A stretch of 64,000 nt of DNA, taken from the NCBI GenBank assembly GCA_030295235.1, contig AP026150.1:124001-188000 (forward strand). The letters run 5' to 3'. Made by a program: the position numbers and the translations under genes. Under the pieces are notes generated by a model, which was not told the DNA's origin, searched no databases, and saw only the letters and a program-made list of their open reading frames with translations. This DNA comes from Fistulifera solaris (lineage: Eukaryota; Bacillariophyta; Bacillariophyceae; Naviculales; Stauroneidaceae). How positions within the stretch are numbered: the first letter of the stretch is position 1; the number at the start of each line of letters is the position of its first letter. This document shows positions 1 through 64,000 of this stretch, in pieces.

Positions 1-1
1 C

Positions 2-676
2 ATTGATCTTCTTCGCGAAGAGTGTAACGTGGTTAGCATGGACGAAAGCGAAACGGACTATCGGTTGGTGCAAAGTTAGAATCCGGAAGTATACCGGTAT
101 ATTTCACAAATGAGGCTTCCGAAAAGAAAGCGTTTGACAAACTGTTTTATGACTTGGTGGGAAGCAGTGCCGTGGCCCCTACGCAGCTAGAAACGTGTGG
201 GCGAAAAATTGTTGTTCCACAAGCCACACTGAAGAGAGGTATCTGTCGGTTCGACTTTACGGATCTATGTAAAAAAAGCTTTGGGTGCAGCAGATTATTT
301 AGTGATTGGGCAATCCTTTGACACGGTATTTGTGGAAAATATACCGACTCTGACCCTCAACGAGATTAATTGGATACGTCGCTTCATTATTTTTGTCGAC
401 GCCATGTACGAAAGTAATGTGAAACTAATCCTTCAAGGCGCTAAACCAGCACAGGAATTGGTGCAAGTAGATAAATCTGACACGGGAACAAGTCACGATG
501 AAATTTTTGCGTTCGATCGAACAGTCAGCCGACTGATGGAGATGTCCAGTGCATCGTACTTGAAGCGAAAATGGAAGTCACACACATCAGACAATCCTGC
601 TGCCATGCTCTCTCAAGCTCGTGCAACAGTCTGCGTTCAACCTAGCTTGGGGGATTCTAAAGAGCGCAGGCAGTGA
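2..676 (+). CDS. AFG1-like (LACE1/ZapE family) ATPase, C-terminal part
   Basis: This is the 3' part of a gene that starts before the window. The translation carries the C-terminal half of the AFG1/LACE1 P-loop ATPase family: 'VYFTNEASEKKAFDKLF', then 'RFDFTDLCKK', 'ALGAADYLVIG', 'FDTVFVENIPTLT' and 'RRFIIFVDAMYESNVKLIL', in the family order (sensor and arginine-finger region). AFG1 proteins act in mitochondrial inner-membrane protein quality control. The Walker motifs lie outside the window. The reading frame changes twice: in the AAA run at 72-74 (one base short) and in the seven-A run at 271-277 (one base long). Conservation on both sides argues for sequence error, though a pseudogene is possible. 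The stop is TGA at 674-676. Confidence 0.72.
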
Positions 677-728
677 GTTATTCCGAGCTAAGTAGTTTGT
701 AATGTCGTTGATGTTAAATGAATCGGCG

Positions 729-1259
729 CTATTGGTGAAGAACTTCATTTTCTTGTAGCAATAATAGTTTCTCAGACAAAACTAACATGGTCTTTTCGTA
801 GTGTTCCAACATCTGATCAAGCCGCGCCGTTAATCGTCTGGTACGCTGCTGGGTGTCGCTTAACGTAGCTTCAACCATTTCCAAGCCGGCCGGATAGTCG
901 TCAGTAGGCTCCAGCAGAGGGGAACCAAGTATAGTGCTGTGATTGGGATCCCTTGTGACCAGTTGTGAAATCAATTGCAACTGCTCTAAAACTGCCTTGT
1001 AGTCTTGAGCAGATGCTAGAATTTCTTGTTGCCGGTAAAGTAGAGGAGCAATTCCTCCGGACGCATTGTGAGATAAAGCCGTTTTCGGGTCTAGCTCTTC
1101 CATCAGTGATGCAATGAAATTCCAGTCTTTAGGTTCCTCTAATGAACTAGTTTCTAGTGCCTGCAAACGTTCCTCGAGGTCGGCATCATTGTTGGAGAAA
1201 CCTGACACTGCCTCCAACTGTGCAATGCGCTGTTCTAGCTTCATCAACCTTTCTGTCAT
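729..1259 (-). CDS. dynactin subunit 3 (p24)-like coiled-coil protein
   Basis: A small helical protein of about 176 residues if translation starts at the internal Met (1259), which opens with 'MTERLMKLEQRIAQLEAV', as dynactin p24 proteins do. The C-terminal 'HYEKTMLVLSEKLLLLQE' resembles the p24 'YNKTTMLLSK' helix, and the middle 'LLYRQQEILASAQDYKAVLEQL' fits the central helix. Dynactin p24 sits in the shoulder of the dynactin complex, the cargo adaptor of cytoplasmic dynein. The frame stays open upstream to an ATG at 1394, adding 45 residues with a hydrophobic stretch; I read that as 5' leader rather than protein. The similarity is from memory of short motifs, so another coiled-coil family is possible. 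Confidence 0.5.
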   Translation of the reverse strand: MTERLMKLEQRIAQLEAVSGFSNNDADLEERLQALETSSLEEPKDWNFIASLMEELDPKTALSHNASGGIAPLLYRQQEILASAQDYKAVLEQLQLISQLVTRDPNHSTILGSPLLEPTDDYPAGLEMVEATLSDTQQRTRRLTARLDQMLEHYEKTMLVLSEKLLLLQENEVLHQ

Positions 1260-1570
1260 GTTTTTAGCCGAATGATGATTGTTAGATGATACGGAGTACT
1301 TGGGTAAATTATTGATCGAGAAGAATGCAAATAAGTAAAAGACGAATGATACCAGGTAGATCGAAGCAACAGTTAAATTTAGGTGTTTTCGCACCTCGCG
1401 TCTGCGAGATGCGACATGCGACGAAAAATATGGAGCATTTTTGTTTCAGGGTCGTGAGTCACGAGGAGTCATGGAAGAACTATTTATTTATTTGCTAGCA
1501 CAATCAAAGTATCGCATTTGTTAGTCGGAACGCTTCGATAAGCTAACATTTCCAATATGTTATATGTTAC

Positions 1571-3380
1571 TTAACGTGATGCCAGTCGTTGCTCCACGTA
1601 CGATGTTTGAAATGCGGAGACACGAGATGCAATAAGCTCATTCCAAACGTTTAACAAATTTTTGGGCGGCTCGTGTCGGCCGCCCTCAAGTAGCTGTCGC
1701 CGGTTGACACCCGCAGAGAAATCCCACAAACACTGTTTCAGCACTGATGGTAATTGCGAAGAAGAAATCGCTGAGGGCTCATCAAGCTTGAGTAAGTCTA
1801 AACATAATTCACGAAACGGTTCATCGCTGAGCAAATGTTCGATAATTGAAGAACAGTGAAAATCAATCCCCTGTACGGAAATATCCTTTAGCATCAGTTG
1901 ATGAAGCTTGTTTCGACAAAGTTCAGACACAAACTGATGGGCTTGATATCTCGTCCGCTCGTGTATGGTCGCTGGCACAAGAGCCCAATTTAAATTCAAT
2001 TTAGGACACTGATCATCCCTTTCAAATCTAGTTCTCCATACTGTTGCAAAAGAACGCAGCATCTGGACATCGCCTTTCATACCTCCGTATTCAGCGCGAG
2101 CCAGCATAGCCCAGATGAGCGATGATGACTGAGAAAACAGTTGTTGTGTGAGGAGCTCTTCGTGCAGTGATGTTAGTGAGGCAGTAGCAAGGGAGTCTCC
2201 GATGGCATTCGGTGGGTCATCTACTTCAGGCGTGATGGACGAGCAACTGTCAATCCACGGGCAACTGCAGATTTCAAAAATGATTTCAAACACGCGAGCT
2301 AATAGAGATGGAGGTATCGAATAGTCTTTGGAATTCGCCATCATAAGCCACACCAGTAGGTCAAAGTCGGGATGCAAAGTCGAATCTTCGAGTACAATGA
2401 TAGGTAGACGCCGCAAGAGCTCTCCTAAGGACTTATCCGCCAGTTCCATTGCGACCTTTACTGACGGTAGCGGACGTCTTCGGCGAATAGATTTTTGAAG
2501 AATCGACTTCAAGACAGGAACGGATAAACGAGAATGACGTTTGACCCAGCGCGATGACTCGGTTAGTTCATTATGGCTGGGTAAAGCTGAAGATAAAGTG
2601 ATGAGAAACTCGGTGGGTGACCGATCCGGAGACAAAGAGCGGTCTTTTACAGTGATTTGTGTTTGCCACGCGAGTGGTTGATGCGAAGGAGCTATCGCGA
2701 AAATACTAACTGTCCCGTTGTCGTGGAGATGAAAGCATTGTTCCTTGGGAGCCATCTCTTTGGATGAAAACATTACTTTCGATTGCGACAACATTCTAGC
2801 CGAAAGCATTCTTTTCTTCCGGAAGTGAATTAATACGTGCCTTCTCATCGTTGCAGTTTGAAGAAGTTGATTCTGTGACATTTCCCTCACTGGCGATGAA
2901 CCGATTTTTACCCAAATCAGTGCTTTCATTGGCCTTTTCATGCGACTGGGATTGCGAGATGCTGGTTGGGGGCTGTGAGATCATATTTGTTTCACAACTA
3001 AAGGCGACTTCACCGTCATCAATCCTTGAAATATTCTCTCCCTGGAGCTGCTTTTCGTGAGAAACGACAGCGGTTGGCTCACCCAAAACAAGCTCTTCGA
3101 CGGAATCGCTGTTGGGCTTGAGTGGCGTTCGCATGTGATTGCAAGTATTCGCAGTTGTGCACTCCAATTTTCCGTTTATCCTGTTTTCGGCTGTATTCTG
3201 ATTATTGTTCTCTTGCTGCAGCAAACACTGGTCAATATGACGATTGATATCCTTTTCGGCAAAATGTTGCAAACAGCCCACAGGACACTGCACAAAGCGG
3301 CTAGCTCGTGGTCGTTTACGACTTGGAGCTGACATGAGCAGTGCGAAAGCGTCGCTGGGCTGCGTATTTTTATCTGGCAT
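1571..3380 (-). CDS. UBZ4-type zinc finger protein with conserved C-terminal region
   Basis: The N-terminus starts at Met 3380 ('MPDKNTQPSDAFALLMSA') and leads into 'RFVQCPVGCLQHFAEKDINR' followed by 'HIDQCLL'. This is a C2HC UBZ4 ubiquitin-binding finger as in RAD18, WRNIP1 and FAN1, so a nuclear DNA-damage role is likely. The C-terminal 400 residues hold 'LGELLRRLPIIVLEDSTLHP', 'LLVWLMMANSKDY', 'AEYGGMKGDVQML' and 'GIDFHCSSIIEHLL'. This region has the look of a conserved family that I cannot name. The two halves lie in different frames and overlap at 2796-2941. I found no GT..AG intron of fitting phase, so a one-base shift near 2800-2840 is the simplest reading. Confidence 0.55.
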
Positions 3381-3550
3381 TACTTTTCTTTCTATGTGAA
3401 TGACAATTAAGACAGGGGCAAGAACTTCGGTGTTTGGTGCCAACAGAGCGAAATGTTTTTGCGTTTTTCGTTGTTACATCTTCTGTGGTTTTATTACGGA
3501 ATACGTAAAATTTCTGCAGCTGAAATTCATACCGGTACGACGTCGGACCC

Positions 3551-3645
3551 TTTACGACCTTACGAGCTTTAGCATCTATTGCATTCTTATCTTTCTAAGA
3601 TATCTTTATCCTCGTAAGTAAAGCCCTAACGACAAGGGAAACTTG
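3551..3645 (+). repeat. left terminal direct repeat (LTR, probably partial)
   Basis: A 95-bp block matching 9882-9976 with one difference. The sequence right after it resembles a copia-type primer binding site. It begins about 170 bp upstream of the start codon of the oppositely transcribed UBZ4 gene, so the insertion sits in that gene's promoter region. Confidence 0.85.
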
Positions 3646-4054
3646 GTTTATCAGACCCAGCCACCGCGGAGCGGCAGCACAACGAAACGAAAAAGAAAAA
3701 CGAAAACGACGACGAAGCGATCTGGCATGCCGATCGTTGCATCTACCGAAAGAGGTGCAAAGTGACCGGTATTTCGATACTTGAGCACATGCCGTTGTGC
3801 ATGCTTTGCGAGTCACAGACCAACGGAATGGTCAAGACGGTCGGGACGAACCGGCAACGACAGCGGTCAGAATGCGCTGTCCGAAGCTGGCCATAAAAAG
3901 GCCGCTTGAAACGAAGTAAAGGAGAAGTATTTATCTCTCTCTTGTGTTGTATGCATTACGCGGATGCGATGCTCACACAAAATGGATTGTGACGAAACAC
4001 GATTACGAAAACGACTAACGAACTCATTTGTCTATTTTATTATTTCAGGATACC

Positions 4055-5520
4055 ATGGAACAGTTGCCTCCCGACGCCATTCCCCAGACCGTGACCCAGA
4101 TCATGGCCCTCTGTGGCATCCCAAACGCCCCTCCAGTTGATGCGAACATGGTTACTCCTGCTCGCTTCATTGCGCTGGAGATTTTTGGTGACTCCTTTGC
4201 CAGGCTCGCAACATTAAGTTCGAGCAGTTGGAGAAGGAACTTGCCGAACTCGCTCAGATCCCTGAGCAACCGTTTTGTTCCTCCTCGCGCACGCAACTGC
4301 ATGAAGGCGTTCATTGCATGGGCAAAGGAGTGCGAGATCTGTGGTTTTGACCCGGCAACGACGGTGTTCCCGGTGGAGGCGGCACCGGAACTCATCGAGT
4401 TGGCTGGAGTCCGTGCAGCATTCATTGCTAATGCAAAGATCACTGCAACGGCTGCCAAGCCGAACCCGTTCAAGTCGAGCGATACGTGGGCGGGCGCCGT
4501 TGGTGGTTAACTTCTTGCGTCAGGTTCCGAACGCGATGGGCATTCCTTTGTCCTATGTCATTCGTGACGTTGAGCAGCCCATTTATGATGTGACTCTTGG
4601 TCCTGAGCGCTCAACCGTTACGTCATGGCTGCTCCTCTTGATGGTCCGCAGTTCAAAGCGGATACGTTGCAGGTTCACACCTACATTGCCAGTTTTATTG
4701 CAGGCAATACTAAAGCGGAAGCGACGGTAAGCACCATGCGGCTAAGGCCTGTGGCCGCACGGATTGGGCAGCATTAAAGGCGACATACGAAGGTACGGGC
4801 GTACCGCGTTGAGTTACTCGACGCGGAGCGCGTCATCGATGATTCTTTCTTCGCAGGAGAAAAAGCGGGCTACACTTGGACGAAGTTTGAGCAAGAATTA
4901 GTGACGGCTTTTCATGTTCTTAACTCCAACGCTGGAGACGGTATTGTCTGTTACTCCGACACTGACATGACGAAGCTGTTGGTGAAGAAGACGAGCTCTT
5001 ACCAACCTCTGGTCGCTGACGAATGCCATGATCATGGCTGGCCTTTCGAAGCCAGTCCCTGATATGAGCTTTGAACAAGCTCTTGCCCTAACCCGTCAAA
5101 TTGTTCAACAGCATGTTAAGCCAGGAGGTGTTTCCAATCGCAACATCAGGTCAGCAACGACGCAGAAGAACAACAAAAAGAACGCTCACAAAGCTAAAGG
5201 TAAAAATGCGAGATTCAAAAATAGGAAAGGGCGATGGGACACGCAACCGCGAACGACGAGTATACGATTACTTTGAAAAATGGTAACAAGTTGAACGTCC
5301 ACCCATCTTATGACTTTTCAGACGATGAGATCCGGCAGATGCAGCCCCACGATTGGCAGAAGATCCGCGACGCCCGAGCAGCATATAAAGCGCAGCGACA
5401 GAACAACCGTTCCATCAATGCGACTAACACAAACAACCAACAGATGGACGCCCGCGACGTTGATCTCGGCATTGACTGGCGCTGCTTCTCAATCTCCAAT
5501 CACAGTTGCGCAAACTAACA
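4055..5520 (+). pseudogene. gag-like region of the copia element
   Basis: First coding region of the element, starting with 'MEQLPPDAIPQTVTQIMALC' shortly after the leader. It is followed by a basic, Asn- and Lys-rich stretch and a 'DVDLGIDWRC' end, as expected for a nucleocapsid-like tail. The region is broken. The assignment rests on its position before the protease and on its composition. Confidence 0.55.
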
Positions 5521-5639
5521 CCGATCCCGTTGGTACAGTTCATGGTGGACTAAACGAACAGGCGATGATACGTGGCAATCGTTCTATCTCTTATTTCCAA
5601 TTGACTCGCTCCACTGCCAACGACAGATCAGTGCAAGCG

Positions 5640-8600
5640 ACAGCGCAGTGCTATTCCGCAACCAGGTGTATCGGCCGGCCAACGAATGTGATTCCAATGC
5701 CGACACATGTTGCACCGGTAAGAACTTTGTTGTTCTCTCTTACACTAACCGCACTGCCAATGTTTATCCGTATGACGCATCATACGAACCCGTACGAGGC
5801 GTGCCAATTGTTTCGGCCAGCGACGGCGTGGACGAATCCGGTAACTGGTGAAACAGTTATCCTAGTTTTGAACGAATGCTTGTATTATGGCTCGAAACTT
5901 CCCCACACTCTTTGGAACCCCAACCAACTACGTTATAATGGTGTTACAGTCAACGACAACCCCTTCGACCCATCAGAAGACAGCTTGACATTGCAGATTG
6001 ATGATCTGGTGGTTCCACTCGAGTCTAGCGGCACAAAGATCCAGTTCTTCTCTCGCACGCCAACACAACACGAACTGGACACCTGTTGCCACTTGCATCT
6101 CACGAACGAAAACGAATGGAACCCACGCGACGTCATGCTTCAGCCAGACGTCCCCTTTGTCACTCGTACCTCATCTTTGCACTTTGATATTGTACAGGAG
6201 CCCGGCTTGTTTGACGTGATCTCCAGCCCTTGTCGCTCTTAAAGAACATGCTATTGCTTCTGTCAGAGTCACCTCAGATGAGGAGATTCGTGTTTCATCC
6301 ACTGACGCTTGACTCGCGACTCGGCCTGAGGGGACCGAATTTGAGGGGACTTCAGCGCCGGAACCGAGACTGGGATTCAAGACCTTCCCGCACGACGCAC
6401 ATTCGAATCATCTGAACGACATCCAAAGGTGACGCCAATACACTTGAGTGAGCAATGGAACATTGGAGAGAAGCAAGCAGAGGCAACCTTACGGGCCACT
6501 TACCACTCGCTCGGCGCTATCGTGCCGACCGACGCTATATCGCACCTCACATAAAAGGTAAAGTGTCCACTGACACGTTGCATGCCAATGTTAAGTCCTT
6601 GACAGGAATGAAGTACGCCCCAGGTATATTGGAAGAAAGGTGGCTTGTCCGCAGTGTACCCGATGAAGGATAAGACAGGTGACTCAATTGGTAACTCATT
6701 GCATTCTTTCTGTCATGAGTTTGGCGCACTAGTACATGATGGTGCAGCGGCCCAAGTGCGAGCTAACACGCGTTTTCAGCAAATGATGCGACGCTATGAC
6801 ATCCTCTCTCACGTAACAGAAAAGGATCGACCGAACCAGAACCCGGTGGAGCAGGGAATCGGACAGCTGAAAATGAAACTTTACCGAGCCATGCACAAGC
6901 GTAACGTGCCACGACGGCTTTGGGACTACGGCCTTAAGTGGGTATCAGAGATCGGCAACCTCACTGTCAATTCGTCAAAGTATTCCGATGGACGGACGCC
7001 GTTGGAATGTCTCACGGGCGAGACGCCCGACATCAGTGAGTATACTGACTTTGGTTTTTACGACTATGTTGTTTATCGCAGCAACGCCGGACTAGGAGAG
7101 AACAGTCTGGGGCGCTGGCTTGGAGTCTCACACCGTGTTGGCAACCTAATGGCATATTGGGTCCTACCGGAGTCTGGCATCCCCATTTCAGTCACAACAG
7201 TCCAACGGTTAACGCGGCTCGAGATGCAAACGGACGAGTGGAAGGCACGGATGGCCGACTACGAATGCAAGCTGAAGGAGCGGCTTGGCGAAAACGCCAC
7301 TCAAGGTACCGAACGATATACCGGATGGCTTGTGTTTAGGAGTGTTGGAATGGGAGAGTCAAGCCTTCCTCGACGAGTTCCAACGAGTGATTGACGACCC
7401 AGCTGTGCCACACGGATCAGATGACTTAATTGGACCAAACGACAACTCATACGTTGACATGAGGCTTAGCTTGAAACGAGACCGCGACGGCAAGTTGGTA
7501 GCTGCAAGAGTAGTGAAACGGGCAACCGATGACGACGGCAAACCACTTGGGACACCGGACGATAACCCACTCCTCAATACCAGCCAATACGTGGTAGAGT
7601 ACATTGACGGCGTTTGCGAAGTGCTTACAGCTAACACCATTGCACAAAATATTTTATCCCAGGTCGATGATAACGGCTATGGCAGCCGCGAGTTAGACGA
7701 GATCCTTGACCACCGAGCGACCGATGAAGCAGTACCGAAAGAGAAAGGGTGGATAACAACGGGACGGGAACTCGGAGACGCATTATCACGACGAAAGGAT
7801 GGGAAATACTGGTGCGATGGAAGGACGGCTCTACAGATTGGATAGCATTGAAAGATTTAAAGAACACGTATCCGGTCGAGTTGGCTGAATATGCAGTGAA
7901 GCATGAATTGCAGGAGATGCCGGCATTTGCATATTGGTATAAGCATGTGTTAAAGAAGAGGGACCGAATCTTGTCGAAGCTCAAAACGACGTATTGGGAA
8001 CGAACTCATAAGTACGGCATCCGGATTCCTAAGACGATGAAAGAGGCGTTACAACTTGACAAAGAAAATGGCAATACTTACTGGTACCGACGCAATACGA
8101 AAAGAGATGAAGAACGCGTCGTGTGGCATTCGAGGTCTACAACGGGCGGTTAGAAGATCTCATTGGTTACGAACAGATCACTTGTCACATTATCTTCAAT
8201 GTTAAGTTGAGCGAAGGCTTCCGACAAAAAGCGCGATTTGTTGCCGACGGCCACAAGGTAGAGACACCGCCAACAATTTCGTACAGTTCTGTTGTGTCTC
8301 GTGACTCTGTTCGCATTTGTTTATTACTTGCGGCTCTTAATGGAATTAAAGTGATGTGTGTTGAGAGAAAGTTTATATAAAGGCCGGTCCGGAGTTTGGA
8401 AGTGAAGGGGGACTCTGGATGCTGGTGGTTCGGGCGCTTTATGGCTTGCGTGGTGCAGGAGCTTCCTTCCGTGCCTATCTTGCTACGAAGTTGGAAGAGA
8501 TGGGATTCGCGCCTTGTGTGGCGGACCCCGACGTTTGGATGTGACCAGCAGTGAAAGGCAATGGCGATGAATACTACGAATATATTCTTTGCTATGTTGA

Positions 8601-9610
8601 CGACATTATGTGCATAAGTGACGACCCGGTTAAGGTATTAAAGGAATTGGGTCAGAGCTTCCAGTTTAAGAACGACGAGATAAAGGAACCAGATATGTAC
8701 CTTGGGGCGACATTAAAACAACGCACATTGGACGGCGTTCCCCCGATGGTCTGTGACAAGCGACGAATATCTAAAAGCGGCAGTTGAAAATTTGGAAAGA
8801 CAATTGGACGAAAAGAAATTGAAACTACCGAATGCTAAGTACACCAACAAACAGTAACATTGTATTTGAACTCGATGACTCACGCTTTGCTTGATGAAGA
8901 GGAGATCACTCACTTCCAAGAGTTGATCGGCATCTTCGCGATGGGCAACGGAACTTGGGCGAATCGATATATTGCTCGAGGTCTCGCTATTGTCATCCTT
9001 TCAAGCGATGCCGAGGTGGAATCATTTACAGGAAGTCTATCGTATCTTCGCGTTCATTAAAAAGAATCCGAAGTTCTCTCTCTATATGTCGCCGGAGTTA
9101 CCAAAGTTCGAATTCATGCAGATGACAAGGCAGGCGGATGACTTCAAAGAACATTATAGGGACGCAAAGAAGAGTTGCCACCACGAATGCTGAAGCCACG
9201 GGGTAAGTCTGTGGTCATATCTGCATATGTTGATGCATCGCGTGAACCAGGTTACACGGCAATCGCACACTGGAATTCAGATTTTCGTCAATCGAGCATT
9301 GACGATGTGGTTTAGTAAGAAACAATCGACGGTTGAGTCCAGTGCATTTGCGAGTGAATTTATTGCTATGAAGACGTGCATCGAAATGATTGTTGGATTA
9401 CGGTATAAGTTACGGATGATGGGAGTACCGTTAGACGATGAGCCAAGTAAAATCTTTTGCGACAACAACTCGGTGGTATTAAATTCTTCCCAGTTTTCAT
9501 CGACGTTATCCAAGAAGCACAACTCAGTCGCTTATCACCTAACACAATGGCACGTGGGCGGCTGGGATCATCGAGGTCATATGGATTCCTACGCACAAGA
9601 ATCTGGCTGA
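5640..9610 (+). pseudogene. pol region of the copia element (protease, integrase, RT, RNase H)
   Basis: Remnants in copia order. A protease-like segment with 'DSNADTCCTGKNFVVL' lies near 5690-5850. Integrase-core segments at about 6450-7260 include 'NQNPVEQGIGQLKMKLYRAM' and 'GRTPLECLTGETPDISEYTD'. Reverse transcriptase lies at about 8000-8790, with 'YILCYVDDIM' at the catalytic site. RNase H lies at about 9210-9610, with 'FSKKQSTVESSAFASEFIAM' and 'IFCDNNSVV'. The region is broken in many places. Confidence 0.8.
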
Positions 9611-9881
9611 CACGTTTAAGTGATTAAGTAAGCATACAGCGATACTCTCTTTGGAGATATTGCTTACTATTAACGATAACTGGCGTGAGGGTGAATAACA
9701 AATCGTCCAACACGGGATGATGAACGATTTGAGGGGACCAAGTAAAATATGCGGTCTATATGGGTATGTCTGTCATGGTACGGCATATTCCCTCACCACG
9801 TCCGAGAGGTTTTCATCCCTTCGGGGTTTCCTCTTCAACACCTTGCTGCTAGCCTTTAACGCACAATTACTCTAAGACGTT

Positions 9882-9976
9882 TTTACGACCTTACGAGCTT
9901 TAGCAACTATTGCATTCTTATCTTTCTAAGATATCTTTATCCTCGTAAGTAAAGCCCTAACGACAAGGGAAACTTG
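9882..9976 (+). repeat. right terminal direct repeat (LTR)
   Basis: Second copy of the 95-bp block at 3551-3645, with one difference. A G-rich, polypurine-like run at about 9729-9736 lies upstream, so the full right LTR may begin near 9740 and be about 240 bp long. Confidence 0.8.
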
Positions 9977-10550
9977 CCGGCACGGGACTTTGTTTCACAA
10001 TACTTTTGACCTTAGTACCTGGTACCTGGTACCAGGTATCACTAATGGAACTACAGCACAGACTGTTTAGTACTGAAGTTCTCTCTCCGTCGTTGGTCGG
10101 AAGTCCGACGTCGGGTATCAGCTACTACGAATAGGACTCCTTTGGCTACTACCTACTACGTAGCAGAGCTCCCCGCTCGTGAGTTCGTGTTTTTCTTTTC
10201 TCTCTAGCGAAAACAGAATCACGAAAGAACAGGACCAAATTTTCTCATAGTAAAAAGGAAACTAGAAACGTAGGGCTTTTTACCTGTCCACGTGTGTTCT
10301 TTAGGAAGTTCACAGATTTTGCTTCCCGAAGTTATTGGGGACTCGGGAATGACACCCATCAAAAGCATCAGCTCCAAAGTGACTTTTCCCCGCGGTTCGG
10401 GCATTCCGCGCTTTTCCTTGTTTCTCCGCCGCGAACGCAAACACATACTCACTCCCGTTACCATCATAAACGCTGGAGCAAGCTCTTGTTTTCAAAAGCA
10501 CATAATTTTGAAATTTTGTTTGTTCTGCTTTGCTTCAACGACAGACAATA
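9977..10550. other. intergenic region, no gene seen
   Basis: Holds a short palindromic stretch of repeated 'acctggtacc' units near 10016-10038 and otherwise unremarkable sequence leading to the TPR-like gene. Short open frames here on both strands look like chance. Confidence 0.5.
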
Positions 10551-11366
10551 ATGGAGTCAAATGCCTTAACCTACCAGCAGATCATTTCCTGCAACAATGA
10601 GGGAGTGTGTTTCATGCTCCAGGTCGACGACTCAAAACGGGCAGTAAATTGCTTCAAGACCGGAATTACTCTAATACGTTCCAAACTATCCACTGAAGAT
10701 CAACCATTAGAGCGTCACTACCAAGAAAGGATAAAAGATACTTTGTTGCGTGGAAAGATTATTGCAAGTATTCCGTTCGCGGAACATTCTTCAGGGGTCC
10801 ACGAAAGCGACGTGATCGACACAAAGACCTCTACACATGATCTTTCACCGGACTTGAATAAGACAAAACCTTCGCCAGCTGTACCCAACAGCAAAAATGA
10901 CGGCTTTGTTTCACTTTTTGCTCGAGCCTTGGTTATTTCTGAGAGCGCGGTAACTGAAATCTGTGAGATGGGCGATCCTTGTTCTTTACTTTCGGCTGTC
11001 ATTCTTTTTAACATTGCGTTAAGTCATCATCGAGCGGGTCTGCAATCCGCCACGCAGTCCTTCCGCTTGTACAAGGCTTTGAGCTTGTATGGTGTTGTCA
11101 CAAACATTCTTGAGAGATCTCAAGACCAAACAATCTCTAACAAGTTTGGCCTGCTCATTTATCTCGCAAGCTGTAACAATTTGGCACACATTTATTCCGA
11201 GTTGTGTGCATTCCAGGAGTTACGAATTTCGTGGAGGAACTTGTTTGATGTTTGCGTCGCTTACCATCAAATCATCGATTATGCCTTGGATACTGAAGAA
11301 CAAGATGTACTTTTACTGAATGCATTCCTGTTCTCCGATGGAGCCAATATCGCGCCTGCAGCGTAG
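10551..11366 (+). CDS. TPR-like helical repeat protein
   Basis: A 271-residue protein starting at 'MESNALTYQQIISCNNEG'. The segments 'CNNEGVCFMLQVDDSKRAVN', 'LSAVILFNIALSHHRAG' and 'NNLAHIYSELCAFQELR' have the spacing and Asn/Ala/Tyr pattern of degenerate tetratricopeptide-like helices. This resembles an expanded diatom family that I know only as uncharacterised. No signal peptide or membrane segment is seen, so it is probably cytosolic. An in-frame non-ATG extension begins at 10530; the ATG is preferred. Confidence 0.6.
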   Translation: MESNALTYQQIISCNNEGVCFMLQVDDSKRAVNCFKTGITLIRSKLSTEDQPLERHYQERIKDTLLRGKIIASIPFAEHSSGVHESDVIDTKTSTHDLSPDLNKTKPSPAVPNSKNDGFVSLFARALVISESAVTEICEMGDPCSLLSAVILFNIALSHHRAGLQSATQSFRLYKALSLYGVVTNILERSQDQTISNKFGLLIYLASCNNLAHIYSELCAFQELRISWRNLFDVCVAYHQIIDYALDTEEQDVLLLNAFLFSDGANIAPAA

Positions 11367-11735
11367 GTCAACGCTTGCTTCCTTTTCACGAAACAATACT
11401 GCGTCTAATAGATATATTAAAGCCTTGTATCATTTCCTTTAAATGTCTTTACACGATTGTTTTTCAATAATCAATACACGTAGACCAAAGGTCTCTCTAG
11501 CGACCCGGGTCATAGGTACGAGTCAGTCGATCGCAAGGAAAACATTTACCTGGTAGGTGCCGAACGGCTCTCTCGAAACCGCTAAGACAGATCTTTTCCG
11601 AAGTGACATCAAACTTTGCAAAACAACGACACGAGAGATCTTGACGAATAAAACGGTGCGTGAGATCCAACTCATGCAACCAATCTTAACTTTCGTTTCT
11701 ATTTTGATAAAAAAATCCTCTTCTTGAAGTCAAAA
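11367..11735. other. intergenic region, no gene seen
   Basis: Presumed 3' region of the TPR-like gene and 5' region of the DUF6604-like gene. I see no RNA gene or repeat. Confidence 0.5.
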
Positions 11736-14700
11736 ATGCCTCACAACAAAGGACACAACCAGGGCAAGAAGAACAAAGCGAACAGGGGTCGTCACAACCG
11801 ACAACCGATTTCCCGAACCCTGCCCACCGCTCCCTCCGGTGGTGGACAGTCGCTCCTTCAGCGCATTCAAAGCGCTCTTCCTACCTTTCACAGTAAATTG
11901 GCGCCAAATGATTCAATTTTTGAAAACATCGGTGGTGGATATTACGCCATGTACAAGGAAGCGACACTCCGTTTTCACAAATGGATGGCGAACCAGGCCT
12001 GTCGAGGAATGAAAATGACTGCTGTCAACGACTATCGCCGGGGAGTTGATCAAATTGTGGAATACAACGTCAAATTATACTTGAAGAAAGTAGAAAACGG
12101 GGAATTTATTGTGGCTCCACCAGATATTATGGAGAGCTTGGTATCGAGCATTCGCTTGCGAGAGCGCGTTGCGGCGAATCTCTTTGGTTCTAAAACGGGT
12201 GGCGATCAAGGCCATCAGTACATTATTGACGTGCTGCACTATTGTCGAAGCGCACTTCGTTTTGGAAATCGAGTTGCTGCTGTCTACAATGCGAAGGATG
12301 ACGAGCAAGTCCGAGTGGAGGATGCTGTGGGTGGACGATTTAATGCTTTGGCACTGGATGACGATTCGGAAGACGAAATGGATTGGGAAGATATTGACCG
12401 TGATATTAAGGATGGAAAGCTACCAAAATATGTTGGGGTACAAGTCGAAGAAGATTTCGATATCAACAAAGTCCTTTTGAAAGGCGATGATCGCTTTCAA
12501 GCGATGGCCCTTCTTTATACCATGGATGATTTGATGCAAGCCGTTCAACAGCACTACCAACTACTCAAAGATTTTATGAGAAACGTGGGAAATCATGATT
12601 CTTCGAGCTGTGTACAATTGGTGATGGAGTGTGCGGTTGTTGCGAATGCCGCCACGGAATGTGTGAATCGAGCTGAAAACGAGATGGCGATTGACCATCC
12701 TCATCTTTCGTCGTTCTACCATGTTCTTGCACTCGTGATTCTGACTGAACCGTTGGCTGATCTCAATAAGCTAATCGACAAAGCAAGGCTGAAAGCGGTT
12801 CCTCATATGGCGCTTCAGTTTTTGGCAGAGATTGTTGAGTGTTCGTTCCATAATCGTGGTCACGAGAGGATTCCCCCTATCGTCAAGCGCTTTGTTCAGA
12901 GGTCGGGTTTGGACCCACGATACGTGGACGAGACTGCGAAAGGAATTCATATGCTTACTTCTTTTGAGACCCTTTTGGAATTGGAAGAGCGCTCGAATCT
13001 GCAACAGACGGCCATAATGTCTCAAGCGGGAGTCAAACCCCACACGTGGCTCCATCCAAGTGAATACATTGGAGGTGATTGCTGCATCTTGAACACACAA
13101 AAGATTGTCCAGATGGTAATGGGTCTTCTACAAAACAATCGAAAACTTGTCGGGCGACCAGGATTTTGGGGACCGCCGTTCGATGAAAACAATAGACCGG
13201 CTCGTCGCATACGGGGAGATCTCGATGAACCTTTTGCGTCTAGTATCATACCAGAGATCTTAGAGATCTGCCGATATGCGCCTTTTCATTGTTTGCCGGA
13301 TCGATCTCATTTGATCACCGTTCTCGATCTCTTGCAGCGACATGTTAAAGGTGATCGTACGAAACCAGTGCCAATTGCTCTATCCTTTGGTCTACATACG
13401 GTTTTGATGTCGGTCTTTGTGCTTCAAGGAGAAGGCGATTTGGCCCGAATTGCCGAGTGTTCGAAGCAGTCATATAACAAATTGTTTGAACAATTGCAGA
13501 TTGCATCGGATCGAAGCAAATCGCCCGAGAACTCTCCTATTTTCTACAAGAACGTTCAGACGTTTGCCGATCTCGCGGCCTTTGCCAAGCCGGTTAGTAT
13601 TCAAACCGATGATCGTCAAACAGTGGATCCGCTTGGAGCTGAGAGACTGGCGTTCTGGAACCCGGTCATTGGTGGTGAATACCTACTGTATGCGACCTAT
13701 ATTTGCTCTATTGGTCTTGGGTCTGCAACTGTGGATTCGCTAGGTCAACTGCGCTTTGCGCTTCATTTATACAATGGACTAAGAATCCATGATCCAACCT
13801 TTAAAGTATCTCTTCTAGAGAACTCGGACGCAGTATTCCAGGGTACCAAAGCAGTTTGGGTAGGAGGAAAACCTGAGAAAGGAGCATGTTGCAAGGTCTT
13901 CTGGATGTCGTGGGGGATGAGCCCTGGTCATGCTGCACGTCAAGCGTCCGAGAAGGTAGATAGCAACGACGTCTTTTCTCTCAATTCTAGGATCAGCGCC
14001 GATGTCTTGAGGTAAGAGAACCTGTTTACTCGGATGAAATCGAAAGGCCTGCTTGCTAAATAAGTTCTGCAATGTATTTGCGCAGAGAACTGGATGAAAT
14101 CCGCCCGGAAGAATTCAGTCCCTCGTATCGACATCTCGTTCAAAATGATTTTGGGTCAAAAGACTTGGAGAAACATTACACGAACAAAAATGCAGACGAG
14201 GCAACGGCTGAAGCTAAAAAGCGCTACGGTCCATTGGTCGACCTTTTGACGAGAATCAATATCATTCGCGATGCTATGGACGACGACGAAGAAAATGTCC
14301 TTCCGGTGAATTTTACTGCACTGGGGTCTATTCTGCTGGAGTATGTGAACGCTTTGTCAGACCACATGGGATGGTCAGAAATGATTCAAGATGTTGTACG
14401 TGATAATCCAGATATTCGATTCGGTAAAACAATGGGAGGAAGTGACTTGAGGGGTTCACCGCGTCCGATCTAAACCTAAAGCACCAAGGTTTAGCCCATA
14501 TCTGGGGACATCTTCTGTCTTGTATTGATAAAGATGGCACTGGAAAATTGTTACCAGTTTTTCATGTCGACAAAGTGGCGGCATTCACCAAATTGTTCTT
14601 CGACAAGGTAGAAAACGAACGCTACATCTTCTTTGTCGAGATTGAGGAGAGTCCCATTGCAAAAAAGCGCAATCCTCTGCAAGGGACCTATCCTCTTGGG

Positions 14701-15153
14701 CGTACTGGAAAGACGCCGCAAGATCCTCTAAGGGCGTACTGGTCTTTCGGTTACAGCAAGCGACGAACGCCGGTAGCTAGACTTATCACCCCTGGGCGCC
14801 TCACTCCCTTGGAAGGCTTACCGGTGCACGAAGGTGAAAAGAACTTGAAAAAGGGACCTCACGGGAAGTACCGTCATATTGCAAGTTACACTCTTGAAGA
14901 ATTACTGGATATGAATTGGGATGGTTCACTTTATGTTTCAACAAAAGGCAGACATGCGGCAATTGGGTATCACGTTCCATTCATTCCTGGATACGACTCG
15001 GACAGTGCGGATGAATATGAACCAATTGACATAAAGCGTGGAAAGCAACAAGGCACTGTTGGGATCTCAAAAGCGCAAGTTGGCTTGTTCATGTTGGTGC
15101 CTGGTGCGGAAGATGAGCCTCAGTTGGTGCGACTTAACAAGGGGAAGAAGTGA
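11736..15153 (+). CDS. large DUF6604-like protein (two exons)
   Basis: The start at 11736 gives a very basic N-terminus ('MPHNKGHNQGKKNKANRGRH') followed by 'MYKEATLRFHKWMANQACRG', which resembles the DUF6604 domain of fungal and algal proteins of unknown function. The acidic segment 'DDDSEDEMDWEDIDRDIKD' lies near residue 210. Exon 1 ends at 14011 and exon 2 starts at 14086. The 74-nt intron 14012-14085 (GTAAGA..GCAG) splices in phase to 'DVLRELDEIRPEE'. A one-base shift lies near 14447-14454; restoring one base reads 'SDLEGFTASDLNLKHQGLAH' and gives a protein of about 1,114 residues ending at 15153. The function is unknown; it is probably cytosolic or nuclear. Confidence 0.68.
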
Positions 15154-15767
15154 ATAGTGAGTGAAACTGGAGATTAAAGAGCGTAGTTGATAAGGGATAA
15201 AGTCGAGGTATGTGTTTTACCTGTGCAAGTACGCTAGGTTGAAACTTACTAGAAGAAATTTTACTGAAGGCAATAAATAATACTCCGTAGGCCAAAACAA
15301 GGCGTATGCTGTAAGTTTTCATTTACACTCATTCCGTAAACAAGGAGACTGAAAACATGAATCTTTGATATCTATCAACAATACCCAGAAGGTCGACTTA
15401 GCGAAGGTAGGTTGGTTTTTTCGACTTTTCCTGCAGCTTCAGCTTCTCACAATGTGAAGAGCAAAATTGGGGCCGACTTTTCGTCCGCGAATCTTAGATC
15501 CATATTGGGTGTGACCGGTAGGCCTACTCTTTGATGTAGTCTTAAACGTGAGAAATTTTCCAATTAAAAGACTTTCGGTACCGCTTCAAAGTCTAAGTGT
15601 ACATTGAAGCACGAGCTTTCTCCACCAGGTTTCAAGTGTCAAGTGTCCAGAAGAATTTTTGATTAAAAGAAAAATTCAAACCGAAATGACCTGCCCGCAT
15701 GGAAAACAACCTCGAGTGCATCAAACAACACATCTCATTGATTTGTTTAAGCTGAATGAAGAATAAA
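15154..15767. other. intergenic region, no gene seen
   Basis: AT-rich sequence between the DUF6604-like gene and the first Cys-rich paralog. No coding pattern, RNA gene or repeat is evident. Confidence 0.5.
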
Positions 15768-16409
15768 ATGCCGAACTGTTTAAAGTTTCTTATATATTCA
15801 TTGGCATTCAGTGGTACGTGCGGCTTTGGGCTTTGGAGCTGGCACCGATGATATTACTGCTGTTATTCTTCCATCGTAAGGTACACGTCGTGTGGCATCC
15901 GACGCAATGTACATGTCGCGTGCTTGCTGCCACTATAAGTCATCTAATACTTTACCCTTCTCTTGGTAGCTTTGTGGCTGGCTCAGGCCGATGATGACAA
16001 CGATAGAAATCGTTTTCAACGAAGTTTGCAGCTGACAGGAGTATGCGACCCCATTCCTCCCGGTGCCAACCCCAGAGTGTGTCGAACGGTAATTGGCACT
16101 GGTATCTGTCTAGATGCTAATGGAGAGAACTTTAATGCGTGCTTCAAATATGGAGGACTACATGGTTTCACGAAAACGGATTGTCGAGATGTGGCTGAAG
16201 CGAATGGCAAGGCTGTAGGCTGGCAGTACGGCGCTGTAGGATTGATACCCAGAGTGTGTGTGCTTTTCTTTGACGAAGTTGATGTCGATGGCCGCGTTAC
16301 GAATCTTTGCCCAAGCGACTTTAGTCAATTTGGGCTTTCGGGTCGACTTGGGACAGGTTTTCCCAAACAGACGGCGGACGGTATCTTCGAGTGTTATAGC
16401 TGCGAATAA
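15768..16409 (+). CDS. secreted Cys-rich protein, paralog A (tandem family)
   Basis: Exon 1 (15768-15813) codes 'MPNCLKFLIYSLAFS'. A 156-nt intron (15814-15969) follows in phase 1, and exon 2 starts at 15970, giving the signal peptide end 'ALWLAQA' and mature 'DDDNDRNRF'. The single domain has eight aligned Cys plus one in the linker: 'GTGICLDANGENFNAC', 'DCRDVAEANGKAVGWQYG', 'RVCVLFFDE', 'LCPSDF', 'LGTGFP', 'CYSCE'. It is about 161 residues, predicted to be secreted. An in-frame ATG at 15756 is an alternative start. The pattern of paired Cys and an aromatic core faintly recalls PAN/Apple modules. The function is unknown. Confidence 0.72.
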
Positions 16410-17228
16410 ACTTATACGCAATACTGTTTACATGAGAGTGCCAAAACAGCTGCCTCGCTGTATGATTATTCTTGCTATTGCACTGCGTGATTACGCATGC
16501 ACCGCTATCGAGGCAAATTGAAGTAATAAAGTTTGCCTATTGTCATTGCTTCTTAGTTTGGCGTTCACCTCGACGGGAAATCGGTTAAGATGATTGGTGT
16601 CGGGTGTCGGGTAGTCTTTGGCTTAGCATGAACTTAAGAACTTAAACGTGTAGTGTAAAGAATAATAGCTGTTGGAGGAATGCATTAATCTATCGGTGTC
16701 ATTACGTAGTAATGAGTTGTTCAGAGTTCAGAGAGGGTTCTCACGTTCTCACTCTCACTTGGTTCTACCACATCATAAATCATAATACAGTGATTCAACT
16801 AGCGGTACCGGTTACCGGTGTTTATGAAACCAGAAGCCAAAGAAACTGGTTGGAACAATAGCTCGCGGACAGAGATTTATTTGTGTATTCGAACGACAGT
16901 GGTATACTTATTCTTTATTAACTTATATATGTAATTTGTCACACCTGATAATAAAGAAAACAAAACAGTTTTCACGATTGAGGTACACAGTAATCATTTA
17001 TAGCTAGTTTCTGCTGGTATTCCTATGTAAAAAATTTGGCAGAACATGACGATTAGAACGCAAAACCCGTGACCGTGACACCACAGTGCAATCAAGCGAT
17101 CAAGCGATCATCAATGACAGCAGCAACAAAAAACAAATAAACGATCAAGAGATCGAACAGCGATACAACTCACATCGGTACAAACTACGAGACATTTTCG
17201 CTAATAAAGTAGTAAAAAGATCTTCACA
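16410..17228. other. intergenic region, no gene seen
   Basis: About 800 bp between paralogs A and B. It is AT-rich, with a short 'ggtaccggttaccggtg' stretch near 16803. An open frame from 17086 runs into exon 1 and the intron of paralog B and is not a gene. Confidence 0.5.
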
Positions 17229-17842
17229 ATGGCCGGAAAGTTCACCTGCGCTCTACTTTTCTTTGGTCGTAAGTCTGTTGTCTTCGTTGTCGATATTGAC
17301 CCACCCACCCTGCATCCGCCTATCATCTGATCTCGTGTCCTCGCAATCAACGAGAAGTAGTTGGGCCATCTTCTGCACTAGATTGGAATTTACCTCTGTT
17401 TGAGAGAAATGGTCAAATCTTAGGATTATGTCCGGATATTGGCAATGACGATCCGCCTACGCCACCCTCCCCAGCTCCCTCGCAGGCTCCTACTTTCGTC
17501 CCGCGAGATTGTAACTCGAATGTGGGCTCTGGAATATGCTTGGATGCCAACGGCAACGCTTTTGACTCGTGCACCAAGATCGTTAATCCGCTAAACTACT
17601 CTCGAGGAAGATGCCAAAAGGCGGCGGAATCGGTGCCAAACTCTGTGGGCTGGCAATATGGATTGTCTGGAAATATCCCCTTTGCCTGCGTAATCTACTT
17701 TGACGACGTAGACTCGCGAAATGATGTAAAACCACTCTGTCCCGAAGGTTTCGGAATCCTTACGACGTCCAGCAATACAGGAACCGGGTTTCCGCAATCG
17801 GGTGGTGAAGGAGTGTTGGGATGCTACTCTTGTGAGGATTAA
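17229..17842 (+). CDS. secreted Cys-rich protein, paralog B (tandem family)
   Basis: Exon 1 (17229-17268) codes 'MAGKFTCALLFFG'. The intron 17269-17360 (92 nt) splices in phase 1, giving 'LGPSSALDWNLPLFERNG'. The linker 'DDPPTPPSPAPSQAPTF' joins to the domain: 'NVGSGICLDANGNAFDSC', 'VGWQYGLSGNIPFACVIYFD', 'LCPEGF', 'GTGFPQ', 'GCYSCED'. Two acceptors three bases apart (AAG TAG at 17355-17360) both keep the frame, so two products differing by one residue are possible. About 173 residues, predicted secreted. The function is unknown. Confidence 0.72.
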
Positions 17843-18510
17843 TCTAGCTACAATTGTTGCTGCACTCTAGATAGAGGCAATGTAGGTTGTTCTTCTGTCT
17901 TAAATTTAAAAGGATGTGCTTTCAAACGTGAAGTAGTTCTCAAAGATACGATCTAGTGGGTGTACTTGAAATGTGTTCAGACCTCTAGCTGGAGATTCTA
18001 TTTCCAAAAAAGAATCAGCTTGATTTTAAATTTTATGGCTGCTCTGTTCCTGCCACGACCTTAGTTCGCTGGTAAATCTCACTAGAGTCCAAACCTCCAT
18101 AGACTTAGTCGACCAGAACTCCTTATTCCTTCCTGGTAGTTGGAAGCGACGGTCACTACCAGGTGTCGGACACTTTGCCGGACACTTGAGACATGATAGT
18201 TGCGACAATACTTTGTAGTAGTACGTAGAAAATTTTTTAAACCTAACAAATCGTAATCTATAGGCTAAAATGTACCCTACCTTACTCCATTCTCCGTTGA
18301 AAGCGAATTAAGTCGCAAGGGCCTTTTATTTTGGTGAGAAAATCTGAAAAGCCCCCCGGCCTTTGTGACCTTTTCACGTTTTGAATCTCGAAGACGAGAA
18401 TGCGTGCTGCTTCTTGCTGCCACCTTACAGTATTTATTTGCCTCTCATTCATCTTACAAAAGCACCAAATAACAGCTATTAACTCACACAACAAAAGGTT
18501 TTTAAATACG
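17843..18510. other. intergenic region, no gene seen
   Basis: Sequence between paralogs B and C. Only short chance open frames are present, with no repeat or RNA gene. Confidence 0.5.
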
Positions 18511-19141
18511 ATGAATTTCACACGATCAGTCTTGACTCTTGCCGTTACTACCAGTAAGTCCTTTCTGATGAGAAAAAGTGTGCTTTCGCCAGGGTTTGAA
18601 TGGGATGACCGACACTTACTTACCATTCGACGATTTGTTTACAGGTTCGGCTGCTGCTCAGATGGGCCTTTTCGAGCGTTCGCTCGACTCGCACATTCGA
18701 ACCATTTGCGGTATCGACATTATTTCCCCCACACCTCCTCCGACGACGTCTCCTTCGTCCGTCCCAAGTGCAGCCCCAAGCATCTCTACGGCTCCCACTA
18801 TTCTTGTGAAAGCCTGCGACAACAACATCGGTCAAGGCCAATGCTTGGACAGTAAGGGTGAACCCTTCGATTACTGCACTTTGAATCTCGGAGAAGTGAC
18901 ACCGGAGACATGTCAATCGATTGCGGAAGCTTCCGAGAAGTCCGTGGGATGGCAATTCGTAGGGTTCAAGTTCATTCCGGGTGTGTGCACAATTTACTTC
19001 TCGGAAGACGACTCGGGTGATGATGTGCGTGATTTGTGCCCGAAAAATTTTGCAGGCTTTTCTATCCGCAAAGGCACAGGATTTCCAGTTTCCACTGGCG
19101 ATGGGCTAGGCGCATGCTTTGCCTGCAATAAGAGGGACTAA
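18511..19141 (+). CDS. secreted Cys-rich protein, paralog C (tandem family)
   Basis: Exon 1 (18511-18553) codes 'MNFTRSVLTLAVTT'. The intron 18554-18644 (91 nt) is in phase 1, and exon 2 reads 'SSAAAQMGLFERSLDSHIRT'. The Pro/Thr/Ser linker 'SPTPPPTTSPSSVPSAAPS' precedes the domain: 'NNIGQGQCLDSKGEPFDYC', 'KSVGWQFVG', 'GVCTIYFSEDDSGDDVRDLC', 'KGTGFPVSTGDG', 'CFACNKRD'. The N-terminal half is nearly identical to paralog D, so the two arose by a recent local duplication. Predicted secreted; function unknown. Confidence 0.73.
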
Positions 19142-19638
19142 GTGATGCCGTTCCATGCAGATTCTTGACCTGCAATGTCAGGTTCACGAATCGATTACTT
19201 TTCTATTGTCCAAAATTGTAAAAACCAGTTTCAGCGAATTGTACTTACAAATTGTCCACGTCGAAATAAAGAGAATGAGGTGGTTTCAAAGACCTAGTTT
19301 AGTCTAGTCATGAACTCTAGATAAATCTCTGTCCCGGTCTTTTTTGTCCATCGAAACACACGTTTACACATTCTAGTTTCCGTTGTGATCGTGAGGTGCG
19401 CCGGATGTCTTTTTACTTCCTAAGTAAGCATAATGACTATATCGTATAATGCACAAGTTTGAATGGGCAAATTTGATTTTTTTGGTGGATCCAAGTTATC
19501 CTTCCTCCTCCTGCTCCCTGCCGCGAGGAGTCGCGAAGCTCGTCGCTGTCTCTGTTTGATCTATTTTCCTTGCAACGCAGTTTGTATTTATGGACCGTCA
19601 CATTCTATTGATAAATTGTGAAAAATTTGCTTCACAAA
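19142..19638. other. intergenic region, no gene seen
   Basis: Sequence between paralogs C and D; no coding signal seen. Confidence 0.5.
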
Positions 19639-20254
19639 ATGAACATCAACAAATCTGTGCTGACTCTTGTTGCAACATCGGGTAAGTGAATTCCATAGCG
19701 CGACAATCTTGCCGATGTTACACATGAATGAGGGAGGAACTTGTGACATCTAAATTCTCATTTCTCCGAATACGCTTTCAGGTTCGGTTGCTGCTCAGAT
19801 GGGTCTTTTCGAGCGTTCGCTGGATTCACACATCAGAACTATCTGCGGTATTGATTTTATCGGTCCCACCCCTCCGCCGAGTGTTTCTCCCACCGCCTCG
19901 CCGGCACCCACGCCCGTTCCCAAGTCTTGTGGCACTAATATTGGACGCGGTGACTGTGTAGACGCATCTGGGAAAGGCTTCGATTACTGTGTGTCGGCTC
20001 CTTTGGCATATTCACCCAGTGAATGCCGAGCCATGGCCGAATCTTTGGAGTTGTCCGTGGGTTGGCAAATGGGCCCCTTCAACTTACCGGCGTTTTCCTG
20101 CACGATTTATTTCGATAATGCGGACTCTGGTACTATTGTGAACCCTTTATGCCCCGACGGTTTCACTGGGTTGTCGATTCGCGAAGGGACCGGGCTTCCT
20201 GTTGGCGTAAACGATCAAGTGATCCCCCTCGTCGCTTGCTTTGTTTGTGAGTAA
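19639..20254 (+). CDS. secreted Cys-rich protein, paralog D (tandem family)
   Basis: Exon 1 (19639-19681) codes 'MNINKSVLTLVATS'. The intron 19682-19781 (100 nt) is in phase 1, and exon 2 begins 'GSVAAQMGLFERSLDSHIRT'. The linker 'GPTPPPSVSPTASPAPTP' leads to the domain: 'CGTNIGRGDCVDASGKGFDY', 'ELSVGWQMG', 'SCTIYFDNADSGTIVNPLC', 'REGTGLPVG', 'ACFVCE'. The intron position and phase match the other four copies. Predicted secreted, about 171 residues, function unknown. Confidence 0.73.
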
Positions 20255-21605
20255 ATAATCGATGGCGGTATAGAATTTGGAGAAGGGTATGCAAAGCATC
20301 TTGGGTCGAGATGTCTTTCTTTTGTGTCTTCCGATTTAAAGTTAATTTAAAAAGTAAAACTCAGTTGTGTGCGTAGATCGAGATGATTTATGCTCGAAAA
20401 TGCGACTGAGCAACTTGGTTTAGTTTCGAGCCGTTCATAAAAGGACTAAATCATCCTGTCTGTGCAGAAAACATGAGATTTTGTATAAAAAAGGCACTTT
20501 ACGTTTAGCTCAGGCTAATTTGGTATAGCGTGTAGTTGGCCAATTATTATAGATTGTCGAAACCAAATTTTTTTACGAATACTTCCATGGCTCCAGCCCT
20601 TCCGACTTCTTTATGAAGGAATCAGTCAATGATAATCACTATAGATTCAGCTAAATCGTAAACTCCAACCTTCTTTCCGTTTCTGTCTAGAAAGACGCAT
20701 CGAAGCAGATTTCGAGCAAGGCGGCTTTGTGACGCCGGACACTTGACTACAGCTAGTAACTAGCGTTCTAAGGGTCGAAGTATGACAAGCTGTTCAACAG
20801 CAGATTAACGTCTTGGAAAAGCCACACAATTCCTAGCCTGCAGCTTACATTTAAAGTAAATAGATACCGAGTATGAAATAGTCGTGTGACTCGTGGTGCA
20901 ATCACCAATATTTCAGTCACAGGGCTGAGGCCACAAGTAGACACCCACTGGACACACGACACAGGACTGACTTTTTTTTAGACATGGTTCGACAAAGGCC
21001 CAGCCAAAAATCTTCATGTGATGTCGTTCAACGTTCAACGAACTCCACTCCTTATCGCACTGTAACCACCACGTTTCACGTTACTGAATCGATGTCGCTG
21101 ATATTTTTCGACGTCGGTCTCTCAAGTATTTAGGCGAATCTTCCAATTTTTAACTTGAATGGGCGCGCTTAATCGCTCCGCTTATTACACTTTTTCGGTA
21201 GGGAGCTTGGTTACTATGCAATCCACATGTTGTGCACGCGTGCTAGCTGCTAAGTAAGAACCATGATGTCGTAATGAATGATTGCGTTGAGCCCGATCCA
21301 CGTGGCCCTTTTATGCCTTATGCCTAATAATCGTGACCGGAGGCAAATTACTACCAGGTACCTGGTACTGGAGGACTTTGGTTTGCCCCTTTGGCAAGAC
21401 TGGAAATCGGAACTTGGCGGAGGTTGTTCGCGCATGCTAAAAACTCAAACGGAAATGCGTCCACTTGTCTTGCAACACCAACGGTTGAACAGGTTGCGAA
21501 CCGAGGACGAAAATTTGTCGGACTCCTTTTTCCCTTCGTCTCTCTTAGGAATGCATCATTTCAAATCATCATTATAAAAGAAGAAAAGAAGAGACGAGCA
21601 TTAAG
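20255..21605. other. 1.35-kb intergenic region, no gene seen
   Basis: The longest gene-free stretch in the window. Both strands hold only short chance frames. No tRNA-like box, inverted repeat or degraded Cys-rich paralog is evident by eye. A small duplicated 'accaggtacctggtac' stretch lies near 21354. Confidence 0.5.
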
Positions 21606-24600
21606 ATGCGGCAATCGTGTCTATCGTTGTCATCCTTTGTATTAGCCCTCGGCTGCTTGCTTCACTTCGTAAGCTCCGAGGTGCAAACCAATACAGGAGA
21701 AGTCGCTTTGGCGCAACAACAACTAATTTTTCTACAAAACGCTTGCCCACGAGAACTTCTCTGTCCTGGGGGAACCCGACGGCGACCGAACTTTACCTTA
21801 TGCCATCCGACGCGAAATCAAGAAATTTGCTCAGCCTTCTCGATGATCCGAAGAAACATGGGATATCGATGCGGAAAGTGTCCTCCGACGCCGCAGTGCT
21901 CCCCCTCAAAATGGCGTCGTTGCCGTGTCGACACTTCCCGAAATAGCTGGACGCCGACAAATCAGTTTGAATGCCGTTCCTCATTTGTGTATCTTGTGGA
22001 AAGTCACCAACCGCAGCCGGCAACCTGTCGCGCGTTCGTATCAAGGCTTCGACTGGGAATTGTACGGACCGGACGCCAGCTCCAACTCGGTGACGTGTGT
22101 TTCCGGCAACTGTACCATCGCGATGCCACCGACTGCCGACAATGTTCGATACGAACTGCTTACCGTGGTGGCTCGTCATGAGGATACTCCTGCGCGTTTT
22201 TTAGAACAAGCTACCTTTGGAGCTACACGGAGTGACTTATCTTCCTTCCCTGGCAACTATACACGATGGTTAAGGACTCAAATCGACAATGTGCCTCCTT
22301 CGTATCATCGTGAGTACTATCGCCGTCGCTTGAATCATCGTTTTGAACACGCCTCTCCGCAAGGAATCGTCACGCATCCGTGTCAGGTCGGCACGCGGTA
22401 CCGGCGGTACGCCTTCAGCGACAAAGATCGAAACGATCAGTTGCAAATAAGGACCGTCGGAAGCAACAAAGTATTCTTGGTAGACGGTCAGATTCGTACG
22501 GTACTTCCTGCGGAAACTACTGCAACTCTTTGGGATGAAGCCAACCGAGCGATTGCGGATGGAGTCTACACGATGTGCCGCAAAATTGACAACTACATCG
22601 GCACTGCATGGAAAATAATACATCGAGGGTCATGTACCGATGTCTTTCATACATCGCCTTCGCAAAACACTGCCGCAAATAAGAGAGTCTTGGGCGTGCC
22701 ACCCGTCTTTTTTACAAGCAATATTCCGCCTGATTTGCCAGTGTTGTCGTTGGATGGGAATGTTGTCGAATGGGATAACTTTTTGTACGCTGCGACTGAT
22801 CGACCGCAGGAATTGATGGTAGTGAAGCAAATGAATCAGCCCGTCTGTTCGAGCATCCCCGAGACAGTCACCCGCGATGTTGAAACAGTCGTCGGAATTT
22901 ACAAAGGCCGATATTATCTGCACGACAGTCGCTTTGTTCTCGAAGAAAATACTTTGCAAGCACCGTATGCGGACGGTGGCAGTACGCTTGTTCAACAATC
23001 CTTGTCGCAAACAGATGATGAACGATTTCATGTGTCCTGTGGCAATGTGGCTCCCACGATCGATAATGAACAATTCTGCCGAATGGTTCCGGTCGGACAA
23101 TTGGCAAACAACGTTTGCACTTCAGGCGACACTATCTCGACCGAAAGCATCACTTTGACTCAGGAAACTTTGGAAGAAGTCTATATGGCCGGAGGGCGTT
23201 ATTTGTATGTCGTGACGGGATTGCGTCAAGATGAGTTTTTGTTGCATTATCCTCCGTGCTCTCCTGGCACAACATCGCGGTGGCTCAAACTGCAAACATG
23301 CCCGACCACGACGACTCCACTGCAAAGCGATACGACTACCGTGTTGCGACAGCTGTTAACCAGCAGCACCGATGGGCATCCCTTTCTGAAAGATGTTCTG
23401 TTTCCTACTCTAGGATCAGTGTGCCATGCAAATGATCGGAATACGTACGACATGGTGGTTCGATTGACAAACGGCGAATGCTGGCAAAATATTCATCCTT
23501 CCAATTACCAAGTGTATGATTTCACCGATTGGGTGACAAATCATCCGGGAGGACCTGCTGCCATTGAGCAATTTTTGACGGAAAGCTTTACCCTGTTCTA
23601 CCCGAGCAACCACGAAATGATGCGATGGAATGAAAACTCACCCGTCCATTTAGTGGAAATAGGACGCTATATGGATACGATTGATGTTCAAGAAGGCAGT
23701 CCAGTGGCAGATTCGCTCTCGACGTTACTACTTCAAGACGATTTGGAAGGCTCCACTCTGCTTTGCGGTAGTCCATCGGAAGTTGCCAACGACCTCACGT
23801 TAGGCGGGAGCATGTATCGAGGAGCCTTCGACGCGCTGACAAATTACAATCGCACCACCCTCTTTGAAGACTTCGAACGTCAGCGAACGAGTGTATGGTT
23901 GGAGATGGCTCTACGCGCACCTGATACGCTCAGACAAAAGGTCGCATGGATCTTGTCACAAATTCTCGTTGTTAGTTCAGACGCGATCGAAACGTTCTAT
24001 CATACTGAACAGTTTCTTCATTACTATGACATATTTGTGAGGAACGCGTTAGGTAACTATCGAGATGTCTTAAAACAAGTGACATATAGTCCCCTGATGG
24101 GAGAAATGCTTAGGTGAGTGAGACTCGAGGTGTGGGTGCCACTACCCTTTAATAGTAGGGTCGCCTTCCGTTAGTTGCACCCCACGCCGCTGTGGGACAA
24201 ACTTCATCTCACTTATCAGCTAACATCTTGTTTCTGTCTTCGCAATGTTAGCTACCAAAATGGCCATTCTACGCAGTATGTATGGCAAACCAAACGGAGA
24301 GTGGAATATGCCGATGAGAACTTTGCTCGAGAGCTGGCCCAGCTGTTTAGCACCGGAATCGTGCCTTTGCGCTTAGACGGTAGTGTTGTACCAACTGGTT
24401 CAACGACGTATACCAATGACGATATAATGGAATATGCAAGGCTTTTTACAGGTCTGGTCCGTCAACGCCGTCGGGGGAATATAGAAGACTGGGTACAAGA
24501 AGGACGCAACCAGATCGACCCCATGCGAATCAATGTCCATGTGAAAGATATTTACCCCAAAATGGGTTTAGAGGGAAAGTACATTGGTGATGGTATTCCA

Positions 24601-27600
24601 CAATGTGTCGATTTGCCACCTCAGCACCACCTTCAGAAAGGCGCTACATATCGGTTGCTCGGAACCACGCCTAGTCCACGGTTGCTGCATCAACCTGCTT
24701 CGTGGTCGAACGATCACTCTGTCTCTAGAATACGACTGAGCCGTTCATCTCCTCTTTTTACGGCTTTGTGTCAAGTTGGTGCCAACTCATCTTGCTCATA
24801 TCCTGCCGTTGTGGTCTTGCAGCAAACGTTGCCATGCCGCGGCGAAAACTACTGTAACATTGTCCCTCGCATTCTGGAAGTCGATGCTGGCATTTATTAT
24901 GAGTACACACAGCCCACTTGCGTGCAAATGGCATTTTACAATAACGGTGTCGTGCAAATGTCCTTGTCATCAACCCATTGCGCCGATCCCCAAATGACAA
25001 ATGGCGCCGCTGCATGCTGCCGCGCTGGGAGCGATGCTGTCGACTGGAGTCGCTCTAGATTCGCGGGAGAACTACTCACACGTGATACTGCACGACAGCT
25101 TTGCCGAAATGCCGGACTCGATCTGTGCACTCGACCAAAATGCACTTGTGCTTTCAAAGAGAACAAAGTGTGCGATGACACTCTGGGATACTGGACGAAT
25201 ACTCCCTGTAGAGGATTAGCTGCGAAGATTGATGTTGAGGGTCGTGTAGCCATCGTGCACCGTACCCTTGACAATGCAGATATCTATCATTCCGTAATGG
25301 ACGACACCAAGACATTTTTCCGGGTAGACTGGAATCGGCAAGATTTTGTGAGCTCATATGCAAGCACTTGCACCCAAGCTGGTTGTGTTCGGGAATCCTC
25401 AGATAATATGTGCGTGTGTCCGGTGACTGTTGAGGAACGTGCAGTCTTTCCAGACCCCGTGAACAATCCACCCAGTAAAAATGATATTCTCGACAAACTC
25501 AAGATTGGTGCGTTTTCTCCAACGTCAGCCAAAGTTACCCTGGCAAATGGCGTCAGTTGGTATCCCAGCGAAAAGGTATTTGAATACGACGATTATACGG
25601 GTCGAAAACATTATCGAAAAAACTTGGAATCCCGTGTTAAGGTAGGAAGCAGTACCTTATGGTTTCGCAATCCTCCCCATTTCATGTCATTGACATTACC
25701 TGAAAAACGTGATGCTGTTTATGAATTGGAGGCTGGCTTGGATCATTTCTTTGTAAGTCTAATCGCTTTATCCTTGTCATAGCCCTTCGCTTGCAGCTAA
25801 CTCTCTTTGGAACACGAACTGCATGCACAGTATCATCCAAACACTGCACCATTCTTAGCTCTTCGTTTTTTGCAGCGCTTCGGCTTTTCCAACCCATCAC
25901 CCCGCTTCATCGAGTCAGTAGCCAAAGCATTTATTGCGGGTCGCTATACTGCTAGTGATGGTACTGTCTTTGGTAGCGGCTCATACGGCGACTTGAGCGC
26001 AATGGTGACATCCATCTTGTTAGATCAAGAGATTCGATCTCCAGTCTTGGACTATGACCCGACGTTCGGCTCCGTACTTGAACCCTTCGGGAAGTTCGTC
26101 AAAATTCTGCGAGCGCTAGAATGGCAAGCCGATCGAGATGATCCACATATTCGTCTCCGGGCTGATCTCCAAGACTGGATCGGACAAGAAGCTCATAGAC
26201 TGCCCAGCGTGTTTTCCTTTTTTCTTCCCGAGTATTCGCCACCCGGTCCCTTGGGGAATGCAGGAATGGTGTGCCCCGAATGTCAAGTATTGACGGGGCC
26301 GAAATCATTGGCTTTGATGAATGGATTGGCCAGTTTGATCAAGTATGGACTTGATTCTGCGTACGGCGGATTCGGCTTTGGACGTGGTGGAGATGAACAT
26401 CGTCGATCTCTAGGAAACTTTGATCAATATGCAACTGGCCGCTTAACATACGCTCCATCGACAGGTATGACGTCCGCAAACATTGTCGAGGAACTGTCAG
26501 CCTTATTAACAGCGGGGCGACTATGGAAAGAAAAGGGTCAAGAACTAGTTCAAATATATGATGAACTCATGGCCAAAACCAGTTCCCGACAAAAAGTGTT
26601 ATTTTGCTTCAGCAAATAATGATTTCTACACCAGAATTTCAAACCAATACAGTTTCTCGCCGCACCGCTAACAATGGCCGATCGGACGACGCACGAGCTC
26701 TTTCTTCTTCATCAGACTACAAGGCCGTGATTTACATACAATTGAACGGCGGATGTGATTCCTTCAACTTGTTGGTACCAAGTCAATGCTCAGGCAAAAA
26801 TGCCGCGGGTATTCCTGTCCACACGCAATATGATGAAGAGCGGGGTATGTTAGCCTTGAATGCAAGAGAGCGTTCCTTAAAAATCCAAGTGAATGCAACA
26901 AAAATGCAAAGTGGCCACAGCCCTGCAGCGAGTTTGTAATCCATGATGAAATGCGTCTGTTGAGACAGTTGTATCAAAGCGGCGAATTAATCTTTTGGCA
27001 AACACGGGGATGCTAGACTCAAGAAGCACGACACCATCTAATTACCGTTCTACACGCATGCAACTATTCGCACACAACGCCATGATCCGCGAAAATCAGG
27101 CCGTTGATCCTCGAGCACAAGCTACTGGATCTGGTGTGCTTGGACGATTGGCATCACGGCTGTCATCAAAAGGTCTATCCACGAACTCAATTTCAATTGA
27201 CAATCCTTCTCTTGTTACGGAGCCTCGACGTGGTCAAGTTCCTGCACCTTTGGTAATTAGTCGGAACGGGATTTCGATCTTGGATCGAAAGCCGTCTGGC
27301 GAAGCATCTATCAATGTGACCCAATACATGGAATCAGTCAATCGTTATAATCTGGACGAATACAACTCGTACTTTGCCCAAACCTGGTCGCAGCAGCTAT
27401 TGGATGGTGCTCGACAAGCAGTGGAATGGAAGGACTATTTGGACAGAGTAACACTCGGGAGCCATTGGCCTAGTTTATTGCCAGATTACGGCCTAAAATT
27501 CGCTGTTACGTCTAAAGTCATTGCAAGCCGAGTAGAACGCAAAGTGAACCGCGATTTTTTCTTTGTGGATTGGACTGGGTGGGACCACCACGCTGACATG

Positions 27601-28053
27601 AAAGAACGCATCCGTCCTATGTTTCGCGATCTTAATGAGGGATTGAGATGGCTAGTAGATGAATTAAAGCTGCAAGGCGCCTGGGAGGATGTAGCTATTG
27701 TAATTAGCTCCGATTTCGGTAGAACAATAACGGGCAATAGCGGACAAGGATCGGATCACTCGTGGGGCGGTAATTACTGGATTATGGGAGGTGACATTGA
27801 TGGTGGCAAGATTGTGGGCCGTTACCCGGATGATTTGACTCGTGATGGTCCGTTAAATATTGGTCGCGGTCGACTTATTCCGACGACGAGTTGGGACGCG
27901 TTGTGGAATGGGGTAGCGGAATGGATGGGTGCAACTTCTCCGGAAGACTTAGACTTTTGCCTTCCCAACCGCAATTCCGTAGACGGAGGCACTTCAAATG
28001 AATTTACCCCATTGTTAAGAGCGACCGACTTGTTCCATACTGCAGCGGCTTGA
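21606..28053 (+). CDS. giant secreted DUF1800 - cytochrome b5-like - DUF1501 fusion protein
   Basis: A signal peptide ('MRQSCLSLSSFVLALGCLLH') starts at 21606. DUF1800 begins with 'ARFLEQATFGATRSD' and continues with 'RQKVAWILSQILVVSSDAIE' and 'ADENFARELAQLFSTGI'. Within it, at 23480-23690, sits a cytochrome b5-like module with 'VYDFTDWVTNHPGG' and a second His in 'SNHEMMRW'. Introns 24114-24251 and 25753-25830 splice in phase; the second yields 'LDHFFYHPNTAPF'. DUF1501 follows: 'VIYIQLNGGCDSFNLLVP', 'DWTGWDHHADMKER' and 'VISSDFGRTITGNSG', an alkaline-phosphatase-like fold. One-base shifts lie at 26602-26605 (T run), 26921-26923 (C run) and 26993-26996 (T run). The first 300 bp need at least two more frame changes, so the N-terminus is unsure. 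Total length is about 2,070 residues. Bacteria carry DUF1800 and DUF1501 as neighbouring genes of unknown function. Confidence 0.78.
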
Positions 28054-28190
28054 TGAAGCTCTCGGTCACGGGTTCCGCTCGTCAGCCTGCCAAAAATTTC
28101 ATAGATTTAAGCATAACGAATTGAGAGTAAGGAAATATTAAGCTTTTTGCGGATCCTATGAGGCTTTAGTACGTCGAACTTCAGTCGACA

Positions 28191-29115
28191 ATGATAAATG
28201 ATTACCCAAAACGCTCCGCTCAGCGTATCCGTTTTACTAAGGTTCTTGCAGAATGCACCCATTTTCGGTACCAACATGGTATTGGCAGTACATCATTAAT
28301 CATAGCAGACAAAAAGATGACAGTGATCTTTAAAGGCTATTGCTGGATGATGGGCTGCATTTTTATGAAACGCTTTCGTCCACAAACATTCACGGACACC
28401 GAACTCTCAAAAGACGAATTCCGTGACAGTCTACGAATTCGCCGGGACTCCCAATTCTTGATCTCCCCAAGAAGTGTGATGGATGCAATAAACCGTTTAC
28501 TGTCGGAACATGCACAACAATGCAAAAACGGTGGACTTGTTATCCAGAGACACGACGATCTGAAAGCAGAATTCATGTCTCTTTGCACGCAAGCCTTTGG
28601 ACCCAAATCTGTTTGCAATGAGCCTACCATTCACACATTTGGCAACAGCAACAACAGTACACAGGTTCAAGAACTTCGAGGGAGATGTTTCAGCCTATGG
28701 CTTTTGGAATGAGAGACGAACGACCATTTTCGATGTCCGAGTTACTGACACCGACGCACCGTCATACAGAAACCCTGACCCGATTAAGGTTCTGGCTTCT
28801 CAAGAGCGTGAAAAGCGTAGCATGTACGGACCCCCTTGCCATGAACGCAGACGAGACTTCACTCCCCTGGTCTTTTCCATTGACGGAATGATGGGACAAC
28901 AGGCTATTTCAGCATCGAGACAGCTTGCAAGAAAACTTCAGCGGAAGTGGAACAAGCCATACTCCGAGATCTGTGGCTTCATCCGGGCGCGCATGAGTCT
29001 TTCCCTGGTCAGGTCAGTTAGTATGCTTCTGCGAAATCCAAGAGAAGGAATGCCAAAACGGAATCCCCCCTCATTGGGAAACGGGTTCGGGACTGGCCCT
29101 CTACTAGCGCACTAA
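28191..29115 (+). mobile_element. 5'-truncated LINE (non-LTR) fragment, RT-linked endonuclease-like domain
   Basis: Only the C-terminal part of a non-LTR element is present. 'LSKDEFRDSLRIR', 'KNGGLVIQRHDDLKAEF' and 'AFGPKSVCNEPTIHT' lead to 'VSAYGFWNERRTTIFDVRVT', 'RRRDFTPLVFSIDGMMGQQA' and 'RARMSLSLVRSVSMLLR'. This is the restriction-like nuclease region that follows reverse transcriptase in many algal and invertebrate LINE proteins. The Cys pair expected before 'KNGGLV' is lost. The frame changes once, near 28640-28680. No reverse transcriptase precedes it, because the DUF1501 gene ends 138 bp upstream; 5' truncation is typical of LINE insertion. No clear poly-A tail or target duplication is seen. 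Confidence 0.75.
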
Positions 29116-29657
29116 GGCTAGAGAGTTAGAACCAAAGCTTACTCAGAGAAGTGTCAGACTGAAATATATGTGAATGAAAAATGGAAAATTCAGTCGAATG
29201 TCAAGATTAGATTCTGACGATTAAAGAATTAGGAATAATAGAAGATGGTTGAACCTCTTTAGCTACTGCCTCGTCTTTAGCTTCATTATGCCTTACCTCG
29301 TACTGTACTTCTTTCTTGTTCCGTGACAGGATTTTCAACGCTCCGCAAGTAACTCTGACAACGGAATTGAAGAAAATCTAAATGCGGTATTGCACAATAA
29401 AATATATATGACTCCACTGTAGATCACCCCAACGATGTTTTATATATACAGTAAAAATTCAACGGAAGAAGTACAATGTTCATTCAGACTAACTAATTGC
29501 GACAAATGTGGATAGCGCAGCGCGCCGAGACTTCCATTTTCTGCGTTTCTCTCAAATTATTAGCGATCGCTTTCACAAAATTTGGATATCATTCTATTTC
29601 TACAGTCGCCACAACAAGAAGTCTCTTTATCTCAGCGCAACAAGACCAGCTGGAGCA
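29116..29657. other. intergenic region, no gene seen
   Basis: AT-rich. An open frame from 29508 joins the next gene in frame but shows no coding character before the ATG at 29658. Confidence 0.5.
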
Positions 29658-30899
29658 ATGGAGATTAACGAAGCAAATCTATTGAAGCTGAAGCAAGCGA
29701 CAGGAGCGCTTAATGCACCGCCACTACGTGCGTCATCACGTCGGTCTTCCTATTCTTCATATTGGATGCCCACGTTTTCGGACGACGAAGACGACAAAAA
29801 GTCTAGCAACAAGAACTCGTGGAAGTCGCAAAAACAGAAGGATCTTACTTTGGGCGAATGGAACACCAAGGGCAGTTTTCGAAGTGCAAAGGATAGCATT
29901 CGCGGAAGTGAAAGATTCGATGGGCCTGAAAACATCCGACCACAACGCTCCTTTGGCAACGAGCCTGAGAATGACGAAGATCAGACCGTTCTCACCAAGA
30001 GCAGTCGTCCGACAACAATTCACATTCCCAAAGACGCGCTTCGAGAACATATGAATGACACGGCTACGTATCACACCAAAAAGACAATCGCATCTGGTAA
30101 ATCGTCAAATTCAAAACTGTCCAAAAACTCGAAGACGTCGAAAACATCCCAGACGTCTCATCAGATGTCCAAAGCTTCAACCAGCTACTCAAAGTCGGCA
30201 TCGACGCAGCAGATTGCGCTTTTCGGTGCCAACACGAAGACAGGGCACTGCTTTCTGCGCTTGGCACTCGACGCGGGCTACAGGGTCCGCACCATGGATG
30301 CGACCGACATTTCGCAACCATCTTTGCGTAAATGCAAGACAATACAACACACTCTGCGTAATGCTACGTTTGTGGTGTGTTTTTGCCCCGACGTTCTTCC
30401 AAAGCTCTATCCTTTGATGAAGAAAGAGGAGGGAATTCAGGTATTGCTGTACCAGGTGAGTCCCATAAGTTGCATTTTGAGTTGAAGTCGATCAAATATG
30501 TCACTCACACCTTTCGTTTAAGGCTTCCTCACTTTGCACGGATGTAAGCGGTGATATTCCTGTTCTTGCTAAGGTGCTGAATGCCGTGTCGCAAGTTCGC
30601 CGAAGAAAAGATCTGCACAACGATGCCGTGAACTTCATTGGCCGAGAGCATGGAATCTTAGCTACCTCGCAAGAGGATGGAGATGATTGTGAAGAAAAGC
30701 CCCGCATTTTTCCTTCATTGTTACCCGTCCGACCGTTTTGCTCCGAGATGGTCCTTCATCACGCAAATTGGCACCCTCTAAGTCCCAACCCGGCCCTTTG
30801 CCTATTTCCTATGTTGACCTGGCCGAGTTTAGTCTGAATGCATTGAGAAACGAGAAGCTCTACAACACTTGCCCTTACGTTGTTGCCGATAGCTTCTGA
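29658..30899 (+). CDS. NAD(P)-binding Rossmann protein with disordered N-terminal half
   Basis: The start 'MEINEANLLKLKQATGAL' is followed by about 180 residues rich in Ser, Lys and Asp, with 'KLSKNSKTSKTSQTSHQMSK'. A Rossmann-type nucleotide site then appears: 'QIALFGANTKTGHCFLRLAL' with 'DAGYRVRTMDATD', as in NmrA-like/atypical SDR proteins. Exon 1 ends at 30455; the 67-nt intron 30456-30522 gives 'LLYQASSLCTDVSGD'. A one-base shift near 30728-30738 hides the true end: the following frame reads 'GPLPISYVDLAEFSLNAL' and ends with 'VVADSF' at 30899. Total is about 391 residues. The substrate is unknown. A frame open from 29508 is an alternative, less likely start. Confidence 0.65.
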
Positions 30900-31097
30900 G
30901 ATAAGAATACTTTATACCCTAAGCGCCACCGCCTCATCTCGTATTCACTCTCCACCAAATACATTCTCCATATTACGACTATACCACCGCAGCGAAAGAG
31001 CATCATTAATATACACACATATGCTCAATACTAATATGAGTTTATCAAAGCTACGACTTTTTCATATCATTACATCTTTCACAAATACGAGCGTTGA

Positions 31098-31937
31098 TTA
31101 CGTGCATGTCACGCTGACACCTTTCGACGGTTTGGTGGCAGCAATTTGAACATTGACAATTGTTCCGACGGACTGTGATACTTTGCAGCTCTCCTCCACA
31201 GACCCTGCTTGATTCGCAAAGCACGTCTCCGTGGACGGCTGTGGAGGCACATTTCCAACATCACCAAACGCCACCCACAAGGATAAGTCTCCTCCCGTGA
31301 CACCGGCTGTCTTGCACTCCACTTCCTGGCCGCTTTTCACCGCAATACAATAGTTCTTGATCTCTCCAAAGGCCAGGTCGAACGTGTCACTAGCAACTCC
31401 TTTTTCCAAAGTGTCGCCGCTGCAAGCCGTGCTACCATCCTGAACACACATGATTTGGACACGGTTGGCCTCACTATCGGAACTGGCCACGTTAGCGACA
31501 ATGGTATCGGTCGTCGAGGTGACCACACAAGCAATGCGACCGTTTCTCTGATTGGCGACACATAGTTCCGTGCCTTCGGCGTCTTTGATGGACAGGGTCA
31601 ATTTGCCCAAATTGTTCCGACTCGTGACGGCACATTGTACGATGGCTTCCGGTTCCGAATCGGTGTTGCCTTCCAACAATCCGCTCAAACAAAAGTTTTG
31701 AGAAGTTCCCGGCTTCAAATCTAAACGACGGCTGCTAATGACACCGTCTTGCAATTGAATGCCTCCGAATTCGACGCATTTCTCGGCTCTCCTCCCGCCA
31801 TCACACAGGTCTATTCGGGAAATCAAGGAAAAAATCTGCAGATTACGGGGTTCCTCGACGACTTCGCCGGTGCTGCTTCGTACCAAGAAGATGCTTGCCG
31901 TGACGGCGGTGATGAAGATAGAAAGAATACGATGCAT
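31098..31937 (-). CDS. secreted protein with two Cys-containing beta repeats
   Basis: A complete 279-residue protein with a signal peptide ('MHRILSIFITAVTASIFLV'). Two similar segments follow: 'LDLKPGTSQNFCLSGLLEGN' with 'AIVQCAVTSRNNLGKLTLSI', and 'FDLAFGEIKNYCIAVKSGQE' with 'VECKTAGVTGGDLSLWVAFG'. Each ends in a Cys before a Gly/Asn loop ('ELCVANQRNG', 'ETCFANQAGS'). This resembles the pre-peptidase C-terminal (PPC) beta-sandwich pattern but is weak. Probably secreted or cell-wall; function unknown. Confidence 0.62.
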   Translation of the reverse strand: MHRILSIFITAVTASIFLVRSSTGEVVEEPRNLQIFSLISRIDLCDGGRRAEKCVEFGGIQLQDGVISSRRLDLKPGTSQNFCLSGLLEGNTDSEPEAIVQCAVTSRNNLGKLTLSIKDAEGTELCVANQRNGRIACVVTSTTDTIVANVASSDSEANRVQIMCVQDGSTACSGDTLEKGVASDTFDLAFGEIKNYCIAVKSGQEVECKTAGVTGGDLSLWVAFGDVGNVPPQPSTETCFANQAGSVEESCKVSQSVGTIVNVQIAATKPSKGVSVTCT

Positions 31938-32408
31938 ATTGTTGTGACGTTAGGAAATAAAAAGGTCAATGGAGGAGTTTATTGCCGTATTTCATTCAAG
32001 TTTTCGAAATGTCGAGCCGACGAAGAAGAAGCCCTTTTCACTTTTGCGCTCGCTCTTTTTCTCAACGGCTTATCTCACAATGCCCAATGTACAACAATTA
32101 TCGAAAAGAATGTTACTATAAGCGAGAAAGTAGGACAGTGCAAGAAACACTTCAAGCATTACTTCACCAGTTATATCTTGGTCATTTTGAGGGTCATTAC
32201 CAGTTTACAGTTTGTTGTAGTGTGCCGTTGCACATAATTGGTTAACCTCAACCATACATAATCTAATTGTTGCTTGAATGTGGCTTTTTCGCTCACGCGA
32301 TCGAGATGTTTATGTTTCAGTGCTTCCAAGATAACACAACAACATACACAGCACGCAATAATAGTCCTTTCTGTCTCTTTGCATTGCATTTAATAATATG
32401 ATTCGACG

Positions 32409-33572
32409 ATGAATCTCTTTTCAATTTGTCGGCATTCGTTGTTTCTTTCTATCTGCCTTTTGTTGTGGAATGGGACCGCACAGTCGCAAAATGCCACTCA
32501 GAAAACCACCACCTGGCCTATGCCTCGGTTCACCTTAAAGTTTATTGCCATTGATGATGCCTTGAATCTGACCGAAACTGAATTATACCTAAAATCAACA
32601 TTAGAAGTTCATCTACAAAATGATTTGATGAAATTCAAAGACTTGGCGGCGTTGTGGGAATTGGTCGAACTGGCGTTGCAAATGCCGTCGCTCGATCGTC
32701 AGTTCCTGGGGAATGAATCGGGCATCCCCGTTTCGCTGTTGCGAACCGATTGGAGTGGTTCCATGCTGATGACACTAAAAAATGACACTATTGACAATGA
32801 GTTGTTGTCGGAAACCGATCGCACAGATCAGGCGCGGTGGACCGAAAGTGTTTACATGGCGTTGCAGGGCGAATCCTTGTTTGAACTGCTGCGCATCTGG
32901 GGCAATCATCCCGTCTTGCAAAATGTCATTGCCAAAGTACAAGTGGAAGACTCGGATGCCAAAGTATTAGACGAAGCGAACATTGCCGATGCCTTTCCTC
33001 CGCCCCCACCTCCTCCGAAGAAACGCTTGTTTACCAAGCAAAGCATTATTATGACAGTCATTATTATGGCCGTCATGGCGACAATCATATTACTTTGCTG
33101 GCTGTGTAAGAAACGAAGGGCAAAGAAATTAGAGGAGAAGCAACGTCTCGAACGCCGAGAAAAGTGGAATAAATTGAAAGAACGCCGCGATCGGGAACGC
33201 GCCGAAAAGAAAGCGAAGGAACTGGCGCAACAACAACCCGGTACGGAAGAATGGATGGATGAAATGACCAAGTCTTTAACCAGTATTCCTGTACGAGATA
33301 CTTCGCATTTATCGAAACAGAGTTCGATGGGGAAACTGAATCGGCAATCGAGTTTGCATCGATCCGGAGATTTCTTACAAGGAAGTATGGATAGTTTATA
33401 CGCTATACCGGAATCGGAAGAGAGCTCCTCGCAATTCACAACGCCCATGACGAGTCCCATGACGAGCCCACGGAAACGACCCGTACTACGATTTGATGAA
33501 GAAGATTTCAGCGTCGATGAAGGAGACGAGGATGAAGATGACTCTATATCCGCGAACGCCATGTATATGTAA
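32409..33572 (+). CDS. single-pass type I membrane protein of unknown function
   Basis: A 387-residue protein. The signal peptide 'MNLFSICRHSLFLSICLLLW' is followed by an ectodomain of about 170 residues with potential N-glycosylation sites. A proline run ('FPPPPPPPKKR') precedes the membrane segment 'SIIMTVIIMAVMATIILLCW'. The cytoplasmic part is a highly charged helix ('KKRRAKKLEEKQRLERREKW') and a Ser-rich tail with 'SKQSSMGKLNRQSS', which looks like a phosphorylation region, ending in acidic residues. The layout fits a surface receptor or adhesion protein, but no catalytic domain is seen. Confidence 0.62.
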   Translation: MNLFSICRHSLFLSICLLLWNGTAQSQNATQKTTTWPMPRFTLKFIAIDDALNLTETELYLKSTLEVHLQNDLMKFKDLAALWELVELALQMPSLDRQFLGNESGIPVSLLRTDWSGSMLMTLKNDTIDNELLSETDRTDQARWTESVYMALQGESLFELLRIWGNHPVLQNVIAKVQVEDSDAKVLDEANIADAFPPPPPPPKKRLFTKQSIIMTVIIMAVMATIILLCWLCKKRRAKKLEEKQRLERREKWNKLKERRDRERAEKKAKELAQQQPGTEEWMDEMTKSLTSIPVRDTSHLSKQSSMGKLNRQSSLHRSGDFLQGSMDSLYAIPESEESSSQFTTPMTSPMTSPRKRPVLRFDEEDFSVDEGDEDEDDSISANAMYM

Positions 33573-33718
33573 TGAATCCGATTTAGAAATGTAATACGTC
33601 AAATAGTAATTCTAAATTTTCCATCAAGATGAGAATTGCTTAGCCCATTAACTTGGCTTAAAATGTGAAGATGTGTCTTCATTCAAAAGAAAGAACGCTC
33701 TTCTACCGGTTGCTGGTT

Positions 33719-34015
33719 TTAGGCATCCAGTCCTTCGGCTTCCCACAAATCTTGTAAGATATCCACCATTTGTGGTAAAGGCACCGGTTGTGGGAAGAAT
33801 CGTGGCTCTGCCATTTGTGTATGAGTGAATATCACGTCAATGATTTCATCTACATTCAAAGAAGTCGCTTGTCGTTGTGGCTGTTGCTCGGCGGTTTTCT
33901 TATGGCACCATTGTTGTCGATTGCTTTCCCATAATAATAACCCTTTATTTTGAAAGCGATTTCTCTCCTCTTGGTCGTTACTCTGAATGCTACTAGGACT
34001 TGCTGGTGAAGACAT
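33719..34015 (-). CDS. Gag1-like clamp domain protein (DUF4050)
   Basis: A short 98-residue protein with 'LLLWESNRQQWCHK' at residue 27 and 'FFPQPVPLPQMVDILQDLWE' near the end. The second matches the 'FPxPIPLxxMVDFLxxxWxxEG' end of the Gag1-like clamp domain found in fungi and plants. The length fits the bare domain. No targeting signal is seen. The start Met at 34015 opens with 'MSSPASPSSIQSND'. Confidence 0.7.
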   Translation of the reverse strand: MSSPASPSSIQSNDQEERNRFQNKGLLLWESNRQQWCHKKTAEQQPQRQATSLNVDEIIDVIFTHTQMAEPRFFPQPVPLPQMVDILQDLWEAEGLDA

Positions 34016-34350
34016 GATTAGTAAAGTTTATAGAACGACTGTGAAATAAACCAATATTTCTCTCATCAGTTCTGAACATAAACGAGAAAGGTCATCTCGC
34101 GTGTGTGACAGCCGAGAGGTCGACGGGACAGTGTGACAGAGCGTTGAAAAAGAGAAGTACGCTCCTGCATTTCTATCGCGAGTCCGCGTTTTCAAAACGT
34201 CTATGCGTGGTACAGTCATCAATAGTACCGGTGCGCTTCAAGTCCCTTTCGTACGCTTATTGTTTTTGCTTTTTATCGCATCTACCAGGTACCATGGCCT
34301 TCAAAAAAATGACAGGCGATACACTCAACAGAACGTAAACGTAGTCCACG

Positions 34351-34358
34351 TATAAAAG
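34351..34358 (+). promoter_or_regulatory. possible TATA box
   Basis: TATAAAAG lies 49 bp upstream of the ATG of the GT23-like gene. Position and sequence fit a TATA element; nothing else supports it. Confidence 0.3.
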
Positions 34359-34406
34359 CAAGGTTTCAATCTTCTTGTTGGTCGTCCCTCTTATAACGGC
34401 GAAAGA

Positions 34407-35681
34407 ATGAAACGGAGAAAAATTAATGGTCATCACATATCGACCAGTCGAAGGTTGCTTTTACGGCCGCCATGGCGGAGAGTACTTTTATCGCTAACTC
34501 TCATGATCCTTCCTACGCTTCTTCATCTATGGGAGTCCTCCACCGCGGTTCAAATCACACGAACTAGTTGGCCTATCGACGACGGTAGCAACAGTAACCA
34601 TACGTGTCTGCAACATCCCCCTTTGCGCGCCCATACATCGACATTGGGTGATTTGACATCAACGACAACCAATTACACTATTTTACAACAACCTACACCA
34701 CGTCACTGCGGCATGTTACAGCGTTCCTGGACGAATGTGGCATATTTATCACCCATCGCGCAAGAGTTGCTCGAATGGCAAGCCGATTGTTCGATACCTT
34801 CTGCTACATTTCATTTAGACAATTCGTTTGGATTCGGTTCGCATCTCTACTTGTTCAGCCAGGCATTGTGCAATGCTATAGAAATGAACACCAGAGTTCG
34901 TACAGTTTTAGTAGACGACGCCCCGTGGTTGTGGTGGGACCAGCACCATTGTGCACAGATAATTTCCGACAACCGTCATTCAAAATCACCGTGGGATTGC
35001 TATTTTCCACTCGCCGAGCCATCGTGTCCTATTTCCTCGACTTCGACTGTAAATATCACCAATCCACGGAACCCTCGACTGCGATGCCAGCGTCTGCGTA
35101 ACAACGAGACAGCCATACAGGAATTCCGAGCCGCCACGTTCGAATATCTGTTTCATGCAGTATCTCCATTGGTGTTCGAAGAAGCCAAACGACAAATTGG
35201 ATTGCTCTTTCCCAACGGTCAAGCCCCACCCGATCTCATTACGGTCCATATTCGTTGGGGCGATAAGTTTTGGGAAATGGATTTGGTTCCCATTGCCGAT
35301 TACATTCAAGCCGTCGAGCAACTGGTCGCATCGTCGACGGATGCTCACATTTACTTGGCGACCGAAGATCCGCGGGCGGCGGAAGAGTTTGTCGCGAGCG
35401 CTCCATCGTACTGGAACATTTACATTGACCGCACCTTGGTGGAATTGACGGATGCTCGACCCAACAAAGGTAACCGCGCTTCGTGGATGACCAAGAATAC
35501 ACAAGGACGGGCCGGTCTCATGAATGTAGCGAGTTGGTTGATTGCTCTGGAAGCGAATCGATTTGTGTTGACGACTGCTAGCAATTGGAGTCGAATCGTG
35601 AATGATTTACGCAAGAATGTGATTGATCCGCGTTGTGGCAATTGTACACAAGTGATTGACCTGCGGCCCGGTCTCTGGTGA
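34407..35681 (+). CDS. GT23-like (alpha-1,6-fucosyltransferase-related) glycosyltransferase
   Basis: A 424-residue type II membrane protein. A basic N-terminus precedes the signal anchor ('VLLSLTLMILPTLLHLW'), then a lumenal domain. The donor-binding motif 'ITVHIRWGDKFWEMDLVPIA' matches the HxRxxDK motif of FUT8/GT23 and related O-fucosyltransferases. 'HIYLATEDPRAAEEF' and 'VLTTASNWSRIVNDLR' match the later family blocks. A Golgi location and action on N-glycans or cell-wall glycans are likely. The acceptor cannot be told, and diatoms carry many related genes. A single exon. Confidence 0.62.
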   Translation: MKRRKINGHHISTSRRLLLRPPWRRVLLSLTLMILPTLLHLWESSTAVQITRTSWPIDDGSNSNHTCLQHPPLRAHTSTLGDLTSTTTNYTILQQPTPRHCGMLQRSWTNVAYLSPIAQELLEWQADCSIPSATFHLDNSFGFGSHLYLFSQALCNAIEMNTRVRTVLVDDAPWLWWDQHHCAQIISDNRHSKSPWDCYFPLAEPSCPISSTSTVNITNPRNPRLRCQRLRNNETAIQEFRAATFEYLFHAVSPLVFEEAKRQIGLLFPNGQAPPDLITVHIRWGDKFWEMDLVPIADYIQAVEQLVASSTDAHIYLATEDPRAAEEFVASAPSYWNIYIDRTLVELTDARPNKGNRASWMTKNTQGRAGLMNVASWLIALEANRFVLTTASNWSRIVNDLRKNVIDPRCGNCTQVIDLRPGLW

Positions 35682-36050
35682 AATGGAAGCCTGTGTGCGG
35701 TGTCTATTGGCAAACAGCTCGTCGTAAGTTATCATCAAATCAACAGGACGCTTTTCTACTTAAGGAATTAATACCAGTTAGATTAAAGAGGGAAAAAGAT
35801 AAAAAATTTAGATCCCGTCATTGCGGTTGCTGAGTTGACCATGGGTAACCACAATAAAAAACCTTAACCTTACTGGTTTCTAGTTTGCTTCCATCGCATC
35901 GCAAAGAAAAACAGTTACTTGTCTCGGTACCGGTAGTGGTACCTTGTACCTGCTACAATAATCGCATCGCGCTACGCCGTTGTAGAAAAAGGATTGTGCA
36001 TTATTATATAAAATCAATCATTTCTTTTCACAAACTTTTGTTGCTTGACA
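35682..36050. other. intergenic region with a possible TATA box
   Basis: No gene is seen. TATATAAAA lies at 36005-36013, 38 bp upstream of the thioredoxin ATG. A 'ggtaccggtagtggtacc' stretch lies near 35927. Confidence 0.4.
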
Positions 36051-36697
36051 ATGAAATTGCTTACTGCAATATCGCTATCGCTACTGATCTCTTCAGCTCA
36101 AGCATTTACTGCTCCACGACGAGTGCAACGATCCGTTTCACTCTATGCTGCCGAAGGCGAAGAGAAGGCCGTTGCCATGGTGTCCGGAGAAGATCTGGAA
36201 TTGCTGTTGCAGAATATGGAACAGCCGCTGGTAGTAGATGCTTATGCAACCTGGTGGTACGTGACGAAAGAACGGGGGATGACATCGATTGCAAAGATAC
36301 CCTCGACTCTATTCGCATTGCGGATGCCTATTTTCTCGTTCTCGTGTTTCGTCTTCTCTCTGAACAAGACAACGATAACTGATTCCACTTTCCTCTCTTT
36401 CGTCTTCACAGTGGACCCTGCCTACTCATGGCCCCCGAATTCGAACAAGCCGCCCAAGAACTGAAAGGCAAGGTAAAATTCGTCAAACTCGATACCGACC
36501 AAGAAGAAGAAATGGCATCGCGATTGAATATTATGGGCTTACCGACATTATTGTTTCTAGACAAATACCAAGACGATGAGAATCCGGATGCACGAGCCGT
36601 ATTGAAGGGTCGTATTGAAGGTGCTATGCAAAAGAAAAGTATTCTGGATTTGGTGGAGCATTACTTTTTTGACGGACCGGCTCCTCAGTTATTTTAA
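36051..36697 (+). CDS. plastid-targeted thioredoxin
   Basis: A signal peptide ('MKLLTAISLSLLISSAQA') meets 'FTAPRR', an ASAF-like site of the diatom plastid import signal. Exon 1 ends inside codon 2 of the active site. The 155-nt intron 36257-36411 (GTACGT..TTCACAG) joins 'DAYATW' to give 'WCGPCLLMAPEFE', the classic thioredoxin motif with both catalytic Cys. 'VKFVKLDTDQEEEMASRLNI' and 'MGLPTLLFLD' carry the cis-Pro loop. It ends at 36697, about 163 residues. Likely a stromal dithiol-disulfide oxidoreductase. The exact type (m, y or diatom-specific) is unresolved. Confidence 0.85.
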
Positions 36698-36777
36698 TAC
36701 GGTTTAAGAGACAGTAATGATAAGTGCTATCAATGCGAACAGAGCTGGCGTGTCTAGCTCATGTAGGAATTACTTGT

Positions 36778-37620
36778 TTATTTCGTTCCTGCGGCGAGAC
36801 CTCCGTCTACCACCAAGTTAATTCCCGTTGTGTAGCTCGACTCGGAACTCAACAAAAAGGCAGTACTTTGCAACACTTCCTCCAGAGAACCAACCCGTTG
36901 CATAGGCACCGCATTGATTTTAGCTTCTCCGACTTTCTCGGCTGTATCCGCGTAATACGGGGGACCCAACTCGGCATGCAACGCGTTTTGCCGATCCCAC
37001 ATGTAACCCGGACCGATAAGTGCCGGTGAGATGGAATTGACCCGAATGTGAAATCGTGCAAGTTCCTTGGCAGCATTCACCGTCATGGTTAAAATAGCGG
37101 CTTTGCTACTTGCATACGCGATCATTCCTGGTGTTCCGCGCATTCCGGCGACCGATGCAGTATTTACAATCACACCGCCACCTTGTTGCTTCATTTGTCG
37201 AGCAACAGCCTGCAAAACAATAAACATACCAGTGACGTTAATATTCATAACACTCGCAAAATCTAATGGATCATAATCTAAGCATGATTGAATCTTTCCC
37301 TGATACCCAGCATTGTTCCACAGTAGATCGATTCGACCAAATCTTTCGACAATACGCTCTACAACAGACGCCACCTGAGAAGCATTCGTCACGTCGCAAA
37401 CAAATCCTTTGCTATCCATTCCATCCGATATCTCGGCAAAAGTCCCTTCAAGGGCTTCCGCATTCTGATCGAGGGCCGCAACGCGCGCACCTCGTTCACC
37501 GAAGTACCGGCAAGCGGCTCGTCCAAATTGTCCCCCTGCGCCAGTGATCACTAGAACCTTGCCGACAAAACGTTGATCGGTTGCAATTTGTGATTTAGGA
37601 TCGTGACAGATTTTTTCCAT
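36778..37620 (-). CDS. classical short-chain dehydrogenase/reductase (SDR)
   Basis: A complete 280-residue SDR. The cofactor site is 'VITGAGGQFGRAACRYFGER', with an acidic residue after beta-2 ('VAALDQN') that favours NAD over NADP. 'LLWNNAGYQG' is the NNAG motif and 'VNTASVAG' carries the catalytic Ser. 'YASSKAAILTM' is the YxxxK motif and 'INLVVDGGLAAG' ends the fold. No targeting peptide is seen. The substrate is unknown. It lies tail to tail with the thioredoxin gene, 80 bp apart. Confidence 0.85.
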   Translation of the reverse strand: MEKICHDPKSQIATDQRFVGKVLVITGAGGQFGRAACRYFGERGARVAALDQNAEALEGTFAEISDGMDSKGFVCDVTNASQVASVVERIVERFGRIDLLWNNAGYQGKIQSCLDYDPLDFASVMNINVTGMFIVLQAVARQMKQQGGGVIVNTASVAGMRGTPGMIAYASSKAAILTMTVNAAKELARFHIRVNSISPALIGPGYMWDRQNALHAELGPPYYADTAEKVGEAKINAVPMQRVGSLEEVLQSTAFLLSSESSYTTGINLVVDGGLAAGTK

Positions 37621-37683
37621 GTTCTATTGTATTATTTATTCAAATATAAGCGTTGCACGTGCAATGGAACGAGACAAAAAATG

Positions 37684-38085
37684 GTTGTGACATTTTCATC
37701 GCCACCGCGCTTCTTAGCTGACGGTTGTCGGATTGACGATGACTTCGTGAGTGAAGAAGAGTCCTGTGAGCTGTGAGTGGTGTTGATGAAGGATGATGAG
37801 TTCTTCGTGATGTCGACATCAACAGATGCGGTATGCGGTAATCGGCATGAAGAAATCCTTTTCACGGTACACTACGAAAGATATTCCACGTCGATATTGA
37901 AGATGGTCATCGCTAAAACATCCGAAACTTTAGCGCCACAGGAAGAAAGCAGAGAACACCACGGAATGCCATCTGCTACTTTCTGTAAGGGTGGATCGAT
38001 TTTCCTCGATGTAAAACGGTCGCGGAGTGGACAACGTTCGGTCATGGTCATCACGACTCTAAGGTTAATTGTAGCAACTACGTAG
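37684..38085 (+). other. possible small coding region, unresolved
   Basis: An ATG at 37684 reads 'MVVTFSSPPRFLADGCRIDD' and stops after 31 residues. An overlapping frame from 37777 continues with 'DDEFFVMSTSTDAVCGNRHE' and 'GGSIFLDVKRSRSGQRSVMV' to 38085. The acidic-to-structured transition looks coding, and the two frames could be one gene with a one-base shift. No family is recognised. The rest of 37621-38439 holds only short frames on both strands. Confidence 0.25.
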
Positions 38086-38439
38086 CTGTATGCTTATCAT
38101 GTACTTTTACACGTTTCATAGATAACATGATTTAATCGCTTAGACAATGCTACCTAAGAGAAGTTTCTCGTCCTTGGATCCGCTCTTGAAATTTCCTGCT
38201 GTTTTGGATCTTGCCTTTTGATGCCATGTTCCTCATTCGGCAAACCGTGAAAACGTTGTTGACATCTACGATCTGCGCGGTGTTCTTTATCGAAAAAGCC
38301 GAAAATTCGATACGATACACGATATCCGTTAACAGTTCTTGACGTCGCAAAAGATATTGATCGTTGTTGTGAAAGACTCTCCTTCCCAACATAACCCATT
38401 CTCATTCATTCATATAATTCAGCTATAAAGATTGCAAAG

Positions 38440-40063
38440 ATGACTTCATCAGTAAACAGCATGACGGCTGCCGGCTGGGACGACCAGATGGGCAGTGATG
38501 TCGAACAGTTGTTCTTCGTGACAAGCTACAGGTAAGTTCAACTTAGGTCGTTGAGAACCTTCATCGCAAGTGAACGATCCTCTAATCAACTTTGCCGTCT
38601 TCAGTGACTTTGATCGCCTCGCCCATGGACCCCGTGGAAGCCCCGCCAAGAAACCCATCTATGTGTATCGATTCCACTCCAACGATGGGAGCCTTGTGCT
38701 TCTCAACATTCAAGGAGATGCTAGTCAAGTTGTGAACCCAGCTTTTTCACGCTATCACCCTCGTCTCAATGTCGTTTACACCTGCACGGAAGATATCGAA
38801 AACAACGGCAAGATCTTTGCGTACCAGGTCGGAGAACACGGTGAGTTGACGCAAATGGGCGAGCCTGTGGACGCCGGTGGAACCAGCACTTGTTATCTTA
38901 CCATCGATAAGGCTTGCAAGCATATGCTCTGCGTCAATTACTGGAATAGTACTCTATGCGTTATTCCGCTCGACCCCGAAACAGGTGCCTTCACAGGCCC
39001 CATTCAAAGCATGTACGATCCCAAGGGAGGTAAAGAAATGGTAGCTTGTGGACGCGTCAAGGGAGGTGTCAATCACTCAAACAATGATGGATCTACAATC
39101 CGAATGCGCCAAGCGGATCCGCACTCACATGCCCTTGTTCTTGACCCATTTGTCGGATGCGTTGCTTACGTTCCTGACCTGGGAAAGGATTTGGTTCGTG
39201 AATTCTTTTATGACCCTGTCTGGGGAAACATTGAGCTGGAGTTGAATGTATTGCCTTCGGGAATGTGCACTGGTATGCCCGATGGTCCTCGTTACCTGGA
39301 ATTTCATCCCCGATACCCCATTTGCTACGTTATCAACGAATTGAGCTCCACCGTGGCCGTGTTTGAGGTCGATCGACGTTTGTTGCATGAGTTGAAAGAG
39401 GCTTCCTCCCGCGGCGAGGACATGTCGAAATTCAAAGGTCGATCATCGCTTCGACTCATCCAGTCTATCAAGACGCTTCCCTCTGCATTTCCTACGGACA
39501 TGAACACTTGCGGCCGTATCTGCGTGCATAAGAGTGGTCGTTTCGTTGTCGTCAGTAACCGCGGACACCAGTCGATCGCGATCTTCCGGGTGAAAACAAA
39601 AGCGCCGAATACGGGCGAATTGAGTACGGTGGGATACTTCCACACGCGCGGCGAAACGCCTCGGCACTTTCAGTTTGATGCCAGTGGCCAGTATCTGTTG
39701 GTGGCCAACCAAGATACGGACTCGTTGACCGTGTTCCACTTCAACTTAAGTAGTGGAGAAATCCGCTACACGGGCAATGAATACCGTGTTCCTTCTCCCA
39801 ATTTTGTTTGCTGCTGCCCCACGTACTCTGACAGCGAACCAGAGGTCGTAGTCAACACATCCTCTGCCATGAACAAGCAAATCTCTGGGATCAGCGCCGA
39901 TTTGAGCGATTCGGAGAGCTCCTTTGTCTCGAAAGGACAAGACGATAGTAAGAACTTGGTGCAAGCCTTGGAAAATGCGCAACGTGAAATAGCGTACTTG
40001 AAGCAGCAGTTGTTGATGCAACAAGACCGAGCCATCATGGATGTGAACACGATCATCAATTAG
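38440..40063 (+). CDS. lactonase-type (6-phosphogluconolactonase-like) seven-bladed beta-propeller protein
   Basis: Exon 1 (38440-38531) codes 'MTSSVNSMTAAGWDDQMGSD' and ends 'FFVTSY'. The 73-nt intron 38532-38604 gives 'SYSDFDRLAHGPRG'. The body shows lactonase (YbhE/Pgl) blade motifs: 'RYHPRLNVVYTCTED', 'GRVKGGVNHSNNDG', 'HSHALVLDPFVGCVAYVPDL' (the typical H-x-D pair), 'RYLEFHPRYPICYVINELSS', 'VVVSNRGHQSIAIFRV' and 'TPRHFQFDASGQYLLVANQD'. A C-terminal coiled coil ('ALENAQREIAYLKQQLLMQQ') is an unusual addition. Probably cytosolic. The substrate is unproven; a sugar lactone is the family default. Confidence 0.8.
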
Positions 40064-40455
40064 AGAGAGAGCGACCTACATTTAGAATTGCAATTTGTTT
40101 AGTTAGAAGAAGGCGGTGTCAGTGACTCTTCTTTCATTTCAGTTTAGGATTTCCGTATCATTAAATACAACAATTATGGTTTTATATCGCCTAGCTAGAT
40201 TTTCCGGGACGACTTGATGGTGGATGCTCTAGGACTTTAGCTATACACTTTTATCTATAGCAATGTTTGTGGCCGCGAGATTCGCCCATGTCGACGACGC
40301 ACAACAAGAAATTCGAATTTCTCCGTTTTGGCGACCGCACCGCATGGTTGCCATTAGTCATTATTCCTTTGCATTCTTTGCTTGTTGCGGTAAACGAAAG
40401 TACAATTGATTATCGCTAGAGTTCGAAGTATCAGTATTCGTAAAGCATTGCAGAA
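40064..40455. other. intergenic region, no gene seen
   Basis: Presumed 3' region of the propeller gene and promoter of the following gene. No distinct element. Confidence 0.5.
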
Positions 40456-41404
40456 ATGATGACTTATAGAGCGGCTGTTTTGGGTCTGCTCGCCTTGCCG
40501 CATGGCAGTGATTCCTTTACTCCTTCGATTCTTCATCATCCCTCCAGCAATACACAACCATCCCACCTGCTCATGGCAAAAAGCAAGAGTCTCAACAAGC
40601 AGGCCGATTTGCGTCGTAAAATGGAACGTGTGAAACAGCAGAAGGAAGAAGAAATTGTGCAATCGGGAATGATTATCGAACTCACTGCCCAGGAAATTAA
40701 GGAAAGAAATGATCGATTGCGTTTCGAAGAATTGCTCAAAAAGGAGGCAGGAAATGTTCTCAATGACTACGGATCCGATAGCTATCTCAGCAAGCAACAA
40801 GAAGAGGAAGAAATTACCGCTGCCAGTAAGTAGACAAGGGCAAGCGAGATTTTGTATGGTGAAATCGGATTTTATTTATTCACTTTTTTCTTTTTTTTTA
40901 TCAGGAAAAGGAGTCGATCGAATTTTTGAAGGAGACCCAGCACCGACAGAATGTTTCGAAGATCTTGTTTCGGTTCAGACTGGCACAGCAATAGGGGTCC
41001 CCGGCAAAAAGCAATTAGTTCCTTGGCTCAGTGACAAAGGCAACCCGTCGGACTATCTTATCATCGTCTCCGATCCCAGACCTCAATCGTCCGAGTTACA
41101 AGAAACGATAAAACAATTTCAGTCAGACTTGCCGGAAGATTTGAAAAAGCGACTTATTGTAATCAATGCGGATACACCTTCCGAAAACAAACGTTGGTTA
41201 AAAAAGACCAGTCTCGATGTTCGCGTGTACTCTGACGAAAAACTGTCTTGGATGCGTGCGTACACGGCTTTGGGCGATAAGCGATGGAGTATGACCATGT
41301 TCATTATTGCGAATGAGCAAGTTCAAAAGCTGGCTCGTGAAATGGATCAGTACGGTGCTTCAAAGGCCATTCGCAACGCTGTGAAGACACTTGGCAACCG
41401 ATAA
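40456..41404 (+). CDS. plastid-targeted protein with thioredoxin-like C-terminal domain
   Basis: Exon 1 (40456-40825) codes 'MMTYRAAVLGLLALPHGSDS' followed by 'FTPS', an ASAF-like plastid signal, and then a charged coiled coil ('RRKMERVKQQKEEEIVQSGM'). The 79-nt intron 40826-40904 (T-rich, TTATCAG) splices to 'AARKGVDRIFEGDPAPTE'. Exon 2 has 'DYLIIVSDPRPQSSELQE', 'DVRVYSDEKLSWMRAYTALG' and 'WSMTMFIIANEQV'. These recall peroxiredoxin strand order but lack the peroxidatic Cys. Function unknown; likely stromal. Confidence 0.62.
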
Positions 41405-41525
41405 TTGGGTTCTCTACAGATGATTATCACGCAAACTAATAAAGCTATGAACACCAATTTACCTGGAACTGTATCGTGTTTCGGCAATAATTTGTGGAAA
41501 TGCGGATCCATTACAATGTAGTCCT

Positions 41526-42858
41526 TTACAATCCCACTGTAGGCATTTCGGTCAAAAACGCATCGCGAATGTCATTTTGTGCGGAACCACAAAGCTGTTG
41601 TAATGGTAAAAGTGCAAAGGCATTTTCAATCTCCATGCCCACTTCGTCGATTCCGATCAAAACATAGGCACCCAATGTAGTTGTCAGAGCCACGGTAATA
41701 GTCGGAAGACCCGAGGCAATCAGTGACATTGGCGTCACCAAGAGCCACGTCGTAAGAACACGGCTTAAATGGCGACTATAGGTGGGAGGAATCGGACTTG
41801 TAAAGATCCGTTGACAAGCACCATAGACGGTTTCCAGCTCGCGAATGCGCTCCTCGATCATCAGGGCTACACCGGCGTGTACGAACGGAGACTGATGCAA
41901 CGCCACACTACATAACTGACGTAGGCGCGATGTTAATGCCACAGGAAGTTTGTTTTGTGCCACTGCCCATTCGTAGTCCTCGGAGGATTCTCCAAGCATG
42001 ATCTTCAAAACTTCCAAGTTTCTATCCGAATTTTCTCCACGAAGAGCCACTTTGATGACCCATGGAAAGGCTGCCATGTGACGGATTGCCAGCGTACACG
42101 CGTAGGGATTTGAATCAAAGAGGTATATTTTCAGTATATTGGCGAGTCCTCGAGTATGTAAAACCTATCCCGAGCTGAGTCGACCAAGGTGAAATTTAAC
42201 AAATAAAACTAGATATTGCGAGTTGACTTACCATGCGACCCATCTGCAGTCGCGATTCCAATAATCGAGTCATGCTGGCATTCGCTCGCAAGGTCAACAG
42301 AAGCGCCAATGGCGCCGAAAGAATCGACAAGACCGAAGTGGAGCCTATCCCTGTTCAAACCGTCCCCGTCCATCCCAAGTGCCGACACAAGACACACAGC
42401 ACGGTGGCGTAAGCCGTCGCGATCAGTACCGCCGGCAAGATGACGCGTGCGGTACTACTGGACCACCATCGGAGGACATGCCGCGCATAACGAATGTGCG
42501 GCGGCCGAGAATGTGATTGCCAAGTGCTGTGCGTCCAAAGTCGAGTGTAACTTGAACCAGCCGAAACAAGGACCGGGGACATGGAATCGTCCGCCGAAGG
42601 CGTCGGAGGTCGCGCTTCTGCGAGAATTGCAAAATCTCGAGCCAGATTTTCTAGTAATTCCTGTTTGCTAGGTTTCACAAGCGTCGACGTGTTTTCAGAG
42701 TCCAATGATGATGGGCCAACTACGGAAAAGAGAGGCCCTCGACCACCATTCGAATTTCTTTCGATAAAAATTGGAGACAAGCGAGTCGTCAGCACGTAGC
42801 AACGCACATTGCTGAGCCAATGGATTGCGAGCCAAAGACTAAGATATTTAGAACCCAT
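41526..42858 (-). CDS. bestrophin-like anion channel with an in-frame TGA
   Basis: Exon 1 runs from 42858 to 42232, intron 42165-42231 (67 nt, GTAAGT..GATAG), exon 2 from 42164 to 41526. Family motifs are 'VLRWWSSSTARVILPAVLIA', 'LSAPLALLLTLRANASMTRL' (the 'PLALLLTxRANxS' signature), 'IRHMAAFPWVIKVALRG' and 'PIPPTYSRHLSRVLTTWLLV'. Bestrophins of algae carry chloride or bicarbonate across thylakoid or envelope membranes. The N-terminus may be a targeting peptide but lacks a clear ASAF site. A TGA at 42355-42357 interrupts exon 1 in frame with coding sequence on both sides. It could be a real nonsense change or a base error. Length without it is about 421 residues. Confidence 0.75.
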
Positions 42859-43302
42859 GATCTTTGTTCTAACGTTATGAACATAGAAGCATTAACATTT
42901 CTCTTTCCGCTTATTTTGTTGTCAAAATACGGAAATTCCGATGAATTTGGACGAAGTTGATGTTCGTGATTGGAATGAGATCAACATTCGATGAGTGTTC
43001 AGGTTATTATATATATGTTGTGACAAACTACCTGTTTCACACAAGATCACACAGGTATTAGCGAATTATTTCGAAATATCAATTAGAATGTAAATAAGTG
43101 ACACAGGATTCGAGTTTAGTCTACTCTTTCACTATCTTTTTAGTTTAAAAACCTAATTTGATTTTTCAAATTTTTGTGAACCGCCAATCCAAAGATCCCC
43201 CAGAACAAAAATGTGAGCCAGATTTACGACCTGCTACCCTTGACATTCTGTTATATAATTTCGATCAGCACCAACTTATCAATCCTTTCTTTGAAGCCCG
43301 TC
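42859..43302. other. intergenic region, no gene seen
   Basis: Between the divergently transcribed bestrophin and Cys-rich paralog E genes; AT-rich, with a TATA-like 'gttatataa' near 43250. Confidence 0.45.
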
Positions 43303-43869
43303 ATGAGTAAAGTTGTGAAGTTTCTTATCTGTCTTTTTGCATGCAGTGGTACGTACTATATCGTGAAGCCGGCATCGTATCTTCTTCCTGCGCACGCAAG
43401 TACGCTGGACTTGCCCATCGAGTCCTGACATTGTTTGTTAAGGTCTGCAGTCGGTGGAACCGGTGGAAGATGCTGAGAGCAGTTTGTTTCAACGCAGCCT
43501 ATTCTGCGATTATGTTCCCCCCAACAGTTGCCGAACGAATATTGGTAGAGGAACTTGCCTCGATGCCAATGGCGAAAAGTTCGATGCGTGTTTCAAGGCC
43601 GGCGCCGGGCATTTTTTCTTCAAGTCGGATTGTCGGGAGGCCGCCGAGTCAACTAGCAATTCGGTTGGATGGCAGTACGGGGCGTTAAGAGCGATTCCTA
43701 GGGTCTGTGTGATCTTCTTTGACCACGCAGTTGTCGGTGACGATGTGGACATTTACTGTCCGGGAGGCTTCAGCCGATTTGAAATCTCGGGTCGTATCGG
43801 AACTGGTTTCCCGAATCGGACCGGGGACGGGCTTTTGATTGCTACAGTTGCAAAGGTGAATTTGATTGA
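43303..43869 (+). CDS. secreted Cys-rich protein, dispersed paralog E
   Basis: Exon 1 (43303-43348) codes 'MSKVVKFLICLFACS'. The intron 43349-43442 (94 nt) is in phase 1, as in paralogs A-D. Exon 2 reads 'GLQSVEPVEDAESSLFQRSL', then the domain: 'CRTNIGRGTCLDANGEKFDA', 'SVGWQYGALRAIPRVCVIFF', 'YCPGGF', 'GTGFPNRTGDG'. Closest to paralog A. The expected C-terminal 'FDCYSCKGEFD' appears only after a shift of one base in the T run at 43833-43836; it then ends at 43869. The unshifted frame runs to 43879 and loses the last two conserved Cys. Predicted secreted. Confidence 0.7.
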
Positions 43870-43992
43870 GATAAAATAGTTCGCTAAAAGCCTCATTGTC
43901 TTATCCAGGTGACTCCCGTATGGGATCGTAAAGTTGATACAAAGATAACAATGACAACTAACCAGTGAGCTTAACTCGTCAAAAGTGCCTCT

Positions 43993-44956
43993 TCACATCA
44001 CATAAAACCAAATAGTTGCCGCGTTGACCCAGTTGACAACGAAGACACAAATCGTAAAGGTTCCAATCACCGGTGCACTGGAACTTTCTCCATCTTCTCC
44101 ATTCGTAGGATCTCCCGTTTCTTCGGATGACGCTTCGAGTGTTCCATCCTCTGTGGGTGCCAGCGTTGCCAGAATGACATCTTCACATCCCGGAATAGTC
44201 GCGTCACCGATACCGAATCCATAAGCACTGCAAGCTAAATCAGGGTTGGCGGTTCCCATTTCTTGTATCATAGCTTCCAATTCGGCACACTCGGTAGCGC
44301 TTACTTCGTTCTGCAGCTCCTCACAAAGACGAATGCGCACGGTACTTTGTTCCAACTGTAGATTGACACGATTTTTATTTTCCAAAGTCTGGCAAACTTG
44401 TTCCATTTCCGCGTGACCGGGTGAACCAATTTCAAAATAAGCTTTCAGTGCATTCCAGCAGAGGGTTGGGTCGCTAGAACAATCGTATGTTGTTCCCATG
44501 ACCGTTATCGAATCTTTTAACTTGGGAATGTTATTGTTCGATGGATCTTGCTCAAAGAAAAATCCTTCACTAGCGCCCAAACCAAGAGCGCTGGGATTAT
44601 AAAACGGGCGGTTAGGAACGTTTGGTTGTGAGTAACAGATGCAGATGCACGGTCATTTTAAACATATTGGCAATTACTTACGCATCGGAAGATTGCATGT
44701 CACCCACGCGAAACGCATTGACAAAGGCACTGGCATAAGTACAAATAGAGGCGACATTTTGCTGTGCGACTTTGATGTCATAAACATCCAAACACTCTTG
44801 ACTGGCACGCGGCCAAGCGACCAATTCACCGCCCAGTTGACCGTAATCTTTGCAATCGGTGGCGTCGTCGGCCGTGTAGAGGCAAGCATCGCACTGAGCG
44901 TAGGCTCGTGTTGCGAGGAGACTGAGTGCGAACGGGAAGAGCAGAAAGGTATTCAT
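43993..44956 (-). CDS. secreted Cys-rich protein with C-terminal hydrophobic tail
   Basis: Exon 1 (44956-44682) codes a signal peptide ('MNTFLLFPFALSLLATRAYA') and 'QCDACLYTADDATDCKDYGQ'. Intron 44591-44681 is 91 nt. Exon 2 (44590-43993) continues 'AALGLGASEGFFFEQDPSNN', 'YDCSSDPTLCWNALKAYFEI' and 'CEELQNEVSATECAELEAMI'. An acidic Ser/Glu-rich stretch comes before the terminal 'VIGTFTICVFVVNWVNAATI'. The C-terminal segment could be a GPI signal or a membrane anchor. About 290 residues, likely displayed on the cell surface. No family recognised. Confidence 0.65.
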
Positions 44957-45450
44957 TTTTTAAAGCAAATGAGACGAAGATTGCGTATAATGTGCTGTAA
45001 CGCGACTATGTCATCAAGTAACAACCTGTCAAAAGTCAAAACGAAAGATCATTCTGTCACGTGTGTGTGCGCGAGTGCGATGACGAGAAAAAAGCGCGAC
45101 TTTTTTCGGGTCCGCATCTTCGGAGAAACCTAACTCGTACAGTACAGGCTGGCCCAGTGCGGAGTGCGGAATGACTAATGACTGTCCAACAACACGGTTT
45201 TTATACAGTCATAGTGATACTCGTTACTTGTGACTGGCGTACAGTCATTCTTGATTCTTGTGACTGGAACGTGACCGAATTTCCTCATTCGAACCCGAAA
45301 TAATGGATAATGGATTGAAAGGAATTGTCTACCAGAGACTAAACTAGTGTTACAAAAGACAAACAGAAACAAATACTTCTCAACTGATAAAAACATCTAA
45401 TTTCTTATCTAAGACTGCTCCAGCTTCGGTGCTCACTTGATAAAACTATT
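44957..45450. other. intergenic region, no gene seen
   Basis: Contains short near-duplicates of 'gtgactgg' near 45230-45270 and otherwise chance frames. Confidence 0.45.
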
Positions 45451-45849
45451 TCAGGGAAAGACATGCCTTTTCATATTACGAGCTTTCACATTTTTTAAGA
45501 CAGCAAAATCCGCACGCGCGTAGCAAGCGTCAGCGCCATAGCCAATCCAGGTAAGCTGGGCAAAAGAAATGGTCGATGCAGAAGAAAGCGTATTCGTGCA
45601 GCATATAGTTTGCCTAGTTGAATGCTGTAATCCATTCATGGCCGAGTTTGTGGATTCCGTTCATGACATTGCCGAAACGCTTGCCATTGTGCCACACATG
45701 GAACAATCTGCCCTTGATGTTTTTTTCATGCAAATGGTAACCTGCTCGTAAACATCGGCACAAACCCCTGTCGCTGGAGATACGGACGCTTCCTCCACTT
45801 GTTTTTGCGTGCTCCTAGCGCAATCGACGCATACTTTGTTTTCTGTCAT
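45451..45849 (-). pseudogene. Cys-rich reading frame split by one TGA, unresolved
   Basis: One frame runs from the ATG at 45849 to a TGA at 45451, with a single in-frame TGA at 45661-45663. Upstream it reads 'NKVCVDCARSTQKQVEEASV', 'GVCADVYEQVTICMKKTSRA' and 'DCSMCGTM'; downstream 'TICCTNTLSSASTISFAQL'. The Cys spacing of the first half recalls the neighbouring secreted gene ('ECLDVYD'), so it may be a relic of that family. It may also be a short gene whose downstream half is untranslated. No signal peptide. Confidence 0.3.
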
Positions 45850-46322
45850 TTACGCCAAATATCACTCTGGGCTTGAATTTCGTGAGTTGTTTTTCTTTCA
45901 GAAGGAACCGTTGGTTTGAAAAAGGAGCACAATGCGAATGAATGGCGACATGAATAATGAGCTAGATGAATGAGGTGAATTTTTGTTTATTGAAGGCACG
46001 AAACGGGGGCAGACAGGCAGACGGGAACATAGATGCAAGATGCAAGCAAAAAAGCAAAGCAGCAACCCTTAAGAGTACCACTTCGACGCGAAGATGATTT
46101 CGAGTACTGTATAAAAGAAAGTTGTTCGGCAATATTCTTCATGTTCGCTGCATCAATCCGCTCCTACAATTTCGCCGATAGCGATTTGTTGACGCCTTCT
46201 GCTTTTTTTCTTTCTTTCGCCATCATGATTACCGTATTATTTTTTTCTCTGCAAAATCTACAAAATCTTTTTGATGGCAAACTTGACGCTCTTTCATCTC
46301 TTGCGATATACATCATCATAAC
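45850..46322. other. intergenic region, no convincing gene
   Basis: Upstream region of the plastid protein at 46323. A TATAAAAG lies at 46110-46117. An open frame at 46033-46326 has no domain and looks like chance. Confidence 0.45.
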
Positions 46323-46943
46323 ATGACGAAGTTAGTGGCACTGATTTGTCTGCTGGTGTCAGTGACGACGACAAGTGCCTTTTCTATTCCACCGGCTGTT
46401 GCCAAAACCACGGCACTGTTCGCCGTGGCAAGCGGCGACTACTATCGACGAACCCTCGAGCAAGCTCGTCAAGTCGCTTTTGCACCCACCAGTTCTCCTC
46501 AAGAAGCTCGCAAGTACCTTTTTGAAGTACTTCATCTCCAGACGGGGTGTTCGACGGGTTTCTTGGAGGATGATGGAGTCTGTGACAATGTGCAAGAAAT
46601 GGCGGACCTGGTCGCTCATTTGCGTGTCAAGGCGAATGAAAAAGTACTGCGCCGTGAAGTGGTCTTGTTGGCATCGTTGATGATGAGTGCTTCCGCTGTG
46701 ACACTTATGGCGTGGTTCATGGGTATCAGTCATGTCGTGCCGTTTACTCCGCAAGAATGGATGTGGGCCGTCCGTGATGGTTATCTCCCCACTCTGTTGG
46801 AACAGAATTTCAAATATGGAGGCTTTCTTGTAGATGACCCGACTGACTATCAACCTTTTCTATGGACTGAATGGGGATGGTCCCTTCGTGATGGGTATGT
46901 GCCCACCATGATGGCCGATTGGTTCCGAAATGGCGGATTGTAG
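46323..46943 (+). CDS. plastid-targeted membrane protein with a repeated W-RDGY motif
   Basis: A complete 206-residue protein. The signal peptide 'MTKLVALICLLVSVTTTSA' meets 'FSIPPAV', a typical diatom plastid import site. The mature part has a membrane segment ('VVLLASLMMSASAVTLMAWF'). After it come two copies of a 20-residue unit: 'WMWAVRDGYLPTLLEQNFKY' and 'WGWSLRDGYVPTMMADWFRN', each ending in Gly-Gly. The protein ends right after the second unit. The topology suggests a thylakoid or envelope protein exposing the repeats. I do not recognise the family. Confidence 0.65.
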   Translation: MTKLVALICLLVSVTTTSAFSIPPAVAKTTALFAVASGDYYRRTLEQARQVAFAPTSSPQEARKYLFEVLHLQTGCSTGFLEDDGVCDNVQEMADLVAHLRVKANEKVLRREVVLLASLMMSASAVTLMAWFMGISHVVPFTPQEWMWAVRDGYLPTLLEQNFKYGGFLVDDPTDYQPFLWTEWGWSLRDGYVPTMMADWFRNGGL

Positions 46944-47510
46944 ATGTATGCTGCGCGGTAGAGAATCCACTTCGTTTGGATTCAGGCAGAGTGTAGATAT
47001 TGCATGGTTTCAATATTTTTTGTAATTAGTTGATAGACCAATTAGAGTCATATCTTTTCAATAAATTTGATTGATGATCACATGCACCGCAAAGGACCGT
47101 CCGTTTGATGTGTGACGATAGTAATTGACGTACCGGTACCGGTACCGAATGGAGCCCAGTCAAGAGTCCCGCGTCTTCCACACACACTACTTTATTCTAT
47201 TAGTCACGGTACTCAGTGACTGTTACCGTAACAGTAGTAGTTTTTGAGGTGGTACGAGGAATGAATGACCGCAAAGAACGAACCAAAATGAATGACTCTT
47301 TTGTTGGGGCGGAAAAAAAAAACCGCGTTTTCCATTGAAATAAAAACAAGGTCTGTTAATCCTCTTGCTTATTGAGAAATCTCAAGAGGGAGAACAAAAT
47401 AGGGAGCGACAACATACTTGAACTGAAAACGCAAAGCAATCACACGTGCAAAGCAGAAAAAAGGGAGCTATTTGTTAGAAAAAAGCGCTATTTTCGAAGA
47501 ACATCAAACG
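46944..47510. other. intergenic region, no gene seen
   Basis: Contains 'taccggtaccggtaccg' near 47132 and a purine-rich leader before the LRR gene; no gene. Confidence 0.45.
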
Positions 47511-50006
47511 ATGCGCCCTGAGCAACCCATCTCGAATTTAAACGATCTGAAAGGATCGCAAGACAACGACGACGACATCGTGTACCGTCCCTCCTTTCTA
47601 GCCGATATCCCGTTACCACCGCCTTTACCGAACGATGAATCTGAAGCCGCACATGATCAATTACCGAACATCGAAGAATACAAAGCACAAGTTGGTCCTA
47701 CTTCCACCGACAACAATCGCTGTCTACGAATTTGTCTGATTACGTCTCTGTTTGTTGTCGCCATCGTTGTCTCCTTGACCGTCGGATTGGTTGTCGGAAT
47801 CGAAGAAGGAATTACGTTGGAAGAAGACACGATCGAACGTACCCCCACCACACCCGTGGCTTCCCCTATGAAACCACCAGTCGCATCACCCGTCGCTCCG
47901 CCCGTCGCAGATCTTCCCACCTTGCATCCGGATGTCGCGAACCGTAAATACGAAATGGAAGAAATAGCCTTGGCGGAAGGATGGTCCGATTTGTATTCCT
48001 TGTCGACACCCGGGACGCCCCAGAATCGAGCCTGTACTTTTATCGCGGAAGACGATCGCCAATTGCCCATTGAACCTACGCTCGAATTGAAAGAACGCTA
48101 CGCACTGGCCGTCTTGTATTATGCGTGGAATGGCGATCAATGGCGAGACAATTTGTTTTGGATGCAGTACAATCATCATTGTGATTGGATGGCGTCCTTG
48201 CAAGACGATGCGGGGCAGCCCGTATCCGTGGGAGTGATTTGTGACATGGATCAAAGCGTGACTTCGCTGTATTTGGCGGGCAATGAAATGCGAGGTACGA
48301 TTCCTCGGGAAATTAGACTCCTACGGAACTTGTTTGTTCTGGATCTGTCAAGTGCCCAGTATTTGGAATCGGGGGAAGATGGGATTCCGTGGCAAGACAT
48401 GGCGCAACTCACGAAACTCCAGACACTCAATTTGGCGAACAACAACTTTACCGGAATGATTGACCCACGATTGAATGCACTGAAAACACTGACTACCTTA
48501 AATTTGTCCAACAACCGGTTCTACGGCATCATCCCGGCGGCGATTGCGGCGAATTTGCGAGAATTGTCGATTTTGAATTTGGAATACAACCAATTGGGGG
48601 GTACACTGGATTCATTGCAAGACTGTGTCGCAGTAGCCATTCTGTTGGGAGGAAATAACTTGACAGGAACTCTCAAAAATGAAATCTATTCTTCCTGGCC
48701 GCGGTTGGAAACGTTGGATTTGTCGGACAACCAATTGGAAGGGGATTTGCCCGCAGGTCTGTTTGCCATGGAAACACTCACGGTTGTTGATCTGCACGGC
48801 AACCAGTTTTCGGGTCCGCTGCCTGATGTCATTTCGACCAACTCGCAAATTCGATTTTTGGCATTGCAAGAGAATCAGTTGTCGGGAAGCATTGGAGACA
48901 AGTTACGGTATATGACCAAATTGGAACATCTCGATTTATCAAACAACGCATTGACCGGCCCGCTTCCAGATGACTTTTCTATAATGTCGGACTTACGGTA
49001 CTTGTTCATGGCGTTCAATGGCCAGTTCACACCGGGTCCGATTCCCGCCTCGTACGGTAGTATGATGAATTTGGTGGATCTGTCCTTGCAACAAACTAAT
49101 CGCAACGGAACGATCCCCACGGAATTGGGACAGCTGACCGCGTTACAGCTTTTGGATTTGGCCGACAACGATTTGAGCGGCGCGATTCCGAGTGAATTCG
49201 GTACCATGGAAAAGTTACAATTCATACTGCTCAAAGACAACATGCTTACAGGATCACTTCCGGCAAGTCTGTTGGAATTGACCCGACTGGCGATCTTGGT
49301 CATTAACGATAATTCGTTCTTCGGAGCAACCAATGAGCTCTGCTTAGAAGGTGGTCAATTCGCCATTGAAACGATGGACGTCATCGTCTCGGATTGCGGT
49401 GACTTGGCGTGCGCATGCTGTGTCTGCTGCAATACTGCCGAAGGCAATCGGACGTCCGAGTGCGTCCTTTCGGTCTGGTTCAATGACGTAGATCCCGTCT
49501 ATTCTCCATACTATCGGTACCAGAGAGGATTCTATGCCTTTCAACAAACCGAAGTGGAGTACCCTTCTTTCGAAGAAGAAGTAGGAGAAGATCTTATCCT
49601 ATGGATTGATGATCCAGCCGCTCCTATTGATATTGATGGAGACGGGATCGTCAATGTGGGAGATTCCGATGCCGATGGGGATGGTATTGCGAATGAAGCC
49701 GACGGTGATAAAGATGGAGATGAAACTCCCGATTTTCAGGATGAGTTCGACAGCAATCCATTAGAGACTGTGGACAACGATGGTGATGGGGTTGGTGACA
49801 ACGCGGATAGTGACGCGACCGATGCAACGGTGGGCGACTCGGACGGCGACGGAATTGGAGACAATGCCGATGGGGCGCCAGACGACAGTGACATGGGCGA
49901 CACGGACGGTGACGGTGTTGGAGACAACGCAGACGAATTCCCCGATGACCCCAACCAATACGATACCGATCCTGGTGATGACGCCGGCGGTATACGAAAA
50001 CACTAA
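47511..50006 (+). CDS. LRR membrane protein with thrombospondin type 3-like Ca-binding tail
   Basis: The ATG at 47511 gives an 831-residue protein without a signal peptide. An acidic cytosolic N-terminus of about 70 residues with 'IPLPPPLPNDES' leads to a membrane anchor ('ICLITSLFVVAIVVSLTVGL'). A Thr/Pro linker and an N-terminal LRR cap ('ALAVLYYAWNGDQWRDN') follow. About twelve plant-type LRRs come next, such as 'LQTLNLANNNFTGMIDP' and 'LETLDLSDNQLEGDLPAGLF'. After a Cys cluster ('CGDLACACCVCCN'), the last 120 residues are repeated 'DSDGDGIGDNADG'-type units, the calcium-binding pattern of thrombospondin type 3 repeats. Type II orientation puts LRRs and tail outside the cell. Likely recognition or adhesion; the ligand is unknown. 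Confidence 0.78.
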   Translation: MRPEQPISNLNDLKGSQDNDDDIVYRPSFLADIPLPPPLPNDESEAAHDQLPNIEEYKAQVGPTSTDNNRCLRICLITSLFVVAIVVSLTVGLVVGIEEGITLEEDTIERTPTTPVASPMKPPVASPVAPPVADLPTLHPDVANRKYEMEEIALAEGWSDLYSLSTPGTPQNRACTFIAEDDRQLPIEPTLELKERYALAVLYYAWNGDQWRDNLFWMQYNHHCDWMASLQDDAGQPVSVGVICDMDQSVTSLYLAGNEMRGTIPREIRLLRNLFVLDLSSAQYLESGEDGIPWQDMAQLTKLQTLNLANNNFTGMIDPRLNALKTLTTLNLSNNRFYGIIPAAIAANLRELSILNLEYNQLGGTLDSLQDCVAVAILLGGNNLTGTLKNEIYSSWPRLETLDLSDNQLEGDLPAGLFAMETLTVVDLHGNQFSGPLPDVISTNSQIRFLALQENQLSGSIGDKLRYMTKLEHLDLSNNALTGPLPDDFSIMSDLRYLFMAFNGQFTPGPIPASYGSMMNLVDLSLQQTNRNGTIPTELGQLTALQLLDLADNDLSGAIPSEFGTMEKLQFILLKDNMLTGSLPASLLELTRLAILVINDNSFFGATNELCLEGGQFAIETMDVIVSDCGDLACACCVCCNTAEGNRTSECVLSVWFNDVDPVYSPYYRYQRGFYAFQQTEVEYPSFEEEVGEDLILWIDDPAAPIDIDGDGIVNVGDSDADGDGIANEADGDKDGDETPDFQDEFDSNPLETVDNDGDGVGDNADSDATDATVGDSDGDGIGDNADGAPDDSDMGDTDGDGVGDNADEFPDDPNQYDTDPGDDAGGIRKH

Positions 50007-50157
50007 CAGACCGAAAGCTGCTGCGTAAGCATAGTTAAGATACGTGTTATTTTCTTTCCAGACAATTTTTCATCAAACGGAGTTAGCTAGATTCCTTTCA
50101 GCCTAGCTCTACTTCAAAGTGTTCGACGGAGCAAAGCCGACATACTTGTACCAGGAA

Positions 50158-50181
50158 CCGTAGGGCGGAAATTGAAGCATA
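50158..50181 (+). repeat. left terminal inverted repeat
   Basis: 24 bp, exact inverted match to 51388-51411. Confidence 0.85.
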
Positions 50182-50454
50182 TTTCCGTTCGGACATTCGT
50201 GGTACGTTTACTTAGAGCAATTCGAATTTTTTCGATTGATTCTAAATGTCGCGCCTAAATATGCTATATTTATGGGAACTTTTTGATCTAGAGTCAACCG
50301 GCCTGCGATTTCAACGGTGGCGATTTCCTTATTTAAAATGGTTTCCAACGATATGTGAAACACGTCAGACGCCCTTATGGTTGAGAAGTTATGCCATTTT
50401 TAGTGTGAGACCCCTCATTATTTTTTTCTCCCCTCGCACATCACGACGTACGAC
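50182..50454. other. subterminal region of the transposon
   Basis: Non-coding leader between the left inverted repeat and the HTH frame. An open frame at 50246-50494 overlaps the HTH start and has no domain. Confidence 0.4.
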
Positions 50455-50937
50455 ATGCCGAAAAAATTCGCTCTCACTAATGAGCAAAAGATGACCATTG
50501 CTCTTGAAGCAAAGTCATACATCTTGACTCAAAAACAGATTGCAAGTAAGTACAACATCGCGCAATCTCAAGTGTCTCGTTGGGTTGCACAGTTCGCAAA
50601 GCTTAATTGGAAACTCCCCGATGCGCAAAAGAAAAAGAAGTATTTGCCCGGAGGTGGTCGAAAGAGCATCTATTCAATTGAAATTTAAGAAGAAATTGTT
50701 TCCTTCGTTTCCGATCTCCGCTTCTACAACTACCCAATTACGATCAGGCGAGTTTTCATCCATTTGATGAGCAAGGCAATGATCGACGACAGTCCTCGTG
50801 ATAATGCTGTTGCAAAGCGGATCCGTCACATCTTCAACAAGAACGGGCTTGTCAGACGCAAGAAGACAACTGCTGCGCAAATCACACGCTCTTCCATCGT
50901 CATGAAGAACTGCTTCATTTTAATGGCCTCTTCTTGA
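50455..50937 (+). pseudogene. transposase remnant, N-terminal HTH DNA-binding part
   Basis: It starts 'MPKKFALTNEQKMTIALEAK' and continues 'LTQKQIASKYNIAQSQVSRW', a helix-turn-helix of the psq/CENP-B type found at the start of pogo-like transposases. 'LPGGGRKSIYSIEI' corresponds to the family's 'GxGRK' linker. A TAA at 50686-50688 interrupts the frame. The same frame resumes with 'EEIVSFVSDLRFYNYPITIR' and 'VRRKKTTAAQITRS', the second half of the DNA-binding region, and ends at 50937. The catalytic DDE part is absent. Confidence 0.65.
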
Positions 50938-51133
50938 GTACCTTCGGGTCCATGCAATGTTGCTCTTTCGACAGGGCTTCTCCACAACAATTGTGCAAAT
51001 GGTACTGTGTTCCGTTGGAATTCACCTTCAAGCCGACAATTTCCAGGGTAAAATAAGGTTCGTCCTCATTTTCTTCAATGCTTACTTCAGATTCTGTGGC
51101 AGAACGAAGGGAATTGCTGTCGGAATCACTCAT
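50915..51133 (-). other. small reverse-strand reading frame inside the transposon
   Basis: A 72-residue frame with an acidic start ('MSDSDSNSLRSATESEVSIE') and 'EPYFTLEIVGLKVNSNGTQY'. The composition looks coding and faintly resembles a HIRAN-type beta strand order, but it is short. It could be a second transposon gene fragment or captured host sequence. Confidence 0.25.
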
Positions 51134-51387
51134 GTTTCAAGCATCGGCGTCTGTTTGTGTTTTTTCGCAAAGCTGATGCGGTGTGTTTTGAGAGGGTAGG
51201 AGAGGCGGAGGAATAAAAGGTGCGCGCCAACCCCAAAAATTGTTTGTATACGTTTTGGGTACAAACGGCATTGATTCAAAAAAATGCGCGAAAGAGCGCG
51301 AACCGCTCCCCGTGTAAAAATCACGCGATGGCAAAAAACCTCGAAGGAGCTTTGCCTAAGTGTTAGTGCCGGTTGACGGGGGGGGTG

Positions 51388-51411
51388 TATGCTTCAATTT
51401 CCGCCCTACGG
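51388..51411 (-). repeat. right terminal inverted repeat
   Basis: 24 bp, exact inverted match to 50158-50181, preceded by a run of eight G. Confidence 0.85.
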
Positions 51412-51412
51412 T

Positions 51413-51727
51413 ACCGTACCAACAAGTTCTCGGCACACGTCAGAGCATAAAGCTCTCACAATCACAAAATTCGACCTGATTGTGTACCGGAACGACTCGT
51501 AAACTTAGGTAATGCTTCGTGGAAGCCAAGTAAAAAACAAGTTACTTCCAGATTCCTGGACGACACTTGGCAGGAAAAAAGTGAGAGAAAAGGCCGAACC
51601 GAATTTTGTGCCACAATTCTCACGAAAGTTCGAATCTTGCTGTCGAGAACTTTCAATCATAATTCATCCAAGCAAATAAAGGACTATCGCTCTCTATCTT
51701 CTTATAAAAACAAGAAAGAGAAGCACG
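51413..51727. other. intergenic region, no gene seen
   Basis: Promoter side of the twin CX9C gene; nothing distinctive. Confidence 0.45.
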
Positions 51728-51967
51728 ATGATCTCGAGTACGATAGACTCCTCCTCGAAGCCCCGACGACACGAAACCGTCTATCATCCCGTCATTAGTT
51801 CCATGGTGCAGCAACCCAATACAATGAAGAATTGCACACAAGTCCTCGACATGCATTCCCGCTGTGAAGCGTTGCGGCGCAGCACCCAGTACGAAAGCGA
51901 AGAAACCTTTGTCTGTCGGACGGCGCAGCGGTATCACGACTTGTGTTTACAAGGGTACGAGTTATGA
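51728..51967 (+). CDS. twin CX9C (CHCH) mitochondrial intermembrane-space protein
   Basis: A 79-residue protein starting 'MISSTIDSSSKPRRHETVYH'. It has 'CTQVLDMHSRC' and 'CRTAQRYHDLC', two pairs of Cys each separated by exactly nine residues, 22 residues apart between the inner Cys. This is the coiled-coil-helix-coiled-coil-helix fold imported and oxidised by Mia40. Such proteins serve in respiratory-chain assembly (COX17/COX19/CMC type). Which member it is cannot be told. The opposite-strand frame at 51653-51937 is a shadow. Confidence 0.7.
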   Translation: MISSTIDSSSKPRRHETVYHPVISSMVQQPNTMKNCTQVLDMHSRCEALRRSTQYESEETFVCRTAQRYHDLCLQGYEL

Positions 51968-52231
51968 AGCCGCAGGCCCACTTGTTTTTTTTTTTGTGAA
52001 AGATGAATTGAGTGCTCGTCTCATTGTTGTCGTAGGTATCCGTAACATTCTGTTAATAGTATCATTTGAGTAAAACATTATGAATAGTTTATCTTCTATT
52101 CCTGAGAAGTACTCTTTGTCGACTTGATTCGCAGAAACATCCCCGAATCTGTTTACCTCGATGATCGGCATTTCTGAACTACTAGTCTCATCATGGCGCT
52201 CTTGATCATACCTCGTCCTTGTTTGGCTAAT

Positions 52232-53465
52232 TCAAGGCCCGGCAATGCTCGAATCATCGTCCGAAGCCAGGCCTTGAGGGTCGGCTGCGCCACACGCCAA
52301 ATCACGCATCGCCATCAGTCGACGTTGGAAATCCATCATTACCGAAGATTGCTGCTGATTTAACCACTCCAAAGTATCGCGTGTTTGTTGCACCAACGGA
52401 TCTTGTTCCGACAAGACACATTCTTGCACCAACAGCACTTCGTCCAAGGTCAAGGCGGCATCGTCGTACGCACCTTCCGATAGTTGCAGCGACGCTAAAT
52501 TCCACTGCGTGGCTGCGATCCCCAACAAAGGGACTTCCGGGGCCGTGCTTTTGAGTGCGACACGTTGTATTTTGAGGGCTTCTTCCCAAGCGACTTTTGC
52601 CATTTCCAATTCTTTCAATTTGTACAAGCAACAACCAATGTTATGAAGAATTTTGGCGACTTTCGGATGATCGTTGTCGTACCATTGACGCCGTATGTGA
52701 AGTGCTTCCCGAAAAGCCACGAGCGCTTTCCGAGGTTGGTGCCGTTCCAAGTGCACCACTCCCAATTGCGCCAAACTCACGGCAACATTGGCGTGATCCT
52801 CACCCAAGGTGGCTTTCCGGATCCGAATCGCTTCTTGATACGACTGGATGGCGGCTTCATAATGCCCCATACGCATCTGTACGATGCCCCGGTTGTGATA
52901 AGCCGTCCCAACGCGTTTGTGCTCTTCGCCGTACCTTGTCCCAAGACCCCGCAAAATTTCTTCAAAAACTTCCAATGCTTCTTCATATTCTCCTTGCCGC
53001 AAATGTTCCGAAGCCATGTCATGAATTGCTTGTAAGTTTTGTTCGACTTGTAAAAATGGGGCGCTAGTAGTAGCTGCGTGCGGAGATTCTTCACAACATT
53101 CCTCGCGATGATGATGATGATGATGATGATGCTGATGATGATGATGCTTCGACAGTTTCAAACGAATTTCATCGAGCGAAGAAGAGTAGTCATCATCATC
53201 CTTCTCATGAAAAATGGTCATTTTGGGTGATAATTCTTCGTATGGTTTTTCTATGGATTCCTCTATGGGTGAAAATCGATCCGTATAATAAGGTCGTTTT
53301 CGATGGGGACTCGTCGGACGACGACTCCTCCCTCCCTCATTGGCTGTTGTTCACAACTACTTTCAATGACATGATGATGATTCTTCTCCTTCTGTGGAAT
53401 TCTCCAACGCATTTTTCGTCGTACTTTGCCATGTTTTATCTTCTGGAAGGAGCTCTGTGGTTCAT

Positions 53466-53497
<32 letters not shown>

Positions 53498-53592
53498 TCG
53501 AATACAGCTTCCGGAGCAATGGAAAAATCGTCTGTTTCCTCAAACGATGTTCGATCGATCAGCAGCAGCATGTGAAGGGTCGGAGGTCGCAT
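52232..53592 (-). CDS. kinesin-light-chain-like TPR protein with Ser and His runs
   Basis: The TPR part reads 'HLRQGEYEEALEVFEEILRG', 'HNRGIVQMRMGHYEAAIQSY', 'LAQLGVVHLERHQPRKALVA' and 'LHNIGCCLYKLKELEMAKVA', with the 42-residue period and H-P-x-V/A-A spacing of kinesin-light-chain-type repeats. The frame with these starts at 53221. It stays open upstream with 'RKRPYYTDRFSPIEESIEKP', and the preceding frame from 53592 ('LIDRTSFEETDDFSIAPEAV') joins after a one-base shift near 53310-53330. The whole is then about 453 residues. A poly-Ser run and a His-rich run of 12 come from triplet repeats. Cytosolic scaffold; partner unknown. Met 53571 is an alternative start. Confidence 0.7.
53108..53146. 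repeat. ATG triplet microsatellite (encodes His run)
   Basis: About twelve ATG units with one interruption, read on the minus strand as poly-His in the TPR gene. Confidence 0.8.
53466..53497. repeat. ACG triplet microsatellite (encodes Ser run)
   Basis: About ten ACG units, read on the minus strand as poly-Ser in the N-terminal part of the TPR gene. Confidence 0.8.
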
Positions 53593-54203
53593 ATTGCCTG
53601 TATGTGTATTGCGTGTTTCTATATGATTCTTCTCTTTTCGGGTGTTTGTCTTTTACTGGAAGATCATGAACAAGCAAAGCAAGCAAGCAACACGAGAGAG
53701 ATTAGCTATCAAGGGCGGATGGAATTTCATTATTATTATTATTTGGTTGTTGCGCCGTATGGGGGCGCGGCCGTTTCCGTTGAAGGCTGGAAAAGTCAGG
53801 ATTCAAACGTATGAAGAACATCTCTCTAGAGAGCAGAGAGTTGATTTTTGTTTAAGAAAGATGAAGGATGCCGTTCCATTCCAAGCAACGGAAAGAAGCA
53901 TTATGGAATTGCAGGACCGGGAGAAAGGACAGAAAGAGCTACTTTTTTCACTCAAACGCAAAGTGTATCAGGATTGTGACAAGTGACAACTGATGATTCT
54001 TCTTCCGAACTCCGGACTGAACCATACCAGGTACTGCTTCCTGTTTCACGCACGACTGATGGCTGATGGGTCTTCTCCGCCCACGTGCCGAAAATGGCAT
54101 AGAACGACCGTTGCGACCATGAGGATGCTGTAAACGACAATTCTTCCCTCCATTTCATTTCATTTATTTTATTTTATTTTATTTTATTTACACACTACAC
54201 ACA
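53593..54203. other. intergenic region with an ATTTT repeat
   Basis: Region between the divergent TPR and cyclophilin genes. Several units of ATTTT lie at about 54151-54190, just before the cyclophilin ATG. A frame at 53642-53986 shows no recognisable domain. Confidence 0.5.
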
Positions 54204-54995
54204 ATGCAACGAATAAATTGCTGGACAATTACATTGTTGTTTTCGTGGCTTTCCTGGTTCAGTTTCGCGCGAGACGTTCCTATGAAAAAAGCCATGCCTC
54301 CCCAAATGGACCCCATTCCGTACGTTTCGTTTGTAGAGTAGTCAACACCTGCACCTTTTGTCGTTGCTCACCCAGTCTTTGTTTTTCTTTTGTTTTGCTT
54401 TTGTTTGGTTTGGTTTTCATCCATTAGAACACTCCCAGAAATTACACATCGTATTTATTTTCAAATTTCCATTGACGGACAACCACCACAAAAAGTCGTT
54501 TTTGGCTTGTTTGGAACCATTGCCCCGAAAACGGTCGAGAATTTTGTAACCTTATCGACGTGTCGCATCAAAGAACCGGGACCATTGACGGGAAAATCGT
54601 TGTGTTATCGTCATACCGTCTTTCATCGCATTATACCACATTTTGTCTTACAGGGAGGAGATTTCTCGCACGGTGACGGAACCGGTGGAGAATCGATTTA
54701 TGGAGGACGGTTTGCCGATGAAACGTTCGCCGTCAAATTCAATCGTCCGTACCTTCTCGCCATGTCCAATGCTGGACGTAACAGCAATGGCTCACAATTT
54801 TTTATTACTGTCGTCAAAGCCCAATGGCTTGATCAGAAGCATGTTGTGTTTGGGACGGTATTAGAAGGACGAGCGTTCATTGATGAATTGGAAGGATGGG
54901 GAACCTATGGTGGAATGACCCAAGGGAAAATTGAAATTGTGGATTGTGGGGAAGAACCATTGCAACCTGAAGACAAGGAACCTCATTACGGCTAG
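54204..54995 (+). CDS. cyclophilin-type peptidyl-prolyl isomerase, secretory pathway
   Basis: Exon 1 (54204-54319) codes the signal peptide 'MQRINCWTITLLFSWLSWFS'. The 108-nt intron 54320-54427 joins 'MDPIP' to 'TLPEITHRIYFQISIDGQPP'. The catalytic Arg is in 'VFHRIIPHFVLQGGDFSHGD' and the structural motif is 'GTGGESIYGGRFADE'. 'GSQFFITVVKAQWLDQKHVV' carries the Trp and His of the cyclosporin site. The usual Phe-Met-x-Gln is Phe-Val-Leu-Gln here. Length is 227 residues. No HDEL-type signal is seen at the end ('DKEPHYG'), so it may be secreted or lumenal. It catalyses proline cis/trans isomerisation. Confidence 0.88.
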
Positions 54996-55199
54996 AGAAG
55001 ATGGATGGATGGAAGGAAGGGTTGCTACAAAACCTACCCAACGGAGAAACAAATCCTTCTCCTGCAAAAGAAGCCGCATTCAACAGGTACGCCTACAACT
55101 CATAGTAACACAAACAACGTTTCACTGTTTTCTGTTTTTATACTTTTTTTTAATCCACCAAATTACTTTTTGCGTTTTGATTTTCGTTTGTATTATTTC

Positions 55200-56926
55200 T
55201 TAAATCAAATCGGCCACGTCCATGGGCATTTCGGTAATTTCCGTATTGTAGAATTGTTCAATATCACGCAAATAGCGGACATCATCTTCGGCCAAAAAGT
55301 TAATGGCCACACCCTTACGACCAAAACGACCCGAACGACCAATGCGGTGAATGTAATTTTCACGATTCGTGGGCAAGTCAAAGTTGATGACCAAAGACAC
55401 TTGCTGCACATCAATACCACGAGCCAACAAATCCGTCGTGATCAAAACACGCGAAGAACCGGTACGGAATTCTCGCATGATAATGTCACGCTCACGCTGG
55501 TCCATGTCTCCGTGCATACACGAGACGGTGAAATCGCGCTTCTGCATCTCTTCTTGCAACCAGTCGACCTTGCGTCGGGTGTTGCAGTAAATAATGGCTT
55601 GCGTAATCGTCAGCGTCTCGTACAAATCACACAAGGTATCCAACTTCCACTCTTCCTTGTCTACGGCAATGTAGAACTGCTTGATACCTTCGAGAGTCAA
55701 CTCATCCTTCTTGACCAAGATACGGACAGGTTCACGCATGAATCGCTCCGTCACTTCCAAGACATCCAACGGCATGGTCGCCGAAAAGAGACACACTTGC
55801 ACCGATTCGGGCAAGAACTTGAAGATGTCATAAATTTGATCTTTAAAACCACGGGACAGCATCTCATCGGCCTCGTCCAAAAGAACTGCTTAATGTGGTC
55901 GAGACGGAGGGCCCGACGGTTGATCATGTCGTACACACGTCCGGGAGTGCCCACCACCACATGCACACCAGCTTGCAGGGTGCGAATGTCATCGCGGACG
56001 GCGGTTCCACCGACACAGGCGTGCACGGCAATGTCCATGTAATCCCCCAAGGCCAAAACGACCTTTTGAATTTGCTGTGCCAATTCACGGGTGGGGGCCA
56101 AAATGAGTGCTTGACATTCCTTGACTTTTGGGTCGACTTTGGCAAGAGTGCCGATCGCGAACGTGGCTGTTTTACCCTGCGGGGAAAAACGAGAAAACGA
56201 GTTGTTGTGAGTCAAACGAGTATCGGGATGCACTGACACATCTACCGGTAACCTAACAACAAGCGAATGAATCATCATCAAGTTGGATAGGTCCGTTTTC
56301 GAGTTTTTTTTTGTAGTTGTTATCAGACACATCGAGGGTAACTCTTTTCAGACTCGAAAGATGGTGTATAACAGAATTCATCATCCCTATTATTATACAG
56401 TAATAATAACAAACAATAAAGCACGTACCGTTCCCGACTGCGCCTGCGCAATCAAATCCCGTCCCAACATAGTGGGCTTGATCGCTCGTTGCTGAATCGC
56501 CGAAGGCTTCTCGAAACCGTAGGAATAAATTCCGCGCAACAATTCTTCCGGAATCTCCATGGCATCAAACGTTTCAATGGCTTCATCCCAATTCGAATCG
56601 AAATCGGCATCCGTCAATCCGCCGGGAGGAGCGGCCGCGGCTTCGCCCCCTTCATTTACTGGTTCATCTCTTTATTATATGATATAGATCAGAAAATCAA
56701 ATGTGAAAAAGGTAAAACACATGAGCCCTTTGCAATGAAAAGAGAGAAAGGCGCGAGAAAAATGAAATCCCAAGGCTTTAGGTTCCCGACGATATACTCT
56801 ACGTCCTCTCAGAGCCCTTTCACCACCATACGTCCGCCTGGTCCCGTTAACACTTTTACGACGCAAAAACAACTTGTGTTTTGTTGATGAAACAAGAAGA
56901 AAAACGTACCTTGGATCTTCGCTCAT
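55200..56926 (-). CDS. EIF4A: eukaryotic initiation factor 4A, DEAD-box RNA helicase
   Basis: Three exons: 56926-56910 ('MSEDP'), 56669-56429 and 56176-55200, with introns 56670-56909 (240 nt) and 56177-56428 (252 nt). All motifs are present: the Q motif '[15 protein letters not shown]', motif I 'AQSGTGKTA' built across intron 2, 'PTRELAQQ', 'TPGRVYDMI', 'DEADEML', 'FSATMP', '[17 protein letters not shown]' and '[13 protein letters not shown]'. With one base restored in the four-base run at 55879-55882, the protein has 411 residues, the family's usual length. In the given sequence the frame is broken at that run, which is hard to reconcile with an essential gene. It unwinds mRNA 5' leaders during translation initiation. 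Confidence 0.93.
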
Positions 56927-57334
56927 GGTGCAATGCACACTTGTGAGAGAGAAAGAGAGAGAGCCGAGCGAACGATGCGTAATACTTGTAGTAATAAGCG
57001 TGGTGGTGAGGTGCAATAACGGAGGACGGTCAGACAGCGCATGCGTGTCGAAACAGTACACCGACTCCAAGAGTCCTTGGAAACGGATGGTCCTGCTTGG
57101 TTTGGCGCGCTTTTTTTTGTTTCGTGGGCGGAGGAGATTATTTTGTGAAGTGTCTTGTTGTCGGACGCCGGACAAACCACACCATCGCGACATGAAATGT
57201 ATGTAGGCCGACCAATTTCGAAATTCGAAGCATTATCACTGATATATCGCTTGGATGATAATACATCACTTCCATGAAACTTAAGAGAAAAAGAATACTG
57301 CATAGCATAGATTGAGTAATACTTTTTGCATCGA
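56927..57334. other. divergent promoter region between eIF4A and the coiled-coil gene
   Basis: About 400 bp with a GA-rich run near 56945-56965 (5' leader of eIF4A). No gene seen. Confidence 0.45.
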
Positions 57335-57371
57335 ATGAGTAACGCAATAGATTCCGTACGCGAAACGAACG

Positions 57372-57403
<32 letters not shown>

Positions 57404-57637
57404 CGTGACGAAGAAGCCCGACTGCAGGCCGAACTCGAAATCGTCACAAAAATGAGACAAGCTTTCACGGCAGCCTTGCAAATGTTGGAAGCGGCACGAG
57501 ATGATTTGATCGAAATGGGATGGCGGATGGATCGTTTGCAACAGGCCAGTGTGCAGTGTCGGATGGCGTGGCAACAACAAACCACAACAAAGAAGCCGAA
57601 GAACGAAAAGCGTCACGATTTCGTGGGTCCACCTTAA
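57335..57637 (+). CDS. small coiled-coil protein, possibly DASH-complex Duo1-like
   Basis: A 100-residue protein starting 'MSNAIDSVRETNE', then a run of ten Ser and a long helix: 'RDEEARLQAELEIVTKMRQA', 'FTAALQMLEAARDDLIEM' and 'DRLQQASVQCRMAWQQQ'. The end is basic. The helix pattern and length resemble Duo1, a kinetochore DASH subunit ('LxxELExLxxIxxxIxxxxE'), but only faintly. Any small coiled coil could fit. Its 3' end lies 15 bp from the convergent VTT gene. Confidence 0.45.
57373..57402. repeat. ATC triplet microsatellite (encodes Ser run)
   Basis: Ten ATC units, read on the plus strand as TCA serine codons in the coiled-coil gene. Confidence 0.8.
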
Positions 57638-57652
57638 TAAATGTTGACACTA

Positions 57653-59193
57653 TCATCTAGTATTACTACGGCTGGGCTCCTCTTCCAAGACACGTATTCG
57701 TTCCTGAGCGCGATGACGAATGGATTCCAATCGAGTCTGCCATGCCCGAATGCGAGACGAAGTTTGCCGTGACAAATCTTCCGTTTCATTGTACCGAGGA
57801 TCCGAATATTTCAGATAGGATTGCAACAAAATGGGACTCAATACGAGTCCATCACAAAACGATTCGGTAAAATCTAATCCTCGGTTCGTGTACAATTGTT
57901 CCGGACTATCGGGTCGCAGAGCCGGATTACGATAAGGAGGTATGTCTTCGGCGTTGGTGTAATTCCACACTTTGGCTTGATATTCGGAAACGACGGTCAA
58001 GCGGACTCGTTCATCGGCTTCTTGGAGTGCCACTTGGAACCCAATGATCCATTCCGGTAGTTTCCATCCCAAGATTTCACGTTTGATACCATCATTTTTG
58101 TCAGTGGGTGTCTTTTTCTTTTCTTCTTCAACTTCTTGCAGAACTGCATCCCATGTCTCGGAAGCCAATTGCGAAGCAAACACCCCAATCAAGACACTGA
58201 CCCCCAATGCGACCAACAACAACGTATCTTGCATTCCACCCGTATCTTGTTGGATGGAACCATCGACGATACTTTTCCCAAAATATCCCAAATAACTATC
58301 TAACAAATACGGTTTGAGACTGCCCAAAAGATTCCTCCACAAAAGGGTCCCCATCCCACATTGGTGACACCATAGACGTAATTGTAAAGTCCCAACGGAA
58401 TCGGCAATACCGGTGCCAATCGCAACGTCAATATAGCTTTGAGTCCATCTTTGGCGACGACTTTTTCAATCCCTCGCAAGGAAGGATATTCGTCGAGTAC
58501 TTGCAATGCTTTTTTGACGTATGGGGGTATCCATTTTGGCCAAACCAAAGGCGACAGACGATCCCACCGTTGCGGCGGCCGCCGAAAGGACCGCCCCCTG
58601 TAAAACACCACCAAACAAAATTCCCGACGACAAGGCTAGAACAATTCCGCCTGCATCCAAGCACAAGCATTTGACGGCCGTCCAGGCGGCCGTAAACAAG
58701 AGTAATTTCGTGATAGGATTCATGGTTTCTGCGGTCTGGAGAATGGATTCCAATTGTTGTTGCAGTTCCGGACTGTCTGTCATGAAATCCAATCCCACCG
58801 CCGACACCAGTGCCGCCCGTCCACCCACACGTAATGCCACGGCTCCAGCGGCAATGACAAAAGCTGTCAACGTCAATGCCGTCTTATTGATGTCTTCTCC
58901 TTTGGAGGAGGCGTCCAATAAGAAATTGCCATTGGCATCACGCGGCAACGACGCTATTCGTGATTCCCTTAGAGTCTCGGCTGATTTCAAGACGGCCCGA
59001 ATTTGTTTTCGTCGTGCGGTCAAAATTTGCAACCGTGCTGTTTCTTCTTCTTCTTCATCATGGGGGTTTGATGTAACACAACACGAGTCGTCGTCCGAAG
59101 GGGTGCCAGGCAGAAAGATCGCGTGGAAAACGCCGATGCTTGTTTAGTAAAACACGCCAATATAATACTGCAAATGGCTATTATGGACTTCAT
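57653..59193 (-). CDS. plastid VTT-domain (TVP38/TMEM64, DedA-like) membrane protein
   Basis: The start at 59193 gives 'MKSIIAICSIILACFTKQAS' with cleavage 'ASA|FSTRSF', a clear ASAF plastid signal. The VTT core reads 'LDAGGIVLALSSGILFGGVL', 'AAATVGSSVAFGLA', 'LTLRLAPVLPIPLGLYNYVY' and then 'GGIF' followed by 'GSLKPYLLDSYLG'. The first and third are the family signatures ('F.R..P..P....NY..G'). The frame moves several times: at 59062-59066 (C run on the minus strand), 58523-58527 with 58510-58515, and 58326-58329. Restoring four bases makes the length exactly divisible by three, 514 residues. The family acts in lipid scrambling and membrane traffic; an envelope or thylakoid role is inferred. 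Confidence 0.75.
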
Positions 59194-59517
59194 TGCTAAT
59201 TGTTTGTAGGTATAACAAATATTTTGAGCTCCTTCTTTGTAAGGAATGCTTTTCGTTTCTACATCAAATAGCACATCCTCGTTGCGCATCAAAAGGAATG
59301 AAAGTAGCTCTCCTTCTGTCGCACCAGTTTCATTCGATACAATCCAGGAATACCGGTGCGTGTCCATCCCCTTGCACCTACGTCATTCATCGGTCGGGCG
59401 CGTTTTGTTGTAAAAAAAACAAACGACGATGAAGTCAAAAAAAAGATCGTCGAGCCGCTCTTAATTTCATTTCTTTGCTTCATTCTTTTACCCTTCTTTC
59501 ACAAAAATAACAACATC

Positions 59518-60177
59518 ATGAAATTCATTGTCTACTTCTTCGTCACGACGGCTTCCGCCTTTACCCCTTCCATTCCCTCTCGTCCTTTGACGCGGTTGTA
59601 TTTAAAAGGCGCCGACATGAGTGGCAATTCGTGGAAACCCGACAGTGAAAAGATGGGTTCGACAGATACTGGTGATTATTTTCCTGAAGGTTACAATCCC
59701 GATATTGCCTTTACGGATGGTTGGCAAGGCAGTCAAGCGTCGTTGGCGGGCAACAACAAACGCAGTGGACCGGCGATTCCTGGATTGGAAAATTTAGGCG
59801 CCGATGCCACCATGTATGGTGGGATTACACAAGCTTCAGAAATCCCACCCGGCATGGATTTTACACCACCATCTATTCCGGATGGTGTCTTTGAAATGAA
59901 CGTCCAAGCCGTTGCCGGAACGGCCAAGGAATTGTCCGTGAATCCAGTCTGTATGGGATTTGAAGATTATTATGCGGCCTTTAGTCCAGGATCGCATCCT
60001 TCCTTTTCGGTATCACCTGCGGTAGGACGCATGGATCGTCGGGGTGGTGCACCCACTGTTTTGAAAATTCTTTGTGCACCACAAGGACAAACGGGTTTGT
60101 TGGAAGGTAATCTCGTCATTAATTTACCCGATGATGGCACCAAAATCTATTATCAAGTCAAAGCGAATGCCGTGTAA
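59518..60177 (+). CDS. plastid-targeted protein of unknown function
   Basis: A 219-residue protein. The short signal 'MKFIVYFFVTTASA' meets 'FTPSIPSRPLTRLYLKGADM', an exact ASAF-type plastid site. The mature part has Gly/Asn-rich segments ('WQGSQASLAGNNKRSGPAIP') and an all-beta looking end: 'DGVFEMNVQAVAGTAKELSV', 'PTVLKILCAPQG' and 'GNLVINLPDDGTKIYYQVKA'. No membrane segment and only two Cys in the mature part. Likely stromal or lumenal. The frame is open upstream to 59356, but the ATG at 59518 fits the signal. I do not recognise the family. Confidence 0.65.
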   Translation: MKFIVYFFVTTASAFTPSIPSRPLTRLYLKGADMSGNSWKPDSEKMGSTDTGDYFPEGYNPDIAFTDGWQGSQASLAGNNKRSGPAIPGLENLGADATMYGGITQASEIPPGMDFTPPSIPDGVFEMNVQAVAGTAKELSVNPVCMGFEDYYAAFSPGSHPSFSVSPAVGRMDRRGGAPTVLKILCAPQGQTGLLEGNLVINLPDDGTKIYYQVKANAV

Positions 60178-60396
60178 TCCGATTTTATTTGCCAAAAGGA
60201 AAACCTAGAAACGCTTATCATCCGAGAGACCCAGGAACACACGATATTCGTATCGGATGGAATGGAATGGAATGGAGTAGGTCCTTCAGAATGAATATCC
60301 AAAGAAATTCCGTAGAATTATTATTTATATTTAGGTGATTATATTTCTATAGTTCGTCTGAATGTTGATGCAATGCCCTTTTGGTGTTTATTCTTC

Positions 60397-62144
60397 TTAG
60401 ACCGTCATGGTGGGGATTTCGTCATAACCACCACGACGATGACGACTCCTCGTCACACACTGATAGATGGCCATGACTACAACACCCAACAAGAAACCTG
60501 CCACACCGACCGTTGTGTCCATACTGCTACTATTGAAAGTAGTAGTACTAGTACAGGAAGGACACGTGGGGCAAGGGAGGGTGGGCATGGCGGTGATGGG
60601 AGCTCGTGTTGGAACTGCCGTAGGAGCCGGAGGAATCCAGTAAGTACAATCTTGAATACTGGCATTCCACCATCCATTCCCACAATCGGGAGGTGGACCG
60701 GGTGTCGGTGCCAAAGTGTCATCTCCCAAGATGAAATCCGCGATCGGTGGATTGAGACAAGCCAACAATGGGTCCATGTGGTCACGAAGATTCGGCATCA
60801 AACCGGCGGCGGCAACATCACGGAAGGACAACAATTTGGCCCACGAATCCAAGACCCCGATCGTGTTGTCATCATCAGTATACAATTTCCAAGCCGCAAA
60901 CGACCAACCGAGACCTTTTTCATACGAAAACAGTTGGCGCGCCACAAAGGATTGACGATGACGGTACCACCAATCGGAATGAATCGTTTCTTCAAAACGA
61001 TCGCATTGTCCATAATCCACAAATTTCGATGTAGTATCCCGCAAGACACAATTGTCGACTGCGGCATCAAATCCACTCGACACCAAGACGGGGATACCTT
61101 GAAAGCAGGTCGCATATTCCAAAGGAGATCGTCCCAAACACGCCATGGATTCATGATAAAACAATTTCATACGATCATCGACACTGGTCGATGAAGCAAT
61201 GTCCGCTACGGTACTGGTATGATCCATTGATAAGGCACCAAACACGTACGAATCATTGGCAGGAAACAATTCTTTCATATGCTGAATGGTACTTAAATTG
61301 ATAGGAACATAGAGGGGAAGTGTTGAGTCGACGGCACGCGCGGCGTGGAACGATTGCACCGAAGGCAACATCAGCGACATGTCGTGTTGAACACAAAACT
61401 GCGCCGCCGCGGTCACCGCATCATCGTTGTCGTTTCCTTCCAATACCAAAATTGCTTGTAACTGTGCATCATCGGCCATTTGCCGAATCTTGGATAACAA
61501 ATCCAGTAATTCATCATCTGTCTGGGAGTTATTGTCATCGTTAAGAAATGCCGTGAGGGGGGAATGGAATTTGTACGGTATTCAATCCGTGTTGGTGCAT
61601 GTCATGAAAATCTTGGGCGGTATAAAAGTGATGTTGTTGTTTCGGCGTCAATGGTGTTCCACCGGTCGCCCACAGAGCTTCTGTAAAGAGTCCAGCAAGT
61701 GTCACACTCCGAACCGTTGTCGTCGATGGCTTTGTTGTCTGGCACTGCAATTGCGCCAAGCCACCCAATTCACAAGCAAAGGGATCCGCTTCATGATTGG
61801 GTGTTGACTGATACACCGCTTCGATCATAAGATTCAAAACATTCACCGTTTCCTGTGCCGTCAAATTCCCTCCTTGATATTGTGTTTGAATGGCATTCGC
61901 ATCGGGCAACCATACGACATCACCACCACCACTTTCCGGGGCAAACTGCGGCGGCAAGGCCGTACATCCCCACGTATGATTTTTGTAAGACAAAGGCACC
62001 CCGATTGCGTCCACACAAGGTGGCAAAGAAACTGAGACCCATGTCGTGCAATTGCGGTAACGTGTCGGCATTCACGACGGTCGGATCCAAACGACAAGAA
62101 GTCGTCGTCGTCCGATGATGGTCTATAGAATGAAAGTGTTTCAT
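60397..62144 (-). CDS. GH5-like (exo-beta-1,3-glucanase-related) type I membrane protein
   Basis: 'HHFYTAQDFHDMHQHGLNTV' followed by 'QIPFPP' matches the 'xDFxxIxxxGxNxVRIP' strand of GH5 exo-beta-glucanases. 'DDELLDLLSKIRQMADDAQL' and 'QAILVLEGNDND' follow as the next barrel units. The C-terminal part has a Pro/Thr stalk with 'PCPTCPSCTS', one membrane helix ('VGVAGFLLGVVVMAIYQCVT') and a short basic tail. It would sit at the cell surface, perhaps acting on chrysolaminarin-type glucan. A frame shift lies in the six-base run at 61557-61562 (one base long or two short), and another is probable near 62050-62075. The N-terminus is uncertain; 62144 is the likeliest ATG, but no signal peptide is visible. 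Confidence 0.6.
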
Positions 62145-62503
62145 CGTTTCACTGCTTCTACACGCGATAGTCAGCAAAATGAAAGGATAGGATGTTTAAT
62201 AATAATAATAATAATATGAGAATGTGTTGTTGATGCAACAGATTCGTTGGTGTGATGAGGGAATCGTTTCATGAAAGGACGAGCGAGACCCATGACAGGA
62301 CGGCGGGAGTCGCGAATAAACAAGAAAGAAAACGAGATACGGAGTACCAGTACTACGGAATAACGATGAACACACGCGAGGACACTTTGATATTTATTAT
62401 ACTCCGGAGTAAACAAAAATGGATCTTCTTTTTCTTCATTCATTCATTCATTCATTTTGACATCTTCTTGCTTCAGAATCATTCAAAGATGATATGAACA
62501 AAA
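62145..62503. other. divergent promoter region with TAA and CATT repeats
   Basis: Holds a short TAA/TAAT run near 62198-62216 and a CATT run near 62436-62456. It separates the GH5-like and 5'-nucleotidase-like genes, which point away from each other. Confidence 0.5.
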
Positions 62504-62777
62504 ATGAATTTCCATTATCAAAGTTTCATTAGTCTTTTTTTCACGCTCGTCGTCGTGTCGGTTTGTGGTCGTCGAAAAACAAATACTACCAGTACCACCA
62601 TTGTTACAAACCTCACGACAATTCACAATCCTAATTATTTATTTGCACAAGATATTACCATCCTGGTGGTGACAGATGTACATTCTTGGGTGGGTGGTCA
62701 TGGACCGAATGAGCCGCATCTCAATATTAATTACGGTCACGTTGTGAGTTTTTATGAACGCCTGTTACAACACGCGC

Positions 62778-62808
<31 letters not shown>

Positions 62809-64000
62809 GAAGGATTTGTTTTTCGTGATGAATGGAGATTGGATTGATGGGACCGGTCTTTCCTTTGATTTGACAGCATTGACACAAATTTTACAACAAA
62901 TGCCGTGGGATGCCATCAATGTTGGGAATCATGAATTGTACCATGCGCCCTTACTCGAATTCATTACACAACCTGGTGGAATGATTGATTGGTTTGGCAA
63001 CAAGTATTTGTCGTCCAATATTGTGCTTACAAAGACACAACAAACATTCGGACAGCGTTACGTCATTTTGCAAGGAAATCACAGTGCCGTGTTGACCTTT
63101 GGTTTCTTGTACAATATGAAAGATCATGTCGATACAGTTCTAGTCCAAGAGATTGAAGCGGTCGTACAAGAAGCTTGGTTTTTGGATGCACTCCACAACA
63201 ACACGTACGATGCCATCTTAGTGTTGGCACATATGCACGTCCAAGATCCTCTCGTGCAAGTTCTATTACAAAACATAAGAGAACAAGTGGGGACAACCAT
63301 GCCAGTGCAATTTATTACTGGACACACACATATTCGCGACTATGCCATTCTCGATGAGTGGAGTGCGTCCTTTGAGGCAGGACGGTATTTGGATACTATC
63401 GGTGTTGTGTCATTTCCCAAAGCAAATCAAAATACGACGACGAAAAATGCCACCCAATTATTTACGCATCATTTTCTGGATGCGAATCACGAGACATTGA
63501 GTGCCGTACTGGACGTCGACAGCATCGATACTCCCAAGGGCGTGGCACTGTCGCAATTCATTGCCACCACACGAGAGGAATTGGGACTCAATCAAGGAAT
63601 GGGTTGTATTAATCAATCCTACTACACAACTTCGGCCCTGGGTGACTCTGCTTCCTTGTGGGGGTTCTTTATCAATGCCGTCGTGCCCAGCGTTCTGCCA
63701 GGAAAACATGCTTTGATGTTGGACAAGGGAGATCTGCGTTATGACTTACTAAAAGGAAACGTGAGACTCGATGATATCATTGCGGTATCACCCTTTAACG
63801 ATACTCTCTATTACTGGAAGGACATTCCGGGAAGTGTGATTTTACAATTGAACGAATCGATGAACGTCCAACATGATACCAGTTTTCTTCCCCTACTGCC
63901 GTCTTATATACTGGCACCTTCCGAGACGATTGTTCCCAGCACACTTTACGAACTCATGACATCCGAATTTGAGATTCCATCGATACGAGAAGCACTCGTG
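62504..64000 (+). CDS. 5'-nucleotidase-like metallophosphoesterase, cut by the window end
   Basis: The open frame runs from ATG 62504 to the window end, 499 codons without a stop. The signal sequence is 'MNFHYQSFISLFFTLVVVSV'. Metal-binding motifs of the calcineurin-like/UshA family are all present: 'VVTDVHSWVGGHG', 'FVMNGDWIDGTG', 'AINVGNHELYH', 'LVLAHMHVQD' and 'FITGHTHIRD'. The C-terminal 5'-nucleotidase domain begins with 'GMGCINQSYYTTSALGDSAS' and 'LWGFFINAV'. Secreted or surface enzyme releasing phosphate from nucleotides is the likely role. A run of Gln (62777-62809) lies after the first metal motif, and several N-glycosylation sites follow. Confidence 0.85.
62777..62809. repeat. CAA triplet microsatellite (encodes Gln run)
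   Basis: Eleven codons, nearly all CAA, forming a poly-Gln loop between the first two metal-binding motifs of the phosphoesterase. Confidence 0.8.

Follow-up and report, generated by a model that had tools for sequence, protein, structure and literature searches.

The locus described here raises the question of what a module of the cytochrome b5 type is doing inside DUF1800, a domain that, like DUF1501, is of unknown function by its Pfam name and is rarely mentioned in the literature searched, with 4 papers naming the former and 10 the latter. The window, that is, the whole 64,000-nucleotide stretch of the Fistulifera solaris contig AP026150.1 that was analyzed, contains a 756-codon open frame at 21847–24114, which, on the basis of the list of open reading frames and a reading of the sequence, encodes such a module. 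A preliminary description had placed the module at 23480..23690 in a secreted protein, with DUF1800 blocks on both sides; the stretches that it quoted are real and lie in frame between 23512 and 23676, and the module is found here to span 23386–23691. We read the module as a divergent cytochrome b5-like domain that sits at a single position within DUF1800, in a fusion of DUF1800 and DUF1501 that is probably secreted; the b5-like domain would bind heme through two histidines and serve in electron transfer, and we give this reading a probability of roughly 0.6. Located inside the main domain, the module would provide a first handle on a possible role of these probably secreted algal proteins. 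The gene is laid out as follows:

21606..21680, + strand: probable start codon and signal peptide, a hydrophobic stretch after the ATG (sequence reading; mean hydrophobicity 2.9 over 9 residues)
21958..22167, + strand: predicted immunoglobulin-like β domain near the N terminus
22162..22341, + strand: N-terminal piece of DUF1800 (often weak alignment to the start of bacterial-type DUF1800 proteins; helices in the model)
22342..23868, + strand: long insertion within DUF1800 (both flanks aligned in 37 of the 65 proteins of bacterial type)
23386..23691, + strand: cytochrome b5-like module (Pfam, PDB profile search, hhalign, AF2 block pLDDT)
23542..23544, + strand: first candidate heme histidine, H1, in HPGG (row conservation, position in the model)
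23611..23613, + strand: second candidate heme histidine, H2, in HEMMRW, 23 residues after the first
23869..24102, + strand: DUF1800 core, first exon, profile positions 65–141 (frame residues 675–752; Pfam E 3.1e-11)
24114..24251, + strand: proposed intron 1, GTGAGT...TAG (visual reading of splice signals and of continuity with homologues)
24301..24552, + strand: DUF1800 middle part, profile positions 154–215 (Pfam E 4.2e-11)
24553..25752, + strand: second long DUF1800 insertion, with many cysteines (jump in the profile from position 215 to 238; translation)
25753..25830, + strand: proposed intron 2, GTAAGT...CACAG (by eye, from splice signals and homologues)
25834..26586, + strand: DUF1800 last part, profile positions 238–402 (Pfam E 2.5e-11)
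26592..28053, + strand: DUF1501 domain at the C terminus with alkaline-phosphatase-type motifs (Pfam E 2e-27 on the frame 26950–28050)

DUF1800 (PF08811) is matched on three consecutive exon-like frames with 43.5, 43.1, and 43.9 bits, above the cut-off of 26.1, and DUF1501 (PF07394) is matched with 96.8 bits, above the cut-off of 27. The proposed flanking of the module by DUF1800 is borne out on the downstream side by Pfam and on the upstream side by alignment to bacterial-type proteins, the front piece (about residues 106–165 of the 756-residue frame) having no Pfam match of its own. The second long insertion likewise has no Pfam match of its own. The fused DUF1501 domain downstream, which the preliminary description overlooked, is in the same gene as DUF1800 and apparently in the same polypeptide. 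Frame changes near 21903–21916, present in both homoeologs, may represent an intron or a base error, and further changes, located by eye near 26590, 26905, and 26990, fall at or near short single-base runs; similar breaks are also seen in other gene copies. The frame changes may reflect assembly error or true damage. In a crude hydrophobicity scan, the start at 21606 is common to the homoeolog, L029, and by the same test 9 of the 17 other copies scanned have a start followed by a hydrophobic stretch (marginally so in L042), with 8 of the 17 lacking one. Given the hydrophobic stretch after the ATG, the protein encoded by this gene is likely to be secreted.

Kinship of the module to cytochrome b5 is shown by several sequence comparisons. 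The Pfam Cyt-b5 profile matches the 100-residue module with 26.8 bits (E 5.4e-6; cut-off 23.7) and a 130-residue stretch with 26.1 bits; on the whole 756-residue frame, the score of 23.4 bits is slightly below the cut-off. A scan of the assembly (51.7 Mb, 61 contigs) returns the same site with 26.7 bits (E 2.4e-4 for one genome) as 1 of 45 Cyt-b5 matches. Of the 16 gene copies in this genome that bear the module, the 14 that are not interrupted by frame breaks were also tested singly; all 14 match Cyt-b5, with no other Pfam family appearing at E up to 0.1. The match is thus well above chance. When a profile of the 14 copies was compared with the PDB, 48 sequences were returned at E up to 1, of which the best are cytochrome b5 (1m2i, E 1.7e-4); the remaining matches are, by name, cytochrome b5, cytochrome b2/lactate dehydrogenase (flavocytochrome b2), sulfite oxidase, and the fatty acid hydroxylase SCS7.

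This kinship is carried by the first half of the module. Only about half of the Pfam Cyt-b5 profile is matched (positions 12–45 of 74), the best PDB rows cover the first half only, with the top row aligning profile positions 36–61, and hhalign, run against six canonical b5 domains from this genome, assigns 90.8% probability to a match over 29 columns, again in the first half. Forced global hhalign does align H2 with the second histidine of b5, but with a probability of 16.5%, such that the equivalence of H2 is based on spacing and a low-probability alignment. Classical cytochrome b5 usually carries an AGxDATxxF segment before the second histidine, which is seen in part in the b5 domains of this genome. 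Here the segment is absent between the two histidines and a strand-like TLxFP stands in its place, for which reason we file the module as a divergent b5-like domain rather than as a classical cytochrome b5. The divergence of the second half is also what would be expected if the module were a b5-like fold without heme that binds a lipid, a sterol, or a partner protein, a kind of fold known from MAPR proteins and from the b5-like domains of chitin synthases. Two of the chitin-synthase-linked domains in this genome, L047 and L048, share the HPGG and FP motifs with the module and show no second histidine by eye, and, with 24.5 bits against 26.5 for the best, L048 ranks high among the domains that the module profile matches. 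We nevertheless consider a heme-free fold unlikely, since both histidines of the module are among its most conserved residues, as described below.

In the predicted structure, the order of elements fits a b5 fold in part. In an AF2 model of the full-length protein (737 residues), block mean pLDDT is 86–96 over residues 451 to 590, which cover most of the module, and 78 thereafter. In the model, the strands at CWQNI and QVYD lead into a helix that is followed by HPGG; a further helix and a short strand then precede the second histidine, after which there is one more helix and one more strand. The order in the b5 fold is expected to be alike, with a helix before the second histidine; in the model, a short strand replaces that helix. 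A fold search of the PDB with a separate model of the module (pLDDT 75.6) gave no b5 among the matches listed, and searches with the full-length model returned mainly the immunoglobulin-like domain, also with no b5 among the matches listed.

The two candidate heme ligands are conserved wherever the module is found in the genome: all 16 copies that bear it have both histidines, although L029 and L045 are each in two pieces and L031 reads HAGG in place of HPGG. When the 97 proteins of a first search are taken together with the gene copies, all 44 rows that cover the two positions have H1, and 43 of 44 have H2, P0007 being the exception. Over the module rows from both searches (n = 110, the wider search being represented by the best 120 of 4608 hits), H1 is kept in 106/107 rows, H2 in 102/109, and both in 99/106; the seven rows without H2 among the matches listed are P0007, P0098, P0121, P0153, P0155, P0160, and P0189. 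Neither of the outcomes that would have refuted the preliminary description was observed, since a profile match to cytochrome b5 exists and the second histidine is conserved in orthologues. The spacing between H1 and H2 is 23 residues in the window and 24 in most gene copies, and it is 24 in cytochrome b5; among the matches listed, it ranges from 16 to 45, with values of 22 to 33 in 92 of 106 rows. Both histidines rank among the most conserved residues of the module although the spacing varies. MAPR proteins (heme/steroid) are not known to have the two axial histidines, and an assignment of the module to the MAPR type, without heme ligands, was ruled out because both histidines are conserved here. 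From these patterns in the sequence, we infer that the module probably binds heme.

Two further positions are similarly constant among the matches listed: the cysteine at 23422 occurs in 100 of 100 rows, and the third histidine of the module, at 23494, occurs in 99 of 103 and is as conserved as H2. Three conserved histidines could together form a metal or structural site instead of a heme site, a reading that the third position favors. The other two histidines, however, lie at or near the ligand positions of b5, and some canonical b5 proteins also have a histidine where the third one of the module sits, which counts against a metal site and makes it very improbable.

The module is present in 16 of the 18 copies of the gene in this genome and absent from the pair L043/L044, in which about 30 residues take the place of about 255 residues of the window protein. 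Clean absence here and in several database relatives might be expected of a passive spacer without a ligand. Such a role is the least probable of the alternatives, since the histidines are conserved while loop length varies, and since the module is under purifying selection: by simple Nei–Gojobori counts, its dN/dS is 0.041 for the window gene and its homoeolog, with six further pairs ranging from 0.045 to 0.223.

The site of insertion was examined by comparison with 65 bacterial-type DUF1800 proteins (P0032–P0045 and P0047–P0097), a label of our own, as only some of them carry bacterial names. With E up to 10 allowed, 37 of these align on both sides of the insertion, in many cases weakly on the N-terminal side (E up to 9). 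Between the aligned flanks are 467–551 residues in the window protein versus 6–80 in the bacterial-type proteins (two overlap). The module profile finds no match in any of the 65. For P0041, an alignment to query residues 588–755, which begins within the module, was read as a misaligned DUF1800 start, with no module hit, and the HPGG in P0044 and P0053 is located about 165–170 residues after the DUF1800 core motif and thus in a different place.

Of 7994 candidates scored in a wider profile search, 4608 were hits, and the best 120 of these hits were used. At least part of the module is present in 82 of the 109 new proteins among these. Of the 27 without a module hit, 13 pass by eye from the FLNE...C region straight to VCGSPxEV among the matches listed (for example, P0148, P0161, P0178, P0187, P0196, and P0204, the last an MMETSP record with an organism name starting "Cosci"); the rest start within or after the module or are not judgeable by eye. 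From the first search, P0029, P0030, P0031, and P0046 likewise lack the module cleanly. Since 2 of 18 copies and some database relatives are cleanly without it, sequence comparison shows the module to be optional, a unit that was either gained or lost at a single site. Named relatives among the matches listed with at least part of the module include, among the other diatoms in which the preliminary description had proposed to look for homologues, Fragilaria crotonensis (P0112 and P0129) and Thalassiosira sp. (P0114), and in addition Triparma laevis (P0139) and Prorocentrum cordatum (P0164, P0170, and P0203).

Transcript records of eukaryotes, among them P0125 (MMETSP) and P0179 (EukProt), also carry the module in frame. 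PF08811 and PF00173 are both precomputed on at least seven proteins (P0011, P0122, P0124, P0127, P0164, P0170, and P0179), such that the domain pair is already visible to automatic annotation, and the automatic UniRef name of P0203 begins "Cytochrome b5 heme-binding domain-". Single records with both DUF1800 and DUF1501 Pfam domains exist as well, for example, P0135 and P0146. Three family members, P0135, P0165, and P0189, are named "cullin-associated NEDD8-dissociated protein 1", probably a naming error. Searches of prokaryote genomes (9 pattern stretches) and viral contigs (31 pattern stretches) gave no relative of the module, weak negatives from one degenerate pattern each, and a plasmid search with 901 bases gave no match. 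In the literature searched, the architecture of a b5-like module in a DUF1800–DUF1501 protein was not found described.

Within the genome, all 18 DUF1501 matches lie beside DUF1800, and the window gene is one of 18 such fusions (loci L029–L046). The genes sit on contigs C36 and C37 (seven each), C9/C10, and C5/C6; the 14 on the pair C36/C37 are near its start, within the first about 162 kb. By pattern, 14 of the 18 copies have the conserved acidic and histidine motifs of DUF1501, which we take for alkaline-phosphatase-type motifs; for the remaining four (L030, L031, L033, and L036), the stretch examined ends early. These motifs suggest that the DUF1800–DUF1501 body may be a metal-dependent hydrolase. 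The 18 copies are read as nine homoeologous pairs, and Fistulifera is described as allopolyploid (PMC12159174), which fits genes that come in pairs.

The surroundings of the gene were considered as well. Of 52 open frames in the window of at least 170 codons (the gene's own included), 10 were scanned, and 3 of the 10 have a family match, none of which explains the gene. The window encodes a seven-bladed lactonase-type propeller protein (PF10282) at 38555–40060, a leucine-rich repeat protein at 47427–50003, and a DUF6604 match at 11664–14012. Chitin synthase was rejected as a neighbor of the gene family: its 17 matches are on C3, C4, C13, C14, C21, and C22, with none on C36/C37, C9/C10, or C5/C6. 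Cyt-b5 matches directly beside chitin synthase are observed at L047 and L048 (C4) and L049 (C13).

In the reading of the module as a heme-binding b5-like domain, the two conserved histidines would most likely hold a b-type heme, and the module would probably exchange single electrons with a partner or with an active site of the same protein. Electron transfer as its actual service falls somewhat short of an even chance. The site of action would be the cell surface or the secretory pathway, and the protein could work on a surface polysaccharide. Other domains on family members among the matches listed are PF16990, PF01822, and PF00754, which we take to be CBM35, WSC, and F5/8C, respectively, of carbohydrate- or surface-binding types. 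Together with bacterial operons that, according to PMC5122149, combine chitin synthase, DUF1800, and DUF1501 genes, these domains hint at the polysaccharide role. That such algal proteins, of diatoms and dinoflagellates, are secreted enzymes in which a fused body from a bacterial polysaccharide operon has joined with a b5 heme relay, giving a redox enzyme that acts outside the cell on polysaccharide of the cell wall or mucilage, is a doubtful extension of this reading. A redox role for DUF1800 as a whole, which the preliminary description had suggested, does not follow: all 65 bacterial-type proteins and some eukaryote-type ones, including 2 of the 18 here, are without the module, and the role is for this reason not transferable to all DUF1800 proteins. 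A heme module would give a spectroscopic handle, by which the function of these proteins becomes testable, and its natural presence and absence among the copies of one genome (16 and 2 of 18) constitutes a built-in comparison.

Comparisons with known systems place the gene as follows. Similar to the PF00173 Cyt-b5 domain, the module has the VYDxT...HPGG block, a second histidine, and the order of most strands and helices; it differs in having no AGxDATxxF, in its extra conserved cysteines, and in its placement in DUF1800 of a probably secreted protein. With the b5-like domain linked to chitin synthase, the module shares the HPGG block and the FP motif, whereas L047 and L048 differ in that a second histidine is not seen by eye. 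For Emiliania huxleyi, PMC7563939 lists PF08811 itself (2 of 10) among the domains in which upregulated genes are enriched. As in bacterial DUF1800 (PF08811), the core motifs are present, here over three exon-like frames, and an N-terminal piece lies ahead of the insertion; the algal gene differs in its two long insertions, one with the b5-like module, and in the DUF1501 domain that follows in the same gene. The DUF1501 domain retains the conserved acidic and histidine motifs of bacterial DUF1501 (PF07394), and DUF1800 adjoins it, as in the bacterial operons of PMC5122149, with the difference that here the two are in the same gene.
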